DNA from: Promethearchaeota archaeon
GTDB lineage: Archaea > Asgardarchaeota > Lokiarchaeia > Sigyniarchaeales > SOKP01
DNA: 64,000 bases
NCBI GenBank assembly: GCA_016839745.1
Contig: JAEOTS010000152.1
Coordinates: forward strand, 1 to 64,000
Direction of reading: 5' to 3'
Both the position numbers and the translations under genes were made by a program. Of the stretch, positions 1 to 64,000 are shown piece after piece (positions within the stretch are counted from its first letter, which is position 1; each line of letters opens with the position of its first letter). The notes beneath the pieces are model-generated. The model did no database searches. It had not been told where the DNA came from and worked only from the letters and a program-made list of their open reading frames with translations.

Positions 1-311
1 AACGCATTATTATTTTAGGTTTCACACAATATATATAATTTATCGTCTGTCTCTGCTCCCGTTTCTCCCGTGAAAAAAAGGAAAATCAAGGATCTTTATC
101 GGTTTATATGTTTTCAAACAGAGATTGGATTACCTTCTGATTTCTAAACCAGTTTAAGTAAGTAATCTTTGATCTAAAAATTCTGATTATATTGAGTTCT
201 TATAAATTATAAAAATAATACTAAATCTAGTTTTAATTATCAGTTTTATTTCTCAAGATATAATATCTAAAAATCACGACTATTAAATGCAAAGAAGCTC
301 TTTTATTTATT
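1..311. other. AT-rich leading gap with no gene recognised
   Basis: No open frame here has recognisable protein character. Short frames run in from the left edge and stop within about 80 bases, so the tail of an upstream gene cannot be excluded. A TATA-like stretch (cttataaattataaaa, near 198-213) lies about 100 bases before the aldo/keto reductase start and may be its promoter. Nothing resembling a tRNA was seen. Confidence 0.4.
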
Positions 312-1148
312 ATGAGGAACGTTGAATTAGGAAAAACAGGGGAAAAAATTCCTATCCTTGGTCAAGGTACGTGGGGAATTAAGAGTAGAAAGGGAAAAGA
401 TTATTATGATTCGTGGAAAAACTCATTAAGGCGGGGAATAGAATTAGGTTTGACACACATAGATACTGCTGAAGTTTATGGGTTTGGCACTTCCGAAAAA
501 GTCGTCGGTGATATAATATCGGAATATAACAGAGATGATTTGTTTATCACAAGCAAGTTATTTCCGATGCATTTGAGCTTTAGAACGATGAAAAAAGCTG
601 CAAGTAAGAGTTTAAAACGCTTAGGCATTACTAACTTCGATTTGTACTTAATACATTGGCCTTTCTCTTTCACCTCTAGGGGAAAACAAATGAAGATATT
701 GGATCATTTAGTAAAAGAGGGGAAAACTAGGTATGTTGGAGTAAGTAATTTCTCAGTGGAACAGTTCAAGGAAGGCTTAAGCCTTCTTAATACCGATTTA
801 GTAACGAATCAATTACACGCTAACATCAGCAAGCAAAAACATGTATCTGAGTCATTACCATACTATCAAGAAAACGGAGTAACATTAACAGCTTATAGCC
901 CTCTCGGTCACAGAGGTTATTCCAATTTAAAAGGAGATTTGAGGGATAAATTAAACAGTATAGCAAAAACACATAATGCAACAATTCAACAGATTGCTAT
1001 AGCATGGCTGATAAATCATAAAAATGTTATTTCGATACCTAAGGCATCTAAAATCGAACATGTGGAAGCTAATGCGAAAGCAGCAGAAATAATCCTAAGT
1101 GAGAACGAGTTAAAACTTATTAAAAACGCAGGAATTTCTCAAGAATAA
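312..1148 (+). CDS. Aldo/keto reductase
   Basis: NAD(P)H-dependent oxidoreductase of the aldo/keto reductase superfamily, probably a cytosolic TIM barrel reducing aldehydes or ketones. The catalytic tetrad is all visible: Asp51 and Tyr56 in HIDTAEVYG, Lys82 in ITSKLF and His115 in LIHWPF. The opening strand (GKTGEKIPILGQGTWGI) and the C-terminal cofactor region (ISIPKASKIEHVEAN) are typical of the family, and 278 residues is a normal length. The ATG start is well placed; no strong ribosome site precedes it, as is common for leaderless archaeal messages. It stands alone, followed by a short zinc-ribbon gene. The physiological substrate cannot be told from sequence. Confidence 0.93.
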   Translation: MRNVELGKTGEKIPILGQGTWGIKSRKGKDYYDSWKNSLRRGIELGLTHIDTAEVYGFGTSEKVVGDIISEYNRDDLFITSKLFPMHLSFRTMKKAASKSLKRLGITNFDLYLIHWPFSFTSRGKQMKILDHLVKEGKTRYVGVSNFSVEQFKEGLSLLNTDLVTNQLHANISKQKHVSESLPYYQENGVTLTAYSPLGHRGYSNLKGDLRDKLNSIAKTHNATIQQIAIAWLINHKNVISIPKASKIEHVEANAKAAEIILSENELKLIKNAGISQE

Positions 1149-1297
1149 AAAAAACAAAACAAAAAATATCTATTTTTTCTACTTTAACCTTGATTATGTA
1201 ATATATAAATATTAATTTCATTTTTAGTTATTTTATCGTATAAATTACTCATTATTCTCGAAAAAGCCGAGATCAAATAAGCGAGAAGCAGACTATC

Positions 1298-1411
1298 ATG
1301 AAGTGGAAATGCGATAAGTGCGGCGATTTTTTTGATCTACATGATATACCTGAAAAATGTCCAAAATGCGGCGCCGAAGATGGCACATTTAGTTTGGTGG
1401 ATGATGAGTGA
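1298..1411 (+). CDS. Small rubredoxin-like zinc-ribbon protein (37 aa)
   Basis: This ORF is too short for the supplied track. It reads MKWKCDKCGDFF, then CPKCGAEDG, and ends at a TGA. Two CxxC(G) knuckles 13 residues apart (second Cys of the first pair to first Cys of the second) form a rubredoxin-like or zinc-ribbon site that could bind one zinc or iron. Similar mini-rubredoxin sequences occur as free proteins or as tails of rubrerythrin-type proteins in anaerobes. A TATA-like sequence (atatataaatatt, near 1200-1212) precedes it by about 90 bases. It is not adjacent to any obvious redox partner. Electron transfer or nucleic-acid binding are both possible. Confidence 0.7.
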   Translation: MKWKCDKCGDFFDLHDIPEKCPKCGAEDGTFSLVDDE

Positions 1412-1442
1412 ATTAAATGGTTAAAAAATAAATGAAAAAAGC

Positions 1443-1770
1443 GACACCTGAGATATATACCCGCCTTTTTGTTCTATTCCTCGTTACCAAGAAATAGGTG
1501 GGGCATCAAACTAAGCGGCCTACCTAAAGCTCGTTCCAAATTCTCATCACTTTCATTTGGCCTTGCACCTTGGTTTTAGCTCGTTCCAACCGTTCCCGAT
1601 TACAATTTCTCTGGCTTAAATCCAAGTCATTAATGTGCGTAAAAGGGCAGTGACGTTTCAGTTGCTAAAATACGGTTTTCACCGTAGTAGTTATCTACTC
1701 CAAGTTTGGAAATGTGAGGCGAGGTTCCTCAGCGAATCAAGTTCGCCGTCAGCCCCATATCTCATGTGTC
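1443..1770 (-). ncRNA. rnpB: RNase P RNA
   Basis: The catalytic RNA of RNase P, which matures tRNA 5' ends. Read on the minus strand, the ends pair as a P1 helix: GACAC-A-UGAGAUAU at the 5' end with AUAUCUCA-G-GUGUC at the 3' end. The 5' conserved region is visible (cugaggaaccucgccuc, the GAGGAA core of CR-I). The 3' universal region is also present (agaacaaaaaggcggguaua, matching the AGAACA...GGGUAUA pattern of CR-V). An internal aaggugcaaggccaa segment fits the CR-II/CR-III area. About 328 nt is within the normal size for archaeal RNase P RNA. The region is GC-richer than its surroundings and has no credible protein. Boundaries are set from the P1 helix. Confidence 0.85.
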
Positions 1771-1833
1771 AAATCTATTAAAGATAAAATGAAATAAATA
1801 TGTGATTGTTTTAGGATTCGGTATTCTACTTAT

Positions 1834-2601
1834 TTATTCCCCACTTAAAGAATAAGTGATTACATCGCAATATTTTTTAAATCCTAATTTTTTGTACACA
1901 TATTGACCCATTGAAGACGCTTGAAGAACGCCATATTTATATCCTAGAATGCGCGCATCTAATAATGCTCTGTCACTCATCGTAAGAGCGAAATTATTGT
2001 TTCTATAATCTGGTAAGGTACTCACTGCGTGAAGACCAGCAATTTCTGGAATTAGATATAGTAATAATGCCGAAACACATTTTTCATTAAATGTCCCTAT
2101 GTAGAACTTTACTTCACTCTGAGAATGTAAATATCCTAACAACTCATTATCTACTTTTATGTGAAACACAGTTGATACGAGATTAGCCCAATTGCTTAAT
2201 TCTTCTTCGTTTTCAACGATCCTAACTTCTAAAGCAGTATTTATACTTGGTGTTATTTTTAACTTTGACAAATCAAGTGCCATCCCTGCTTGGTGGAATG
2301 CATCTGAAAATTCATGATCTAAAAGCGATTTTCCGAGATTCTTAGGCGTAGTTAATGGTCCAACAGTCCAGCCATCTGGTGCTTTTTCCGCTCGAATTAA
2401 TCTTTTAACTTGCTCGATTTCTAGATGTAAATCGGAAGCGTTAAAATTTGCATGAAATATGCAACTTGGCCAATCCGCATTTTTCGCACGTACCCATTTT
2501 AGCTTATCTGTATCCATAAACTCAAAGTTGGGATGTCTTGAGCACTTTAAGTAGAATTCGTCTAAATTTTGTTCGATTGAACTTAAGAGGAATTTCGACA
2601 T
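1834..2601 (-). CDS. GNAT-family N-acetyltransferase
   Basis: The C-terminal half (residues about 125-250) has the acetyl-CoA-binding GNAT fold: the strand FYIGTFNEKCVSALLLYLI, the A motif around VSTLPDYRNNNFALTMS (a loosened R/Q-x-x-G-x-A), and the terminal pattern ASSMGQYVYKKLGFK that ends most GNAT domains. The N-terminal half resembles the extra domain found in two-domain GNAT proteins. The substrate is unknown. It reads leftward, 57 bases downstream of the MFS gene on the same strand, so the two may be co-transcribed. The acceptor pyrophosphate pocket is degenerate, which leaves some doubt about activity. Confidence 0.75.
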   Translation of the reverse strand: MSKFLLSSIEQNLDEFYLKCSRHPNFEFMDTDKLKWVRAKNADWPSCIFHANFNASDLHLEIEQVKRLIRAEKAPDGWTVGPLTTPKNLGKSLLDHEFSDAFHQAGMALDLSKLKITPSINTALEVRIVENEEELSNWANLVSTVFHIKVDNELLGYLHSQSEVKFYIGTFNEKCVSALLLYLIPEIAGLHAVSTLPDYRNNNFALTMSDRALLDARILGYKYGVLQASSMGQYVYKKLGFKKYCDVITYSLSGE

Positions 2602-2658
2602 AGAATAATTAATGTTTGTATGAATTAAAATGTGCTAGATGTTATTTTTTATTATAAA

Positions 2659-3894
2659 TTAATTCGATTCAACAGTTTTTTTTCGTAGTTTTTCGTAAGA
2701 ATAAAGGTAGGAATACCTTCTTAAGTCAAAATATAAGATTATAAATAGCACAATACCTAAAATGACTGCCAAATAACCTATAAGTTCGTATTGGTTTAAA
2801 AAAATCGCGCCTATAGTTAATCCTCCTATTTCTATGAACCCCGTTGCTACTAGTGGTGAAATAATTTGTGCGATTGACTGAATATTTGTTGTCATTCCGC
2901 TAACTACACCTTGTTTGTCGACGTCCACTGCTTTAGTAATATTGCTCTGGATTAAAGAAGGTAAAAACGCCATGCAGAATACGAACGATGGGAGGATAAC
3001 AAAAATCATCCACAATTCCGTCAAAAATGGGAATGCTGCGAAATTTAGTATAAGGAGAATTGAAGCAATTAATAGAACTCTCTTTTCTCCAACTTTCTTA
3101 AATAGAGGCTTCATAAGAAATCCCCCGTATATCATAATTGTTACACCAGCGAGGGTCATAACTAAGCCAATTATGAATGTCGGAGCTCCATACCTTTCAA
3201 AAAGAATTAACGACAAACTCGAATTAAACATAACCGTAATGGAGAATAATAGGAAAACTTGAAGAAAACGTACAACAATTTCTCCTGTGAAAGTCCTCCT
3301 TTTTTCATCGGAAGATAATTCTTTGGTTTTTTTTCGGTGTTTAATATCTGAAATACGATCTTTAGGCATACTCTCTATTAGCACTCTTAATGTTAAAATC
3401 ATAGTAATTATGGATAGAACTACTGCAACTAGAGAAGGGAATCTCCAATTGATTCCTCCTAATACTCCTCCGATAATAGGTCCAAAAATCATCCCTCCAG
3501 TATGTCCAATCATTAATTTACCCATTTGAGAAGCTCGAGTTGCGGGTGTAGTGATATCAGATATGTAAGCACGTATAACGGGTATTTGTCCTCCAAATAC
3601 GCCGTCTAAAATTCGTGCGAAAAGAATCACAGGAATGTTCGGAGACAGAGCTAAAATTAAAAAGGAAACTCCAGTTCCAGCTTGAGAAATTAGAAGTATA
3701 GGTTTACGACCATATTTATCGCTTAATTTACCCCAAATCGGACCAAAAACGAAAGCACTCAAAGCGTTTGAAGAGACTAGAATTCCCACAAATAACGCAG
3801 ATGACCCCAATTCAGTAACAATAACGGGAAGAAGTGGTAATACCATGCTGTAACCGAAAACATCTATAAGAATGCTTAGAATTATAGTAAACAT
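2659..3894 (-). CDS. MFS transporter (drug/proton antiporter type)
   Basis: Major facilitator superfamily secondary transporter, 411 residues with about 12 hydrophobic segments. The loop 2-3 signature (motif A) is clear as GKLSDKYGRKPILL. The antiporter-like region in helix 5 (GPIIGGVLGGINWRFP) suggests a 12-helix exporter of the TetA/multidrug type. A hydrophilic loop around residues 185-205 (DRISDIKHRKKTKELSS) separates the two six-helix halves, as is usual. It probably shares a transcript with the downstream GNAT gene; an acetyltransferase beside an efflux pump is a common detoxification pairing, but the substrate is not shown by sequence. Confidence 0.88.
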   Translation of the reverse strand: MFTIILSILIDVFGYSMVLPLLPVIVTELGSSALFVGILVSSNALSAFVFGPIWGKLSDKYGRKPILLISQAGTGVSFLILALSPNIPVILFARILDGVFGGQIPVIRAYISDITTPATRASQMGKLMIGHTGGMIFGPIIGGVLGGINWRFPSLVAVVLSIITMILTLRVLIESMPKDRISDIKHRKKTKELSSDEKRRTFTGEIVVRFLQVFLLFSITVMFNSSLSLILFERYGAPTFIIGLVMTLAGVTIMIYGGFLMKPLFKKVGEKRVLLIASILLILNFAAFPFLTELWMIFVILPSFVFCMAFLPSLIQSNITKAVDVDKQGVVSGMTTNIQSIAQIISPLVATGFIEIGGLTIGAIFLNQYELIGYLAVILGIVLFIILYFDLRRYSYLYSYEKLRKKTVESN

Positions 3895-4127
3895 CGCTTT
3901 TCTCGGATCAATAGAGTAAGTTCTCAGATGATCAGCATGCTCTTTTTCATTAAGGAATTTTCTATCAGAAATAATTGAACCCTAATCCAAGATTTAATGG
4001 TTAAATGATAAATTAAATCCTCAATTTTAAAAATATTTATCGAATTTAGGGTCAATAATAATTTTACAGAATGCATTCATAATAAAAAAAGAAAAAAGTA
4101 TATGAAAATTTTAACTTACAGCTTGTA

Positions 4128-6230
4128 TTAGAATGTTATTAAACCAGCTCCGTGATTAAATAGCAACAATAAGCCCATAAAAATTGATGCTGTTAAACTC
4201 ATTACAACTAACAATGTATTGATGCTTGGACCTGCAGTATCCTTGAAAGGATCTCCCACCGTATCACCTGTAATTGATGCTTTATGTACATCAGTTCCTT
4301 TACCTCCTAAGTTGCCATCCTCAATCCATTTCTTAGCATTGTCCCATGCTCCCCCACTATTGCTCATAAACACTGCAAATACGAATCCCGATAAGATAGC
4401 TCCTGCTAGAAATGCCCCTAAAGCCGCTACACCAAAAATCATACCGATAGCTATAGGAACTGTTATAGAGATTATACTCGGTAATATTAATTCTCGTAAT
4501 GAGCCTTTTGTTGCTATATCAATTGTCTTCTTGAAATCAGCGGGTTCTTCACCAGTTAGAATTTTTGGGTTTTCTTCAAATTGTCTTCGTATCTCATCAA
4601 CCATTTTTGCTGCATTCCTTTGAACTGCTAGAACCAACAGCGCCGAAAAAAGAGCAGGTACAACAACACCAACGAAAGCTCCAATAAGCACTTCGATTCT
4701 TAATAAATCTACCATTGAAATTCCTGATTCTTCAGCAAAAGAGAATAATAAGGCAAATACAGTCAGGTTAGCGGCTCCAATTGCGAATCCTTTAGTGATA
4801 GCTTTAGCTGTATTTCCCGCAGAATCTAAATGATCTGCAGTTCGGATCACATCGTCTCCCAATTCGCCTTGTTCAGCGATTGCACGAGCATTATCAACGA
4901 TAGGTCCATATGCGTCATTAGATACTATTGTACCAACAATAGCTAACATTCCTACTGCTGCCATTGCAACTCCAAATACTCCAGCAAGAAGATAGGATAC
5001 TGCCATTGCTAAGATAATTCCAAGAGTTGGAGGAACTACACTGAGGAGTCCATATGAAAAACCACTTAAAATAACTACAGCATGACCCTCTTTTGCTGCG
5101 TTTGCAATGTTTCTAGTCGGTTTTTTATCGTCTCGGGTAAAATAATCGCTTGTAAAGCCCATAACAATACCAGATGCGAGACCAATTAAAACTGCAAAAT
5201 AAATCCTCCATAATAATAGAGATCCTTCAGAATTCAAATCAAGGGTTAGAATCCAGGTAAATAGAGCGGCAATTCCAGCAAAGATTAGTGTTGCATAATA
5301 GGTTCCATTATTCAGAGCTTTTCCGGGATCTTCTGCTTTTCGATACTTAATGATAAAAATTCCTATGAGTGAAGCGATTAATCCAACTCCGCATAAAACA
5401 ACGGGAGCAACTACAAGAGTAGCTCGTAATGTAGAATCTATGGTTATATCTATGTTAATAATTAATGCTAATGAGGCTGCGAGCATCATTGCGGCAACGA
5501 TGGATGCTACATATGAATCAAACAAATCAGAACCCATCCCCGCGATATCACCGACGTTATCTCCAACATTATCAGCAATAGTTGCGGGATTTCTCGGATC
5601 GTCTTCGGGTAAATCGTATTCTGCTTTTCCTACGAGATCAGCTCCCACATCTGCAGTTTTGGTAAAGATGCCACCGCCACATTTCATAAATAGTGCGATG
5701 CTGCTTGCTCCAAAACTAAATCCAAGAACTATCAAGGGTGTCTCAAATATAAAATACAATACTGAAACTCCGATGAGGGCAACACCTACAACAGCTAATC
5801 CCATTACTGAACCTCCGAAAAACGCGACATTGAATCCCGCTTTTGTGCCTACTGTACAAGCCTGAGCAGCTCGAGTATTGGCTTTCACACCAACATATAA
5901 GCCTAGATATCCAGCGAGCATTGATCCCACAGACCCGATAATGTAAGCTAGAGCTTGTTCCCAATTAAACCATACAGTATATCGTTCGCTAGGTGCTAAC
6001 GGAGAAGGTAATAAGAAGAGTATTACTAAAAATAAAGCTCCAACAAAAATGGATAAAACCATGTATTGTACCTTGATGTATGCTTTTGCACCATCTTCTA
6101 TATATCCAGCAACTGTAACCATTTTTTCATTTCCAGGATCCTCTTTCAATACTAAATGTCTAAAATAAACCGCCATTCCAATAGAAATAAGCCCTGCGAG
6201 AAAAGATACTAATAAAAACGCTACTGCCAT
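4128..6230 (-). CDS. hppA: Membrane-bound proton-translocating pyrophosphatase, K+-independent type
   Basis: Hydrolyses pyrophosphate and pumps protons across the cell membrane. It has 700 residues and about 16 helices. The catalytic loop is intact (DVGADLVGKAEYDLPEDDPR, then ADNVGDNVGD), as are the second metal-binding segment (NDAYGPIVDNARAIAE) and the C-terminal GGAWDNAKK and GDTVGDPFKDTAGPS. The subtype switch reads AGNTAKAITKG, giving Lys and Thr at the positions that are Ala and Gly in potassium-dependent enzymes. This predicts a potassium-independent H+ pump, from established family rules. It is monocistronic, with a TATA-like AT tract upstream. It would salvage energy from biosynthetic pyrophosphate in an energy-limited anaerobe. 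Confidence 0.97.
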   Translation of the reverse strand: MAVAFLLVSFLAGLISIGMAVYFRHLVLKEDPGNEKMVTVAGYIEDGAKAYIKVQYMVLSIFVGALFLVILFLLPSPLAPSERYTVWFNWEQALAYIIGSVGSMLAGYLGLYVGVKANTRAAQACTVGTKAGFNVAFFGGSVMGLAVVGVALIGVSVLYFIFETPLIVLGFSFGASSIALFMKCGGGIFTKTADVGADLVGKAEYDLPEDDPRNPATIADNVGDNVGDIAGMGSDLFDSYVASIVAAMMLAASLALIINIDITIDSTLRATLVVAPVVLCGVGLIASLIGIFIIKYRKAEDPGKALNNGTYYATLIFAGIAALFTWILTLDLNSEGSLLLWRIYFAVLIGLASGIVMGFTSDYFTRDDKKPTRNIANAAKEGHAVVILSGFSYGLLSVVPPTLGIILAMAVSYLLAGVFGVAMAAVGMLAIVGTIVSNDAYGPIVDNARAIAEQGELGDDVIRTADHLDSAGNTAKAITKGFAIGAANLTVFALLFSFAEESGISMVDLLRIEVLIGAFVGVVVPALFSALLVLAVQRNAAKMVDEIRRQFEENPKILTGEEPADFKKTIDIATKGSLRELILPSIISITVPIAIGMIFGVAALGAFLAGAILSGFVFAVFMSNSGGAWDNAKKWIEDGNLGGKGTDVHKASITGDTVGDPFKDTAGPSINTLLVVMSLTASIFMGLLLLFNHGAGLITF

Positions 6231-6430
6231 ATTTTATTCACATTAAATTAATTTTTTTATTTAGATTTTTTTAATAATTAAAAAATATATGAATATGTAT
6301 TTGCCGAAATGCTATAAATATTTTTAATTTTACTCTTCCATTTAGTTAATTATTTCATCTTTTTGAAACAATAGGAAGATTTTATAAATAAATTAGGATA
6401 CTTTTATCAAATAAAGGAAAAATGAGCTTC

Positions 6431-6580
6431 TCATTCACGATTTTCATTATTTTTTTTCTTTAAATATTCTGGTGTATGGGTTTGTTCGCATCTCCTCCGT
6501 GATTCCCAGTTTTTCCACATGGTATCGAAGATCTTTTCAACCTCATCCTCCTCTAATTCTTGTTTTTCTTTTTTTTTCAT
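6431..6580 (-). CDS. Hypothetical small charged protein (49 aa)
   Basis: Not in the ORF track. An ATG frame begins 15 bases after the stop of the YdjM-like gene and reads MKKKEKQELEEDEVEKIFDT, then MWKNWESRRRC and ends in a Lys/Asn-rich tail. The first 20 residues are highly charged and could form a short helix. The middle (TMWKNWESRRRCEQTHTPEY) has a composition more like protein than random AT-rich sequence. The close spacing suggests translational coupling. No family is recognised, and this may be chance. Confidence 0.4.
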   Translation of the reverse strand: MKKKEKQELEEDEVEKIFDTMWKNWESRRRCEQTHTPEYLKKKNNENRE

Positions 6581-6595
6581 GATTGAATTTAGTAA

Positions 6596-7543
6596 TTAAT
6601 TGCTTTGAATACGACCCGAACCTTGATTAGCGATGATGAAATTTTGAGTAACTCTATCAAAATCGTACTGAACAAACATATTTCTACGATGCATCATTGT
6701 TTCTATAAAGAAGAATCTAATAGAAAAAATCCCTTCTTTTCTAATAAAGATGGGGAGAGATGTCCATTTAGAGAAATAATAATGGTTATTATTCAGCTCT
6801 TCTGCCTTTTCGAGAAGAACCCTTTCTTGGTTTGTTAATGTAGCTTTAATTTTTATTATGTCTGTTTTTTTTGAGAAATGAGATTTTTTTTCGATACTTG
6901 ATATTACTTCATCTCCATTAATCTCATATTGGTAAATCTTGAAATAGAAAGGTAATATTCCGGGAAAGTATTTTTGGGTATTATCAAGAGTTCTAGAGAC
7001 TAAAATTTTTGCCATTATTCGGTAGAAGTAATATATTATAAAAAAAGAAGTGTAAATGTTGATATATAATTGAATGTAAAATATTTCTGTAAAGAATCTA
7101 AAAAGAAACCACGGTATGAGAAGGAAAATTATTGAATTCACAAAAGTAAAGAAACTACCAGCCTTTTCTACGTAAAAACTGTGTTCTTTTTTGGAGAGTG
7201 GGAATAAGTAAGGAATCTTCGTAGTTGTAAGTAGATCCATCGATATATGTAAACCATAGAATAATATACCTGTAATCCACAATGAGATAAAGGTTTGATG
7301 CGTTAAACTTGAGAATATTAAGCTTATTATAAATGAAATTATTATGCCAACAATATATGAATGAGAACCTCCGCGATGTTCAAGATATTTTGACTTTATT
7401 ATTCTTTTCAAAGGTGCTAAAAATACATCTAAGTCTGGCATAATCGAGAACAATATAGCAAAGAAGAAAAATTCTAGAGTTACATCTTTTAAAAAAAGTA
7501 GGTACGCTAAAGCTCCGAAAACTAAATGAGTGAAAAAATCCAT
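6596..7543 (-). CDS. YdjM-like membrane-bound metal-dependent hydrolase (DUF457 family)
   Basis: Integral membrane protein of the YdjM/DUF457 family, whose members carry conserved His and Asp residues thought to bind metal. The motifs appear in order: FTHLVFG near the start, PDLDVF at about residue 36, HRGGSHS at about residue 57, then HISMDLL in a later helix. Four to six hydrophobic helices fill residues 1-180. The C-terminal 130 residues are soluble and charged (TNQERVLLEKAEEL), longer than in the minimal family. The biochemical role is not established; relatives are linked to membrane lipid or phosphate chemistry. It is followed closely by a small ORF. Confidence 0.75.
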   Translation of the reverse strand: MDFFTHLVFGALAYLLFLKDVTLEFFFFAILFSIMPDLDVFLAPLKRIIKSKYLEHRGGSHSYIVGIIISFIISLIFSSLTHQTFISLWITGILFYGLHISMDLLTTTKIPYLFPLSKKEHSFYVEKAGSFFTFVNSIIFLLIPWFLFRFFTEIFYIQLYINIYTSFFIIYYFYRIMAKILVSRTLDNTQKYFPGILPFYFKIYQYEINGDEVISSIEKKSHFSKKTDIIKIKATLTNQERVLLEKAEELNNNHYYFSKWTSLPIFIRKEGIFSIRFFFIETMMHRRNMFVQYDFDRVTQNFIIANQGSGRIQSN

Positions 7544-7645
7544 GTTTAAAACAATATAATCTCTTTTATTATTAGATTAATGAAAGAAAAAAAACTTTTC
7601 ACTTAATTTTTAAAAGTTATTCTCTCCCTACTTTTATGTATAATA

Positions 7646-8551
7646 TTATATGTCAAGCGTATTAAACTCATTATTGTTAAATCCCCACGAATCCAATATA
7701 TCATCTGCCTCTGTAATCAATTCCTCGATTAGTTTATGTATAGTTACCAACGTCTTACGATGTCCTATTGCTGTTGAAGGCGCCATAAAATTCTTTATGT
7801 TATATTTGTATATTTTATTGTGAAATGTTTCGTCGAAAATATCCAAATTAAGCCATTTTTTTTTAATTTTTGTTGATACTGGGCACTCGTTAGTGGCCAT
7901 TAAGGCTGTACCTAAACAGACCGCATCAGCTCCCATCGCTAGGGCGCCTAAAAAACCTCTTGCGTCACCAATCCCACCAGCTGCAATTATCGGGATTTTG
8001 AGCATTTTTTTTGCCAAAGTTATATTTACCAGAGTAGTGTTTGTTAATGGATTTTTAAATCCAGTTCCTTCTAAGCCAACTAGTGTAACTCCGTCTGCTC
8101 CCTCTTTTTCTACAGAAATAGCGTGCTTAATTAATACGCATTTATGAAACCATAAACCCCCCGCTTCTTGAACTCTTTTCCCAATGAATGACGCTTTATA
8201 TCCTGAAGTAGTAAAAATGGTGCAATTTTCATTGAGCGCGATATCGACATATTCTAAATACCTTTCTTGAGTTTTTTTACCTTCCCTGCTTTCCTCTAAA
8301 ATATGATGCGGTAACGATAGGTTGATTCCAAAAGGTTTCGTAGTTAATCGTTTCACCTTCTGTATATCTTTCCTGAACTCTTCTGGATTTGGAAAATTCA
8401 ATGCAGCAATAATTCCTAATCCACCCGCATTTGAAAAAGTAGACGCGAACTCCGCCTTACCCCACCCTCCAAAAGCTCCCATAACTAAGGGATATTGAAT
8501 TTTTAACAGTTGAGTAATTTTGGTTGTCCAAATCATTAGGTTATGTTCCAC
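7646..8551 (-). CDS. Nitronate monooxygenase / FabK-like FMN flavoprotein (NPD family), copy 1
   Basis: FMN-binding TIM barrel of the 2-nitropropane dioxygenase family. Signatures: YPLVMGAFGGWG at the first strand, SNAGGLGIIAA, KPFGINL, and the phosphate-binding end IIAAGGIGDARGFLGALAMGA followed by GTALMATNECP. The catalytic His of true nitronate monooxygenases and FabK (in GGH) is replaced: this copy reads GLEGTGFKNP. The reaction may therefore differ. The ORF start overlaps the sulfatase stop by 11 bases; the internal Met (MIWTTKI) would give no overlap and is an alternative start. It is the distal gene of an operon with sulfatase, flavin protein and glycyl-radical activase. Confidence 0.82.
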   Translation of the reverse strand: MEHNLMIWTTKITQLLKIQYPLVMGAFGGWGKAEFASTFSNAGGLGIIAALNFPNPEEFRKDIQKVKRLTTKPFGINLSLPHHILEESREGKKTQERYLEYVDIALNENCTIFTTSGYKASFIGKRVQEAGGLWFHKCVLIKHAISVEKEGADGVTLVGLEGTGFKNPLTNTTLVNITLAKKMLKIPIIAAGGIGDARGFLGALAMGADAVCLGTALMATNECPVSTKIKKKWLNLDIFDETFHNKIYKYNIKNFMAPSTAIGHRKTLVTIHKLIEELITEADDILDSWGFNNNEFNTLDI

Positions 8552-10076
8552 CTTGTCTTGTTGGAAATCTACTCCGCGTCATCATGTATTCATGAAGTAG
8601 TTTATCTACTAATTCATGTCTTAAATCAATCTCTTTATCCCAAAGATTATTTAATTCTTCCTTATCATTTCTTCTGTTATAAATGTCACCATATCCCGGT
8701 AATTCAGCGAATTTAGAAATTTTATAATCTTCAGTAACGAGGTGAATAACGCGAGTATATAAAGGTCCCTTCGGACCAACTTCTTCATCTTCAGTGATCA
8801 GTAGACAATCACGTAGTTTTGTAGTTGGATCCTCCAAGACAGGCTTCATATTATACCCTTGCATACCTGGAGGTCTGTATCGTTCTTTGATATTTAATAG
8901 TTCGAGAATAGTCTTTGGAATATCAACAGAACTGATTAATGCATCTGAAACTCCCGGATGGGTAACTCCAGGAACATTCCATATTAAGGGTATTTGTAGT
9001 GTGTCGTTAAAAGGAGAAGGCCCTTTTAAACATAGTCCATGCGATCCCATATAGTCTCCGTGGTCTGAGGTAAAAATTACCATGGTATTTTTTGAGAGCC
9101 CTGATTTTTCTAAGGATGCCAAAATTTCACCAATGGCGTTATCAATTAGTGAAACAGCGCCATAATTAAACGCAATAAATCGTTTAACATTTTCTTCGGT
9201 TTCCTCCCTTAATAATCCACCTCTAAATGGTGGATTTTCCATGTGCGTTTTTAGATATGGATGCGTATACAAATTTTCTAAATCGTGGAAATTAGATGGC
9301 AGTTCTATATCATCGGGATTATACATCTCCCTATACTTACCAGGGGGGCTTACAGGGTGATGTGGATCCGGAAAAGAGCAGTGTAAGAAAAACGGCTTAT
9401 CGTTATAATTACCCTCAGAATATTTTTCTAAAAACGATATAGTATTGTTTTTGATATACGTGGTGTTGTATAGTTCTATGGGTATAAAATTATCATTGAA
9501 TAAATTAAATATTGGAATATCTTGTTGAAATTGTTCTCTAACGCTCTTAGCTATTTCTGGAGCTCGTTCCTTAAGCCAATCGTAATAATGACCTAAGCAA
9601 GCAGATGAATGTCCCAATACTAAATCACACTCTTCAAAACCATAATAGGGAATAGGAAAATTCTCGTGAGCTAAATGCTTTCTATTTGGTTTCTCTACGT
9701 TCCAATCATCAAAATTTTCAGCTGATACATCTTTTGGATCGTAAGGCATTACCCATATATTATAATGCATCTTACCCACATTAATCGTATGGTAACCTCT
9801 ATTTACAAGTGTTTGGGTTATTGTTGGCATACCTAGGGGTAAATTTATTCCATTACTACGTACTCCATGAACATTTGGATAATAACCTGTGAGTAGAGTA
9901 GCCCGATTTGGCATGCACATTGGATTAGTACAGAATGCGTTAGAAAAACGTACGCTCTCGCTTGCAAATCTATCCAAGTTGGGAGTTTTAATTACTTTAT
10001 TGCCATAACAACCCATCATATCAGCACGCTGTTGATCCGTTATAATAAATAATATATTCATTTTTTCTTTCGGCAT
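8541..10076 (-). CDS. Sulfatase-family hydrolase (formylglycine type)
   Basis: Alkaline-phosphatase-fold sulfatase, 511 residues, cytosolic (no signal peptide). The metal site opens at LFIITDQQRADMMGCYG. The formylglycine motif is CMPNRATLLTG, so the nucleophile is a cysteine in a CxPxR context. The later metal ligands appear in FTSDHGDYMGSHGL, followed by the helix KGPSPFNDTLQIPLIW. The overall layout resembles choline-sulfatase or phosphonate monoester hydrolase more than secreted polysaccharide sulfatases. Activity requires cysteine-to-formylglycine conversion; no dedicated maturase is in the window, because the neighbouring radical SAM protein looks like a glycyl-radical activase. Substrate unknown. 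Confidence 0.9.
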   Translation of the reverse strand: MPKEKMNILFIITDQQRADMMGCYGNKVIKTPNLDRFASESVRFSNAFCTNPMCMPNRATLLTGYYPNVHGVRSNGINLPLGMPTITQTLVNRGYHTINVGKMHYNIWVMPYDPKDVSAENFDDWNVEKPNRKHLAHENFPIPYYGFEECDLVLGHSSACLGHYYDWLKERAPEIAKSVREQFQQDIPIFNLFNDNFIPIELYNTTYIKNNTISFLEKYSEGNYNDKPFFLHCSFPDPHHPVSPPGKYREMYNPDDIELPSNFHDLENLYTHPYLKTHMENPPFRGGLLREETEENVKRFIAFNYGAVSLIDNAIGEILASLEKSGLSKNTMVIFTSDHGDYMGSHGLCLKGPSPFNDTLQIPLIWNVPGVTHPGVSDALISSVDIPKTILELLNIKERYRPPGMQGYNMKPVLEDPTTKLRDCLLITEDEEVGPKGPLYTRVIHLVTEDYKISKFAELPGYGDIYNRRNDKEELNNLWDKEIDLRHELVDKLLHEYMMTRSRFPTRQGGT

Positions 10077-10111
10077 TATAATTATCTCCTAATTGGTGTC
10101 AAAAAGTAAAC

Positions 10112-10996
10112 TTATAGGTGGAAATCAGTAACTTTTGGAACAGATTCCACTCTAGGATAAATTACTCGCGGTACGGGAGGTGTACTATTATAGATTTCTT
10201 CAATTTCGATAACTCCGAACTTGATTCCTCTAAACTTCTTAAATCCCGTAAATGTTCCTTTTACTACTTGATTATAAAAATCAAAATTCATACCAAACAC
10301 AGCCACTTTTGAATCAACTGGAATCTGATACAAATCTTCTTTCAATATTGAAGGAGGAAACACTAGTCTATTATGATCGGCAGCCTGAAGTTGAATGGCA
10401 GGAATCATAGTCGGATAACCATCAGCAGGATCTATGTAAGAAATTACTCTTACCGCAATAGGCGCAGCAAATAATTTAAGTCCTATAACATTTAAGCGTT
10501 TCTCGTTAAGTTTAGTCTTCGCTCCTCCTTTCCCTACTATATCTTTTATTATTCCCTTTACAATTCCAAACATGGGTAAATTTCTTATAGGTGTTGCAGC
10601 TACTATATTATTGTAATACGCCGTGTGAACTCTGACATAAGTGAAATAGCGCATTAATTGTGTCTGGTTAAAGTGCTCTAAATCTTCACCCTCTTTTGTA
10701 GTGTGGCTAAAATCTGCTTTAACCTGAAGGAACTTAAACGGCATTTTAGTATTCATATAGAATATTCCTTGCTTTGGTCTCTTTTTCACATATTTCTTGC
10801 TTGAACCTTCAGTGAAAGCCCCCCATACTATTTTGTCTTTACTTATTGCCCGATTACTCGCAATTAGAGTTACGTGGGGCCAGCCTCGTTCGTCTATAGT
10901 GGAGATTAACTTAAGCATTATATCAGGTTGAGTAAATTCAATCCCTTCTTCAGAAATTTCAGAAGACCATTCAAATTTTCTTTTACTTTTACTCAT
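10112..10996 (-). CDS. FMN-binding split-barrel (pyridoxamine-phosphate-oxidase-like) protein
   Basis: 294 residues. Residues about 25-130 show the split-barrel pattern: LISTIDERGWPHVTLIAS, then KIVWGAFTEGSSKKYVKKRP and the strand GIFYMNTK. These match flavin-reductase-like PNPOx-family proteins that bind FMN or F420. A C-terminal extension (about 190-294) carries a second predicted beta domain with PPVPRVIYPR near the end. No specific enzyme can be named. It sits 22 bases after the activase stop and 35 bases before the sulfatase start, all on one strand, so it is almost certainly in that operon. Confidence 0.65.
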   Translation of the reverse strand: MSKSKRKFEWSSEISEEGIEFTQPDIMLKLISTIDERGWPHVTLIASNRAISKDKIVWGAFTEGSSKKYVKKRPKQGIFYMNTKMPFKFLQVKADFSHTTKEGEDLEHFNQTQLMRYFTYVRVHTAYYNNIVAATPIRNLPMFGIVKGIIKDIVGKGGAKTKLNEKRLNVIGLKLFAAPIAVRVISYIDPADGYPTMIPAIQLQAADHNRLVFPPSILKEDLYQIPVDSKVAVFGMNFDFYNQVVKGTFTGFKKFRGIKFGVIEIEEIYNSTPPVPRVIYPRVESVPKVTDFHL

Positions 10997-11018
10997 TTTT
11001 AATCATTTTCTCATATTT

Positions 11019-11987
11019 TTAGTTATTAGGTTCAGGATCTTCCTTTTTTTTCGTTAATCCAGACCATTGAACATTAGATACACCCAGGTTTTTGCCAATC
11101 TCAATAAATTTGTTCATTTCGTCTGTAGAGATTAGAGGGAGGTCTTTTAAGCACCATTCCATATCCAACCTTTCGTATTTCGCTGAGCATAAATTGTTGA
11201 ACGAAAGCAAATCCCACCTTTCTGGAATGTTAAGTAATTTTTTTACAATAAATTCGCCAATACCCCTAATATTTTCCTCTGTTGCAGTATAGTTTGGAAT
11301 AACAGGTGTTCGGATCCAGAGTTTCTTACTATTTTCTTGCACATATTTCGAAATCCAAATAGCATTTTCTAATATGAGATCATTAGGTACTCCTGTGTAT
11401 TCTTTATGTCTTTCAGAATTAATTTCCTTAATATCGAGAAGTACTAAATCAATATAAGGCAGTAACTTATTGTAAATACTCTTGGAAGCGTATCCGCAAG
11501 TGTCCAATGCAGTTGATATTCCGTTATCTTTACACTTCTTCAAGAATAGTAATATAAAGTCAGGTTGGAGTGTAGGTTCACCACCTGAAATGGTTATACC
11601 ACCCTTAGATTGAGTGTAATACACTTTATCTTTTTGAATTTCGTAATATAAATCCTCTAAATCCCATATTTCTCCAAACATATGTAAAGCAGTACTAGGA
11701 CATTCTTCTGAACATAATCCACAACTATCGCACTTCTCTCTATCGATATGCATACCATCCTCATCGAGAATTAATGCTCCATTCGGACACGTTTCGATAC
11801 AAATTTTGCAGCCTATGCATTTATGTTTAAACCACTCTAACTGCTTTTTTTTTAAAATAGATTCGGGATTGTGGCACCATATACAATTTAATGGACAAGA
11901 TTTGAAAAAGACCGTTGTTCTTATACCAGGTCCATCCTCAGTGGACATCTTTTGAATCTGGAAAATCAGAGCTTTAGTTTCTGCCAT
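11019..11987 (-). CDS. Glycyl-radical enzyme activating enzyme (radical SAM)
   Basis: Generates a glycyl radical on a partner enzyme using S-adenosylmethionine and a [4Fe-4S] cluster. The N-terminus shows EDGPGIRTTVFFKSCPLNC followed by IWCHNPES, giving the CxxxCxxC radical SAM motif. An inserted ferredoxin-like segment holds two further clusters: CIGCKICIETCP and CDSCGLCSEECP. The SAM-binding GGITISGGEPTLQ follows, then VLLDIKEI. This insert is characteristic of activases for non-PFL glycyl-radical enzymes. The only glycyl-radical enzyme in the window is about 23 kb away on the same strand and is the natural candidate partner. It is the first gene of the leftward operon. Confidence 0.92.
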   Translation of the reverse strand: MAETKALIFQIQKMSTEDGPGIRTTVFFKSCPLNCIWCHNPESILKKKQLEWFKHKCIGCKICIETCPNGALILDEDGMHIDREKCDSCGLCSEECPSTALHMFGEIWDLEDLYYEIQKDKVYYTQSKGGITISGGEPTLQPDFILLFLKKCKDNGISTALDTCGYASKSIYNKLLPYIDLVLLDIKEINSERHKEYTGVPNDLILENAIWISKYVQENSKKLWIRTPVIPNYTATEENIRGIGEFIVKKLLNIPERWDLLSFNNLCSAKYERLDMEWCLKDLPLISTDEMNKFIEIGKNLGVSNVQWSGLTKKKEDPEPNN

Positions 11988-12348
11988 TTTAAATAGCTTT
12001 TAAGCTGTTTATTAAATTAGTAAAGTCTTGGAGTTAATTTAATTTTGTTAAATTTTAATTAAACATTTAATTATTTTAAGTTTTTATAAAGAATGAATAT
12101 AATTAATAAACGACCAGAAATATAGAATAATTAATGATTTTTGAAGGATTTTAAGATGTTTTAAATGACTGGATTGGATTTAGAAATTATTCAACCCTAA
12201 TTAATAAAATTTTACAATTATTTGATAATATAAATTCCTCGCGAGAGATGAGTTCAAGCTATTTTTTAATAAGTAATTAAAATTTGTCTTGGGAGAAAGA
12301 AATTATAAGAACTTTAAATTATTTTTAATATAAATAACTAGTTTTTGA
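11988..12348. promoter_or_regulatory. Divergent intergenic region between activase operon and NPD gene
   Basis: About 360 bases of AT-rich sequence separate the leftward activase operon from the rightward NPD gene. It holds TATA-like runs (tttttataaagaatg near 12081, aaattatttttaatataaa near 12315) and probably two opposed promoters. I see no tRNA, no gene and no clear operator. Its divergent layout suggests common control of both transcripts. Confidence 0.4.
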
Positions 12349-13332
12349 GTGATTTTTATGATAAAGACTAAAGTTACAGAAATGTTAGGATGTAAATATC
12401 CGATAATTGCGGGTACGATGGCAAGGATTTCAAATCCTGAATTTGTTGCGGCAGCAAGTAATGCTGGTGCGTGTGCTGTATTGGCTAGCGCTAATTATAC
12501 TTCACCTGATGAATTACGTATGGCTATCAAGAAAACACAATCATTAACAGATCAACCATTTGCCGTAAATATTAATCTATTCCCCGCCATGATGCCTCAA
12601 GAAAAATTAGTAAAATACGTGGAAGCTACTCTAGATGAGGGTGTTAAAATAATAGAAACAAGTGGTCATAAGGCTCCAGAGGATTTAGCCCCTAAATTTA
12701 AGGAAGGGGGAACAATTTGGATCCATAAGTGTGCTGGAGTTAGATATGCATTAAAAGGAGCGTCTTTAGGTGCAGACATGATAACTGTTGTTGGATACGA
12801 AAATGGCGGAGCTACTGGAACCTTAGACATAGGTACTCTTGTAATGACCCCTTCTGTTGTCGATGCTTTGGATGTTCCTGTAATAGCTGGAGGCGGAATC
12901 TCAGATGGGAGAGGAATTGCTGCTGTCTTAGCACTTGGTGCCGAAGGAGTAATAATGGGAACAAGAATGATGGCAACACAGGAATGTCCCATTCATGACA
13001 GTCTAAAACAAGCCTTTATTCAAGCTGCAGAAACCGACACCAGTTTAGTTATGCGTTCTATTCGCAATACACATAGAGTATGGAGCAATAAAGCCGCACA
13101 ACAAATTATTGAATTAGAAGCTCAAAAAGCATCTTTGCAGGAAATTGTTAAAGCTGCCTCTGGTCAAAATGCTGAAAAAATGTACAAAGAAGGAGATATT
13201 GACGCTGGGATGGTGAGTTGTGGTCAAGGTGTAGGATTGATTAAAGATATCCCTACCATTGAACAATTACTAGATAGAATGATGAATGAAGCAGAAGAAG
13301 TAATATCAAAGTTGCAGAAGATCTCTACCTAA
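12349..13332 (+). CDS. Nitronate monooxygenase / FabK-like FMN flavoprotein (NPD family), copy 2
   Basis: Same FMN barrel family as its neighbour across the divergent promoter. Signatures are MLGCKYPIIAGTMA, SNAGACAVLAS, QPFAVNI, WIHKCAGVRYAL, and the phosphate site VIAGGGISDGRGIAAVLALGA with GTRMMATQECP. The usual GGH catalytic histidine is replaced (GYENGGATG), so a classical nitronate oxidase activity is doubtful. The ORF track begins at a GTG; the in-frame ATG at 12358 (MIKTKVTEML) fits family alignments better. The C-terminal 70 residues (KMYKEGDIDAGMVSCGQGVG) match the tail of the third copy at 34 kb. Confidence 0.85.
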   Translation: MIFMIKTKVTEMLGCKYPIIAGTMARISNPEFVAAASNAGACAVLASANYTSPDELRMAIKKTQSLTDQPFAVNINLFPAMMPQEKLVKYVEATLDEGVKIIETSGHKAPEDLAPKFKEGGTIWIHKCAGVRYALKGASLGADMITVVGYENGGATGTLDIGTLVMTPSVVDALDVPVIAGGGISDGRGIAAVLALGAEGVIMGTRMMATQECPIHDSLKQAFIQAAETDTSLVMRSIRNTHRVWSNKAAQQIIELEAQKASLQEIVKAASGQNAEKMYKEGDIDAGMVSCGQGVGLIKDIPTIEQLLDRMMNEAEEVISKLQKIST

Positions 13333-13407
13333 TTTCTTTTTTATTTTAAATCTTACTTTTATTATTTTTATCCTTAAACGCCATGGAGCAAAATAGATTT
13401 ATCTCAA

Positions 13408-13497
13408 TTATCGCCCTAACAAATTATAATATTGTGTTTTTTCTTCATCTGTCATCTTAATAAGAATAGGTACACCATATTCTGTATGAGAGGAGAT
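13408..13497 (-). pseudogene. Possible C-terminal gene remnant, family unknown
   Basis: A 29-codon stretch with protein-like composition, ending HTEYGVPILIKMTDEEKTQY then YNLLGR and a stop, lies just downstream of the 167-residue membrane gene. There is no start codon in a usable place and the frame is closed upstream by a stop. It looks like the tail of a decayed gene, but it is short enough to be chance. No family is recognised. Confidence 0.25.
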
Positions 13498-13505
13498 TTA
13501 TTGCT

Positions 13506-14009
13506 TTACTCTTCTCTATTTCTATAAATGCTCCCAAATAGATAACCCAATATTATCCCAACTAGTATGTACATTATTGCGAAATTCACTAATAAGTATA
13601 ATGTAAAATCTAAAAAGAGAATAAAATCAAATCCATAATCTACTGAATACAAAATCCATTGAGAGATACTTATCAATAATAGCGATAAAACTGAACCACT
13701 TAATCCTACAATTATGCCTGTTTTAATGTGCGGTTGTGATTCTTTTCTATTTTTAAATGTGAAATAGAGTCCAATACAGTTTCCTATAATTAATAATATA
13801 TCTGCTATGAAGAAATATCCAATAGGCAAAAATAAGAATAAAATACTTGTTGATAGGGCACATATTAGAACTCCGATTATCATATTATATCTTTGAGCAA
13901 ATCCAGAATAAAGCTCTGCAACCATGTATTTTTTCACCATGTTTTTTAAATAGTATTTGAAGTAATTGTCTAATGAATATAGAGTTTTTTGAATTAAAAA
14001 AAAAACCAA
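13506..14009 (-). CDS. Hypothetical membrane protein, four helices
   Basis: 167 residues with four hydrophobic segments: IIGVLICALSTSILFLFLPI, FFIADILLIIGNCIGLYF, GIIVGLSGSVLSLLLISISQ and FTLYLLVNFAIMYILVGIIL. A short basic C-terminus (YRNREE) follows. The start is uncertain: internal methionines at MVKKYMVAEL would remove a poorly supported N-terminal 20 residues. No homologous family is recognised. It is flanked on both sides by gene remnants, so it may lie in a decaying segment. Confidence 0.55.
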   Translation of the reverse strand: MVFFLIQKTLYSLDNYFKYYLKNMVKKYMVAELYSGFAQRYNMIIGVLICALSTSILFLFLPIGYFFIADILLIIGNCIGLYFTFKNRKESQPHIKTGIIVGLSGSVLSLLLISISQWILYSVDYGFDFILFLDFTLYLLVNFAIMYILVGIILGYLFGSIYRNREE

Positions 14010-14066
14010 ACAGGGTGATTAAAACTGTCTGTAAAAAACTTTGAAAGAGATTACAGGTATTTCTAA

Positions 14067-14243
14067 CTAAAATCTATACATTTTATTTGTAATATTACCA
14101 TATACTTTTTCTGTCAGAAGTATATATCCTTCGCTCCCTGGTAATAAAACATAAATTGGATAATTTGTTTTATTGATATCGTACCCGACATTCTTCATTT
14201 CAGATTTCTGGATTTTAAAAGTGCCTGTTGTTGATGATGATTC
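14067..14243 (-). pseudogene. C-terminal remnant of a very-long-chain/FadD-type acyl-CoA synthetase
   Basis: The minus strand reads TGTFKIQKSEMKNVGYDI, then NPIYVLLPG-like residues (NYPIYVLLPGSEGYILL) and TEKVYGNI before a stop. This is the recognisable C-terminal end of the acyl-CoA synthetase family, where TFK-x-x-K, a degenerate EGFDP segment, DPLYV and YVPLT appear in the same order. Upstream the frame is closed by three consecutive TGA codons, so only about 58 codons of a protein of roughly 600 residues remain. It sits among other acyl-CoA genes and suggests loss of a fatty-acid activation step. An assembly break is the main alternative. Confidence 0.6.
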
Positions 14244-14252
14244 TCATCATCA
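14232..14252. repeat. Perfect inverted repeat (9-bp stem, 3-base loop)
   Basis: TGATGATGA-TTC-TCATCATCA forms a perfect short hairpin. It coincides with the point where the acyl-CoA synthetase remnant loses its frame, so it may mark a deletion junction or be a chance product of trinucleotide repetition. Confidence 0.6.
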
Positions 14253-14411
14253 TTTTTTATGATTTCCACTTTTATCAAATATTTTGCACTATTAAGAATA
14301 GTTAACGCTTAGAAGGTTTATAAATGTTAAAAAAATAGAGAAAATTGGGTAGCGGTTCTATTAAAAATACATCTTTAACTAATTAATTGTATTCCACTAA
14401 TTTTTAATTAT

Positions 14412-15212
14412 TTATTCTGGAACTGTAGCGACAGCCCTAACCCAACCAGCGCTCGCTCTAGCTATTTTAATAGGAAAACAGTAAATTGTGGCACCAACAG
14501 GAGGAACTTTATTCAAATTCATCATTTTTTCCATTTGAAAATACCCTAACTCAATACCTGCGAAATGCCCCTCCCAGATGATTGATGTGTCCGGTTTTTT
14601 CTCTCTTACAGATCTTTTCCATTTTTTTGCTGTGAGACTAAAAGGAGCATCCCAAGACCATGCATCGATTCCAACCACATGAACGCCTTTTCTAATAATA
14701 TGTAATGTAGCTTCCTTACCAACTCCAACGCCATGATTTATGTAATTTTTAGTACCATAGTGTTTTGGAGCATTTGTGTGAACGCATAAGATATCTCCCT
14801 CTTTTAACCTATGTTCTATGTTCTCTAACTTATTGTCAATATCTTGAGGTGTCATTACATATCCTTCTTCGTAATCTGTACAGTCCAGAACAATTAACGG
14901 CCCAATACCCCATTCTAACGGAAAATCGTCGATCGTCATGGCTTTTTTCTCTCCAATTTCTCTATCTTGAACGGGAGCAAAATGCCACGGAGCGTCCATA
15001 TGAGTTCCAGAATGAGTACCTAATGTAATACTTTCTGTAGCCCACCCTTTTCCAACTGGTAGATGTTCAGGTTTCAAACGAGAAAAGACAAAACCCATTT
15101 CTTCAGCACCTCTATCGTGATCACCATACTCTATATGTGGATGTGTAAGAGGAGGGTCGAATATAAGCTCTTCGGGATTTATAATAGGGATTGAGAGATC
15201 GATAAATTTCAT
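14412..15212 (-). CDS. Cyclase/kynurenine-formamidase-family metal hydrolase
   Basis: Metal-dependent hydrolase of the cyclase family, which includes kynurenine formamidase, isatin hydrolase and trans-dienelactone-type enzymes. The signature HSGTHMDAPWHF holds the metal ligands (HxGTHxDxPxHF). The later conserved strand VHVVGIDAWSWDAP and a C-terminal GHFAGIELGYFQMEKMMN are also typical. Its 266 residues are slightly longer than minimal kynurenine formamidase, because of an insert around SLTAKKWKRSVREKK. It is a cytosolic enzyme opening amide or lactone rings. It lies beside acyl-CoA genes, but whether it shares their pathway is not shown. Confidence 0.85.
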   Translation of the reverse strand: MKFIDLSIPIINPEELIFDPPLTHPHIEYGDHDRGAEEMGFVFSRLKPEHLPVGKGWATESITLGTHSGTHMDAPWHFAPVQDREIGEKKAMTIDDFPLEWGIGPLIVLDCTDYEEGYVMTPQDIDNKLENIEHRLKEGDILCVHTNAPKHYGTKNYINHGVGVGKEATLHIIRKGVHVVGIDAWSWDAPFSLTAKKWKRSVREKKPDTSIIWEGHFAGIELGYFQMEKMMNLNKVPPVGATIYCFPIKIARASAGWVRAVATVPE

Positions 15213-15375
15213 TTTTTACATTTAAATGATTTAGATAGTTCTAATATTATAAGAAATCAATGAAGATATTTATAAGTCTATGAAAAGTATTTAGTTGGTA
15301 AAATGCATGAACAAAAAAGTAAAATTTATGAAAAAAGTTGTAGAATCCTTAAAAATTCAAGATAATAATATTTAT

Positions 15376-16128
15376 TTACTTTGTACGAAATAATCTCCAG
15401 TATCGATTCATTTGACCATAATAATCGAATAAAGCATCAATACCTCTCATCTTAAGATCAGTGTTAAGAGCGATCTTATTGTGTAAAGCTCCTTGGTATG
15501 GTATTTGAGCAATCTCCGAAGCTAGCTTGTTAACTTCGGCTTCAAGATTTTCTCGAGGCACGCTAATACTCACTAGGCCCATTTCTGCCGCTTCCTTTCC
15601 AGAAATTCTTCTTCCACTCATAAGAAGATATCGTGCTTTTTTAACTCCTAAGTAAAGTTGCCATAATGGCATGCTCTGTGCACCACCCCATAATTGGGCA
15701 GGATGGCCTAAAACTGCATCATCTGAAGCTACTGTAATATCACATAACAGCTGTAAATAACAACCCGCGTCAGTACAATATCCATGAACTTGAGCAATAG
15801 TTGGTTTAGGAAAATTCAATATCCTTGGATATTTCGCAAATATTTTCTTGTTCAAGATATCATAGGAATTTTTATATTTCCATCCTCCTTCTGGAGGTGT
15901 CAAATAATAGGATCCTTTGAGATCAAAGCCAGAACAAAAACTTTTACCCGCTCCTTTTAATACTATTACTTTCGCTTTATTATCTGCTTCAGCATAATCA
16001 AAGACGGCATCTATATCATCCAGTAATTGAAAACTTAAAGCATTATGCTTTTCTGGTCTATTAAGAGTAATATAACCTACGTTCTTCTTTTTTTCATATA
16101 AAATAGTCTCAAATTCCTTTTCTATCAA
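15376..16128 (-). CDS. Crotonase-fold protein lacking both hydratase glutamates
   Basis: Enoyl-CoA hydratase/isomerase superfamily, 250 residues. The CoA-binding and oxyanion-hole elements are present: GYITLNRPEKHNALS, GAGKSFCSGFDLKG and a degenerate CTDAGCYLQLLCDITVASDD. In true hydratases the two catalytic glutamates sit in GGxE and in the following PE; here the first is Tyr (GCYL) and the second is Ala (GHPAQLW). Syn-hydration of enoyl-CoA is therefore unlikely. It is more likely another crotonase reaction such as thioester hydrolysis, isomerisation or C-C cleavage. It is transcribed away from the TetR gene region, on the same strand as the TetR gene. Confidence 0.85.
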   Translation of the reverse strand: MIEKEFETILYEKKKNVGYITLNRPEKHNALSFQLLDDIDAVFDYAEADNKAKVIVLKGAGKSFCSGFDLKGSYYLTPPEGGWKYKNSYDILNKKIFAKYPRILNFPKPTIAQVHGYCTDAGCYLQLLCDITVASDDAVLGHPAQLWGGAQSMPLWQLYLGVKKARYLLMSGRRISGKEAAEMGLVSISVPRENLEAEVNKLASEIAQIPYQGALHNKIALNTDLKMRGIDALFDYYGQMNRYWRLFRTK

Positions 16129-16293
16129 TTTTCTTCTTCACTTACAATTTATCATTAATTTTTAATACTTCATAAATAATAATTAATATCATTTAATGCA
16201 AAGTGATTGATAAATAAAATTAATGATAGATGTCTATTTAAAACTATAGTTATAAACTCAGATATTTAAGAAAATAAATTGATTTTCGTTTAG

Positions 16294-17073
16294 TTATTTT
16301 TTATAGTCGGATTCAACTACAATAAGATTAGGATCTGTTAATCCTAATTGGATTTTGCGTAATACATATTTACGAAATTCCGTACTTGAGAACGGTTGAG
16401 TACCAAATTGAACATTTTCCTCTGCTTCTATACCTTTATAATCATTATTTTCCTCAATAGATCGCATAGTTTTTTCTATCATGGCAGCTCCTAAGACTAA
16501 ACTATACATGAAGAATGAGAGTAGGGCTGCATTCTTTTCTTTAATCTCACCCTCATTTATGGCTTTTTGAATAACTCTTGTTGTTCCATCAAGAAAGTTA
16601 AATTGTTTATATTTCTTCTCAAAAGGTCCTATCTTATCTGAGGGGGGTGAACGAATAATATGCATCATGGTAAATGCGGTAAAATCTTCTTCGGAAAATT
16701 TAAAAAAATGCTCAAATATATTTACTAATAAATCAACGGTAGATCCTTCATGATTTTTAATAATTTCTCTATTTTCATTCCTATATTGTTCAAAAAATTT
16801 TTTACGAATCGCTATCCATAATTCTCTCTTACTTTCAACATAATTATACAGATTATTTTGGTTCATATCAAGAATTTTTGCTAATCCTCGCAAACTAAAC
16901 CCTTCTCGTCCCTTTTCTGAAAAGAGTTGTTTTCCTGCGACTAGGATCCGCTCAAATTGTTGAGCTTTCTTTTCAGGAGAGCGACTTCTTGTTTTTGTTA
17001 CTTTCGTATTACCTGTCTTTTGATTCACCATTATTTTCACACGACCATAAAATATTATATTTAAGAATGACAA
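16294..17073 (-). CDS. TetR/AcrR-family transcriptional regulator
   Basis: The N-terminal helix-turn-helix covers about residues 45-90 of the ORF: RILVAGKQLFSEKGREGFSL then RGLAKILDMNQNNLYNYVES, with KRELW following, which is the TetR pattern. The C-terminal 150 residues form the all-helical ligand domain, and a hydrophobic patch (LLSFFMYSLVLGAAM) may be the acyl ligand cavity. The ORF track starts at 17073, but the Met at 17031 (MVNQKTGNTK) is more plausible; the extra 14 residues are unlike protein. It probably senses an acyl-CoA and controls the surrounding acyl-CoA genes, by analogy with other TetR proteins beside beta-oxidation genes. Confidence 0.88.
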   Translation of the reverse strand: MSFLNIIFYGRVKIMVNQKTGNTKVTKTRSRSPEKKAQQFERILVAGKQLFSEKGREGFSLRGLAKILDMNQNNLYNYVESKRELWIAIRKKFFEQYRNENREIIKNHEGSTVDLLVNIFEHFFKFSEEDFTAFTMMHIIRSPPSDKIGPFEKKYKQFNFLDGTTRVIQKAINEGEIKEKNAALLSFFMYSLVLGAAMIEKTMRSIEENNDYKGIEAEENVQFGTQPFSSTEFRKYVLRKIQLGLTDPNLIVVESDYKK

Positions 17074-17095
17074 ATTTAATATTAAATATTATGGT
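17044..17095. promoter_or_regulatory. Imperfect inverted repeat over the TetR start
   Basis: ACCATAAAATATT and AATATTATGGT are inverted copies separated by about 28 bases, with two extra A residues in one arm. They lie just upstream of the likely TetR start (17031). The position suits autoregulation, though such AT-rich repeats also arise by chance. Confidence 0.3.
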
Positions 17096-17639
17096 TGTTT
17101 CTCAAAAACTGAATAAATTTATATTATTTAAAAATTATCAAAAATGCGTCCGATATCTAAGAAATAAGGAAAAAATCATTACTATTCGGATTCTATCTTC
17201 CATAACTGAGAATTTACATAAATTATACTAAATCTATAATTAAGCTTAATTGTTTTTACTTCTTTTAGTTCTATAGTATACTAAATAGACAATGTCAATT
17301 TGTTTGATTTATTAAGTAAAATAGAACTATATTACTATCATCAAGATTCAATATTGAATCATTTTGAATTTAATGTTAACTCCATTTTTTAATTTTCTTT
17401 ATCTAAAAAATTTTTGATACCATCAATGCAATTTTTAATAAAAATTAATTCAAATTTCTTGGTTTCTTATCCCGATAATATATTATTGGCAGCGGTTTTT
17501 AACATTATATCCACATTTGTTCTCATTCCATAATGTAGATAACTGTTAAAATTAATTTAAATGGATATCGTATATTTATTTAAAAATGTTTTTGAATATT
17601 ACTAATTAAATATAATTAAGAAACATATTTTATAAAAAT
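17074..17639. other. Divergent gap between TetR and crotonase genes
   Basis: Nearly 570 bases with no convincing gene. The plus-strand ORF at 16989-17231 overlaps TetR and has no protein character. The gap contains operator-like palindromes (17274-17301) and several AT tracts that could serve as TATA elements. An untranslated leader for the crotonase gene is also possible. Confidence 0.45.
17283..17301. promoter_or_regulatory. Operator-like palindrome, candidate TetR site
   Basis: AAATAGACA-A-TGTCAATTT is a 19-base dyad with a single mismatched pair. A second perfect palindrome, TAGTATACTA, lies immediately to its left (17274-17283). Size and symmetry suit a TetR-family dimer, and the TetR gene borders this gap. 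No full second copy was seen, only a half-site-like aaatagacag near 19782. Confidence 0.4.
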
Positions 17640-18476
17640 GTGAGAAATATTATGTCTGAAAAGCAATTTGAACATATAAAAGTTGAAAAAAATAAAGAAA
17701 ATAATTATGCAATCATTTCAATAATTAGGCCTGAGAAACTAAACGCTTTACACACCATCACTTTAAGAGAGATTGCTGAAGCACTTGAAGAAATGGCTTT
17801 TAATAAGTCAGTGAGATGCGTTGTTCTAAGAGGAACAAAAGAATATACAAAAAAGCCAGCATTTTCTGCAGGAGCAGATTTATCTATCCGTGGTCATCCT
17901 GATATAGATCCTAAAAACTTAATGGATCAATCTCATGCGATGTATATAAGGCAAAAATATTATGATATCATAGAGAGATTTCCCAAACCATTAATTGCCG
18001 CTGTAGATGGGTACGCTTTAGGAGGTGGGTTTGAATTAGTATTAGTCTGCGATATTGTTATTGCATCGAAACGTTCAACATTTGGCTTCCCTGAAATAAA
18101 AAGAGGAATTGCACCATTTAATGGAGGCACTCAAAGGTTAATCAGAAATCTTGGTAAGATTAGAACAAAAACTATGATCTTTTTTGGTGAACATTATAAG
18201 GCTGAAGAGATGTACGATTGGGGAATAATATCATTTCTTGTAGATGAGGACAAATTTGAAGATTTTGTACATCAAAAAGCATCTTGGTTAGGGAATGCCC
18301 CAACTAAAAGTCTTTTTGTTATAAAGAAAGCTATTGATTATGGATCTCAAGTACCTTTGAATTTAGGGCTTCAATTTGAGTATTTAGGTTATGCTATTAA
18401 TTCCCAATCTAAAGATGTAATTGAAGGTGTTACAGCATTTTTACAGAAACGAGAACCCAAGTTCACTGGTGAGTAA
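17640..18476 (+). CDS. Enoyl-CoA hydratase
   Basis: Hydrates trans-2-enoyl-CoA in beta-oxidation. Unlike the other crotonase here, both catalytic glutamates are present: GGGFELVLVCDI and FGFPEIKRGIAPFNGGTQR. The oxyanion-hole segment PAFSAGADLS and the opening IISIIRPEKLNAL are canonical. The ORF track starts at a GTG; the ATG at 17652 (MSEKQFEHIK) is the better start. It is rightward, convergent with the 3-hydroxyacyl-CoA dehydrogenase gene, and the product would be the substrate of that enzyme. Regulation by the nearby TetR protein is inferred from the palindromes upstream. Confidence 0.93.
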   Translation: MRNIMSEKQFEHIKVEKNKENNYAIISIIRPEKLNALHTITLREIAEALEEMAFNKSVRCVVLRGTKEYTKKPAFSAGADLSIRGHPDIDPKNLMDQSHAMYIRQKYYDIIERFPKPLIAAVDGYALGGGFELVLVCDIVIASKRSTFGFPEIKRGIAPFNGGTQRLIRNLGKIRTKTMIFFGEHYKAEEMYDWGIISFLVDEDKFEDFVHQKASWLGNAPTKSLFVIKKAIDYGSQVPLNLGLQFEYLGYAINSQSKDVIEGVTAFLQKREPKFTGE

Positions 18477-18566
18477 ATGAAAATAAAATAAAATCAAAAA
18501 GAATTTTTATTATGCTTTTTTTTTAATTTTTTAATTTATTTATCAAGGTTGTAAGCTGTACTGAAA

Positions 18567-19739
18567 TTATTGCATATCGACAAATTTTCCAGATTTAAGC
18601 ATTTCACATGGTTTTAGATAAGATTTCCCCAATTTCTCCGAATATTCTTCTAATACATTGCTAAGCTCTTTGTAGTTAGTTGTTGCATATTGCATTGGAC
18701 CTGGAAAGTTCATACCTGCTTGAATGGCTTCATCTATAACCTTCCAGCTCTTTACAACGCCTTCTTCCAAAATCCTACAACCTTCATTGGCAGTAATTGC
18801 AATGAAAACCCGACGATCAACTAATCCCGCTTTTTTAGATAAATCAGGCTGAGGCCGCCCTTTTGACCAATCATAATATCCTTTTCCAGTTTTTTTTCCC
18901 AAAGTACCTTTATTATAATGCATTGTTAAAACTTTCCCTGGCTTGAAATCAGCGGATATTTTCTCAGCATAATATAAACCGGCGTTAAATGCTATATCTC
19001 TACCAGTAAAATCGGCTAAAGTCAATGAAGTCATAGGAGCGTTTGGATTAGACAAATCAGCATCAACCTGTTCCCAAGGTATTTCGTTCTCGTATGCTAG
19101 ATCCACAATATAATTAGTATATATGCTACTCGGTGCTAATACCCTATTTACAATGAATCCAGGGCGATCTTTTAAAACTCGCGCAACATATCTCTCTCCT
19201 CTAAGACAAGGTAATGTCTTAGCAACTTTCACACCAATATCCATCGCTTCTTCTGAGGCTTTATCTCCTTTTATCACTTCTATCAAGCGCATTAAGGGGG
19301 CAGGATTAAAGAAATGCATTCCAATTACATTTTCAGGTTTATCACAAACTTGAGCAATTTCTGTTATGCTAATAGAAGACGTATTCGAAGCAAATATACA
19401 ATGCTCAGGTGAATTATCAATTACCTCCTTACATAATTGCTGTTTAATATCGGGTTTCTCTAATACCGCTTCTATAACAAGATCAGCATTTTTCACCGCA
19501 TTGCTTAAGTTTTTATTCACTTTTAATTTTTCCATTATTGTTGCCGCAGTTGCACCTTTAGGTAATTTTCCTTTTTCCTCTAACTTCTCAAAACCAGTCC
19601 TATTGTACTCTAGGCCCTTCTGGATAATTTCATCGCTCACATCCACCGCAGTAACGCTATAACCTGCCATTAAACATACTTGGGCAATTCCTTTTCCCAT
19701 ATCTCCAAAGCCAAGCATTACAATATTTTTTACTTCCAC
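18567..19739 (-). CDS. 3-hydroxyacyl-CoA dehydrogenase
   Basis: Oxidises 3-hydroxyacyl-CoA to 3-ketoacyl-CoA with NAD. The Rossmann nucleotide site is GFGDMGKGIAQVCLMAGYSV, with Asp at the end of strand two (VTAVDVSDE) selecting NAD. The catalytic histidine region reads GMHFFNPAPLMRLIEVI, preceded by ASNTSSIS. Two C-terminal dimerisation domains follow: VARVLKDRPGFIVNRVLAP and a second around RVFIAITANEGCRILEEGVV. The 390-residue length fits an NAD domain plus two C-terminal modules rather than the short 280-residue form. Together with the hydratase and thiolase it completes the last three steps of a beta-oxidation turn. Confidence 0.95.
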   Translation of the reverse strand: MEVKNIVMLGFGDMGKGIAQVCLMAGYSVTAVDVSDEIIQKGLEYNRTGFEKLEEKGKLPKGATAATIMEKLKVNKNLSNAVKNADLVIEAVLEKPDIKQQLCKEVIDNSPEHCIFASNTSSISITEIAQVCDKPENVIGMHFFNPAPLMRLIEVIKGDKASEEAMDIGVKVAKTLPCLRGERYVARVLKDRPGFIVNRVLAPSSIYTNYIVDLAYENEIPWEQVDADLSNPNAPMTSLTLADFTGRDIAFNAGLYYAEKISADFKPGKVLTMHYNKGTLGKKTGKGYYDWSKGRPQPDLSKKAGLVDRRVFIAITANEGCRILEEGVVKSWKVIDEAIQAGMNFPGPMQYATTNYKELSNVLEEYSEKLGKSYLKPCEMLKSGKFVDMQ

Positions 19740-19944
19740 ATTATATCACTCTCTTTTATTAATTTTTATGTGATGTTTAATAAATAGACAGCACTCATTA
19801 AAAATGTTTTTTAAAATAGCTTTTCTAAAAAAGACTAGCTGTTACACGGCTAAATAGTAAAATTTCAAATTTCTATATTTTAGGAAAAATTTAAAAGAAA
19901 TAATATACAATGTAGATTTAAAAAATTAATGGTGAAAAGTAAAG

Positions 19945-21222
19945 GTGAAAAATAAAGAAGTATGGTTAATTGATTACGCACGCACTGCATTCTCACGATC
20001 TCGACCTACTCAACCTGAAAGTGATGTATTTAGTGAACTTAGAGGAGATGAGCTATTAGCTCAACTTTTAATACATATGTTTGATAAAAGATTAGTAGGT
20101 AAAGGAATCGAAAGAAAAGATATTGACGAATGTTCTGTGGGATGTGCTGCAGGGGTATTAGAAAATTGGACTTATGGAGGTCGTATGCCCCTTTTCATGG
20201 CAGGATTCCCATTTACTGTCCCTGCTTTTTTCATTGATAGACAATGTGGTTCAGCAGGCTCAGGGATGCATGTTGGAATCATGGAGATAATGACGGGTAA
20301 TAGTAAAACTATTCTATCTACTGGGTTTGAACATATGACACGAGTATATGGAAAGGGTGCGGATCCTAATATAAAAGTAGCTTATAAGAATAGCATGTAT
20401 TATCGGCCAGATATGGATTTAGCAAATGTCTTTAATATGCTAAATACTGCTCAATTATTATACGAAGAGGAAGTCCCAAAATTTACTAAGGAAGATCTTG
20501 ACAAGTTTGGAGTTAGAAGTCATAACTTAACTATTAATAACCAAGAATCTGGGTGGTTTAAAGGTGAAATAGTTCCGATTGAAGGCCATGCACCCGGTAA
20601 TGTGGAAGAGAAGATGATAATTGATAAGGACATGAATGCTAGGAAGTCCACATTAGAAGCAGTATTAAAATTACCACGATTGACAAAACCCTTTTTCTTA
20701 GAAAAAAATGGTGGAAAAGAAGGTTATATTAAAAGGGAAGGGACAGATAAAGGAGTTATAACTGCAGCAAATTCTTCTCCTTTAAATGCTGGAGCAACTG
20801 CTGCAGTTTTAATGGAAGCAGAAGAAGCCAAGAAGAGGGAAATTGAACCAATGGCACGTATCGTTTCCATAGGCTGGGCAGGGGTAGATCCTCATACCAT
20901 GGGGAGAGGCCCTGTGCCCGCAACACGAAAGGCTTTAGAGTATGCAGGTCTTAAAGCTGAAGATATCGACTTTTGGGAGATTAATGAGGCATTTTGCATA
21001 GTTGCGTTGAATTGCATGGACAAACTTAATATTCCGGAAGAAAAGGTAAACGTTATGGGCGGGTCAACTGCTATCGGGCACCCTTTAGGATCAACAATGG
21101 TCCGCCTTACTGGCACTTTAGCACGAATCTTAAAGGACAATAAAGCAAAATATGGTGTTGCTAATGCCTGTTGTGGTGGAGGACAGGGTGTGGCAACTGT
21201 AATCGAAAATCTTGATAGCTAA
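19945..21222 (+). CDS. Thiolase (acetyl-CoA acetyltransferase family), copy 1
   Basis: Thiolytic cleavage or condensation of acyl-CoA. The nucleophilic Cys is in DRQCGSAGSGMH. The second half supplies WEINEAFCIVALN, the catalytic His in GGSTAIGHPLGSTM, and the general-base Cys in NACCGGGQG. The 425 residues include the extra loop (KREGTDKGVITAANSSPLNA) shared with its paralogue. Translation appears to start at GTG (MKNKEVWLIDYART); the matching paralogue uses TTG. About 80 percent or more of residues match the 32.5-kb copy by eye. It is rightward, diverging from the dehydrogenase gene. Confidence 0.95.
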   Translation: MKNKEVWLIDYARTAFSRSRPTQPESDVFSELRGDELLAQLLIHMFDKRLVGKGIERKDIDECSVGCAAGVLENWTYGGRMPLFMAGFPFTVPAFFIDRQCGSAGSGMHVGIMEIMTGNSKTILSTGFEHMTRVYGKGADPNIKVAYKNSMYYRPDMDLANVFNMLNTAQLLYEEEVPKFTKEDLDKFGVRSHNLTINNQESGWFKGEIVPIEGHAPGNVEEKMIIDKDMNARKSTLEAVLKLPRLTKPFFLEKNGGKEGYIKREGTDKGVITAANSSPLNAGATAAVLMEAEEAKKREIEPMARIVSIGWAGVDPHTMGRGPVPATRKALEYAGLKAEDIDFWEINEAFCIVALNCMDKLNIPEEKVNVMGGSTAIGHPLGSTMVRLTGTLARILKDNKAKYGVANACCGGGQGVATVIENLDS

Positions 21223-21489
21223 AACTACTTTAATCAACATAAATTTATTTTTTTTATACCCTTTAGATTTACTTGTCATTCAAAATATGAATTAAACAAA
21301 AAAAAGTATAAATATACATTAATCATTTAAATCAATAAAATGTAACTCAAGATTAATATAGAATCTTAGAGTAAAGACTAAACTGAGTGAGTACCAATCA
21401 AGAAACCTATTGATGTTCAAGAAGATGAGTTTCAAGACACGCCAGATTTTCATGCTCATTTTAAGATAGATTGGGGAAGGCAAGGAACC

Positions 21490-21927
21490 GTGATATTATG
21501 CTATATAATAATAATTTTAGGTTATTATGGAATTATCGCAAATACTATCCTAATTGATGAGTATGGTAACTGGATTTCTTTTTTAAATATGAATAGGACA
21601 ATATTAATATGGACATATACTTCTTATACTCGTAGTTTTTTTCTAGGAGCAATTTTAGTATTTATAGTATGTTTCATTATGACTTACAAGGAAGATATCC
21701 CCCACTATGGAATTAGAGCATCGATTTGGCTAGTTCCCACGATAGTCTTGGAAGGGTTTATTTTTTATTTTCTTATGTTTGGTTTTAGTTTCGATCCCTT
21801 TATTTTACAATTTGCTCATTTCGAGGGATATCTTAACATTTTAATTTTAATCGGATTAACTCTAAGTGGTTCTTTGATAGGTATGAAATTAAAACAATTG
21901 TCAGTACGAAAAAAAGAAAAATATTAG
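21490..21927 (+). CDS. Small four-helix membrane protein heading the ABC operon
   Basis: 145 residues with four hydrophobic helices (ILCYIIIILGYYGII, FFLGAILVFIVCFIM, LVPTIVLEGFIFYFLMFGF, LNILILIGLTLSGSLIG). No family is recognised. It lies 34 bases before the permease gene, so it is probably co-transcribed and may be an accessory subunit. The start is doubtful: the frame is open back to 21391 and encodes a credible hydrophilic N-terminus (VQEDEFQDTPDFHAHFKIDW) with no start codon. A GTG at 21387 (MSTNQE) lies one base out of frame, which suggests a 1-base indel; see findings. Confidence 0.6.
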   Translation: MILCYIIIILGYYGIIANTILIDEYGNWISFLNMNRTILIWTYTSYTRSFFLGAILVFIVCFIMTYKEDIPHYGIRASIWLVPTIVLEGFIFYFLMFGFSFDPFILQFAHFEGYLNILILIGLTLSGSLIGMKLKQLSVRKKEKY

Positions 21928-21961
21928 AATAGAAGGGAATAAATTATATACAGTTTTTTAG

Positions 21962-23044
21962 GTGGAAAAAAGTATGGCTCGTCAAGCTCAGAATATGATT
22001 AAATATATTATCAAGCGGATATTAATAATGTTTCCAATATTAATCATAGTTTTAATAATTACTTTTATTTTATCAAAATCCATGGATGTGTTTCCCGTCA
22101 TTAACCGGATGGCTACGGGCGAAAATTTTGAAACGATACAGAGAATGATTGCAGAGGAAGAAAGAAGAATGGGATATGACAAACCAGTTTTTATTCAGTT
22201 AATTATTTATCTACAGAATTTTTTCACAGGGAATTGGGGTGATTCCTATGTTATTATGCGTGATACACCTGTAATCGAAGTTATAGCTAATGTCTTTCCT
22301 AAAACAATTGAATTAATGATATTTCCGATTGTTATAATTCCTATCCTTGCTGTTAAACTTGGTGTTCTATCTTCAACGAACAAAGATAAACTAAAAGATA
22401 CCTCTATTCGTTTTCTTGCTGTTCTAGGTGCGGGATTTCCAATATTTTTTATAGCTAACCTATTGCAAGTATTTTTTGGTTTTCAACTAAAACAATTTAC
22501 GTATGGTGAAATTAATATACAGATTTTATTCTCAAATACACCTGGAGCTGAATTGTCGGGGGAATATTACACTGGATTTCGACTTATTGATGCTGTTTTA
22601 AATAACGACCCAGTCTTCTTTTTTGATACTATACTCCATTTATTTATTCCAGTAATTTGTATATCATTTGCTTCTCTGGCTGGTATCACTAGACAAACTC
22701 GTTCTAGTATGTTAGATGTTATGGATCAGGATTATATTCGGACAGCCCGAGCTAAGGGAGTTCCGGAAAAAAGGATCAACAACTCACATGCCCTTCGGAA
22801 TGCTTTAATTCCTTCAAGTAATCTCATCATAACCACGATTACAGGGTCACTTTTAGGATCTCTTTTCTTAGAAGCAACTTTTCAGTATTTAGGATTTGGA
22901 TATTACTTTGTTCGCTCTGTATTTTTAGGTGATTATTTACTTATAAATGGATTTTTAGTATGTTCATGTTTAGTTATAATTGGAGGAACCTTAGTTACTG
23001 ATATAATATATACAATTATCGATCCGAGGATAACATATACTTAA
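21962..23044 (+). CDS. Oligopeptide/dipeptide ABC transporter permease, DppB/OppB type
   Basis: First permease subunit of a peptide-type ABC importer, in the cytoplasmic membrane. Six or so helices are visible. The cytoplasmic EAA-like loop that contacts the ATPase reads DQDYIRTARAKGVPEKRINN followed by SHALRNALIPSSN. The opening MIKYIIKRILIMFPILIIV is typical of DppB. The loop after the first helix is long, as usual. The track starts at GTG 21962; ATG 21974 (MARQAQNM) is equally likely. The 360-residue length is normal. It is followed 13 bases later by the second permease. Confidence 0.93.
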   Translation: MEKSMARQAQNMIKYIIKRILIMFPILIIVLIITFILSKSMDVFPVINRMATGENFETIQRMIAEEERRMGYDKPVFIQLIIYLQNFFTGNWGDSYVIMRDTPVIEVIANVFPKTIELMIFPIVIIPILAVKLGVLSSTNKDKLKDTSIRFLAVLGAGFPIFFIANLLQVFFGFQLKQFTYGEINIQILFSNTPGAELSGEYYTGFRLIDAVLNNDPVFFFDTILHLFIPVICISFASLAGITRQTRSSMLDVMDQDYIRTARAKGVPEKRINNSHALRNALIPSSNLIITTITGSLLGSLFLEATFQYLGFGYYFVRSVFLGDYLLINGFLVCSCLVIIGGTLVTDIIYTIIDPRITYT

Positions 23045-23057
23045 TGATCTAAAAATT

Positions 23058-24059
23058 GTGATTTTAATTATGCAAGGTTATAACGAAAAAGAAAAAATTG
23101 AGGAATATTCAAGTAAGAAGATTAATACAAAAATAAGGCGATTAATCAAATTTTATTTTATGCCTGGATGGCGAAATCCAGACTTTTCCGCACAAGAATA
23201 TCAGATTGAAAAAATAAAATCAAAAAGAAGACTATTCCGCCGTCTTATTACTCCCTTAACCTTGCTTGGTTTTTTTTTGGTTTTAATTGTTGCCTTTATA
23301 GCCGTTTATGCTCCCTGGCTTACTGAACTTACTTTAGCGAATGTAACTCCGCCACTATATCCTGGAGAAGCCTCTTTCCAACAGCCATCACCAGAACACC
23401 CATTAGGTACAACAATATTTGGATGGGATATTCTTGGGAGATTGATCTGGGGTGGTAGGACTACTTTACAGGCAGCAGTGTTCCCAGTTGCAATTTCCAT
23501 AGGTGGAGGTGTTATTTTAGGAACAATTTCGGCATATTTTGGAGGTTGGGTTGATTCCATTATGATGCGTATCTGTGATATATTCTTGAGTTTACCAATG
23601 TTGATTATTGTTATAGTTATTGCTCCCTTGATTGGAAAAGATTTATATAATGTTCTACTAATTTACGGTATTCTTTTTATACCCTTTAACATTAGATTTA
23701 TGCGATCTTTAGTATTACAAGTAAAACAAAACGATTATGTTAGAGCTGCAATAAGTAGTGGTGCAGATAAATTTAGGGTTATGTTTAAACATATTTTTCC
23801 TAATACTATCTCTCCCATTATTATATCTTTTTTTGGAGCAATGGGAATTACTGTTATAGGTCTAGCAGGTCTTGCTTTTATAGGTTTGGGAGACCCTGAT
23901 GTTGCTAATTGGGGAGCAGATATTCTATATGCAAGAGGTCATTTTGAAACTCCAGGAGCATCTCTTTGGCCAGGATTATTCATAGGAATTACTGCAATAG
24001 GATTCATATTAATTGGTGATGGATTGAGAGATGCATTAGATCCACGATTACATATATAA
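23058..24059 (+). CDS. Oligopeptide/dipeptide ABC transporter permease, DppC/OppC type
   Basis: Second permease. It has the DppC layout: a charged cytoplasmic N-terminus of about 70 residues (including MPGWRNPDFSAQEY), one helix (LLGFFLVLIVAFIAVYAPWL), the extracytoplasmic HPLGTTIFGWDILGRLIWGG that marks the family, and five more helices. The EAA loop is KQNDYVRAAISSGADKFR. The end, GDGLRDALDPRLHI, is canonical. The track starts at GTG 23058; ATG 23070 (MQGYNEKEK) is a better candidate. It pairs with the preceding permease to form the translocation channel. Confidence 0.94.
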   Translation: MILIMQGYNEKEKIEEYSSKKINTKIRRLIKFYFMPGWRNPDFSAQEYQIEKIKSKRRLFRRLITPLTLLGFFLVLIVAFIAVYAPWLTELTLANVTPPLYPGEASFQQPSPEHPLGTTIFGWDILGRLIWGGRTTLQAAVFPVAISIGGGVILGTISAYFGGWVDSIMMRICDIFLSLPMLIIVIVIAPLIGKDLYNVLLIYGILFIPFNIRFMRSLVLQVKQNDYVRAAISSGADKFRVMFKHIFPNTISPIIISFFGAMGITVIGLAGLAFIGLGDPDVANWGADILYARGHFETPGASLWPGLFIGITAIGFILIGDGLRDALDPRLHI

Positions 24060-24092
24060 AAAATAAAAACACAATAAAAAAGGAATATTTCT

Positions 24093-27059
24093 ATGGCTTT
24101 TAATTATGGATTTCTACTTGTTGAAGTTGTTGTTATCTTATTAATATTAAGTCTTATGATTGTTTTAATAAATAAATTACTTCCAAACGATCAAAGGATG
24201 CTGACAAACACTAAAAGTCTGGTTTTAAGCTTATTAATAGTCTTTGGAATTATCTTTGGTATTGGGGCTGTTATTGAAAGTGTTGAATATTATTATACAA
24301 TAGTTGGATATTTGAATAACTATTATCTCTTTTTTGCAATAGGAATAAGTATATATTTTCCCCTATACAAAGCCTTTTTGAGAAAATTTGAGAAATCTCA
24401 TTCATCTGAAGATATCAATCTACTTTTTAAAATATACAAAAAAAAAAGTAGAATAATAATTGGTTTAGTTTGGGGTATAGCAGCAATATTTCTCTCGTTT
24501 GATCTATTAGGACTTCAATTGGTATGGGAAGCAAATACACCAGATTATGATATATTATATATTGGGGTTTTCACGGCATTTTTTACCGTTTTTTTTATCA
24601 TAATTCTTACATATTTGATAAATAAAATAAGGCCTATTGAGAAACAAATCCCAAATTTGGAACTTAGAAATTCGTTGATCGCGAGTGGAATAATCTCGTT
24701 TGGTATCTGGTTTATCCAATTTATTATTATTGAAATGTATATCTCTCGATTATTCGGAATAACAATTATAAAACAAGATCTTCGTGTAATAATTGTTGCT
24801 ATCCTAGGTATATTTATTGTGAGCTATTTCAATATGTTAAGAACTAAATTTTTACCGAGAGCAGTTATAAAAAGTAAGAAACAAATTCTAGAAGCAATAA
24901 TGAAAGAGAAGGATAAAACAATACAAATTCAGCAATTCAAAGTAGAGGAATCTATATTAGACGCTCAAGATCCTGATGTCAGTTTTAATGAGGATGAAAA
25001 TGTCGTTTATCTTGCAGAAAGTGTTTCTAACAAAATCTACTTCTTTATATTGAAAAAATTTAGGAACTTACATTTTGTAGATAATAACGCCCATTTAATA
25101 AGAAAAAATGGGAAGATATTTAAGAATATCGTCGTAGGAGTTTTGTGGATCATCGTTTTAGTTATCGTATTCATTAATTTATTACAATTATTATCTAATT
25201 TAAATCCCATTTTTGATATATTTATTCTTAGTGTTCAGTTTGCTTTTTTTATGGTTCTTGTCGACATTTCTATTAATTTTATTTTTACTAAACTTATCCC
25301 TAGTGAGAAACAGATCTCTAAAAAATTTCATAGAGATTCTATTTTCTTTGGTGGTATTATTCTGGTTTGGATTTGGGTGATTCCACTTTTCTTTATTTAT
25401 TATTATTTTTTTACAGGCATCTATCAAACCATCATCACTGATTTTTTCTCTACAATAGTTTTTTTGATTACTATTTTTTTAATAGGAATATATATTACGA
25501 GAAGGCTTTCAAGTAAGAGAGGTTTTGACACATCCCTTAGAAAGGCAGTTGTTATTAATTTATTATGGTTGATTATAAATTTACCACTTAACTTATTCTT
25601 TGTTTATCTTTTTGGTGATAATCTTCTAAACGATATTCTTATTCTAGTTATAGACATCGTTATTGGTTCAGTTATCATTATGAAGCTTTATAATAAAGCG
25701 TTTAAACCATCCTTAAATTTTGTGTTTAGTGTTGAAATTATCACTTTTTTCCTAAGTATAATTATTGTTGAAATCTTGTTAACACTATTTCTAAGAATTT
25801 TACCAAATTATAATTTTAATGTTCAAGATATTCGTGTCCATCTTATTATCGATATATTTGTATTTCTCATTTTTTTTGCCGTTTCTTTAAAAGTTAAGTT
25901 CCGTCCAGAACACTTCGAGGATGAGATGAGAAAAGACCAAAAAATATTAACAACGGTAGCAGAAACACAAGTTCAACCTAGAAAGATTGAAGGAAGAAAA
26001 GTCATTTTGGATGTGAAGGATCTAACGACCTATTTTTACAGTGAAGAAGGAGTTGTACGCGCGGTAGAAGGAGTTTCTTTTAAAATTTATGATGGAGAAA
26101 CTCTTGGGCTTGTAGGAGAAACAGGTTGTGGGAAATCAGTTACTGCTTTATCTATACTTCAGGTCGTCCGACCTCCTGGGAAAATTGAGAGTGGAAAAGT
26201 GATATTTGAAGGTGAAAATTTACTCCAAAAATCTGAAAAGGAAATATTAGCCTATCGCGGAAACAAGATAACAATGATCTTTCAAGATCCTCTTAATTCT
26301 CTAAATCCAGTATTTAAAGTAGGTAGACAGATCTCGGAGGTATTTCTTCTACACATGGAAAATGAACTTCTCGTTGAAGCAGTGAAACATCCTGGCAAAA
26401 ATATGTACAGTATTGCTCGAGAATTGAGTGAGCAATTACTAAGGGAACTTAATATTCCTTCCCCAGAACGGGTTTATGAACTATATCCCCATGAATTAAG
26501 TGGGGGAATGCGCCAAAGAATTCAAGTTGCTATGGGTCTTGCATGTAGTCCTAAATTATTAATAGCAGATGAGCCTACAACTGCGTTGGATGTTACAATC
26601 CAAAATCAAATTCTTCAATTAATGAAGAATCTTCGACAAAAATACAATACATCTATACTTTTTATTACCCATGATCTTGGAATCATATCAAAAATGTGTG
26701 ACAGGGTCGCAGTCATGTATAGTGGATTTATAGTTGAATATGGAGATGTTTATAGGATATTTGAAAGGCCATCCCATCCATATACAAAAGGCCTTATTAC
26801 GTCGATACCCGTTATTGGAAAAAAGAAGGAGGAACTTGAAGTAATTCCGGGTTTAGTGCCAAATTTAATATATCCCCCTTCAGGATGTCGATTTCACCCT
26901 CGTTGTCAATATCGTTTTGAGCCTTGTAATTCTAAAGTACCAAAAAGCATAGAAATTGAACCAGAGTATTTCGTGGCATGCCACCTTTATGATCCTCAAT
27001 ATAAAAGTGAGGCAACCCTTAAATTAAAAGAGTTAGAAAAGAAAAATTTCAGTAATTGA
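24093..27059 (+). CDS. ABC transporter ATPase (DppD/OppD type) fused to a large N-terminal membrane domain
   Basis: 988 residues, about three times the usual OppD length. Residues about 638-985 are a complete OppD-type ATPase: Walker A GETGCGKS, signature LSGGMRQRIQ, Walker B LLIADEPTTALD, switch His in LFITHDLG, and the C-terminal oligopeptide module GCRFHPRCQYRFEPC. Residues 1-630 form a membrane region with roughly 14-16 hydrophobic helices. It appears to repeat: NKLLPNDQRM, NKIRPIEKQI and TKLIPSEKQI recur in similar positions after a helix pair. Such a fusion is not part of the standard family. It may anchor the ATPase or form an extra channel or sensor. It sits between dppC and dppF. Confidence 0.93.
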   Translation: MAFNYGFLLVEVVVILLILSLMIVLINKLLPNDQRMLTNTKSLVLSLLIVFGIIFGIGAVIESVEYYYTIVGYLNNYYLFFAIGISIYFPLYKAFLRKFEKSHSSEDINLLFKIYKKKSRIIIGLVWGIAAIFLSFDLLGLQLVWEANTPDYDILYIGVFTAFFTVFFIIILTYLINKIRPIEKQIPNLELRNSLIASGIISFGIWFIQFIIIEMYISRLFGITIIKQDLRVIIVAILGIFIVSYFNMLRTKFLPRAVIKSKKQILEAIMKEKDKTIQIQQFKVEESILDAQDPDVSFNEDENVVYLAESVSNKIYFFILKKFRNLHFVDNNAHLIRKNGKIFKNIVVGVLWIIVLVIVFINLLQLLSNLNPIFDIFILSVQFAFFMVLVDISINFIFTKLIPSEKQISKKFHRDSIFFGGIILVWIWVIPLFFIYYYFFTGIYQTIITDFFSTIVFLITIFLIGIYITRRLSSKRGFDTSLRKAVVINLLWLIINLPLNLFFVYLFGDNLLNDILILVIDIVIGSVIIMKLYNKAFKPSLNFVFSVEIITFFLSIIIVEILLTLFLRILPNYNFNVQDIRVHLIIDIFVFLIFFAVSLKVKFRPEHFEDEMRKDQKILTTVAETQVQPRKIEGRKVILDVKDLTTYFYSEEGVVRAVEGVSFKIYDGETLGLVGETGCGKSVTALSILQVVRPPGKIESGKVIFEGENLLQKSEKEILAYRGNKITMIFQDPLNSLNPVFKVGRQISEVFLLHMENELLVEAVKHPGKNMYSIARELSEQLLRELNIPSPERVYELYPHELSGGMRQRIQVAMGLACSPKLLIADEPTTALDVTIQNQILQLMKNLRQKYNTSILFITHDLGIISKMCDRVAVMYSGFIVEYGDVYRIFERPSHPYTKGLITSIPVIGKKKEELEVIPGLVPNLIYPPSGCRFHPRCQYRFEPCNSKVPKSIEIEPEYFVACHLYDPQYKSEATLKLKELEKKNFSN

Positions 27060-27107
27060 ATAAAAAAGTATTTTATCATAAACCTTAATGAAAATATAAT
27101 ATAGTGT

Positions 27108-28418
27108 ATGAATATGATTTTTCAATTTAATAATCTTTTTACCATTTTAGAATTAGGAGGAATTATATTTCTTTTTTGTTTAACTTTGGCTATTTCATTT
27201 TTTATCATTAAATGGGATGCTCGATCTCAATTAATTAGAAGAAAATTCCATCTCTATGTAATTTCACCACTTACTTGTATTCTTTTTAGCTTTATTCCTC
27301 TACCAGAATTTATCATAGGAAACTTTTTATCATTATTAATTGTTATATACGTTCTAATAGCAGCGATTACTAGTTTTGTTGTTAAATATATTACATTTAA
27401 AGTTATTGGAGTTGAAAAATATGGTCAAATTAGTAATCTTGAAAGAGGTATAAATCTGTTAAATGTTAAAGATTTAAAAGTATTTTATCCTCTCATTGGA
27501 GGAATATTTAGAAGACAAATAGGTGTCATTAAAGCTGTTAACGGTATATCTTTCAAAATTAAGACAGGTGAAACCCTTGGATTAGTGGGAGAAAGTGGTT
27601 GCGGGAAAACAACAGCAGCTCTGTCGATCCTTGGTTTAGTAAAAAAAACTAACGGAGATATTCGATTTCACGACAAACCTCTCCCTTTCCCTTATTCAAA
27701 TGTTATAAGACAAAAAATCCAAATTGTTTATCAGGATCCAGATGCTTCTTTAAATCCTCGCTTGAAGGTCTTTGATATCATTGCTGAACCTCTTAAAAAC
27801 ATGTTAGGTATTAATAAGAAAGATGAACTACGAAAAAAAGTTTTAGAATTAATGAAAGAGGTAGCATTGAAACGAGAACATATGGATCGTTATCCACATG
27901 AGTTTTCAGGAGGTCAAAAGCAAAGAATTGTTATTGCTCGAGCGCTTGCAACCAATCCAGAACTTATAATTCTTGACGAACCAACATCTGCCCTTGATGT
28001 ATCAGTGCAAGCACAAATTCTTAACTTACTAAAAAAATTACAAAAAAATTATGGTTATGGTTATTTATTCATTACACATAATTTAGCTGCAGTAAATCAT
28101 ATTGCTGATCGAATTGCAGTTATGTATCTTGGTCAAATTGTTGAAATTGGGGATACTGATCAAATTTTTTCAAAACCTACACATCCTTACACCCAAGCGC
28201 TTTTAGCATCAAGATCTGAAGTTGACATGAAAAATAGGGATATAAAATTTATTCTTCATGGTGAAGTTCCAAGTCCTATAGCCCCACCTACGGGATGTAC
28301 CTTTCACCCTCGCTGTTCCTCAGATGTGCGTACTAAGGAATGTGAATTTGATTTACCTCATAAGATAAAAATCGAAAATGGTCATTATATCTGGTGTATA
28401 AATCCCCCGAAACAATAA
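27108..28418 (+). CDS. ABC transporter ATPase (DppF/OppF type) with N-terminal membrane anchor
   Basis: 436 residues. The ATPase starts near residue 118 and holds Walker A GESGCGKT, the Q-loop YQDPDASLNP, signature FSGGQKQRIVIARAL, Walker B LIILDEPTSALD, switch His in LFITHNLA and the end module GCTFHPRC. Before it lie about 100 residues with three hydrophobic helices (IIFLFCLTLAISFFII; SPLTCILFSFIPLPEFII; NFLSLLIVIYVLIAAITSFV). Standard OppF proteins lack this anchor. Both ATPases of this transporter are therefore membrane-tethered. It is the last gene of the rightward transporter operon. Confidence 0.93.
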   Translation: MNMIFQFNNLFTILELGGIIFLFCLTLAISFFIIKWDARSQLIRRKFHLYVISPLTCILFSFIPLPEFIIGNFLSLLIVIYVLIAAITSFVVKYITFKVIGVEKYGQISNLERGINLLNVKDLKVFYPLIGGIFRRQIGVIKAVNGISFKIKTGETLGLVGESGCGKTTAALSILGLVKKTNGDIRFHDKPLPFPYSNVIRQKIQIVYQDPDASLNPRLKVFDIIAEPLKNMLGINKKDELRKKVLELMKEVALKREHMDRYPHEFSGGQKQRIVIARALATNPELIILDEPTSALDVSVQAQILNLLKKLQKNYGYGYLFITHNLAAVNHIADRIAVMYLGQIVEIGDTDQIFSKPTHPYTQALLASRSEVDMKNRDIKFILHGEVPSPIAPPTGCTFHPRCSSDVRTKECEFDLPHKIKIENGHYIWCINPPKQ

Positions 28419-28458
28419 TTTCTTTGTAAAAGAGCATTTTAATAAGTTATAATTATTA

Positions 28459-28527
28459 ATTATGAAAAGTTTAAATACTCTCCAATCGTATGATAATCAA
28501 AGTATGTTTAATTCATACTGTATATTT
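28459..28527 (+). promoter_or_regulatory. Conserved 69-base promoter/operator element, copy A
   Basis: Upstream of the creatinase-fold gene. It contains aaaagtttaaatactctc, with a TATA-like tttaaata, and downstream of it the palindrome GTATG-TTTAATT-CATAC (28502-28518). Nearly the same 69 bases occur on the opposite strand upstream of the substrate-binding-protein gene (32182-32250). The palindrome lies some 25 bases downstream of the TATA, where a repressor would block initiation. Both genes are probably switched by one regulator. Confidence 0.7.
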
Positions 28528-28583
28528 AAAAAATTTATTCCAATTTGAATTCTATAACATAATTAGTAAAATTAATTAGAGAG

Positions 28584-29837
28584 TTGAAAATGAGTAAAGA
28601 AATTTATGATGTAATACCTGAAGACGCCGATAATAACTTTCTTCCATATTTTTCAGATAAAGAAATGGCTCAACGTCACACAAATGTCCGAAAGGAAATG
28701 AAGGAAAGAGGAATAGATGTACTTTTAGTATATGGGCATGTAGGGGTTGGAAGTAGTCCTGGTCAGATACATCTTCAGTATCTCACCCGTTTTGCGAATG
28801 TTTTTGAAACGTATCTTACTGTTCCAGTAGAGGGTGAACCTACAATGTTTATTAATTTAGATTATCATTGCGTAAACGCAGCTACCATTTCCTATATCAA
28901 AGACATAAAAGATGGAGACACTTTGCCTAATGCGATTCAAAAAATCAAAGATCTTGGATACGAACGAGGAACGATTGGACTTGTTGGCCCTGGAGGAGCT
29001 CAATTTGGTGATATCACCTTATTCACTGAACAACGTCAGGTTGTAGATAAAAGTTTACCGGATGCAAAAATTGTCAGTGCTAATCCTTGGCTTCAAGAAC
29101 TTCAACTTATTAAAAGCGAAGAAGAAATTGCACTCCTTAGGCGGGCAGGAGCTTTAACAGATCTTGCTCAAGAAGAGTCTTTTCAATTGACCCGTCCCGG
29201 AATCAAACACAAAGACTTACAACGAGCAATGAATTTGACAGCTGTTCGTCATTATGGAACATTTCCATTCGGTCATGTCAGTTCCTTCTCAATGGAAAAT
29301 CCTGAATATTATTATCCTACGCCTTATTCAACAGGTAAACGAGTGAGAGTAGGTGATTTCCTAATGTCAGAATTTTGTTTGGGATACGGTAATTATTGGG
29401 GAAAGCTCTGGGGATCTTGGTTTGTTGGTGATCCAACACCTGAATATGAAAAACTTTTTAATGTTGCAGCCGTTGTTCACGATAATTTAGTTTCCGAGCT
29501 AAAACCAGGAATGAAAGGAAAAGACATAGATGTTTTTCTTAAACCAATTTACGATGCTGGATTTGAACAAGTACCAAGTTTATTGATTGCTGGTTGGTGT
29601 TTTATGATGCAGCCACCGTTAGCAGGTGCAGCGCCAGGTACTCGTACCACATTCTTTTCAAACATGTATCATGATTTTGAGTTTAAGCCGGGTCACACTG
29701 TTACTTTACACATTTGGGTTAGGATTCCCAATACAAAGAAAGGTATATGGGTAGGTTCTTCTGGGGTCTTCACAAAAAATGGTTATGAGAACTTTAATAA
29801 ATATCCCGTCAGCGAACTACGTATAGTTCCAATTTAG
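28584..29837 (+). CDS. M24/creatinase-fold protein without canonical metal ligands
   Basis: Pita-bread-fold family (Xaa-Pro dipeptidase, creatinase). The N-terminal creatinase-like domain spans about residues 1-155 and the catalytic-fold domain 160-417, beginning ELQLIKSEEEIALLRRAGAL. Active M24 metallopeptidases have two Asp, one His and two Glu ligands. Here the expected Asp region is FLMSEFCLGYGNYWGKLWG and the expected HGVG region is AGWCFMMQPP, so the metal site is absent. A metal-free creatinase-like or other C-N hydrolase/lyase activity, or a binding role, is possible. The first codon is TTG with an ATG two codons later (MSKEIYDV), the better start. It shares an upstream element with the transporter's binding protein. 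Confidence 0.8.
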   Translation: MKMSKEIYDVIPEDADNNFLPYFSDKEMAQRHTNVRKEMKERGIDVLLVYGHVGVGSSPGQIHLQYLTRFANVFETYLTVPVEGEPTMFINLDYHCVNAATISYIKDIKDGDTLPNAIQKIKDLGYERGTIGLVGPGGAQFGDITLFTEQRQVVDKSLPDAKIVSANPWLQELQLIKSEEEIALLRRAGALTDLAQEESFQLTRPGIKHKDLQRAMNLTAVRHYGTFPFGHVSSFSMENPEYYYPTPYSTGKRVRVGDFLMSEFCLGYGNYWGKLWGSWFVGDPTPEYEKLFNVAAVVHDNLVSELKPGMKGKDIDVFLKPIYDAGFEQVPSLLIAGWCFMMQPPLAGAAPGTRTTFFSNMYHDFEFKPGHTVTLHIWVRIPNTKKGIWVGSSGVFTKNGYENFNKYPVSELRIVPI

Positions 29838-29909
29838 ATGTAGTTATAATTCATCCTGATAAAATTCAGTTGAATGTATAGACGAGAATTTCATCTAAAT
29901 ACAGGATTC

Positions 29910-29922
29910 TTTTTTTTTTTTT
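29910..29922 (+). terminator. Poly-T terminator after the creatinase-fold gene
   Basis: A run of 13 T residues 73 bases after the stop, the typical archaeal termination signal. No strong hairpin precedes it. Confidence 0.55.
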
Positions 29923-30033
29923 AAATCTATCAATAATATTGATATAAAAAAGAAGAATAATTCTCTCTATTATTAGAACAAAGAATTGCTATAATGTAAT
30001 AAAAAAAAAAAATTAAATTTCTTAATTAAAAAG

Positions 30034-32142
30034 TTACTTTCTCCTTCTCATCATTACATAAATAATTCCGACAGTTGTAACAGCTAATGTGATAAACATC
30101 GAATATCCAGGTATTTCAGGTATGGGCGCCGACCATCCTACCCACTTTATATGGGTAAGATCTCCAACAATCGTTGGCATTCCATGATAGAACTCAAATT
30201 CACGTACTTCCCATTCTCTCCTATAAACGTATCCAAATTTACCATGACCTATCCACATCCATGGGTACTGGTAGTTTTGTAGTGTAAGCCCTATATTATC
30301 ATATAATCCCTGTCTTGTAATGCTGTCTGAAAAATAGATCTGATCTATCCAGTCTGTGACATTATCAAGATAACTGAAAGCTAAGTTGTACCATACCGTA
30401 AAGGGTCCTGGATACTTGAAGTACGCATTAATGTGTGCGTGACCTATATCATTCGGTGCTATAGCCCACGTCGATCCCCATATTTGTGCAGTCATCGCGC
30501 CTCCTCCCAATATATGTGGCCAGACAGAAGGTAATTCATGAGAAGCATCGTCATAATAAGCCATTCCAATATTTGCTAGAGCTGTTCCCATATAATCTTC
30601 AAGAACCCCTTGAACCGAAGTTGTATCCCAATAGAAATCAACCGTGTATATAGGATTTGAATTTGCAACATCAATCCAATCTTGATCTGGACTATTTTCA
30701 TCAAGATTTCTGGACGGGTCAGCGCATTCAGCTGGATATTGAGCAAGTATAGCCTCCCGTGCTATGGTAAGATTTAAATATGGCATAGGAATGCTTGGGT
30801 TAGCATAGAGGTGGTCGTTACCAAGAAAACTATTCATACGCGTCGCACGTCCATTATAAGCTGTCTGCAAAAATCCTTCATAGTCGAATGCGTATGAGAC
30901 TGCTTTTCGGAGTAAGCGAGGGATTCCATTGGTGGTGGTGACATTCACCCAGTATGTCTCATTAACGCAATTCAATATAAGACAGAGTGGATAATCTCCA
31001 ATCGGGTTTGTATAATATGTCACATCAGCTTGGGCGATAACTTCGTCATAAACAAAATTAAAGCCACTGACGTCGGGAGAAAAATCTATTGCACCAGTCT
31101 TCATAGCTAAATTACGTGCTGCCGTACCATCTGCATCAGCAGTAAATATAACAAATTGTACTTCATCAATCTGGAACCAATCGAGAGCTTCAAGATAATC
31201 TTTATTCCAATAATTCTCATTTTTCGTCATTAAGCCTCCCGGTGTCGGTCCTGTGGTCGTCCAATGATCAAATATATATGGCCCCGTTCCAACCAAGTGC
31301 TTGAAGGTTTCATCCTGAGGAAAGGAGGGATTTTCTCCAAAACCATAAATTGGCGCATCCCAATAGTTCGCATAAGACTCCATCGATATCATCAAAATAT
31401 AATGTTGAGGATTACCTGCTAAAATCTCCCAGGCTGAAAAAGAAGCCCAATCATTATAGTTGATTTTAATTGTTCCCCCTCCATTAGGTCCTCCCGCATC
31501 TAAAATAGTTACATTCTTAATTTTAGGAAAAGTACCGTTTAGTTGAGGAATAGTTGCAACCATGCCATTATAGGAAGGCATTTGGCCAATATAAGATGAA
31601 AAGTTCCAACTTTGAGTATAAAAAGGGAGATAGTCACTCGCATCTTCCCAAAAATCACCTAGATATTTAGTATTACCGTTTCCTGTTAAATTACCCGAAA
31701 CTATCATTATTCGATCCAGATTCCACTTTGCTGCCGTGGCGTTCCATGCTGAGCCATCGTGGAAGGTTACATTTTCTCGCAACGTTAAAGTAGTCGACTT
31801 AATACCTCCGCTATTGAAAAATCCTTTTGAATTATTTTCTACTGGCCAATATTCGAATGCCCAATTGGTTGCGAGGCAAGGTTGTAATTCAGAGAGATTG
31901 CCATTCCAATAAGCAGGATATGTTACAAAACCCTCTAGGGAAGGGAAACGGGCCGAATCAGCTGTAGATGCGAGACGAATGGCTGGGTCCCAATCTCCCC
32001 CTAAAGGATTAGTTTGGAGACCGTACTTAAAGACCAATGGATCTGCTTGAGCGGATTTAGGTTCTGCCATAACTGGGAAAAATGGTATAACGAAAGAACT
32101 TAAGAATAATATCAAGACTAAAATTTTTGTAAATCTTCTCAT
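30034..32142 (-). CDS. Peptide-type ABC substrate-binding protein (SBP family 5), membrane-anchored
   Basis: Extracellular binding protein of the DppA/OppA class, 702 residues. It begins with a signal sequence (FTKILVLILFLSSFVIPFFP) and mature start near MAEPKSAQADP. Family features include LTLRENVTFHDGSAWNATA and the later VGTGPYIFDHW. The end is IPGYSMFITLAVTTVGIIYV then MMRRRK: a short PGY motif, one helix and a basic tail that would anchor it to the outer face of the membrane. It is read convergently to the creatinase-fold gene but carries the same 69-base upstream element. The transporter genes lie just to its left. Confidence 0.93.
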   Translation of the reverse strand: MRRFTKILVLILFLSSFVIPFFPVMAEPKSAQADPLVFKYGLQTNPLGGDWDPAIRLASTADSARFPSLEGFVTYPAYWNGNLSELQPCLATNWAFEYWPVENNSKGFFNSGGIKSTTLTLRENVTFHDGSAWNATAAKWNLDRIMIVSGNLTGNGNTKYLGDFWEDASDYLPFYTQSWNFSSYIGQMPSYNGMVATIPQLNGTFPKIKNVTILDAGGPNGGGTIKINYNDWASFSAWEILAGNPQHYILMISMESYANYWDAPIYGFGENPSFPQDETFKHLVGTGPYIFDHWTTTGPTPGGLMTKNENYWNKDYLEALDWFQIDEVQFVIFTADADGTAARNLAMKTGAIDFSPDVSGFNFVYDEVIAQADVTYYTNPIGDYPLCLILNCVNETYWVNVTTTNGIPRLLRKAVSYAFDYEGFLQTAYNGRATRMNSFLGNDHLYANPSIPMPYLNLTIAREAILAQYPAECADPSRNLDENSPDQDWIDVANSNPIYTVDFYWDTTSVQGVLEDYMGTALANIGMAYYDDASHELPSVWPHILGGGAMTAQIWGSTWAIAPNDIGHAHINAYFKYPGPFTVWYNLAFSYLDNVTDWIDQIYFSDSITRQGLYDNIGLTLQNYQYPWMWIGHGKFGYVYRREWEVREFEFYHGMPTIVGDLTHIKWVGWSAPIPEIPGYSMFITLAVTTVGIIYVMMRRRK

Positions 32143-32181
32143 TTTTATTCTTTCCGTTGTTTTTTGTTAGATTTTTTTTTT

Positions 32182-32250
32182 AATATACAGTATGAATTAA
32201 ACATACTTAGATTAACATACGATACGAGAGTATTTAAACTTTTCATAATT
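32182..32250 (-). promoter_or_regulatory. Conserved 69-base promoter/operator element, copy B
   Basis: Inverted near-copy of the element at 28459-28527, here driving the binding-protein gene. The palindrome GTATGAATTAAACATAC is at 32190-32206 and the TATA-like tttaaata lies at its upstream side. Only a handful of positions differ between the copies, mostly in the spacer between TATA and palindrome. Confidence 0.7.
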
Positions 32251-32531
32251 GTTTCTTTTTCAATTTTTTTGCTATTTCATAACCGAATTTAAATGATTGA
32301 AGTGATTTAAAGTGTGAGAATGCATAACTATTACTTGTTCAAGCCGTCCAGAAAATTTGCATATTTTTGTTATACTCATATATGATATATTTGATGCTAA
32401 AATTGATATGAAAACATTATCAACATTAATATAAACTGTATATTTATATAAAATATAAAATAATAATTTAATAATAATACTAAACAATTTAATTAAACAA
32501 TTTAAAATAGAATGACAAAGGTGAATTAGGT
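32251..32531. other. Divergent gap between binding-protein and thiolase genes
   Basis: AT-rich. The 71-codon minus ORF at 32272-32487 has no recognisable family and is probably chance. A TATA-like tgtatatttatataaaa (near 32442) lies about 80 bases before the thiolase start. Confidence 0.4.
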
Positions 32532-33803
32532 TTGAAAGAAGTGTGGTTAGTGGACTACGCTCGGACTGCGTTTTCTAGATCTAGACCAACCCAACCCGAA
32601 AGGGATGTATTTGGAGAGATTAGGGGAGATGCATTACTAGCTGAGTTATTAATGAAATTTTTTGACGGTAGATTGGCAGATAAAGGAATAGAAAGAAAAG
32701 ATATGGGGGAAGTATCAATCGGAGTCGCCGCTGGTGTATTAGAAAATTGGACATATGGCGGACGAATTCCGTTATTTTTAGCGGGGTTTCCATTTGAAGT
32801 TCCTTCTTTCTTTATAGATCGACAATGTGGTTCAGCAGGTAGTGGTATGCATGTTGGCATTATGGAAATTATGACTGGACAGATTAAGACCGCATTAGCA
32901 ACGGGTTTTGAACACATGACTCGCGTGAGAGGTAAAGGGACAGATCCCAATATATCGTCGGCTAATAAAAAAAGTATATTTTACAGACCCGAATTAGATT
33001 TGCAAACGACCTTTAACATGCTACAAACGGCACAGAAGCTATATGAGGAAGAAGTACCTACATTTACTAAAGAAGATCTAGACAAGTTTGGTGTAAGAAG
33101 TCATAATCTTGCTGTTAAAAGTCACGAAGATGGCTTTTTCAAAGGTGAGATAATACCCATTGAAGGACACGCTCCAGGAAATGTCGAAGAGAAAATGATT
33201 ATCGATAGGGACATGAATGCCCGAAAATCTACTCTAGAAGCTGTTTCTCAGTTGCGTCGAATATCACAACCTTTTTTCCTCGAAAAAAATGGGGGAAAAG
33301 AAGGGTATGTAAAAAGAGAAGGTACTGAGGAGGGCGTGATCACTGCCGGAAATTCATCTCCACTAAACGCTGGAGCTACAGCAGCAGTACTTATGGAAGC
33401 AGAAGAAGCGAAGAAAAGAGGAATAGAACCCCTAGCAAGAATCGTATCCATTGGATGGGCTGGCGTAGATCCTACCGTAATGGGAAGAGGTCCGGTTCCA
33501 GCTACTCAAAAAGCATTACAATATGCGAATCTTTCTGCTGAGGATATCGATTATTGGGAGATAAATGAGGCGTTTTGCATAGTTGCACTAAATTGTATGG
33601 ATAAATTTAACCTTCCTGAAGAGAAAGTAAATGTCATGGGAGGTTCGACCGCTATAGGGCATCCATTGGGCTCCACAATGATACGATTAACCGGTACCGT
33701 AGCAAGGATACTGAAAGAAAAGAAAGCGAAATACGGTATTGCTAACGCATGCGTGGGAGGAGGACAAGGGGTAGCAACTATTATCGAAAATCTCGATGCT
33801 TAA
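32532..33803 (+). CDS. Thiolase (acetyl-CoA acetyltransferase family), copy 2
   Basis: Close paralogue of the 19.9-kb thiolase, with the same catalytic set: nucleophile in DRQCGSAGSGMH, His in GGSTAIGHPLGSTM, and the second Cys in NACVGGGQG, where copy 1 has NACCGGGQG. Translation seems to start at TTG (MKEVWLVDYART). Third-position differences are many while protein identity is high, so the duplication is old and both are under selection. Its role could be divided from copy 1 by substrate chain length or by direction (synthesis against cleavage). It stands alone and converges on the NPD copy 3 gene. Confidence 0.95.
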   Translation: MKEVWLVDYARTAFSRSRPTQPERDVFGEIRGDALLAELLMKFFDGRLADKGIERKDMGEVSIGVAAGVLENWTYGGRIPLFLAGFPFEVPSFFIDRQCGSAGSGMHVGIMEIMTGQIKTALATGFEHMTRVRGKGTDPNISSANKKSIFYRPELDLQTTFNMLQTAQKLYEEEVPTFTKEDLDKFGVRSHNLAVKSHEDGFFKGEIIPIEGHAPGNVEEKMIIDRDMNARKSTLEAVSQLRRISQPFFLEKNGGKEGYVKREGTEEGVITAGNSSPLNAGATAAVLMEAEEAKKRGIEPLARIVSIGWAGVDPTVMGRGPVPATQKALQYANLSAEDIDYWEINEAFCIVALNCMDKFNLPEEKVNVMGGSTAIGHPLGSTMIRLTGTVARILKEKKAKYGIANACVGGGQGVATIIENLDA

Positions 33804-34010
33804 AATATATCTCAAAGAATCAATACAAGAAATATTTTAGTATCATTTATTTTTCTTTTTCTTTTCATAATGTTCTTCATTAGCGTATATTTGGAAGAAT
33901 ATATTCATTGAACAATTAGCCAAACTATCACATTTATCTAAAAAAAGTAAAAAAATGTTAAATATGGAGATTCTATTTTTAATAAAATAAAATTGAAATA
34001 TGCATTAATT

Positions 34011-35072
34011 TTACTTTATGTAACCTGCGGCTGTTTTCAATCTCTTTTCGGCATCTTGAACAATTTCTTCAATAATATTTCTGACTTTTTTCACTTGTTG
34101 GATTATACCAATACTTTGGCCCAATAAAACAGCACCAGAGTTAATGTCGCCTGTATAAGCTGCTTCGTATGCTTTTCCTTCAGCAATTATATCTTCTTGA
34201 GTCATTTGCGCTTCTTCGGCCATTTTTTGTTGTTTGTCCGTTACGAGTCCGTGATGTAGCGAGTATTCGTTCTTCCATAGCCGAATTGGTCCAAGCGCTC
34301 CGGTTGCTAAAATAGTATCTTGAGCATTAGCAGTAGGTGGTACTGATTTATATTCCTTGGAAAATTCGCTTTCTTCCGATGCAATAAATCGTGAACCCAT
34401 AGCAACAGCACCTGCACCTAACGATAAAGCAGCGGCAAGACCTTCACCAGTAGCAAAACCACCACAAGCAATTACTGGAAGATCTGGGTGCTTTTTCATT
34501 ACTTGTTGGAGTAATACTAGCGTGCTAACCTTTTCATAGGATTGATGTCCCCCGCCCTCGGTTCCTGTAACGACGACACCATCGACACCAGAGGCCGCAC
34601 ACTTATCTACTAGCCATAAAGCTGGACCAACATGGAAATGTTTTATTTGAGATCCACTTTCTTTTAACTTCAAATACGCTTTAGATTGCGGCAAAGTTTT
34701 TGAGGAACCCGCGCTGGTGATAGCATAAACGCACTGCTCTTTCAATTTTGGATTTTCCATTATAAATTTAGGAATTTGCTTTACCAAAATTGGTGCATCA
34801 GCTTCTCTTCTGGAAGTTCTTATGTTAAATCCAAATGGTTTATCCGTATGCTCAACAACTTCCAACATGTTATCTTTTAAAATTTGAACGGGATTCTTTC
34901 CGGCCATGTAATCGCTTACTAGAGCAGAATGGCTCAGTACGCCTAAACCTCCAGCTTCAGAAACTGCGATTGTTAATTGGGTTGTATAAAAAGGTCCCAT
35001 CGGGGCTGCGATGATGGGATGTTTAATCCCTAACATTTTAGTAATATTCGTTTCTAAAACCATATTATTCAC
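34011..35072 (-). CDS. Nitronate monooxygenase / FabK-like FMN flavoprotein (NPD family), copy 3
   Basis: 353 residues. The FMN barrel signatures are HPIIAAPMGPFYT, SEAGGLGVLSHS, KPFGFNIRTSRRE and VIACGGFATGEGLAAALSLGA with MGSRFIASEESEF. Unlike the two copies near 8-13 kb it keeps the catalytic histidine (GTEGGGHQSYE), so it is the best candidate for real nitronate-monooxygenase or enoyl-reductase chemistry. It follows the glycyl-radical enzyme by 84 bases on the same strand and is probably co-transcribed with it. The C-terminal YTGDINSGAVLLGQSIGIIQ matches the family tail. Confidence 0.9.
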   Translation of the reverse strand: MNNMVLETNITKMLGIKHPIIAAPMGPFYTTQLTIAVSEAGGLGVLSHSALVSDYMAGKNPVQILKDNMLEVVEHTDKPFGFNIRTSRREADAPILVKQIPKFIMENPKLKEQCVYAITSAGSSKTLPQSKAYLKLKESGSQIKHFHVGPALWLVDKCAASGVDGVVVTGTEGGGHQSYEKVSTLVLLQQVMKKHPDLPVIACGGFATGEGLAAALSLGAGAVAMGSRFIASEESEFSKEYKSVPPTANAQDTILATGALGPIRLWKNEYSLHHGLVTDKQQKMAEEAQMTQEDIIAEGKAYEAAYTGDINSGAVLLGQSIGIIQQVKKVRNIIEEIVQDAEKRLKTAAGYIK

Positions 35073-35156
35073 ATTATTAGTTTTTTAGTTTTTAGTTAGT
35101 GATACAAATAAAAGAAGATTAATAAAATTTTACAGCTGAAGAAAAAGGAGTTCGAT

Positions 35157-37658
35157 TTACATCGAATGCGATTCTCTAGCAATTATCTCGTCTTGTAACT
35201 CTTTTCCGATGGCGTTAAAGTAAGCGTTATAGCCCGTAATTCGCACTAAGAGATTAGTATAATTTTCGGGATGCTTTTGAGCATCTTTTAGCATATCTAC
35301 ATCAAGCATGTTGACTTGTAAGCAAGTTCCTCCGTTTTCAATATATCCTCGTAAATATGATTTGAATTTTTCTTTGTGTTCTGGATTCTTAAGAATTGCT
35401 GGATTGAATGTAATCGTATGGCTTGCTCCGTTAGGTAAAAAGTTAATATATTCACCATCTTCTGTTTTTCCTCCTAAAGCAATACCCACCGAATTAGTAA
35501 CTGCGGTAGGGCCTTTTAGGTCTACTCCATTTGAAGGACAAATTGCGTTAGAGAGGAAAGTCCCCATATTTCGGCCATTTGGAGTAGCTATTGTCAAACT
35601 GGCGTCAGCTCCAGCCCAATAGTTCCAGGAAAGCATGCCAGGTCGAAATTGAAAATCGGTAGGAGTTTTATATTTCCATGTTTCGTCAGCCCACACTTCC
35701 ATAACTTTTTGAGCTAACTCATCAGCGCTATCGACATCGTTTCCGTATTTAGGCGCTCGATTTTTTAAGATTGTTTGAATCACAGCGTATTCTTCTCCTT
35801 CAAAATCGTTAATCAAGGCATCTTTAATGTGAGATATGGTGTATTTCTTATCGTCGTAAACAAATTTTTTAATTGCCAATAAAGAATCGACGGTAGTAGC
35901 AAAACCAACGCCCTCAACTGTTATAAATCTTAACTCAGGCCCACCACATCTAATATCTAATCCTCTTTCAGCGCACCCTCGAACTAAAGACGACAAATAT
36001 GGTGTAGGCATATATTCAGCTCTAATTGATTCAGTTAAATTATATATATCTACAGTGTATTTAATGAGAAATTGTACTTGTTTTTTCCAGGCATTCCAAA
36101 ATTCCTCCCAAGTTTTAAATTTCTCAGGATTACCAGTTTTCGGCCCAATTTGTTCACCTTTCTTTGTAGCAACATCATTACCGGGCATATTCTTCCCGTT
36201 CCATAGAATCAATTCAAGACTCTTTGTTAAGTTTGGATTACAATTCACTGTACCAGATCTATCGTTTCCCTGCATTGTGTTTTCTAAGCATCCAACGCAA
36301 GCATAATCCCAAGCATCTTCTGGAGATATACCTTCCGCAATCATACCTGCGATACTTCTCTCGTCGAAATTTATAAGAAATGGGGCTCCTTGCGAACGGG
36401 AGATCATATCAACTATGATATTTAACAATTTCTCGGGAGATTTTCTATGTAGTCTAACATTCGGCTTTGGTTCTAAGATAGGAGACCATTCGTCAATGAC
36501 TTCCAAAATAGTATAGGTCAATTCGTTAGTCAAATCTTCGCCGTTAGGCCCACAACCACTAAGAGTCATCAATTGTCCAAACCCTGAAGTAATACCCTGC
36601 TTTCCTACTTTGATTAGGGCGTCATAAGCAGTATTGCAATGAAACCAGAAACTTCCTATAATATCTTTAGCAAATTCTTTTGAGATGTTTTTTTCGTCAA
36701 TTACATCTTTTTTATATAAATCCCAGAGGTGTTGATCAGTTCGACCAAATGATGTACCCGGACCAGGGTAAGATTCTTCTGCCATTATTAGCATGTGAGT
36801 TACCCATATCGCTTGAAGCCCTTGCCAAAAAGTCTCAGCGGGCTCCCATGGAACTTTTTCGAGGTTTTTAGCCATCTGTTCTAATTCTTTTACTCTTTCA
36901 GACGAGTTTGCTGTTTCTTTAAGTCTTCTACATTCTTCAGCGTATTTTTGAGCGAATTTTCTTGGTATCTCCGAAGCTTCTAACATGGCTCTTAATTCTT
37001 GGCCTTTAGAACCCTTTTTTTCTCGTTCTGATAATTGTTTGTATTGAGCCTTTATTTTTTCATGTATGAACTTGAATCCTTTTGTGATTATGGTTTCGTG
37101 ATCCGGGATAAGGTGTCCTCCCGTTGCCCCGGTATTTCCAAAACCAGATTTATGAAATTTGTAAAATTTATGTCTAGTTTTCAGATTTTCCTTCCAATAT
37201 TTATTGGTCTCTGTTTCGTTTAAACAATCGCTCAATTGAGTGTTAAACCTACCACCAGCAATTAAATCGTTTTCAGATATGATCTCGTGAGGTACATAAT
37301 CGAGCATGACCGTCTCAAAAAATTTTATCTTGCGTTCTGGTAAAGACAATTCCCAGAAACCGTCAGGTAATGATACTGTAATAGCTACAGATCTCAAACA
37401 CCCCTCAAAAACACCCTTACCCTTATTACCTATGTAAAAGTGAACCTCAGGAGTGACATAGTAATCAAATTCGCACCAAATTATATCCCAATCTGTGCCA
37501 GTAGTGAAAGACATGAATTCGTTATTCCACTCTCGTTTAACTCCTTTGAAGTAATAATCCCTTAACCATTTAGATCTTTTGGAAAAATGGTGAGGTTCAG
37601 CAATGTTATATCTTGGTTCTTCTTTCTTAGTTTCTGTTCTATGTTTAGAATCGCTCAT
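35157..37658 (-). CDS. Glycyl-radical enzyme (pyruvate formate-lyase-like), substrate unknown
   Basis: 833-residue PFL-like enzyme. The active-site thiyl Cys457 sits in ACVGCLENTMQGND, with Glu459 two residues on, the Cys-x-Glu arrangement seen in eliminases and decarboxylases; pyruvate formate-lyase has Cys-Cys instead. The glycyl-radical site is VRITGYNAYF near the end (Gly809). Other family segments are present (GHLIPDHETIITKGF, NVRLHRKSPEKLL). The motif is GCLEN rather than the GC(V/I)EP of choline and diol enzymes, so neither can be assigned. It needs an activase; the candidate is at 11-12 kb. Oxygen-sensitive, thus anaerobic. It is followed by the NPD copy 3 gene. Confidence 0.93.
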   Translation of the reverse strand: MSDSKHRTETKKEEPRYNIAEPHHFSKRSKWLRDYYFKGVKREWNNEFMSFTTGTDWDIIWCEFDYYVTPEVHFYIGNKGKGVFEGCLRSVAITVSLPDGFWELSLPERKIKFFETVMLDYVPHEIISENDLIAGGRFNTQLSDCLNETETNKYWKENLKTRHKFYKFHKSGFGNTGATGGHLIPDHETIITKGFKFIHEKIKAQYKQLSEREKKGSKGQELRAMLEASEIPRKFAQKYAEECRRLKETANSSERVKELEQMAKNLEKVPWEPAETFWQGLQAIWVTHMLIMAEESYPGPGTSFGRTDQHLWDLYKKDVIDEKNISKEFAKDIIGSFWFHCNTAYDALIKVGKQGITSGFGQLMTLSGCGPNGEDLTNELTYTILEVIDEWSPILEPKPNVRLHRKSPEKLLNIIVDMISRSQGAPFLINFDERSIAGMIAEGISPEDAWDYACVGCLENTMQGNDRSGTVNCNPNLTKSLELILWNGKNMPGNDVATKKGEQIGPKTGNPEKFKTWEEFWNAWKKQVQFLIKYTVDIYNLTESIRAEYMPTPYLSSLVRGCAERGLDIRCGGPELRFITVEGVGFATTVDSLLAIKKFVYDDKKYTISHIKDALINDFEGEEYAVIQTILKNRAPKYGNDVDSADELAQKVMEVWADETWKYKTPTDFQFRPGMLSWNYWAGADASLTIATPNGRNMGTFLSNAICPSNGVDLKGPTAVTNSVGIALGGKTEDGEYINFLPNGASHTITFNPAILKNPEHKEKFKSYLRGYIENGGTCLQVNMLDVDMLKDAQKHPENYTNLLVRITGYNAYFNAIGKELQDEIIARESHSM

Positions 37659-37898
37659 TTATATTAGCTCCCCATTATTCTTATTTTAAATTAGAAATAA
37701 AGGAAATATTTTATTAAATTTAAGTATGAATCAATAATAAATATTCGAATTATTTCATATAATTTTAGTTTTTAATTATTTACTAGAGCGGAGAAATTGA
37801 TTTAAAGTAATTTATAAAAGATTGAAAAAAAATTTAAGTTATTATTCTGATTATTATGTGTAATTTTGATTCGAGTTACAAAATAATGGAGATATATC

Positions 37899-38843
37899 TT
37901 GTCTGATAAAAATGACTTTGAACTAGTAATTATTGGTGGTGGACCCGCGGGATTAACAGCTGCAATTTATGGGGGGAGAATGGGTTTAAAGACTGCTCTT
38001 TTTGAAGGTAAGGCATTTGGAGGTCTCGCTGGAACAGCTCCCAAAATTGAAAACTATCCCGGATTTGAGAGCATCAACGGACTTGAATTAACTGAAAAGA
38101 TGAGGAAACAAGCTGAAATATATGGAACAACCTTTTTTTATAATGAAGTCTCAGCAATCAATCCGAAAGAACTGACTGTAACTACAAGTAAAGGGGAAAC
38201 GAGAGCAAAATCTATAATTATTGCAACGGGTTCAAAACATCTTTCACTTGGGTTGCCTAATGAATATCAATTAATAGGTAACGGGATATCCTACTGTGCA
38301 ACTTGTGACGGTCCACTTTTTAGAGATCAAGTAGTAGCTACGGTTGGCGGTAGCAATGCCGCAGGTCTAGAAGTAATTTATCTTTCTGGCGTTGCAAAAA
38401 AAGTTTACCTTATTCATAGACGGCACTGTTTGCGAGCAGAAGCATGTATTGTAGATGAGGTTGATTCATTACCGAATGTTGTACCAATGTACAATTGCAC
38501 TATCGAGGAAGCTATACCTAAAGATGACAAATTAGGAGAAATAAAAGTTAAAAATATTGAAACTGGCGAAATAACAAGTATAAATGTGAATGCTCTTTTT
38601 ATTGCGATAGGAGTTGAGCCACAGAGTGAATTAGCAAAAAACTCAGGGATTGAACTTGATAAGGATAACAATATTAAAGTTGATAAAAATCAAGAAACTA
38701 ATTTTCCAGGTATATATGCAGCGGGAGACGTAACTGGTGGAATACGGCAGGTAACCACTGCTACTGGTGAAGGAACCACTGCAGCTATGAATGCGTATCT
38801 TTTCATCAAACAAGGTTGGTATGGAGATGGGTTGAAGAAATAA
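37899..38843 (+). CDS. trxB: Thioredoxin reductase (NADPH type)
   Basis: FAD-dependent disulfide reductase, 314 residues. FAD site GGGPAGLTAAIYGGRMG, redox-active CxxC in SYCATCDGPLF, nucleotide site VGGSNAAGLEVIYLS, and HRRHCLRAE, whose HRRxxxR pattern predicts NADPH preference. The C-terminal FAD segment is GIYAAGDVTGGIRQVTTATG. The start appears to be TTG (tcttgtctgat...), giving MSDKNDFELVII. It would keep thioredoxin reduced in the cytosol. It stands alone, with xerA 60 bases further on the same strand. Confidence 0.95.
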   Translation: MSDKNDFELVIIGGGPAGLTAAIYGGRMGLKTALFEGKAFGGLAGTAPKIENYPGFESINGLELTEKMRKQAEIYGTTFFYNEVSAINPKELTVTTSKGETRAKSIIIATGSKHLSLGLPNEYQLIGNGISYCATCDGPLFRDQVVATVGGSNAAGLEVIYLSGVAKKVYLIHRRHCLRAEACIVDEVDSLPNVVPMYNCTIEEAIPKDDKLGEIKVKNIETGEITSINVNALFIAIGVEPQSELAKNSGIELDKDNNIKVDKNQETNFPGIYAAGDVTGGIRQVTTATGEGTTAAMNAYLFIKQGWYGDGLKK

Positions 38844-38904
38844 ATAAGGCAACTCATTATTTTACATATTACCTAGATATTACACTCTATTTTGTAATAT
38901 CACG

Positions 38905-39849
38905 ATGTTATTTCTTTTTATGGTAGATAATAAGATTTCAGATTTTATCGATGATTTTCTGATTTCAAAGGAAGTAGAAGAGGGATGTGCGCCCTCAACT
39001 ATCAAAGCGTATCGATACGATCTTGAAAAGTTTATTAACCTTGTAGGAGATTTAGCTCTTGAATCCCCAATGGTGCGTCAGAGAATTAGACTCTTTCTAA
39101 AGCAGCTGAAAGATTTAGAGTATACTAAAAAGGGTATAAGTAGAAAAATAGCCTCGTTGAGATCTTATTTTAAGTTTTTAACTCTCAATGAATTTATAAC
39201 TAAAAATCCTATGACCACTATAAAATCTCCCAAAATAAAGTTAGAAGAGAGTCTCCCTAAATTTCTTGATGTTTCTGACATTGAAGTAATATTTAATAAG
39301 TTAAAAGATAGAAAATTGTTTAACTCTAGGAAGAGTCAGAGATATTATTTGATTGTAAGGCTACTTTATTCTACTATGGCTCGTGTAAGCGAACTATGCG
39401 ATATAAAAATAAGAGACATTGATTTCAACAAAGGCTACATAAGACTAAAGGGTAAGGGAAGTAAAGAAAGAATTGTGCCCGTTGACTATAATACTTTAAA
39501 TCTGTTTAACGAATATCTAAGCAATCGAATCTCTTATAGTACTGAGGATTATCTTTTAGTAAACACGAGAAATCAAAAATTAAATCCTCGAGTCATTCAG
39601 GCAGATATAAAAACGATAAAAGAGAAGTGTGGTTTCCCAGATTCTAAGATTATAACTCCTCATGTATTTAGGCATACTGGTGCTACACATCTTAGGAGAT
39701 CGGGAATGGATATCAGTGAATTACAGGATATTTTAGGGCACAGTTCTCCAAATACAACTCGTATCTATGCTAAGAATGATATAACCAAGTTAAGACAGTC
39801 TTATTCTGCGATGCATCCATTAAATAATGATAACTTAAAATTACGATAA
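38905..39849 (+). CDS. xerA: Tyrosine recombinase, XerA/XerC/D family
   Basis: Site-specific recombinase, 314 residues. The SAM-like N-terminal domain covers about residues 12-100 and the catalytic domain 120-300. All catalytic residues are visible: Arg in TMARVSELCDI, Lys in LKGKGSKERIVPV, HxxR in HVFRHTGATHL, His in LGHSSPNTT and Tyr in RIYAKND. No phage genes or attachment sites surround it, so chromosome-dimer resolution by a XerA-type enzyme is more likely than integration. The start may be ATG 38905 or 38920 (MVDNKISDF). It precedes the replication initiator gene on the same strand. No dif-like site was recognised by eye. Confidence 0.93.
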   Translation: MLFLFMVDNKISDFIDDFLISKEVEEGCAPSTIKAYRYDLEKFINLVGDLALESPMVRQRIRLFLKQLKDLEYTKKGISRKIASLRSYFKFLTLNEFITKNPMTTIKSPKIKLEESLPKFLDVSDIEVIFNKLKDRKLFNSRKSQRYYLIVRLLYSTMARVSELCDIKIRDIDFNKGYIRLKGKGSKERIVPVDYNTLNLFNEYLSNRISYSTEDYLLVNTRNQKLNPRVIQADIKTIKEKCGFPDSKIITPHVFRHTGATHLRRSGMDISELQDILGHSSPNTTRIYAKNDITKLRQSYSAMHPLNNDNLKLR

Positions 39850-39997
39850 GTTATCAATTATAAAATTTTTATAACATCGTAAGTCAATAATCTATTAATG
39901 TTCTAGTAAAAAGTTAAAAGTATAAGAAAGTTTAAACTTAATTTGTTCTATAATTACTTATATATCACTAAAAATTTCATTTAGGAACCAGTTAATC

Positions 39998-41191
39998 ATG
40001 GACGAGAATGGTTTTAGAAAACTTTTCATGAAGAAGTCAGTTTTCAAGCAAGCTAGCACGCTTGATATGAGTTATGTGCCCGAAAAATTATATTGTCGTG
40101 ATGACGCAATAAATACCTTATTTTTTAACTTTAGAAGGATTCTTGATGAAGAAGAGCAACCTTCTATCAACTGCTTAATTTTGGGAAAAGGTGGAGTTGG
40201 GAAAACCTGTACCGCGAGATTCTTCGGTAAAAACTTCAAAAGTATTGCGTTAGAAAAAGACATCAATATATTTACTGAATATTATAATTGTATAAACTTC
40301 CGTTCAAAAAGTAAGATAATACGTGAACTATTAGCTAAACACACCCATGGAAGTGGACGCGGTTTCGCAGACGAAGAAGCCCTTAAATTAATTCTGAAAC
40401 AGTTAATAAGAGAAAAAAGTTATATGCTGTTGGTAATTGACGAAATTCATTTATTGAGACCAGATGAAATCTTAGCTTTTTTAGATATAGCAGAAACTTA
40501 TGGGCATCAAAACGCCAAACTCTCAATAATATTAATCTCCAGAAATAAAGATTGGATGAGAATTGAAACTGAAAGAATTTTAAGTAGAATAAACGAGAAA
40601 CTTACACTTAAGCCTTATAATTATGAAGAAGCAAAACAGATATTAGAGTATAGAAGCGAGCTTGCATTAAAAGAGTACGTTGTTGATGATGATATTTTAG
40701 ATATGGTAAGTCGCATCGTTGCTGATCATCAAGATATGCGTCATGGAATTGAGATTTTAAGAAAAAGTGGATTATATGCTGATAGAGAGGGTTTAGATCG
40801 GATAAATGCAGACATTATTAGGGAAGCTTCAAATGATGTGTATCCTACATTTAGGGGAGAAATCGTAGATCAGCTTAGCGATCAAGAGCTACTAGCGTTA
40901 TTTGGAATTGCTAGATCTTTAATAAACAAAGATGAACCATATGCACTTGTTGACGAAGCCTTTAACGAATATCAAATAATTAGCGAGACCTATTCAATAG
41001 AGCCACATGTTAAAATGAGCTTTCGAAAGTATATACGGACGCTTAACCAACTAAAGATAATTGCTTCAAAAACAGTAAGAATCGAAGAAGCAGAGCGAGG
41101 AAGGCACTTAGAAATTACATTATTAGATATCCCCGCGGTTAAATTAGAAGAATTTTTAATTGAGATTTTCGACAGAAAATTCGGTTCGTAA
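39998..41191 (+). CDS. cdc6: Orc1/Cdc6-type replication initiator
   Basis: AAA+ origin-recognition protein, 397 residues. It opens with the family N-terminus (PEKLYCRDDAINTLFFNFRR). Walker A is GKGGVGKT, where most archaeal copies have GxPGTGKT. Walker B is LLVIDEIHLL and the sensor-2 helix is QDMRHGIEILRKSGLYADRE. Residues about 295-397 form a winged-helix DNA-binding domain (YEIS-type, here NEYQIISETYSIEPHVKMSF). Archaeal initiator genes normally lie next to the origin they recognise. No clear ORB repeats were found by eye in the flanks. The variant Walker A may signal a diverged second-class initiator. Confidence 0.9.
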   Translation: MDENGFRKLFMKKSVFKQASTLDMSYVPEKLYCRDDAINTLFFNFRRILDEEEQPSINCLILGKGGVGKTCTARFFGKNFKSIALEKDINIFTEYYNCINFRSKSKIIRELLAKHTHGSGRGFADEEALKLILKQLIREKSYMLLVIDEIHLLRPDEILAFLDIAETYGHQNAKLSIILISRNKDWMRIETERILSRINEKLTLKPYNYEEAKQILEYRSELALKEYVVDDDILDMVSRIVADHQDMRHGIEILRKSGLYADREGLDRINADIIREASNDVYPTFRGEIVDQLSDQELLALFGIARSLINKDEPYALVDEAFNEYQIISETYSIEPHVKMSFRKYIRTLNQLKIIASKTVRIEEAERGRHLEITLLDIPAVKLEEFLIEIFDRKFGS

Positions 41192-41280
41192 GTTACTTCA
41201 TAATCTTCTTATTAATTTCATATCAAACTGATATTTTTCTTACACTTTTCATTAAACAGCAGAAAATATTAAAAACTCCC

Positions 41281-41397
41281 TTAATTCAATAGTCTAAGGG
41301 ATATTTTATCCGATACAAAAAAAAGGAGGATAAAAACACCTGCTCCAACGATACTGAAGAATATCATAATTAGATTGAAGATTTCAATTTCTCTCAT
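41281..41397 (-). CDS. Possible single-helix micropeptide (38 aa)
   Basis: Not in the track. The minus frame reads MREIEIFNLIMIFFSIVGAG, continuing hydrophobic to FILLFFV, then a polar SDKISLRLLN end. It would be a single-pass membrane peptide. The region between the initiator and the zinc-ribbon gene otherwise holds no gene. No ribosome site is obvious, and hydrophobic frames are easily produced by T-rich strands, so this is a weak call. Confidence 0.25.
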   Translation of the reverse strand: MREIEIFNLIMIFFSIVGAGVFILLFFVSDKISLRLLN

Positions 41398-41505
41398 AAC
41401 TATTATCCCTGATTTACTAGTAATGGTAATAAGAAAAAGTCTTTCCCTTTTGAAGAATTTAAACTACATTACATAAATGATTTGCTGGTTAATTTATATT
41501 TTTAA

Positions 41506-41736
41506 TCAATAGTTCTTTTTTTCATCCTTACTCTTACTATACCAGTCAAGCCATTCTTTTCTTCGGTTTTTTGCTTTCTGTACCTCATCTGCATCTGATC
41601 CTCGTTCATCTCGTATCCGATACCAATAACGATCTAACTCACTACGAGTTAAAGATAATCCACAAGAACTACATACCATAAGACGATTGTCGGGATTGTA
41701 TTTCATGTTTCCAGCGCATTCTGGACATCTAGCCAT
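41506..41736 (-). CDS. Small zinc-ribbon protein (76 aa)
   Basis: Two CxxC knuckles form a TFIIB-like ribbon: MARCPECAGNMKYNPDNRLM then VCSSCGLSL. The rest is a charged helical tail (ELDRYWYRIRDERGSDADEV and onwards to KEWLDWYSKSK). Proteins of this pattern and size are widespread and conserved in archaea without a known role; nucleic-acid binding is a reasonable guess. The zinc site is intact. It is convergent with the initiator gene and divergent from the DUF362 gene. Confidence 0.85.
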   Translation of the reverse strand: MARCPECAGNMKYNPDNRLMVCSSCGLSLTRSELDRYWYRIRDERGSDADEVQKAKNRRKEWLDWYSKSKDEKKNY

Positions 41737-41890
41737 TATTTATCTCAAATATTTTAATTTTTCTTATCTCTGATTAAAATAGAATTAAACACAGTTAAAA
41801 TAATTAATGCATATCATATAATCTCTAAATTTATTTTTAATGATTACTTAACCTAATAATACATTTTACTAAGATTATTGAATGAAATAA

Positions 41891-43135
41891 TTGAGAAATA
41901 TGAAGTCAGATGTTTATTATTTTACGGCAAGAACCAACAATCATGAAGAAAGTTTAAGTAAGGTTAAAGGGCCCTTAGCCTTGGAGAATATTGGTTTTAA
42001 CAGTAAAGTAAATAATGGAGATAAGGTTGTAATAAAAACTCATTTTGGTGCTTTAGAGAATGTAAGATATTTACGACCCTGTTATATTAGGTTTTTATGT
42101 GATCATGTAAAAACATTAGGAGGAGTTCCTTACGTAGCAGAATCGTGTGGTTGGGGTGCTCCAGAAGAGATTACAGGGATTCACACTGAATATAGTGGGC
42201 GAGCTGGTGAAGAAGAATATTTAGAAGTGGCTAAGATGCATGGATTTACTGAAGATACTATGGGGGCGAAACTTCTGATGCTTGACGGTCGCGTTGGTAT
42301 AAATAATATAAAGCATAGTATTAATGGTAAGCGATTTAATGAAGTTTTGGTTGCGGGGAGGTTGAAGGAATTCGATCACATGGTTTTAGCAACCCATTTT
42401 AAAGGACACGCTGGTGCTGGTTTTGGAGGTGCTCTTAAAAATCTAGGAATTGGATGTGTAAGTAAGGGTGGGAAAGTTCAAGCCCATATGGGAAAAAAAT
42501 TCGAGTTCGATTTTAATGCACCTATATCCGATTACGAAACCTGTTTGAAAATCTGCCCGACAAATGCATTAAGAGAAGGTCCAGACGGGAAGTTAATACG
42601 GGACGAAAAAAAATGTAGATATTGTTACATGTGTAAGTCTGTATGTAAAAACAATGTGATAGATACCGGTTCATCAACGCAGGAAGAATTTATTATTCAA
42701 ATGGTAGATAATGCCGCTGGTGTGGTTGATTATTACGGTAAAAATAAAATATATTATTTAAATTATGTTATAGATGTAACATGGCAATGTGACTGCACAG
42801 GTGGTTCTGATGTGCCATTTGTAAGTGATATTGGGATTTTATCTTCGCTTGATCCAGTAGCTGTCGATCAGAGTGCCGTTGATTTGATCCATTTATCTTT
42901 CATGAATCCGCATTCAATTTTGGGTGATATTGGAAACATTTCCAAAGAAAAACCAAATGAATGGTTTTCTTATACACCTAGATTTGATCCAGAAACACAC
43001 GAATTGGATTTAAATTCCAATGGGAAGGAATCCAAACATTGGGAGGTACAGCTAAGAGCAGCTGAAGATATTGGATTAGGGTCCCGAGATTATAATTTAA
43101 TAGAAGTAAATATAGAAAGTAAGAAGAAGAACTAA
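41891..43135 (+). CDS. DUF362 protein with ferredoxin-type cluster
   Basis: The N-terminal DUF362 domain covers about residues 10-195: GDKVVIKTHFGALENVRYLR, PYVAESCGWG and HMVLATHFKGHAGAGFGGAL. A ferredoxin segment at about residues 215-255 holds CLKICPTNAL and the fuller CRYCYMCKSVCKNN, enough for at least one [4Fe-4S] cluster. The C-terminal half returns to DUF362-like sequence (SDVPFVSDIGILSSLDPVAVD). The family's reaction is unknown; electron transfer in anaerobic metabolism is presumed. The track starts at TTG; ATG 41900 (MKSDVYYFTA) is more likely. It precedes the class V aminotransferase by about 95 bases. Confidence 0.88.
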   Translation: MRNMKSDVYYFTARTNNHEESLSKVKGPLALENIGFNSKVNNGDKVVIKTHFGALENVRYLRPCYIRFLCDHVKTLGGVPYVAESCGWGAPEEITGIHTEYSGRAGEEEYLEVAKMHGFTEDTMGAKLLMLDGRVGINNIKHSINGKRFNEVLVAGRLKEFDHMVLATHFKGHAGAGFGGALKNLGIGCVSKGGKVQAHMGKKFEFDFNAPISDYETCLKICPTNALREGPDGKLIRDEKKCRYCYMCKSVCKNNVIDTGSSTQEEFIIQMVDNAAGVVDYYGKNKIYYLNYVIDVTWQCDCTGGSDVPFVSDIGILSSLDPVAVDQSAVDLIHLSFMNPHSILGDIGNISKEKPNEWFSYTPRFDPETHELDLNSNGKESKHWEVQLRAAEDIGLGSRDYNLIEVNIESKKKN

Positions 43136-43230
43136 TTTTTTTAAAAACATTCTATTTTTATTTAACAAAATTTTTATCGTAAATTAAATTAAAGATATAA
43201 CTAAAGCTTCTCTTTAAGATTAAAGGTGAA

Positions 43231-44961
43231 ATGATGAAACCAGTTTTGACTCTTGAAGAAGTAAGAAATGCAATTATAGGTCAGAATTTTATGTTCCAGA
43301 CTCCTTATGGAAAGCGTTTACTTACATATGCGGATTATACTGCCTCTGGCAGATCTCTTAAATTTATAGAACAATTTCTAATTAAGATTCAACGAGAATA
43401 TGCAAACACTCATACAGAAGACAATATAACAGGTCGTCATATGACGAAAGTCTTATATCAAGCAGAGTCGGTAATAAAAAAAGCTTTTAATGCGGAAGAA
43501 AATTGTCGAATTATAGCCACGGGTACAGGAGCAACGGGAGCAATAGCCAAATTTCAGGAAATTATTGGTATACATCTACCTCCAGCGACAAAAGAACTTG
43601 TACGAATAATATTAGATAAATCGTCTAATGAAAATATTTTAGACAAAAATTTGACTATGAACCTTGAATCAGAAATAAATCGATTAAAGCCCGTTGTTTT
43701 TATAGGTCCATATGAACATCATTCCAACGATATAATGTGGCGTGAAGCTATAGCAGAAGTTGTTTCAATTCAACTTACCCCCGATGGGTATATAGACTTA
43801 GAGGATTTAGAGCGTCAAGTTTCAGACCCTATATATAAAAATAGGCTAAAAATTGGATCTTTTTCGGCAGCATCGAATGTTACCGGGCTAAAATCTCCTG
43901 TTTATGAAATTTCTCGTATATTACATAAATATGGGTGTATTGTATGTTTTGATTTTGCAGCTAGTGCTCCTTATGTAAAAATAGATATGAATCGTGATCC
44001 GGAAACATTTTTTGATGCGATCTTTATATCTCCTCATAAATTCGTAGGAGGTCCAGGGTCATCAGGAATCTTAGTGTTTAACGAACGAGTATATAATACA
44101 GCTCTATCTCCAACCTCTGCTGGAGGTGGGACTGTTGATTTTGTCAGTTCTACAACAGTGGATTATTCAGAAGATATTGAAATAAGAGAAAAAGCGGGTA
44201 CACCAGGGGTTTTGCAGACTATTAAAGCTGCATTAGCTATTGATTTAAAGGACGCGATAGGAATTGAAAATATTAAATCGAAAGAATTAGAATATACAAC
44301 AAAATCATTAGAACGATTATCTAAACATCCAAAAATCGAGGTTCTAGGACCAATTGAACCTGAGAATCGCATTTCTATTGTGTCCTTTATGATTAAACAT
44401 GGAGATAAATATTTACACCCGAAATTTATTACCAAATTGCTCAATGATTTGTTTGGAATTCAAAGTCGTGCGGGTTGCATGTGTGCAGGACCATATGGAC
44501 ATTTATTACTTAAAATTGACGAAGAACGATCTCAAAAGTTTCGATGTGTTACTCAACAAGGGAAACTCGGATTTAAACCGGGATGGTGTCGTGTTAATTT
44601 TCATTATTTGTTTACCGAAGTTGAGTTCGAGTTTATATGTGAGGCTATAGAATTTACAGCTGATTATGGATATTTATTTCTTAAAGATTACTCTTTTAAC
44701 GTTCATTCTGGAGAGTGGACGCATCTCAATTTTGAGGAAGCTTTCCAATCCAGCAGACCAGATATTAAATCAATCCTCTCGACAAATTTAAGGAATTGTT
44801 TTGATGATGAAATTATTAATCGAAATATTGAATTTACTAATTATTTGAACAAAGCTAGAAAATTAGTCCAGACTATTAAAGCGGAAAAAGAATATCAACC
44901 ATTTGATGATCCTGAAGACGAAGAACTAAGGTGGTTTAATTTTATACACTTAAACAAATAA
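43231..44961 (+). CDS. Class V aminotransferase-family PLP enzyme (cysteine-desulfurase-like)
   Basis: PLP enzyme of fold type I, class V, 576 residues against about 400 in usual cysteine desulfurases. Near the start TYADYTASGRSLKFIEQF matches the family opening, followed by NTHTEDNITGRHMT. The PLP-binding His region is GPYEHHSNDIMWRE, the Asp is in VCFDFAASAPYVKID, and the Schiff-base Lys is in ISPHKFVGGPGSSG. A later RAGCMCAGPYGH resembles the cysteine loop of desulfurases. The extra C-terminal 120 residues have no recognised domain. Cysteine desulfurase or another beta-eliminating activity is plausible; the substrate is open. Confidence 0.88.
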   Translation: MMKPVLTLEEVRNAIIGQNFMFQTPYGKRLLTYADYTASGRSLKFIEQFLIKIQREYANTHTEDNITGRHMTKVLYQAESVIKKAFNAEENCRIIATGTGATGAIAKFQEIIGIHLPPATKELVRIILDKSSNENILDKNLTMNLESEINRLKPVVFIGPYEHHSNDIMWREAIAEVVSIQLTPDGYIDLEDLERQVSDPIYKNRLKIGSFSAASNVTGLKSPVYEISRILHKYGCIVCFDFAASAPYVKIDMNRDPETFFDAIFISPHKFVGGPGSSGILVFNERVYNTALSPTSAGGGTVDFVSSTTVDYSEDIEIREKAGTPGVLQTIKAALAIDLKDAIGIENIKSKELEYTTKSLERLSKHPKIEVLGPIEPENRISIVSFMIKHGDKYLHPKFITKLLNDLFGIQSRAGCMCAGPYGHLLLKIDEERSQKFRCVTQQGKLGFKPGWCRVNFHYLFTEVEFEFICEAIEFTADYGYLFLKDYSFNVHSGEWTHLNFEEAFQSSRPDIKSILSTNLRNCFDDEIINRNIEFTNYLNKARKLVQTIKAEKEYQPFDDPEDEELRWFNFIHLNK

Positions 44962-44993
44962 AATTGAAGAAAAAGGAAATCAAAAAAAGAATT

Positions 44994-46334
44994 TTAAGAA
45001 GACACATTTAAGTTCTTAAACGCCATATATGGAAAGAGAGTGTTTTCGGTAAATTCACTCTCTTTTGAGATATATAAGCAATTTTTCATCATTTCAAGAA
45101 CATTACCACTAACATTACCGAGTTTAATTGGATTTTGGAACTCACCGTTTTTAATGTAAGATCCATTTCTAATTTCCGCTCCAAAATTACCGGAGACCTC
45201 ATCTGGATTTAACCAAGAGAATTGCTCGATGTAATACCCTTCCTTGATATTAGAAATCATCTCTTCGAAGGAAATATCTCCAGGTGCAATTTTAAAATTA
45301 CTTAACCCATTAACAACCGTGCCGTTTTCTGCCCGTCTTGCGTTTCCAGTTGATTGTTTCTCTTCCAGTATTGCATACATTTGATCGTATAATCTATTCT
45401 GAAAAACACCATTCTTTATAACTTCTGTCAACTGATGAGGATTTCCTTCTGAATCCCACGAATTTGAGTTCAGGCCTCCTTCTAACAATCCATCATCAAT
45501 AATAGTGATGTTCTCGTTTGCTATTACATCCCCGATGTTGAAACATGAAATTTTTTCAGCATGAGCTTTACCAAGTGCATGAACTCCAATGACAGGATTA
45601 ATAGCTTGTTTTAAAACGTTTGGAGAAAAAACGACAATGGCATCATCAGAAGGTTTAGGTTCTACTGCTCTAAGCGTATCCTTAGCTTTTCTAACCCAAT
45701 TAGACACTCTTTCTTCGAAATTTAGTTGCTCTTTTTCTTTATAATACCCTTCATTCCAGAATTCCGATAATTTACCATTTTCTTGAGCCTTTAAGGAAGA
45801 TTCCATAAAAAAGTAGGTCTTTCTCGCGTTTAACTTTAAATCATTGCTATTTCTCAGAAAACTTTGATTGCTGTGTATCCTAAATCGCAAGAATGTAGGT
45901 ATTACATCCTTTTGTTGATTCACTTCAGAGATTAATACTTCTGCTAAGTCCTTCTGAATCGTTAGAGGATCGCTTAATATGGTTTTATCAGCTGTATTGA
46001 TAGGGGAAATATTTACTTTTGAAGGGAAATTGTACTTAGAACTCGAATTAATTTTTGATAGCGTGACACATGTATCGATGTTTTTCTCGATTTGGTTAGA
46101 TTCAAGTGAATTCCCTTTAACTACGCCTATACCCGTTTTGTTTTCCTTTTGAGTAAGAATTCTTATAAAATATTCAAAATCACTTATCTCGCGTTCGTTC
46201 TCAGCCTTATCCTTTAAAAAAATAGTTTCAAAGATACTCTTTTCGACGAAGAATATCTCAAATTCTTGGATTTTCTTCGATTTTAAAATAGCTTCGATTT
46301 TATCTAACCTTTCGATTGGCATATCTTCATTCAC
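44994..46334 (-). CDS. tldE: TldE/PmbA-like subunit of the TldD/E protease
   Basis: Partner subunit of the TldD/TldE protease complex. It has the family fold (FSPNVLKQAINPVIGVHALG, WDSEGNPHQLTEVIKNGVFQ, NFGAEIRNGSYIKNGEFQNP) but no HExxxH metal motif, as expected for TldE. The final segment KLGNVSGNVLEMMKNC is typical. The gene starts inside the end of tldD, overlapping by four bases, so the pair is translationally coupled. In well-studied organisms the heterodimer digests short unstructured peptides and helps mature peptide-derived products. Length 446 is normal. Confidence 0.93.
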   Translation of the reverse strand: MNEDMPIERLDKIEAILKSKKIQEFEIFFVEKSIFETIFLKDKAENEREISDFEYFIRILTQKENKTGIGVVKGNSLESNQIEKNIDTCVTLSKINSSSKYNFPSKVNISPINTADKTILSDPLTIQKDLAEVLISEVNQQKDVIPTFLRFRIHSNQSFLRNSNDLKLNARKTYFFMESSLKAQENGKLSEFWNEGYYKEKEQLNFEERVSNWVRKAKDTLRAVEPKPSDDAIVVFSPNVLKQAINPVIGVHALGKAHAEKISCFNIGDVIANENITIIDDGLLEGGLNSNSWDSEGNPHQLTEVIKNGVFQNRLYDQMYAILEEKQSTGNARRAENGTVVNGLSNFKIAPGDISFEEMISNIKEGYYIEQFSWLNPDEVSGNFGAEIRNGSYIKNGEFQNPIKLGNVSGNVLEMMKNCLYISKESEFTENTLFPYMAFKNLNVSS

Positions 46335-47722
46335 CCCGGACTCACCAATACATTTTTAGCTCTAATATAACTACCTCCAGATGTAACGGGAACCATATCT
46401 TCACTACCTTTTCCACAAGTTCCTCCATCTAGTTTCAAGGCATCCTTGCTTATAGCATCGATATTTTTAAGCATCTCAAGAACACTCCCACTTAAAGCAG
46501 TTGCTTTAAGAATCTTAGTTCTTTCTCCGTTTTCAATAAGGTAACTCTTTTTTGATGTGCATTGCATGCCTCCGCCAAGTGGATCCTCCATACCAAAATT
46601 TCCACGAACTAGCATTACCCCTTCTTTAATTTCTGAAATCATTTCTTCTAGTTCATAATCTCCAGAACCAAAATATGTATTAGACATCCTAACATTGACA
46701 GGATGAGCAAAACTTTCTCGTCTGCCGTTTCCTTGCGGAATAGCATTAAATTCTGATGCTGTTCTTCTATCATATATGAAATTTAATAATATTCCATTTT
46801 CAACTAAGATGTTGTGTCCAGCCTTTATTCCTTCGTCGTCGAAAAAATAGGAACCAAATTTCTTTTCTAAAGAAGGAGTGTCATAAATTGAGCATATCTC
46901 AGACGCAACTTGTTTATTAAGGTGTTGTTTCAAATAACTGCGATCTCTAAGTATTTGATCTGCTTCCAAACCATGCCCAAAACTCTCGTGAGCAATCAAT
47001 CCTGCCATTTTAGGGTCTAAAATAATAGTATTTCTTCCTGATGGAGGTAATTCAGCTTTTATCATCTCAAGTGAATTTTTAACTACTTGATCTAAAACTC
47101 CGGATTCGATTGAATCAAAAATTTCAAATCCTATTTCTCCTGATTTAATAAAGTAATCGTAATCTACTACGGATCCTTCTTTAGCGATAGGTACAACGAA
47201 AACACGAGTCCTTGGAATTACTTGCCTTAATTTGCATCCTTCGTTATTGACAAATATTCGTTCAATTAGAAGCTCTAAATACTTCACTTGGACATTAATA
47301 ATTCTTTCGTCCGCATTTTTGACATATGTGTAGATGTCCCTTACTCTTTCAATCTTTTCATCAATAGAGACATTAACGGGATCAATCTTAGGTTTGATTT
47401 CTTTATTTAACCTCCAACTGTCGAATTCAGCAATAAGGTTTCCTTTTTTAGATGCTTTCGGTATTTTCGTTTTCACAACATTTATATCTCCATTCACTTC
47501 AATTGCTACTTCTTTCCACGAACCTAAAAAACTGCGGGCGACGATGCCTGATTTTTTAGTATTTACCGAAAAATTCTCAGCGGAAGGCGTTTTTATTATG
47601 GTTGTTGACGAAACTGAATCGTATAAGATATCAAAGTATTGATCGCTACGATTATAATGATTCGTAATTTCTTCAAATTCAGAAAAAATTTCTTCATATG
47701 ATTTATTAAACATCAATATCAC
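46331..47722 (-). CDS. tldD: TldD-like metalloprotease subunit
   Basis: Catalytic subunit with the metal motif HESFGH in MAGLIAHESFGHGLEADQIL. It is preceded by the LPPSGRNTIILDPKM strand and followed by FDDEGIKAGHNILVENG, YDRRTASEFNAIPQGNGRRE and PLGGGMQCTSKKSYLIENGE, all standard TldD features. The end SGGSYIRAKNVLVS is canonical. The start is an ATG preceded by one other in-frame Met (MILMFNKSYEEI); either could be used. First gene of the tldD-tldE operon. Confidence 0.95.
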   Translation of the reverse strand: MILMFNKSYEEIFSEFEEITNHYNRSDQYFDILYDSVSSTTIIKTPSAENFSVNTKKSGIVARSFLGSWKEVAIEVNGDINVVKTKIPKASKKGNLIAEFDSWRLNKEIKPKIDPVNVSIDEKIERVRDIYTYVKNADERIINVQVKYLELLIERIFVNNEGCKLRQVIPRTRVFVVPIAKEGSVVDYDYFIKSGEIGFEIFDSIESGVLDQVVKNSLEMIKAELPPSGRNTIILDPKMAGLIAHESFGHGLEADQILRDRSYLKQHLNKQVASEICSIYDTPSLEKKFGSYFFDDEGIKAGHNILVENGILLNFIYDRRTASEFNAIPQGNGRRESFAHPVNVRMSNTYFGSGDYELEEMISEIKEGVMLVRGNFGMEDPLGGGMQCTSKKSYLIENGERTKILKATALSGSVLEMLKNIDAISKDALKLDGGTCGKGSEDMVPVTSGGSYIRAKNVLVSPG

Positions 47723-47865
47723 AAAATTTCAAAGTTTGACCTAGAATCAAGTTGATTAAATATAATTAACGTTATGGTAAAAATAATATATCTAACAATA
47801 TATAGGTTGACTTATCATCTTCCATTACTATTTATGACCTTAAATCAATGAAAGAATTAAAAAAT

Positions 47866-48744
47866 TTATTCACCTTTATTTTTTTCTTCTAAATAAGAAA
47901 TTCTAGTTTCTAAAATACTCATTGTCTCAATAAGATTATTAATCGTATTCTGAATTTCTTTAACTCCATGCTGAAGTTCACCCAGTTTATCTAAAATAAA
48001 TGACATTACTTCTGGTCTTTTTACGGGTTCGATCAGCCAATTAATAGTATTCTGTAAAAATTTTTGATTATCTAAAGAATTAATCCCAATATTGTCATCA
48101 CTACAAAAAATGTCAATATCTCCCAGAGCAACAACTTTTCCTTGTCCAAAATTAGAATAAGCAGCTATTGTATACTGTTGTTCTTTATCTTTTGTCCATT
48201 CTTCAGATGTATTGTTGTAAATCTCTGACCAGATGTTATTTTCATTCGTTTGTAATAGTGGTTTTGCCCCCTTTTTTAAGAAGAGAGAACAGGCACCCCC
48301 GATTATTACTTCTCTTAATCCACTAACAATATCATTGGCTGGAAATTCTTGAATATGGAGAATACTAGAACAATTTTGGTTATGTGAATTTTGCTCTTTA
48401 ATTAGATTCTTCTCAAAAATGAAACCAAAATTAGTGGCTAAATCGTTCAGATTTGTTTTTTGAAGGAAATCTGCTCCATATTCACTAACCAAAATCAAGT
48501 TTCCTCCTACTCTAACATAATTAACAACATCCTTTATCTCGATGTTTGAGAAATAATCGTCGATTGGGTTACCCAATACTAAAACATCAACATCCTCAAG
48601 ATTTTTTTTTGTTAAATCTTTATTTTCGTTTTTTTTAATCTTAAGATTGAGATTTTGAAGGAGTTTTAAAAAATCAGAAAATTCGTCATCAAGTGTAAGC
48701 ATTTCGTTATGGTTTAAGTCAAATAAAATCGTTTTTCGCTGCAT
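47866..48744 (-). CDS. GIFT-domain (IFT52/GldG-like) protein with C-terminal coiled coil
   Basis: Residues about 1-235 resemble the GIFT domain shared by eukaryotic IFT52 and bacterial GldG: KTILFDLNHNEMLTLDD, LEDVDVLVLGNPIDDYFSN, VVNYVRVGGNLILVSEYGAD, and the closing SNFGQGKVVALGDIDIFCSD then FLQNTINWLIEP. The order and spacing follow IFT52, with a Gly-Gly turn and a final QxxxxWL. Residues 245-290 are a heptad-like helix (KLGELQHGVKEIQNTINNLI) likely to form a coiled coil. It may scaffold complexes. Similar domains also exist in prokaryotes, so a eukaryotic link is only suggestive. Confidence 0.6.
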   Translation of the reverse strand: MQRKTILFDLNHNEMLTLDDEFSDFLKLLQNLNLKIKKNENKDLTKKNLEDVDVLVLGNPIDDYFSNIEIKDVVNYVRVGGNLILVSEYGADFLQKTNLNDLATNFGFIFEKNLIKEQNSHNQNCSSILHIQEFPANDIVSGLREVIIGGACSLFLKKGAKPLLQTNENNIWSEIYNNTSEEWTKDKEQQYTIAAYSNFGQGKVVALGDIDIFCSDDNIGINSLDNQKFLQNTINWLIEPVKRPEVMSFILDKLGELQHGVKEIQNTINNLIETMSILETRISYLEEKNKGE

Positions 48745-48830
48745 TTTTACTATTAATGTGACAAAAATACGACTATAAAAATGATTCTATAACTTAAACT
48801 TTAACAGATAAATTTTATAAAGATTAATGA

Positions 48831-48849
48831 ATAATCCTTTTTGGATTAT
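48831..48849. repeat. Perfect hairpin upstream of purA
   Basis: ATAATCC-TTTTT-GGATTAT, with a further taataatccc 20 bases on. It lies about 85 bases before the purA start, in the divergent gap. It may be an operator for either neighbour or a small RNA hairpin. No second copy elsewhere was noticed. Confidence 0.5.
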
Positions 48850-48932
48850 GTTTTAGATAAAAAAATAATGTAATAATCCCTTATCACTAAAAAAAAACAA
48901 GTAAGATTAACGCAGTTAACGGTCTGTTAATT

Positions 48933-50243
48933 ATGAGTAAAAAATTTAACACTATTGCAGTTTGTGGACTTTCCTGGGGTGACGAAGGTAAAGGAAAAAT
49001 AACTGACTACTTAGCTCAAAAAGCCGATATTGTTGTACGATATAATGGAGGAAATAATGCGGGACATACTATTAATGCTAACGGAATAAAATATAAATTC
49101 AAACTAATTCCCTCTGGAGCGCCGTTAGAAAAAGAAGTTGTCATAGGAAACGGTTGTGTTGTTGATCCTATGGTTTTGCTGGATGAAATTGACAACTTAA
49201 ATAAATTAGGTAAAAAAGTTAATTTAAAACTAAGCTCTACGGCTCACGTAATTTTCCCCTTTCACATTGCTCTAGATGGGTTAGAGGAAAAAACAAAGGG
49301 AAAATATAGTGCGGGGACGACAAAAAGAGGAATTGGTCCAACTTATTCAGATAAAGCGGGTAGATGGGGAATTAGAGTGTTTGATTTAGTCCATCCTGAA
49401 ATCTTAAAACCAAAATTGGAAAAATTGTTCCGAATTAAAAAAGAATTGATAAAAATTTACGATCCCGATTGGGATATGAATTTCGAATCTGTATTCGAGG
49501 AATACAAAGTATTCGGCGAGAAACTAAAACCCTATGCTACAGATACAGCCTTTTATTTGAATAACGCTATTGATTCGGGAAAGAAAATAGTTTTTGAAGG
49601 TGCTCAAGGAAATTTACTGTGTATAGACCATGGAATGTATCCGTATGGAACCTCATCAAATCCTAATGCTTTAGGGATAAGTGCGGGCACTGGAATTCCT
49701 CCTAAGAAAATAGGGAAAATCGTTGGTATTATAAAAGCTTATACTTCAAGGGTAGGAGAAGGTAAGTTTCCTACAGAATTATTTAATGATATCGCCGTGC
49801 AAATTAGAGAACAAGGACACGAATACGGAACGGTTACCGGACGCCCAAGAAGAGTGGGCTGGCTGGATCTTTTTAACCTCAAATATGGCGTAATGATAAA
49901 CGGAATCGATACCATAATCATCACCCTACTAGATGCTCTTCATGGAATAACCCCACTTAAAGTGTGTACAGGATATGAATTAAATGGAAGTAAGCTTGAA
50001 AGTTGGCCTATCCAACATGAAATAATCGAAAAATGCAAACCAATCTATAGAGAATTCGACGGTTGGAAGAAATTAACTGACGAAGAGTGGTCTGAACTTG
50101 CTAAACAGGGATACAACTCTTTACCTGAAACAATGAAGATATATCTTCAAGCAATTAAAGAACAACTTCAAATTGATATTGGTATGGTTTCTATTGGACC
50201 AAACAGAAACGATACTATTGTTTTAGACAAGAATCTGTTTTAA
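48933..50243 (+). CDS. purA: Adenylosuccinate synthetase
   Basis: Makes adenylosuccinate from IMP, aspartate and GTP, the first committed AMP step. The GTP site and catalytic Asp are in GLSWGDEGKGKITDYLA, with His in NNAGHTIN. The IMP and aspartate regions are visible (AGTTKRGIGPTYSDKAGRWG; EYGTVTGRPRRVGWLD). The signature VFEGAQGNLLCIDHGMYPYG is intact. The 436-residue length is near that of bacterial enzymes. Start at ATG 48933. A strong T-tract terminator follows, so it is monocistronic. Confidence 0.98.
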   Translation: MSKKFNTIAVCGLSWGDEGKGKITDYLAQKADIVVRYNGGNNAGHTINANGIKYKFKLIPSGAPLEKEVVIGNGCVVDPMVLLDEIDNLNKLGKKVNLKLSSTAHVIFPFHIALDGLEEKTKGKYSAGTTKRGIGPTYSDKAGRWGIRVFDLVHPEILKPKLEKLFRIKKELIKIYDPDWDMNFESVFEEYKVFGEKLKPYATDTAFYLNNAIDSGKKIVFEGAQGNLLCIDHGMYPYGTSSNPNALGISAGTGIPPKKIGKIVGIIKAYTSRVGEGKFPTELFNDIAVQIREQGHEYGTVTGRPRRVGWLDLFNLKYGVMINGIDTIIITLLDALHGITPLKVCTGYELNGSKLESWPIQHEIIEKCKPIYREFDGWKKLTDEEWSELAKQGYNSLPETMKIYLQAIKEQLQIDIGMVSIGPNRNDTIVLDKNLF

Positions 50244-50247
50244 TATA

Positions 50248-50268
50248 TTTTTTTTTCTTTTTTTTTTT
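50248..50268 (+). terminator. Poly-T terminator after purA
   Basis: Two T runs of nine and eleven bases interrupted by a single C, right after the purA stop. A clear archaeal termination signal. Confidence 0.7.
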
Positions 50269-50418
50269 AACTCTAAAAATATCTCATCTATATGGTTTTT
50301 GAATAATCTATTTAAAATAAACGATCATGAAAGCCATAAGCTTTTTTATAGAAAAAACAATAAATAGAATATAAAAAAATTAAATAATTTTTACAAAGAG
50401 ATTCATTAAATTTGGAAT

Positions 50419-51072
50419 GTGAATAATTTGAAATTGCTAAAAGATAAGAAAAATGAATTAGACGAGGTTAACAAGGAGTTTTTAGCCGAAACCTTGAATG
50501 GCTCAGCATTATTACACGAAGCTCTCTCGAGTTTTATCAATGATAAATTAAAGAAAGATTCATTGGAAGGTGTAATCAAAGTAGAAAGAAAATGCGACAT
50601 ACTTAAAGAAAAATACACTCAGGTTTTATTTAAGGATAAAAGAGCGTTACCTTTTTTAGTAGAGGATCGTTACAATATCCTCATGATGATTGACTCCGTA
50701 AACGACAAGATGGAATTTTTTGCCAGATTCTTGGATGTCTATCCATTCAAACTGTATAAGGATATTAAGGAAGAATTTGGAGCGTTATGCAGTGCTTGTG
50801 GTCAGAGTATAGAACAATTAATCGATTGTGCTATTCTGATCGAAACGGATTTTGATGGAGCATACAAGAAGACTTTTGAGATAGAAGAGAGGAAAAGAGA
50901 AGCACGAACGGCAAAATTTAACCTGCTTGGTAAGTTGTACAAGATGAAAGACGATCCTACAAAAGTATATTTGACCTCTAAATTAGTGACATATATCTAT
51001 GATATAGTATCCTGGGTAGAAGAAACTTCAGATTATCTAAGAGGATTAATTATTAGATACCCCAGTAGATAG
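50419..51072 (+). CDS. PhoU-like (DUF47) protein, phosphate-transport accessory
   Basis: All-helical protein of the DUF47/TIGR00153 type. Features: LNGSALLHEALSSFINDKL, KVERKCDILKEKYTQVLF, then LVEDRYNILMMIDSVNDKME, which matches the PhoU-like helix bundle with its metal-binding Glu/Asp positions. It sits 10 bases before the PiT transporter gene, and this pair is common in archaea and bacteria, where the DUF47 protein is thought to tune the transporter. The start codon appears to be GTG at 50419; TTG 50428 is an alternative. Length 217 is usual. Confidence 0.88.
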   Translation: MNNLKLLKDKKNELDEVNKEFLAETLNGSALLHEALSSFINDKLKKDSLEGVIKVERKCDILKEKYTQVLFKDKRALPFLVEDRYNILMMIDSVNDKMEFFARFLDVYPFKLYKDIKEEFGALCSACGQSIEQLIDCAILIETDFDGAYKKTFEIEERKREARTAKFNLLGKLYKMKDDPTKVYLTSKLVTYIYDIVSWVEETSDYLRGLIIRYPSR

Positions 51073-51082
51073 AAATGGATGG

Positions 51083-52078
51083 ATGGGTAAAATGGCGTTA
51101 GAATACATAATAATCATATTTTTAATTATATCCATAATAATCAGTTTTGGAATTGGAGCTAACGATGAAACAATGGCTCCGCTTTATGGATCACGAATTC
51201 TTAATATGAAGCAAATTCTTATCTTAGCCGCGATTTTCGCTATCACTGGAGCATTATTTTTGGGAGAAGGTGTTGCTAAATCAGTAGGTGACAAGATACT
51301 ATTATTAGATTATGAAAGTTCTGGTATTAGCCAGAATGCTGTCGTTATGACTATTTTGATTTCAACTGCTATTGTGTTAATAATATCTAGCGCCTTAGGG
51401 CTTCCAATTTCGTCAACTCATGCTACAATAGGAGGGATTATAGGACTGGGGTTGTTACTTGGAGGCGGAGGTGGAGTGAATTGGAGTACAATACTAGAAA
51501 TGAGTATATGGTGGTTGGCTTCTCCCGTGATTGGTTTTATAGTAACATATGGCGTTGTTAAACTACTAAATAAACAAAAATTCAAATCCTTCAAGGGATT
51601 CAAGGATTATGAAAAATCAGAGAATACATACTCCTATATAATCTTAATTATAATATGCATTACCGCCTTCTCTAGAGCCGGAAATGACAGTTCTAACTCA
51701 GTTGGAATAGTTGTTGGAGTAGGTGGTGACATCAACATAATCTGGTTATTGATCATAACTGGTCTTGGCTTAGCAAGTGGTATAATGGTCTTGGGAAGAA
51801 TTGTTATTAAAAACTTAGGTAAAATGACAGAGCTTCGACCGAGTACAGCATTTGCGGTGCAAGTACCAACAGCAGCCGTCATGCTTATTGGGACTATTCA
51901 AAAAATTCCACTTTCTGGTTCTCACTTGCTTGTTGCATCATTTGTAGGACTTTCAAAAGCAAGTAATACACCAATGCAAAAAGGATTATGGAAAATTATC
52001 GCAGTTTGGTTATTGACTTTTCCAATTGCAGCAATTCTTTCAATCATATTATACTTTCCTATTAATCTAATACTCTAA
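51083..52078 (+). CDS. PiT-family inorganic phosphate transporter
   Basis: Ion-coupled phosphate permease, 331 residues with about ten helices. The duplicated PiT signature appears as GIGANDETMAPLYGSRIL in the first half and AFSRAGNDSSNSVGIVVG in the second. The conserved ALGLPISSTHATIGGIIG and KIPLSGSHLLVASFVGL follow each. The coupling ion (proton or sodium) is not evident. The track start MGKMALEYII is possible; ATG 51092 also fits. It follows the DUF47 gene and is co-transcribed with it. Confidence 0.95.
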   Translation: MGKMALEYIIIIFLIISIIISFGIGANDETMAPLYGSRILNMKQILILAAIFAITGALFLGEGVAKSVGDKILLLDYESSGISQNAVVMTILISTAIVLIISSALGLPISSTHATIGGIIGLGLLLGGGGGVNWSTILEMSIWWLASPVIGFIVTYGVVKLLNKQKFKSFKGFKDYEKSENTYSYIILIIICITAFSRAGNDSSNSVGIVVGVGGDINIIWLLIITGLGLASGIMVLGRIVIKNLGKMTELRPSTAFAVQVPTAAVMLIGTIQKIPLSGSHLLVASFVGLSKASNTPMQKGLWKIIAVWLLTFPIAAILSIILYFPINLIL

Positions 52079-52179
52079 TTCAAAAAAGTAAGTGAAAATC
52101 TATAAAATTTATCAGACCCCAAGACTTACAAATCTACATACCGGAACAGTATCGAAACTATGCTAGTTTTGGTCCATAT

Positions 52180-52794
52180 ATGATTCCTTTTTTTGGAAAA
52201 ATGTATTTTGGGAGAATTCAAAGTATAATTAAAACAGTTTTTCAATTAAGAAAAAATTTTCCTAAAGTTCTTGATGTAGGAGGTGGTTTGGGGTTATTTT
52301 CTTTGAATTTTAAGCTAAATTTTCCAAAAAGTGATGTGTTCATTTTAGATTATTCCCTGCCTGAAGGGATTAGAGAGATTTTAACAAGAAATCCTATTTT
52401 GAGAATAAAGGATTATATAAAAGCCGACATTCAAGAAAAAACACCCTTTGACGATAATGGTTTTGATTTGATCTTTGCTCTTGACATTTTAGAGCATGTC
52501 GAAAATCCATCAATTGCTATTGACGAGATTCTGCGAATTCTAAAAAAGAACGGTTTTATGTTTGTTTCTGTACCTACCGAGAGTATTCTGCTAAAAATTG
52601 CTCGAAATCTTATAGGAACCGTTAAAAATATACAAGTAAATCCACACTGGTTAGGAAAGATCAAATCAGAAAGAGAATTCTTTAAGATCTTACAAGAAAA
52701 AAACATAAATTTTATTTTTAAGAGAAGATTTCCATATAGAATACTTCCAAGGGTATTTTCTTACGATAATTTTTACTTTGTTCAAAAGCGTTGA
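52180..52794 (+). CDS. Class I SAM-dependent methyltransferase (probably N-terminally frameshifted)
   Basis: Rossmann-fold methyltransferase. Motif I is KVLDVGGGLGLFS, motif II is DVFILDYS, and motif IV/V is DLIFALDILEHVENPSIAID with the Methyltransf_11 pattern ILKKNGFMFVSVP. Substrate unknown; the C-terminal KSEREFFKILQEKNI is unlike well-known families. The frame is open about 80 bases upstream of the ATG and reads FIRPQDLQIYIPEQYRNYAS with no start codon. A GTG at 52092 (VKIYK) would supply it if one A were removed from the run at 52104-52107, so the annotated start is probably internal. Confidence 0.8.
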   Translation: MIPFFGKMYFGRIQSIIKTVFQLRKNFPKVLDVGGGLGLFSLNFKLNFPKSDVFILDYSLPEGIREILTRNPILRIKDYIKADIQEKTPFDDNGFDLIFALDILEHVENPSIAIDEILRILKKNGFMFVSVPTESILLKIARNLIGTVKNIQVNPHWLGKIKSEREFFKILQEKNINFIFKRRFPYRILPRVFSYDNFYFVQKR

Positions 52795-52841
52795 GTTAAA
52801 TTCCAAGCGTTTTTAATTAACATTTCATTATAAGAGGAGCA

Positions 52842-53825
52842 ATGGGGATTATGTCAGAATTTAAATTTTTAGATTATGATGGAATATCGCTCTTTTCCAA
52901 TTGCCTTGTATATCAAAATGAACAGAAGGTACAAGTTCATTTATTACCCGTGATTCATATCGGAGATGTAAAGTATTACACTGATTTACTTAACTATATC
53001 AAAAACCGCACCTGTATATATGAAAAGATCAATCTCGCTTCCCCAAATATAGAACGACATAAATACGCAAAGAATCTTGATGAATATTTTGAAATAGCAT
53101 CTCCAGATATAGAAGAATTTTGGAGTCAATATAATAAGCTTTTAAAAAAATTCTATAAAAAATTCCTTACCAGAGATGTAAAATCTGTATGTAAGATGGT
53201 TAAGAAAGAATTTAAAAACTTTGACACTAAGCTGCGAAAAATTTATAATGATTGTATAAAATCAGGCTTTGGAATTCAAAATTTATATCCAATACAGTTA
53301 TATCTATGCGAAATCATGAATTTGGACCATCAAATAATTACAATTGATTATGTAGATGATATAGTTCATCGCACCAACTGGATCCATACTGATTTAGACT
53401 TTGATAAAATAACAGAAAATGTAGATCTAAACGAGTTAGTAGAAGAAATGTTAGAAGAACCATCACCAGAAATACTTGAAATACTCCTAAAACAAATAAA
53501 ACTTCTTTTAACAAATATTCTCGGTATGGTAGAATTTAAGATGACTCCTGAAATATCGAAAAGAAGAGAACTTTTGGCAAATGGATTAATTCAAGTATTA
53601 ACTCAACAGTTTAAAGAGGTTACAAAAATCACACCCAATTATATATTAGAGGGACGAAATTCAATGATCGAAGGGCAAATTTTGAATTTAATCGAAGATC
53701 ACGAGGAAATCGTGGTTTTTTACGGAGTAGCACATATGGGTGCAATCGAGAAGTTTGTACTTGAACAAGGTTTTAGTCTTAAAACCCAACAAAGGTTTAA
53801 AGCGTTCGAAATTGAAGATAATTAG
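52842..53825 (+). CDS. TraB/GumN-like (Tiki superfamily) protein
   Basis: The two family hallmarks are present at the ends: an N-terminal VHLLPVIHIGDVKYYTDLL, with the conserved His and a following Glu strand (CIYEKI), and the C-terminal LEGRNSMIEGQILNLI then IVVFYGVAHMGAIEKFV, which matches the RN-x-x-M and GAxHM-x-GI signature of TraB/PrgY and GumN. The middle is a long helical region of about 170 residues (LKKFYKKFLTRDVKSVCKMV). Members are suspected metal-dependent proteases, but activity is unproven here. No signal peptide, so cytosolic. It converges on the esterase gene with one base between stops. Confidence 0.65.
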   Translation: MGIMSEFKFLDYDGISLFSNCLVYQNEQKVQVHLLPVIHIGDVKYYTDLLNYIKNRTCIYEKINLASPNIERHKYAKNLDEYFEIASPDIEEFWSQYNKLLKKFYKKFLTRDVKSVCKMVKKEFKNFDTKLRKIYNDCIKSGFGIQNLYPIQLYLCEIMNLDHQIITIDYVDDIVHRTNWIHTDLDFDKITENVDLNELVEEMLEEPSPEILEILLKQIKLLLTNILGMVEFKMTPEISKRRELLANGLIQVLTQQFKEVTKITPNYILEGRNSMIEGQILNLIEDHEEIVVFYGVAHMGAIEKFVLEQGFSLKTQQRFKAFEIEDN

Positions 53826-53826
53826 G

Positions 53827-54807
53827 TTATCCAATATGTTTTTTAACAAAACGCATAATACTCTTCCAAGCATCCATGCTTTCTTCTAATTTATTAGCAT
53901 ATCTTTGGAACACATGCGTCATTCTTTCATATACTTCTAATGTTACATCAACTCCAGATGTTTTTGCTCGTTCTGCTAATAATATTGCTTGGTCCCGTAT
54001 GACTTCAATAGCTCCTGCTTGGATTAAAAGGGGTGGAAGGCCATCAAGATCGGCGTAAATAGGAGATATGTATGGATTTTTCTTGTTTTTAGTTCCAGAA
54101 TATAACATTGCTATTATCGTCAGCAGGGAAGCTAATACAGGTTCATATTTATAAAATTCTTCGAAGGATTTTCCAGCATTTATTAAATCGACCCATGGAG
54201 ATAGCATAACGGCTGCAGCAGGCATCGGTAACCCTAATTCTCTAAGTTTTAACATCGTCGCCATCGTTAAACCTCCACCAGCAGATTCTCCGCACATGAT
54301 TATATTCTTTGGGTCAATCTCTTGAGTTAATAGCCATTTGTATGCAGTAATAGAATCTTCTAAAGCATTAGGGTAAGGGTGCTCAGGTGCTAGTCGATAT
54401 CCTACATTTAAGCATCGCATTTTAGTTTCTCTTGAATATAAATATGGTGACCAGCGACGGCTATCAAGATTTCCTATTATATAACCTCCTCCAAATAAGT
54501 GAAAGACGACTTTCTTATCAACAGCATTAGAAACATAAATCCATTCCGATTCCACGCCGCCTGTATCAACGCGTTTGAATATAACGTCTTCCGGGATATT
54601 TTTGTTGGTTTCAAGAGCAGTAGCCTTATCTATGTATCGATGCATACCTAATAAAAGAGCTCCATTTACCCTCCTAACAGTGAGGTCCTCTACACTTACT
54701 CCATGGTTGGCAGCGAACTCTTCTGCAGCTTTAACGCTAATTTCAGCGTCTAATTCTAGTATTTTTCCTAATTTTGGATGTATTTTTGCCACTTCGAGAT
54801 ATGACAT
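53827..54807 (-). CDS. Alpha/beta hydrolase, hormone-sensitive-lipase family
   Basis: Carboxylesterase of family IV. The oxyanion-hole motif appears as HLFGGGYIIGNLDS (HGGG altered to FGGG). The nucleophile elbow is IMCGESAGGGLTMA, and APEHPYPNALEDS is the typical upstream strand. The acid position reads QAGAIEVIRDQAI and the catalytic His is in RMTHVFQRY. Cytosolic, 326 residues. It probably hydrolyses short acyl esters. It ends one base from the stop of the TraB-like gene. Confidence 0.92.
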   Translation of the reverse strand: MSYLEVAKIHPKLGKILELDAEISVKAAEEFAANHGVSVEDLTVRRVNGALLLGMHRYIDKATALETNKNIPEDVIFKRVDTGGVESEWIYVSNAVDKKVVFHLFGGGYIIGNLDSRRWSPYLYSRETKMRCLNVGYRLAPEHPYPNALEDSITAYKWLLTQEIDPKNIIMCGESAGGGLTMATMLKLRELGLPMPAAAVMLSPWVDLINAGKSFEEFYKYEPVLASLLTIIAMLYSGTKNKKNPYISPIYADLDGLPPLLIQAGAIEVIRDQAILLAERAKTSGVDVTLEVYERMTHVFQRYANKLEESMDAWKSIMRFVKKHIG

Positions 54808-55068
54808 GACTTTACCTAATTAAAATTAAATTGTTAGAATGAAAAATTAATCATTCAATATCAATTCTTACATAAATAATCTCGAGGTTATACGACTTAA
54901 TATCTTAAGGGGTGATTTTAATAAGGATAGATATTTAGTTGTATATATATTTAGATTTAAAGGAGTCATTTAAGAAGGAAAAGAAAAGGCAAAGTAAAAT
55001 TCAAGCTAAAATAGATGAGACAGTCATAGAACGCCTTGCAGAGTTTTGACCAGAGCCACGAGAACTTA
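54808..55068. other. Intergenic gap with a doubtful micro-ORF
   Basis: The gap between the esterase start and the tyrosine phenol-lyase stop is AT-rich. A plus-strand TTG frame at 54939-55049 would encode a lysine-rich peptide ending IDETVIERLAEF. It has charged-helix character and may be a remnant, but has no start site support. No RNA gene was recognised. Confidence 0.35.
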
Positions 55069-56445
<1,377 letters not shown>

Positions 56446-56629
56446 TCATCACTAAAACATTCTTACTTAAATCAAGTAATATGTTGACATTGAAAAAGAT
56501 TTTTGTATTTATATCCCATCAATTTCCCATTCAAGTAAAAATAGAGATGATCTTTTCTTTTCGGATAAGGAAAATTAAACTTGGGGAACTTCTTAAGTTT
56601 TGAGGGGAAGAATGATGTGTAGAACTATG

Positions 56630-57451
56630 TTAATAACTTTTTTTACGTGCTTTTAATGAAAAAATCATAGGTACTGTATGCTTAAAGGTTTGAAATTCCC
56701 AATATCTATCTTCTCTTCGTTTCATATCAGGGTGGATTTGAAAGAAACTAAACGGAAATTCGTGAAAAAACTCTATTTCTAATCCAACCTTCAAGAGAGA
56801 ATTAATAACATGTTCCATAGGGTGAAACCAATCGTAAGTTGTTTTGTTTTGCAGTTTAGCATCAGGATTCGCGTACGATCCATCTTCGTCAAATCGATAA
56901 GGTTTTCCTTTGTTAAAATAGTCGTATCCAACTTGAAAAGCTCCCTCGTATTTTTCATCTATTAAATTACCAAATGGGTGGTTTTCAACAATATAAAAGG
57001 TTCCTCCTGGTTTCAAGCAATAATCGATTACTTCAGCCCATTTGTATAAATCGGGTAACCAACCAATAACTCCATTAGAAGTGAAAACGATATCAAACTT
57101 ATCTTCTAAGATATCTGGTACATCGTAAATATTAACATTAAAAAATTCAGCAGGGATATCTAATTCTTTGCTTAACTGGCGTGCAAGGGCTATAGCTTTA
57201 TCTGAGAAATCAACGCCAGTAACCTTCGCCCCCATTCGCGCAAAAGAAAGCGTGTCCATACCAAAATGACACTGTAAATGTAACAATGTTTTACCTTCTA
57301 CATCTCCTATTTCTTTGCGCTCAATTGGAAAAAGAGAAGATTTACCGGATTTAAACCCATCTAGGTCATATGATTTAGATTTAGCATTGATTTCAACTAA
57401 CTCATTCCATCTTTTTAAATTTGCGTTAAAGTATTCTTCGTTATCTTTCAA
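56630..57451 (-). CDS. Class I SAM-dependent methyltransferase
   Basis: 273 residues. Motif I is KTLLHLQCHFGMDTLSFA (GxG replaced by CHFG, as in one methyltransferase subfamily), motif II is KVTGVDFSDKAIALAR, then FDIVFTSNGVIGWLPDLYKW and CLKPGGTFYIVENHPFG. A WFHPMEHVINSLLKVGLEIE segment is shared with a group of small-molecule methyltransferases. The substrate is not evident. It is 27 bases after the hexapeptide gene's stop, as part of the leftward series, so co-transcription is likely. Confidence 0.88.
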   Translation of the reverse strand: MKDNEEYFNANLKRWNELVEINAKSKSYDLDGFKSGKSSLFPIERKEIGDVEGKTLLHLQCHFGMDTLSFARMGAKVTGVDFSDKAIALARQLSKELDIPAEFFNVNIYDVPDILEDKFDIVFTSNGVIGWLPDLYKWAEVIDYCLKPGGTFYIVENHPFGNLIDEKYEGAFQVGYDYFNKGKPYRFDEDGSYANPDAKLQNKTTYDWFHPMEHVINSLLKVGLEIEFFHEFPFSFFQIHPDMKRREDRYWEFQTFKHTVPMIFSLKARKKSY

Positions 57452-57478
57452 TTAAAACGCCTATTTTTACTTACTAAT

Positions 57479-57898
57479 TTAGAATCCTACGCTTTTTAAT
57501 TCGCTTTTTGATTTAGCTGTGCCGATTAACACGCTATTTTTCATATTCAGATTTTTAAAATTAAACGAACTGTTCTTAGCAACAATGCAATTCTCCAGTT
57601 TAAAGTTTTGTCCAATGGTTACGTTGTTAAAGATGATGGTGTTAGAAATCTCGACATAGTCTTGAATTACCGAATTGGCACCTATGTATACATTAGGTCC
57701 TAAAAGAACGTCATCTCCAATTTTTACATTGTCTTCTAAATAAACGGGTTCAATAAATGTTGGATAATCTCCTACATAATTCTCTAGACGACTACTTATT
57801 TTTGTGAAGAACCTTAGCATTAGTCCTTTAAGATCTGATTTGGCAATGTCATCAAAATTCCTAATAAGCTCTCCAATCTTGATTAATTCTTCTTTCAT
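57479..57898 (-). CDS. Stand-alone left-handed beta-helix (hexapeptide repeat) protein
   Basis: 139 residues. After a helical N-terminus the sequence shows imperfect hexapeptide turns: YLEDNVKIGDDVLLGPNVYIG, SVIQDYVEISNTIIFNN, VTIGQNFKLENCIVAKN. This matches the C-terminal beta-helix of sugar-nucleotide transferases such as glucose-1-phosphate thymidylyltransferases, but without their catalytic N-terminal domain. It could be a free-standing acyltransferase-like module or a remnant. It begins 20 bases after hypB's stop on the same strand. Confidence 0.7.
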   Translation of the reverse strand: MKEELIKIGELIRNFDDIAKSDLKGLMLRFFTKISSRLENYVGDYPTFIEPVYLEDNVKIGDDVLLGPNVYIGANSVIQDYVEISNTIIFNNVTIGQNFKLENCIVAKNSSFNFKNLNMKNSVLIGTAKSKSELKSVGF

Positions 57899-57918
57899 AA
57901 TTTCTCAATATTTTTGTT

Positions 57919-58644
57919 TTATAATCCCATTAATTTCATTAATTTTACGATATTTTCCCCAGTTTTTGCGCTTGTTGTTACTACATCTAACTTGGGATTA
58001 ATTTTTTTGGCATCAGAGATCATTTTATCGACATTAGTTCCAAGGCGTTCCTTTAAATCGATCTTATTAATTACTGCAATATCTGACATTTTAAAGAGCA
58101 TCGGATGCTTTTCAACAACCCATTCTCCCTCTGTAGTTGATACTACAATTAATCTTTTATCAGTTCCTAAAATAAAATCTGATGGGCATATTAAATTTCC
58201 AACATTCTCAATAAAAACAATATCGTAATTAGTTAAATCTTTATTTTTGATTATCTGATGGATATGATAAGCATTTAAAGCGCATTCTCGACCTGTATTG
58301 ATCTGAATGGTTTCGGCTTTATGTTTTTCAATACGATCAGCATCCACTCGAGTTGTAATATCCCCACAAATCACTAATACGCGATATTTTGAGGTTAATT
58401 TCGCAGTAATCGTTTCTAATAAAGCGGTTTTCCCTGCTCCGATAGCCCCTACTATATCAAAAGATTTTATGTTATTATCTTTAAATGTCTGATGGACTCT
58501 ATCAGCTAACAATTCGTTATCTTTTTCTACCGCTTTTTTAGTCTCGATTACTTCGTCTCTTATATCATCTCGAGCTAAATTAGTACTTTCGACTTCTTTA
58601 ATTCTTGAAATAATTTTTTCTTCCTTGTCTGACATTGAAAACAA
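57919..58644 (-). CDS. hypB: HypB-like nickel-incorporation GTPase
   Basis: SIMIBI-class GTPase needed for nickel insertion into [NiFe] hydrogenase. The P-loop is VGAIGAGKTALLET, followed by VICGDITTRVDADR and the switch ENVGNLICPSDF, with NKIDL for guanine and TSAKTGENI for the end loop. The metal site normally has Cys-His in TGKECH; here it is GRECALNAY, so the His is lost while both Cys residues (GREC and LICP) remain. No HypA gene is beside it. Reduced metal affinity or another client is possible. It lies within the leftward series. Confidence 0.92.
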   Translation of the reverse strand: MFSMSDKEEKIISRIKEVESTNLARDDIRDEVIETKKAVEKDNELLADRVHQTFKDNNIKSFDIVGAIGAGKTALLETITAKLTSKYRVLVICGDITTRVDADRIEKHKAETIQINTGRECALNAYHIHQIIKNKDLTNYDIVFIENVGNLICPSDFILGTDKRLIVVSTTEGEWVVEKHPMLFKMSDIAVINKIDLKERLGTNVDKMISDAKKINPKLDVVTTSAKTGENIVKLMKLMGL

Positions 58645-58699
58645 GCTGTTGTTTTTAGATTATTAATATTTGAATTAATTTCAATTTTTAGATATTCCC

Positions 58700-59725
58700 T
58701 TATTCTTTCCATATATTTTCCGTATTGCAGGGTACGGGAAGGTCTTTCATTGTCAGTAGACCGCTCCTTGCTTTTATCACGATCGGGATTAGATTAGCCA
58801 CCATTGCTGAAGTTCCTAAATCTCCGTGAACGCCACCAATAATCTTTTGATGAATATTGGGAGTCCCTTCTATCTCTATGCTGTCGTATTCTTCGTGCTC
58901 ACCAGCGTAAGCTACAAAATCTAAAAGGACTAATTCATTGTCATCCTTTATTGCTACAGCTTTACTTTGTAACCCACAAACATTGCCTTTAAGGACTTTT
59001 TCTCCGTAAGAAGTCGTAAAATCCTCTTCTATAATCATTTCTTTAGGAGGAAATTCTTTTATTTCATCGTATTCAAACCCAAGCGCATCACAGATCATCT
59101 GAATTGATTGCGTTAATCCAACGTGACCCGTAATTTCTTTATTGTCAATTTTTTGACGAAATTCGTTAGGACTTAAACCTGTCCCGATTTTACGTTGGAA
59201 TGATACTCTTCTTTTTGCTGAATTCATCATTCTTGTTACTTTAATCGATTTTACGGATTGGCATGGAGCTGTGATTACTATAGGTAATAAATCCATAAGA
59301 TATCCCGGATTTATCCCTGTTCCGACAACTGTAACATTATTAGCTTTAGCTATGAGATCTAATTCTTCTGAAAGCTTAGGTTGATACAAAAAAGGATACG
59401 ATAATTCTTCACATATGGAAATTATGTTAATTCCAGATTCGACCGCTTGTTTGATTAAAGGAGCTACTTTTTCTAGATAGGATGATGTAGCGGTAATAAT
59501 CACATCTATTTCTTTTCTTAAAAGAATGCCGTTTAGATCAGATTCTATTATAGTATTAAAACCTTTTTCAACCTCAAGAAGTTCACCTAGACTTTTCCCT
59601 TTGAGGTTAGGATCAATATCAACTACACCATTGAGAGAAAGATTTTCTCTATTGAGAATTAATTTTGCTATTATCCTCCCCATTGGACCTAAACCCACTT
59701 GTACTACGTTAAATTTTTTTGCCAT
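58700..59725 (-). CDS. 2,4-diaminopentanoate dehydrogenase-like oxidoreductase
   Basis: NAD(P)-dependent dehydrogenase of the dihydrodipicolinate-reductase-like group. The Rossmann site is VQVGLGPMGRIIAKLI, with DIDPNLKGKSLGELL as the second strand loop. The family stretch VVGTGINPGYLMDLLPIVIT is characteristic of 2,4-diaminopentanoate dehydrogenase, an enzyme of anaerobic ornithine fermentation. The end IIGGVHGDLGTSAMVANLIP is also typical. The other ornithine genes (aminomutase subunits, thiolase partner) are not in the window. It is 71 bases after the aminotransferase's stop on the same strand. Length 341 is usual. Confidence 0.85.
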   Translation of the reverse strand: MAKKFNVVQVGLGPMGRIIAKLILNRENLSLNGVVDIDPNLKGKSLGELLEVEKGFNTIIESDLNGILLRKEIDVIITATSSYLEKVAPLIKQAVESGINIISICEELSYPFLYQPKLSEELDLIAKANNVTVVGTGINPGYLMDLLPIVITAPCQSVKSIKVTRMMNSAKRRVSFQRKIGTGLSPNEFRQKIDNKEITGHVGLTQSIQMICDALGFEYDEIKEFPPKEMIIEEDFTTSYGEKVLKGNVCGLQSKAVAIKDDNELVLLDFVAYAGEHEEYDSIEIEGTPNIHQKIIGGVHGDLGTSAMVANLIPIVIKARSGLLTMKDLPVPCNTENIWKE

Positions 59726-59796
59726 TTAAATTTTCAACTTCTCTCTGTTTTTCCTATTATTTAATTTTCAGTCTAATTAATCACAATTTATTCATT

Positions 59797-61137
59797 TTAA
59801 TTTAAAAGAGAATTGGACACTGGTTGTGCGATTTCCTCTATTACTTCTTTTATTTGAATTATGTGATTGTGGGTATTAGCCATTGAAAGAGCTCCTAACC
59901 CATGTAGACCACATATATTTCGGTTAAAAAGAGCTAATTGGAGAAGTGCTTCTCTTTTTTTATCAGCATATTCAATTATTTCTTTGATTGAAGGATTTTC
60001 AATCCATCTTGACAAAACATGAAGCATAACCATTGATTTGAATCCACTTGCCACTATTGCTAACTTTTCATCATTAAAATAGTGATTTAAATGTTGGATT
60101 AATCTATTTCCTTCATCGTTTATTCTTATGTACTGTTGTTGAGAATTTTTTAACAGTTCTAATGTTTTTAGTCCAGCTATCATACTAAGGGGGTAACCCG
60201 AAAAAGTACCACCTCCGATTAAAACTTGATTTTTATCTTCTGGACTAGAACGTTCAATGATCTCATTTTTTCCCCCAATAGCACCTATAGGAAACCCTCC
60301 TCCTATAATCTTCCCCATTGTAGTTAAATCGGGTAATATTTTTAATTCGTTTTGAAATAAGGAGTCGTTGAATCGATAGCCAGTAATAACTTCGTCGAAA
60401 ATAAGAAGAATACCATATTTTTCAGATTCCTCTCTTAACCTTTTTAAGAAATCGATACTCACGGGAAATCCACCCCCACCGCCTAAGATTGGTTCTAAAA
60501 TTATTGCTGCTAAATCCTTTGAATATTTTTGAATTATATTGAAGGAATCGTCATGATTGATTTCAAAACTAATAATTCCTGCTTCATTTGCTTTTAGCTG
60601 CCCTAATGGGGCTTTGCCGTTTACTAAACCCCCAACATCATAGCATAATGTATCGCTCGCACCATGCCATCCCATTACCGCTTTTGCTACGAGTCTTCTT
60701 TTAGTGTACGCTCGAGCTAAGCGTGTAGCATACATTGTAGCCTCAGTTCCACTGGTACAGAATCTAACTTTTTCAACACTAGGATTATCATCAATTAACC
60801 TAGAAGCTAATTCAATCTGCTGTTTTGTATTTGTACCAAAATGCCAACCATACGATAAATGTTTTCTTATAACTTCTTGAATTTCAGGGGGATTATGCCC
60901 TAAGATCATAGCAAAATGGCCATTCCAAAAATCGAGGTACATATTTTCATCGATATCTTTGATAAAAGGTCCATTTGCAGAACTAATTATTACAGGGAAA
61001 CCTCCTATGGATGGTAGACCAAACGTTCGGATATTGTGAGAAATACCCCCGGGTAAAACATTTATAGCTTTTTCCCAGAGTTTTTTCGATTTTGGGTGAT
61101 TTCTCTCGAAAGTTTCTAATTCTCCTTTAATAAACAT
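59797..61137 (-). CDS. Class III aminotransferase, glutamate-1-semialdehyde-aminomutase-like
   Basis: PLP enzyme of fold type I, class III. PLP-binding features: VRFCTSGTEATMYATRLARA near residue 120, ILLIFDEVITGYRFND with the PLP Asp, and the Schiff-base Lys in TTMGKIIGGGFPIGAIGG. The start SKKLWEKAINVLPGGISHNI resembles glutamate-1-semialdehyde aminomutase, but haem biosynthesis genes are absent and the pairing with a diaminopentanoate-type dehydrogenase suggests an amino-acid-degrading role. The length (446) suits the family. It is transcribed leftward just before that dehydrogenase. Confidence 0.88.
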   Translation of the reverse strand: MFIKGELETFERNHPKSKKLWEKAINVLPGGISHNIRTFGLPSIGGFPVIISSANGPFIKDIDENMYLDFWNGHFAMILGHNPPEIQEVIRKHLSYGWHFGTNTKQQIELASRLIDDNPSVEKVRFCTSGTEATMYATRLARAYTKRRLVAKAVMGWHGASDTLCYDVGGLVNGKAPLGQLKANEAGIISFEINHDDSFNIIQKYSKDLAAIILEPILGGGGGFPVSIDFLKRLREESEKYGILLIFDEVITGYRFNDSLFQNELKILPDLTTMGKIIGGGFPIGAIGGKNEIIERSSPEDKNQVLIGGGTFSGYPLSMIAGLKTLELLKNSQQQYIRINDEGNRLIQHLNHYFNDEKLAIVASGFKSMVMLHVLSRWIENPSIKEIIEYADKKREALLQLALFNRNICGLHGLGALSMANTHNHIIQIKEVIEEIAQPVSNSLLN

Positions 61138-61240
61138 TTAACTCGACAAAAAATTTCATTTAAAATCATTAGTTGTTAATTAGGAGTTAAGAATATTACA
61201 TCACTTAAATTTTGGTTATAATTTAAACTAAGTAACAGAT

Positions 61241-62608
61241 CTAATTCTTAAATCCACACTTAGAGCAAGTAGAAGCACCAATTAACGTATTACCACACAT
61301 TTTACACAATTTAACTGTGCTTCTTCTAGGAGGTTTCAACTTAGTGATTGAGATCTTCTCCTCTACCTGAGTCGTTCCCTCGGTATCGCTTATGACTGAT
61401 TCAGTTGCTGAAGGTACGAGATTATTACTTGAGCCGTTAGGCTTCACTTTTACTTCTTGACCAAAATATCCTCCAACTCTAACTTTTTTAATTGGAGTTT
61501 CAACTGAAGGAGGTTTACTCAATCTAGGTGGAGATTTGATTTTTTCTGGATTGAGAATATCCTCACCAATTATTACATGTTCGTAATCCTCTTCAATTGC
61601 TTGTTCTTCGATTGGATTCTCTTCAACATACCCTTCTTCTACATTCTCATCGACAATTTCAGGTGTTACTAATTCTTGCCCGTGTTGTTCTTGGTATTCT
61701 TCCTCGTATATCATATCTACATATTCTTCGTCTAATTTTAAGAGGGTATCACATTGAATGCACCTAAATAAATGGTTAAATCCGATATTATTTGTAATTG
61801 AATAATCAGCAGCACAACATGCGTGGTATTTCGCATTACAATTATAACATTTGTGAACCTCGTCAGAATAGGCACTACAAATAGGGCACACTTCCTTTTC
61901 GCATATATCACACTTTTCTTCCTCATCAGGATCTAATGAGATTAAGTCTACAGCCAGTTTTTCGTAAAATATTTTGTCTTCTTCTAAAATTTGACTATTC
62001 GCTTCAGGTTGCACAACATTAAATTCCGATCTACTCTGAATTAAGGAAATTATGATGTTCAAGAACGATTTTACATCGTTGCAATAGAGTACTCCTCCAT
62101 GAGTTTCACTGGTTACAACTTTTAATTTAACATCGTCATTATAGAACTTCTCTCCTCCTACTCGAATAATATCAATAAAAGTATCGAATTTCTTAGCTTT
62201 AATTAAAAGATCGTAAAGCGCGTTGTGATAGTCATCTGATAAAGTACTAGGAGTATCCGATATAATTATTATTCTATAGTTCTTTCGAGCATCTCTACTC
62301 TTTCTAAAGACATAAGCTAATATTTCAAATAAACCATTTTCGAAAAAGCTTCTTTTGGTTTCTCTGGTTTCCCACTTTTCATTTATGATTTCGGTAATTA
62401 CTTCAAAATCATTCTCATCGTATAATGTTACTGGATTATCGTCATTTTGAAAAATTAACAATCCGTATGAACTTAATGTATTAAACTTAGCTTTTTCTTT
62501 AATAAAAGTGCCAATGCTTTTGATAACGTTCTTTTTCTTAATAAAATCTGTGATAAGATCAATATAAAAGATAAATTCTTCTGAGTTCACTGACGCTTTC
62601 TTAAACAT
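61241..62608 (-). CDS. vWA-like protein with PHD/RING-like zinc finger and C-terminal zinc ribbon
   Basis: 455 residues, no standard family recognised. Residues 1-200 look like a von Willebrand A fold: FIFYIDLITDF as the first strand with a MIDAS Asp but not the SxS, FFENGLFEILAYVFRKS, NYRIIIISDTPSTLSD at the third MIDAS position, then FIDIIRVGGEKFYNDDVKL. Residues 233-286 hold eight or more Cys/His in the order CDIC, CPIC, CYNC, H, C, CIQC, with spacing C-x2-C-x9-C-x2-C-x4-H-x2-C-x17-C-x2-C, the PHD-type pattern. An acidic, Pro-rich linker follows, with VRVGGYFGQEVKV, then a ribbon (CKMCGNTL, CSKCGFKN). vWA plus zinc finger recalls TFIIH p44/Ssl1. Tandem with a paralogue. Confidence 0.75.
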   Translation of the reverse strand: MFKKASVNSEEFIFYIDLITDFIKKKNVIKSIGTFIKEKAKFNTLSSYGLLIFQNDDNPVTLYDENDFEVITEIINEKWETRETKRSFFENGLFEILAYVFRKSRDARKNYRIIIISDTPSTLSDDYHNALYDLLIKAKKFDTFIDIIRVGGEKFYNDDVKLKVVTSETHGGVLYCNDVKSFLNIIISLIQSRSEFNVVQPEANSQILEEDKIFYEKLAVDLISLDPDEEEKCDICEKEVCPICSAYSDEVHKCYNCNAKYHACCAADYSITNNIGFNHLFRCIQCDTLLKLDEEYVDMIYEEEYQEQHGQELVTPEIVDENVEEGYVEENPIEEQAIEEDYEHVIIGEDILNPEKIKSPPRLSKPPSVETPIKKVRVGGYFGQEVKVKPNGSSNNLVPSATESVISDTEGTTQVEEKISITKLKPPRRSTVKLCKMCGNTLIGASTCSKCGFKN

Positions 62609-62757
62609 ATTAAGATCCAGATGCAGTATTAATTTTATCCAAAAATGAAGTGAAGTTACATAAAATAATAAGAGAATTTTTATTTATTTTTATTGATCTT
62701 ACCTAAGTTCTTAATTTTTAAATCAATAAATTTACTCAAAAATATTAAAAAAGAAGT

Positions 62758-64000
62758 TCAAACTTCTAACTTGTGTCCACAATACGGACAAGATTGTTTA
62801 TTATTATCCTTTTCATTAATCGGGGTACCACAGCTAGGACAATTAGTAAAACTTGGTCTTTTTCCGATTTTTTGTGCTTCATTTACTCCTCCTGAAGGGT
62901 TCCAATATTGTGGTACTTCAACTTTTTTAAGTTTTGGTTCTAAAACGGTATTATTTTTTGTTTGGTATGCATTATCGTTCCTTTCAGCATTATTGGGTTC
63001 TGTTACTTTTTGATAAATCAGCTTATCGCCTTCTTTTTTAATGGTATATGTCTTTCCAAAAAAGCCCCCGATCCTAACTTTTTGAAATTTTTCTTCTGGA
63101 GTTTTCACAGTTGTGATATCAGGAGTTAGTTTAGTCTCTTGATAAGAATTTCCGATATCCAATTGCTCAGATTCCTCTAAAGTTATTTGTTTTACAGATT
63201 CTGTAGTTATTTCTTCATTTTCTATGTATTCTTCAACCGAGTCAGTTGTATCTTCATATGGGGAGACAATTTCATCTTGATCAATTTTTAAAAGAATATC
63301 ACACTTGGGACATCGAAAAATATGTGGAATTCCAATATTATTTTGTATCGTATAATTAGTCACACAGCAATTATGAAATGCAGATTTACAACTTTCGCAA
63401 GTTTGTAATGTGTCGTTGATATCAGCGCAACAAGGACAAATCTCTTCTTGACAAATATGACACTTCAGTCCCACATCATTTGGATTTGAAGGAATTAAAT
63501 TTTTTGCTAAGCGAGAATAAAAATCGTAGTCCTCCTTCTTAATTTTAATTCTATCTGATTGTTCTTCAAATGTACTGACTAATTTTTTGGATTTGATTAA
63601 TTTTTTTATTATAGCAATGAAGTCCTTCTTTTCAGATAAATAAAACATTCCTCCCTTAGTATCGCTTGATAAGATATTTAATTTTACATCGTCTCTAAAG
63701 AACCTTTCTTCTTTTTCTGAGACTCTTATGATATCTATGAAAGTGGGTATTATTTTGATTTTAGAAACCAAACCAAATAACGCTTCAGTATAGTCTTCAG
63801 ATAGATCGCTAGGGGTATCAGTTATTACGATAATTCTATTATGCCTTGACTTTTTTCGTACTGTTTCAGCTATATACGAAAAGATGTAAAAAAGTCCGTT
63901 TTCGAAGAACGATTGCTTCTTAGGACGAGTTTTCCAGTTTTCTTCAATAGCGTTTTCTATAATATTGGAATCTTTCTTATCTGTTATAAATATAGGATTT
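62758..64000 (-). CDS. Paralogous vWA/PHD-like zinc-finger protein, 5' end beyond the window
   Basis: The ORF track shows only 337 residues because it starts at an internal Met. The frame stays open to the window edge, adding at least 75 residues that match the neighbour: SFFENGLFYIFSYIAE and NRIIVITDTPSDLSEDY. The zinc region repeats the same spacing (CHIC, CPCC, CESC, H, C, CPKC), and a linker motif VRIGGFFGKTYTIK matches VRVGGYFGQEVKV of the first copy. The C-terminal ribbon is NCPSCGTPIN and CPYCGHKL. Conservation is strongest in the vWA and zinc domains and weakest in the linker, as for a functional duplicate. It is 149 bases upstream of the other copy on the same strand. Confidence 0.8.
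   Translation of the reverse strand, partial: NPIFITDKKDSNIIENAIEENWKTRPKKQSFFENGLFYIFSYIAETVRKKSRHNRIIVITDTPSDLSEDYTEALFGLVSKIKIIPTFIDIIRVSEKEERFFRDDVKLNILSSDTKGGMFYLSEKKDFIAIIKKLIKSKKLVSTFEEQSDRIKIKKEDYDFYSRLAKNLIPSNPNDVGLKCHICQEEICPCCADINDTLQTCESCKSAFHNCCVTNYTIQNNIGIPHIFRCPKCDILLKIDQDEIVSPYEDTTDSVEEYIENEEITTESVKQITLEESEQLDIGNSYQETKLTPDITTVKTPEEKFQKVRIGGFFGKTYTIKKEGDKLIYQKVTEPNNAERNDNAYQTKNNTVLEPKLKKVEVPQYWNPSGGVNEAQKIGKRPSFTNCPSCGTPINEKDNNKQSCPYCGHKLEV

Follow-up and report, generated by a model that had tools for sequence, protein, structure and literature searches.

The closest described counterparts of the proteins reported here are two subunits of TFIIH, p44/Ssl1 (PF04056) and p34/Tfb4 (PF03850), in which a vWA domain is followed by zinc modules. 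Within TFIIH the vWA domain of p34 binds the RING of p44, and the MIDAS of p34 is reported as unlikely to hold a metal (PMC4094531). Another vWA protein, Rpn10/PSMD4 of the 26S proteasome, carries no RING. RING-type fingers are also found in the archaeal srfp of ubiquitin operons, a small RING E3 that is not fused to other domains and has the Trp that contacts E2 (PMC5654768), in the three-zinc RINGs of Rbx1 and APC11, where a second CxxC is joined by a Cys or His just before C6, and in the C4HC3 RING-like fingers of Slx1 and Nse1. In the literature that we looked into, only a relative of ERCC3/XPB is discussed among Asgard TFIIH-like genes (PMC9258230). A literature search of partial coverage found no description of a Lokiarchaeal vWA-RING family, and nothing on Asgard in combination with Ssl1, or with vWA, RING, ubiquitin and operon.

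We analysed a window that covers bases 1 to 64,000 of a contig (C130) 69,530 bases long. A preliminary description, made from the sequence alone, had suspected an Asgard chromosome carrying two tandem genes of shared layout. The genome is indeed that of a Lokiarchaeota member, and the pair corresponds to two minus-strand open reading frames, A and B (Table 1), whose products are about 40% identical. The first ~52 codons of gene B lie past the window end and were read from the contig. Among window open reading frames of at least 60 aa, none besides A and B has such a finger motif. Both genes evolve under purifying selection, with dN/dS of about 0.15-0.18 against a relative (dN 0.10 and dS 0.66 for A, 0.12 and 0.64 for B), and A and/or B were matched in 51 of 58 genomes searched, their own included. 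In 72 A/B sequences the Cys and His residues of the fingers and ribbons are 99-100% conserved.

Table 1. Features of genes A and B (positions in the window unless stated; domain assignments are predictions)
Feature	Position	Strand	Description	Basis
Gene A	61241..62608	minus	455 aa; vWA, RING-type finger, disordered acidic linker, zinc ribbon	ORF
Gene A vWA domain	62036..62587	minus	residues 8-191; without intact MIDAS	AF2 model, Foldseek
Gene A C4HC3 RING-type finger	61736..61912	minus	C233-K291; extra C241/C244/C264	ligand conservation, finger model
Gene A VGGYFG motif	61460..61477	minus	in low-confidence linker	conservation among A/B sequences
Gene A C-terminal zinc ribbon	61244..61306	minus	CxxC...CxxC; C435, C438, C448, C451	
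Gene B	62758..64155 (on contig); 62758..64000 (in window)	minus	465 aa; layout as gene A	ORF
Gene B vWA domain	63586..64000 (in-window part)	minus	residues 6-52 beyond the window	whole-vWA alignment with A in relatives
Gene B C4HC3 RING-type finger	63286..63462	minus	extra CPCC and C263	
Gene B IGGFFG motif	63055..63072	minus		
Gene B C-terminal zinc ribbon	62761..62841	minus		Pfam Zn_ribbon_3 E 0.0014 (below cut-off); conserved Cys

Pfam searches with A and B alone gave no significant domain, the Ssl1 (PF04056) gathering cut-off not being reached, and homology was for this reason traced through paralogs. A phmmer search of the PDB with gene A likewise gave only chance-level matches, with the p44 RING (5nus, 5obz) at E ~1. 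The window's genome encodes two paralogs, S1 (contig C86) and S2 (contig C52), here called canonical, in which the DTSRSM/DSSRSM site is intact. Both also show a DxKPNRL signature and, besides the RING-type finger, another RING-like finger at the C-terminus, and both pass the Pfam Ssl1 cut-off. A profile of 11 canonical members, all of them matching Ssl1, retrieved from the PDB Rpn10 (2x5n, 5e-18), p44 (4e-15), BRISC BABAM1 (4e-6) and RING E3s such as Arkadia (3.5e-6). Profile-profile comparison joins A/B to the canonical set across both vWA and finger (99.3% probability, E 1.1e-20, 281 columns), and the canonical profile alone finds gene A (3.5e-22) and gene B (8e-15) in the window's genome. 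By these comparisons A and B belong, as divergent members, to a vWA-RING family that resembles p44 and Rpn10, and we hold the homology and layout part of this reading with high confidence. The likeness to p44/Ssl1 and Rpn10 proposed earlier thus stands for the fold and for the PDB matches of the canonical paralogs, but A and B are not direct p44 orthologs: they make up a divergent branch from the Loki order within a vWA-RING family that spans the class, and in which the canonical members are the p44/Rpn10-like ones. Unlike the TFIIH subunits, they fall below the Ssl1 model, have a C4HC3 finger where p44 has a C4C4 RING, and combine a long acidic linker with a different terminal ribbon, outside any TFIIH context. 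Rpn10 shares a homologous vWA domain with the canonical paralogs but has no RING; Pfam detected no ubiquitin-interacting motif in A or B.

The N-terminal half had been taken for vWA-like, and the predicted structure agrees. Strands and helices of the gene A AF2 model follow the order E-H-E-E-H-H-E-H-E-H-E-H, the Rossmann-like alternation of a vWA domain; the model was built on a shallow alignment of 20 rows (Neff about 2) and has an overall pLDDT of 59, with most of residues 10-190 at 60-90. Searched against the PDB with Foldseek, it gave 216 matches at E <= 0.001 (best E 4e-10), the best 43 of which are all TFIIH p44/Ssl1 or p34/Tfb4 chains, and its TM-score against the isolated vWA domains of p44 and p34 is about 0.7. 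The MIDAS (DxSxS...T...D) is not intact in A/B, as in p34: the first Asp and D118 are kept and both Ser are mostly replaced (T/I/A and D/E), whereas DxSxS is intact in 24 of 25 canonical members. The A/B vWA domain may best be explained as a domain that binds protein but has no functional metal site, within an overall explanation that we consider somewhat probable.

The preliminary description had also reported a cross-brace zinc finger with exact PHD spacing and an additional CxxC upstream. The spacing C-x2-C-x9-C-x2-C-x4-H-x2-C-x17-C-x2-C does occur in both proteins (C241, C244, C254, C257, H262, C265, C283 and C286 in gene A, each one residue earlier in B), and the upstream CxxC is C233/C236 of gene A. 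However, in 79 aligned relatives the ligands that vary little or not at all in any branch, with exceptions in a few sequences, are C233, C236, C254, C257, H262, C265, C283 and C286, while C241/C244 are missing in whole sub-clades. The PHD reading, which begins at this accessory pair, was rejected for that reason. Pfam gave no PHD match in A/B, Phe281 stands where the PHD Trp would be expected two residues before C7, and the PHD cut-off was exceeded only in paralog S2 of the same genome. We assign the A/B finger to the RING-type C4HC3 cross-brace, with C233/C236 as the core first pair, from the ligand order in the relatives and from a finger-only model (pLDDT 78.6). The topology of this model agrees with a cross-brace, and its leading fold matches, with probability up to 0.99 and none at E <= 0.001, are the RING-type domains of Slx1, Deltex, Ring1b and Nse1. 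The cross-brace part of the description is therefore retained, the predicted finger not being built of separate ribbons only.

The dispensable pair C241/C244 and C264 are largely gained and lost together: they are present in nearly all A/B proteins of the window's family (f1) and of family f2, and are absent as a set from the intermediate branch of the tree and from f4. Some canonical members also have a second CxxC followed by a Cys or His at position 264, and in members from two genomes of one family (G053 and G054) the set is accompanied by an extra Cys and an HLHC motif, an arrangement that we take to be the third-zinc pattern of Rbx1/APC11. One canonical paralog has a Pfam zf-ANAPC11 match at 1.2e-5. 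These patterns suggest that C241, C244 and C264 probably form a third zinc site. In comparison with Rbx1/APC11, A and B lack the fourth third-site Cys, for which the invariant Asp249 could be a stand-in.

Both proteins also have the acidic linker with a shared VGGYFG/IGGFFG motif and the terminal zinc ribbon that had been described for them. In the 72 A/B sequences G379, G380, F382 and G383 of the GG[YF]FG motif (gene A numbering) are conserved at 100% and the four ribbon cysteines of gene A at 99%. The motif is weaker in f2 and f4 and absent from the remaining paralogs; at the DNA level it has 12 matches genome-wide, against 6 for a reversed-pattern control.

The vWA-RING family is restricted to the Lokiarchaeal class, where 81 of 83 sampled genomes have strong canonical matches. 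When 148 genomes of the phylum were searched, the Pfam Ssl1 cut-off was passed in 36 and the canonical profile matched 37 at E <= 1e-12, all within the class; none of 14 control genomes passes the Ssl1 cut-off. With the A/B profile, 35 class genomes gave a match; the one hit beyond the class is weak and covers the ribbon only. In a maximum-likelihood tree the S, intermediate and A/B sequences fall into separate, strongly supported clades. Among these relatives, which are mostly incomplete metagenome assemblies, the split into A and B lies inside the window's family: the f2 and f4 loci read have one copy, and two single-copy rows of genus g6 are uncertainly placed. Proteins of the intermediate branch (L082-L093; 333-384 aa) are without a MIDAS and have the RING Trp; in one genome (G026) the gene adjoins one with a histone deacetylase domain, and an E2 gene is about 4 kb away. 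One canonical member (G052, 686 aa; L101 3136-5193) has a long C-terminal extension that ends in zinc ribbons.

Gene B lies directly upstream of gene A in most f1 loci read, some genomes being without B or single-copy. Just past the window, upstream of B, lies a divergently transcribed gene of ~655 aa, P655 (C130 64292-66259; L009 4293-6260), which adjoins B or A in 15 f1 loci and lies 2.4 kb off in a 16th. The tandem pair with this divergent partner is confined to f1. P655 has no significant PDB or Pfam match, and reading its sequence gave us the impression of a possible wHTH at the N-terminus. Further along the contig (C130 66305-69300; L009 6306-9301), a CDP-alcohol phosphatidyltransferase gene and two LURP-one-related/scramblase-like genes, one with a zinc ribbon, are kept in relatives. 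In four f2 genomes of two genera (G042, G049, G046 and G050; L070-L073) the only A/B ortholog is transcribed divergently from neighbouring genes for a Ras-family GTPase and an actin-family protein (Pfam Ras 3e-40 and Actin 1e-78 in G042). A survey of neighbours for ubiquitin-system or TFIIH-like genes had been suggested; none of the A/B genes in the loci read has a ubiquitin, TFIIH or proteasome gene beside it. A ubiquitin cluster close to A/B was likewise rejected for the window's own genome, where four E2-type matches lie on other contigs (C37, C104, C143 and C144). This genome also has ThiF/E1 genes, and an E1 and an E2 gene are about 350 bases apart on contig C144. A canonical paralog of G054 lies inside a gene cluster that encodes an E1-like ThiF, a UQ_con E2, a JAB deubiquitinase and a second ThiF protein (L099, C6:267000-277000); in G053, of the same family, the paralog is not in such a cluster. 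A ubiquitin link for the family is suggested by this one paralog in one genome.

We propose that A and B are tandem, duplicated and diverged vWA-RING members, related to TFIIH p44/Ssl1 and Rpn10, that may act as a non-catalytic, E3-derived scaffold or adaptor. Lacking a functional metal site, the vWA domain would bind protein, the C4HC3 RING-type finger and its probable third zinc site, as in Rbx1/APC11, would dock a partner, and the GG[YF]FG motif of the disordered acidic linker and the terminal ribbon would give further contacts. A and B could form a heterodimer in which one vWA domain holds the RING of the other, as p34 does with p44, and might work in a complex with the P655 product; by analogy, such vWA-RING pairing is the most economical guess for how A and B would associate. 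The non-catalytic reading is preferred because both proteins have lost the Trp that holds E2, and also an intact MIDAS, while keeping every zinc ligand. This Trp, at C6+4, the E2-contacting position of RING E3s, is present in 24 of 25 canonical and 12 of 12 intermediate members and in 0 of 42 A/B sequences, where nearly all f1 and f2 members have Tyr or Phe instead. Counting against this explanation are neighbours that differ by family, P655 in f1 and Ras GTPase plus actin in four of six f2 loci, none of them a ubiquitin, TFIIH or proteasome gene, together with the absence of a significant Pfam domain in A/B, the moderate confidence of the whole-length model and the finger-only fold matches above E 0.001. 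We moderately favour the combined explanation, in which A and B are vWA-RING family members acting as a non-catalytic adaptor pair; the adaptor mechanism itself is tentative.

A and B might instead be active RING E3 ligases whose finger recruits the E2s of the genome while the vWA domain binds substrate. The eight zinc ligands are kept, most A/B proteins are still hydrophobic at the C-x-[ILF]-C position, the genome supplies its four E2-type matches, and the canonical paralog of the G054 cluster is placed among E1, E2 and JAB genes. Ssl1 has been proposed to act as an E3 (PMC4094531), and the archaeal small RING protein, which is one, is impaired when I30, W58 or R69 is mutated (PMC5654768); A and B, however, are vWA fusions without its Trp. 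This reading was demoted from the leading position since none of the 42 A/B sequences retains the Trp. Moreover, no linchpin Arg or Lys directly follows the last Cys (C8) in A/B, and no ubiquitin gene adjoins them. We consider active ligases unlikely.

More improbable is an adaptor for small GTPases or for cytoskeleton or membrane processes that is unrelated to ubiquitin. It would fit the Ras-family GTPase and actin-family neighbours of the four f2 genomes, the position of S1 divergent to an Arf/RagA-like GTPase gene in two families (G000 and G042; L094 3702-4907, L097 2770-3969), and the phosphatidyltransferase and LOR/scramblase-like genes that border the f1 locus. These neighbours are not common to the families, though, and two further f2 genomes differ. 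Small GTPases of this kind are common in these genomes, so adjacency by chance is plausible. Slightly less probable still is that A and B control the helicases XPD/XPB during transcription or excision repair, as p34 and p44 do, since this family occurs in one class only, DEAD_2 helicases are also found in archaea without it, the conserved neighbourhood holds no repair or transcription gene and the genome's own XPD is on another contig (C105), even though p44 and p34 are the closest structural matches, the tandem vWA-zinc pair parallels them and an XPD-type helicase (DEAD_2) occurs in 28 of 31 genomes searched, this one included.

The non-catalytic vWA-RING pair that we favour also invites a bolder view, which we regard as speculative and rather unlikely: the Lokiarchaeal family and eukaryotic p44, p34 and Rpn10 would descend from a shared archaeal ancestor, with A and B as a p34:p44-like heterodimer and a prokaryotic precursor of the vWA modules of TFIIH and the proteasome. 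If our reading of A, B and their paralogs is right, 81 of the 83 sampled genomes of one Asgard class encode strong members of a vWA-RING family with p44 layout and an Rpn10-related vWA domain, alongside E1 and E2 genes, and the origin of the vWA subunits that eukaryotes have in TFIIH and in the 26S proteasome becomes directly testable.
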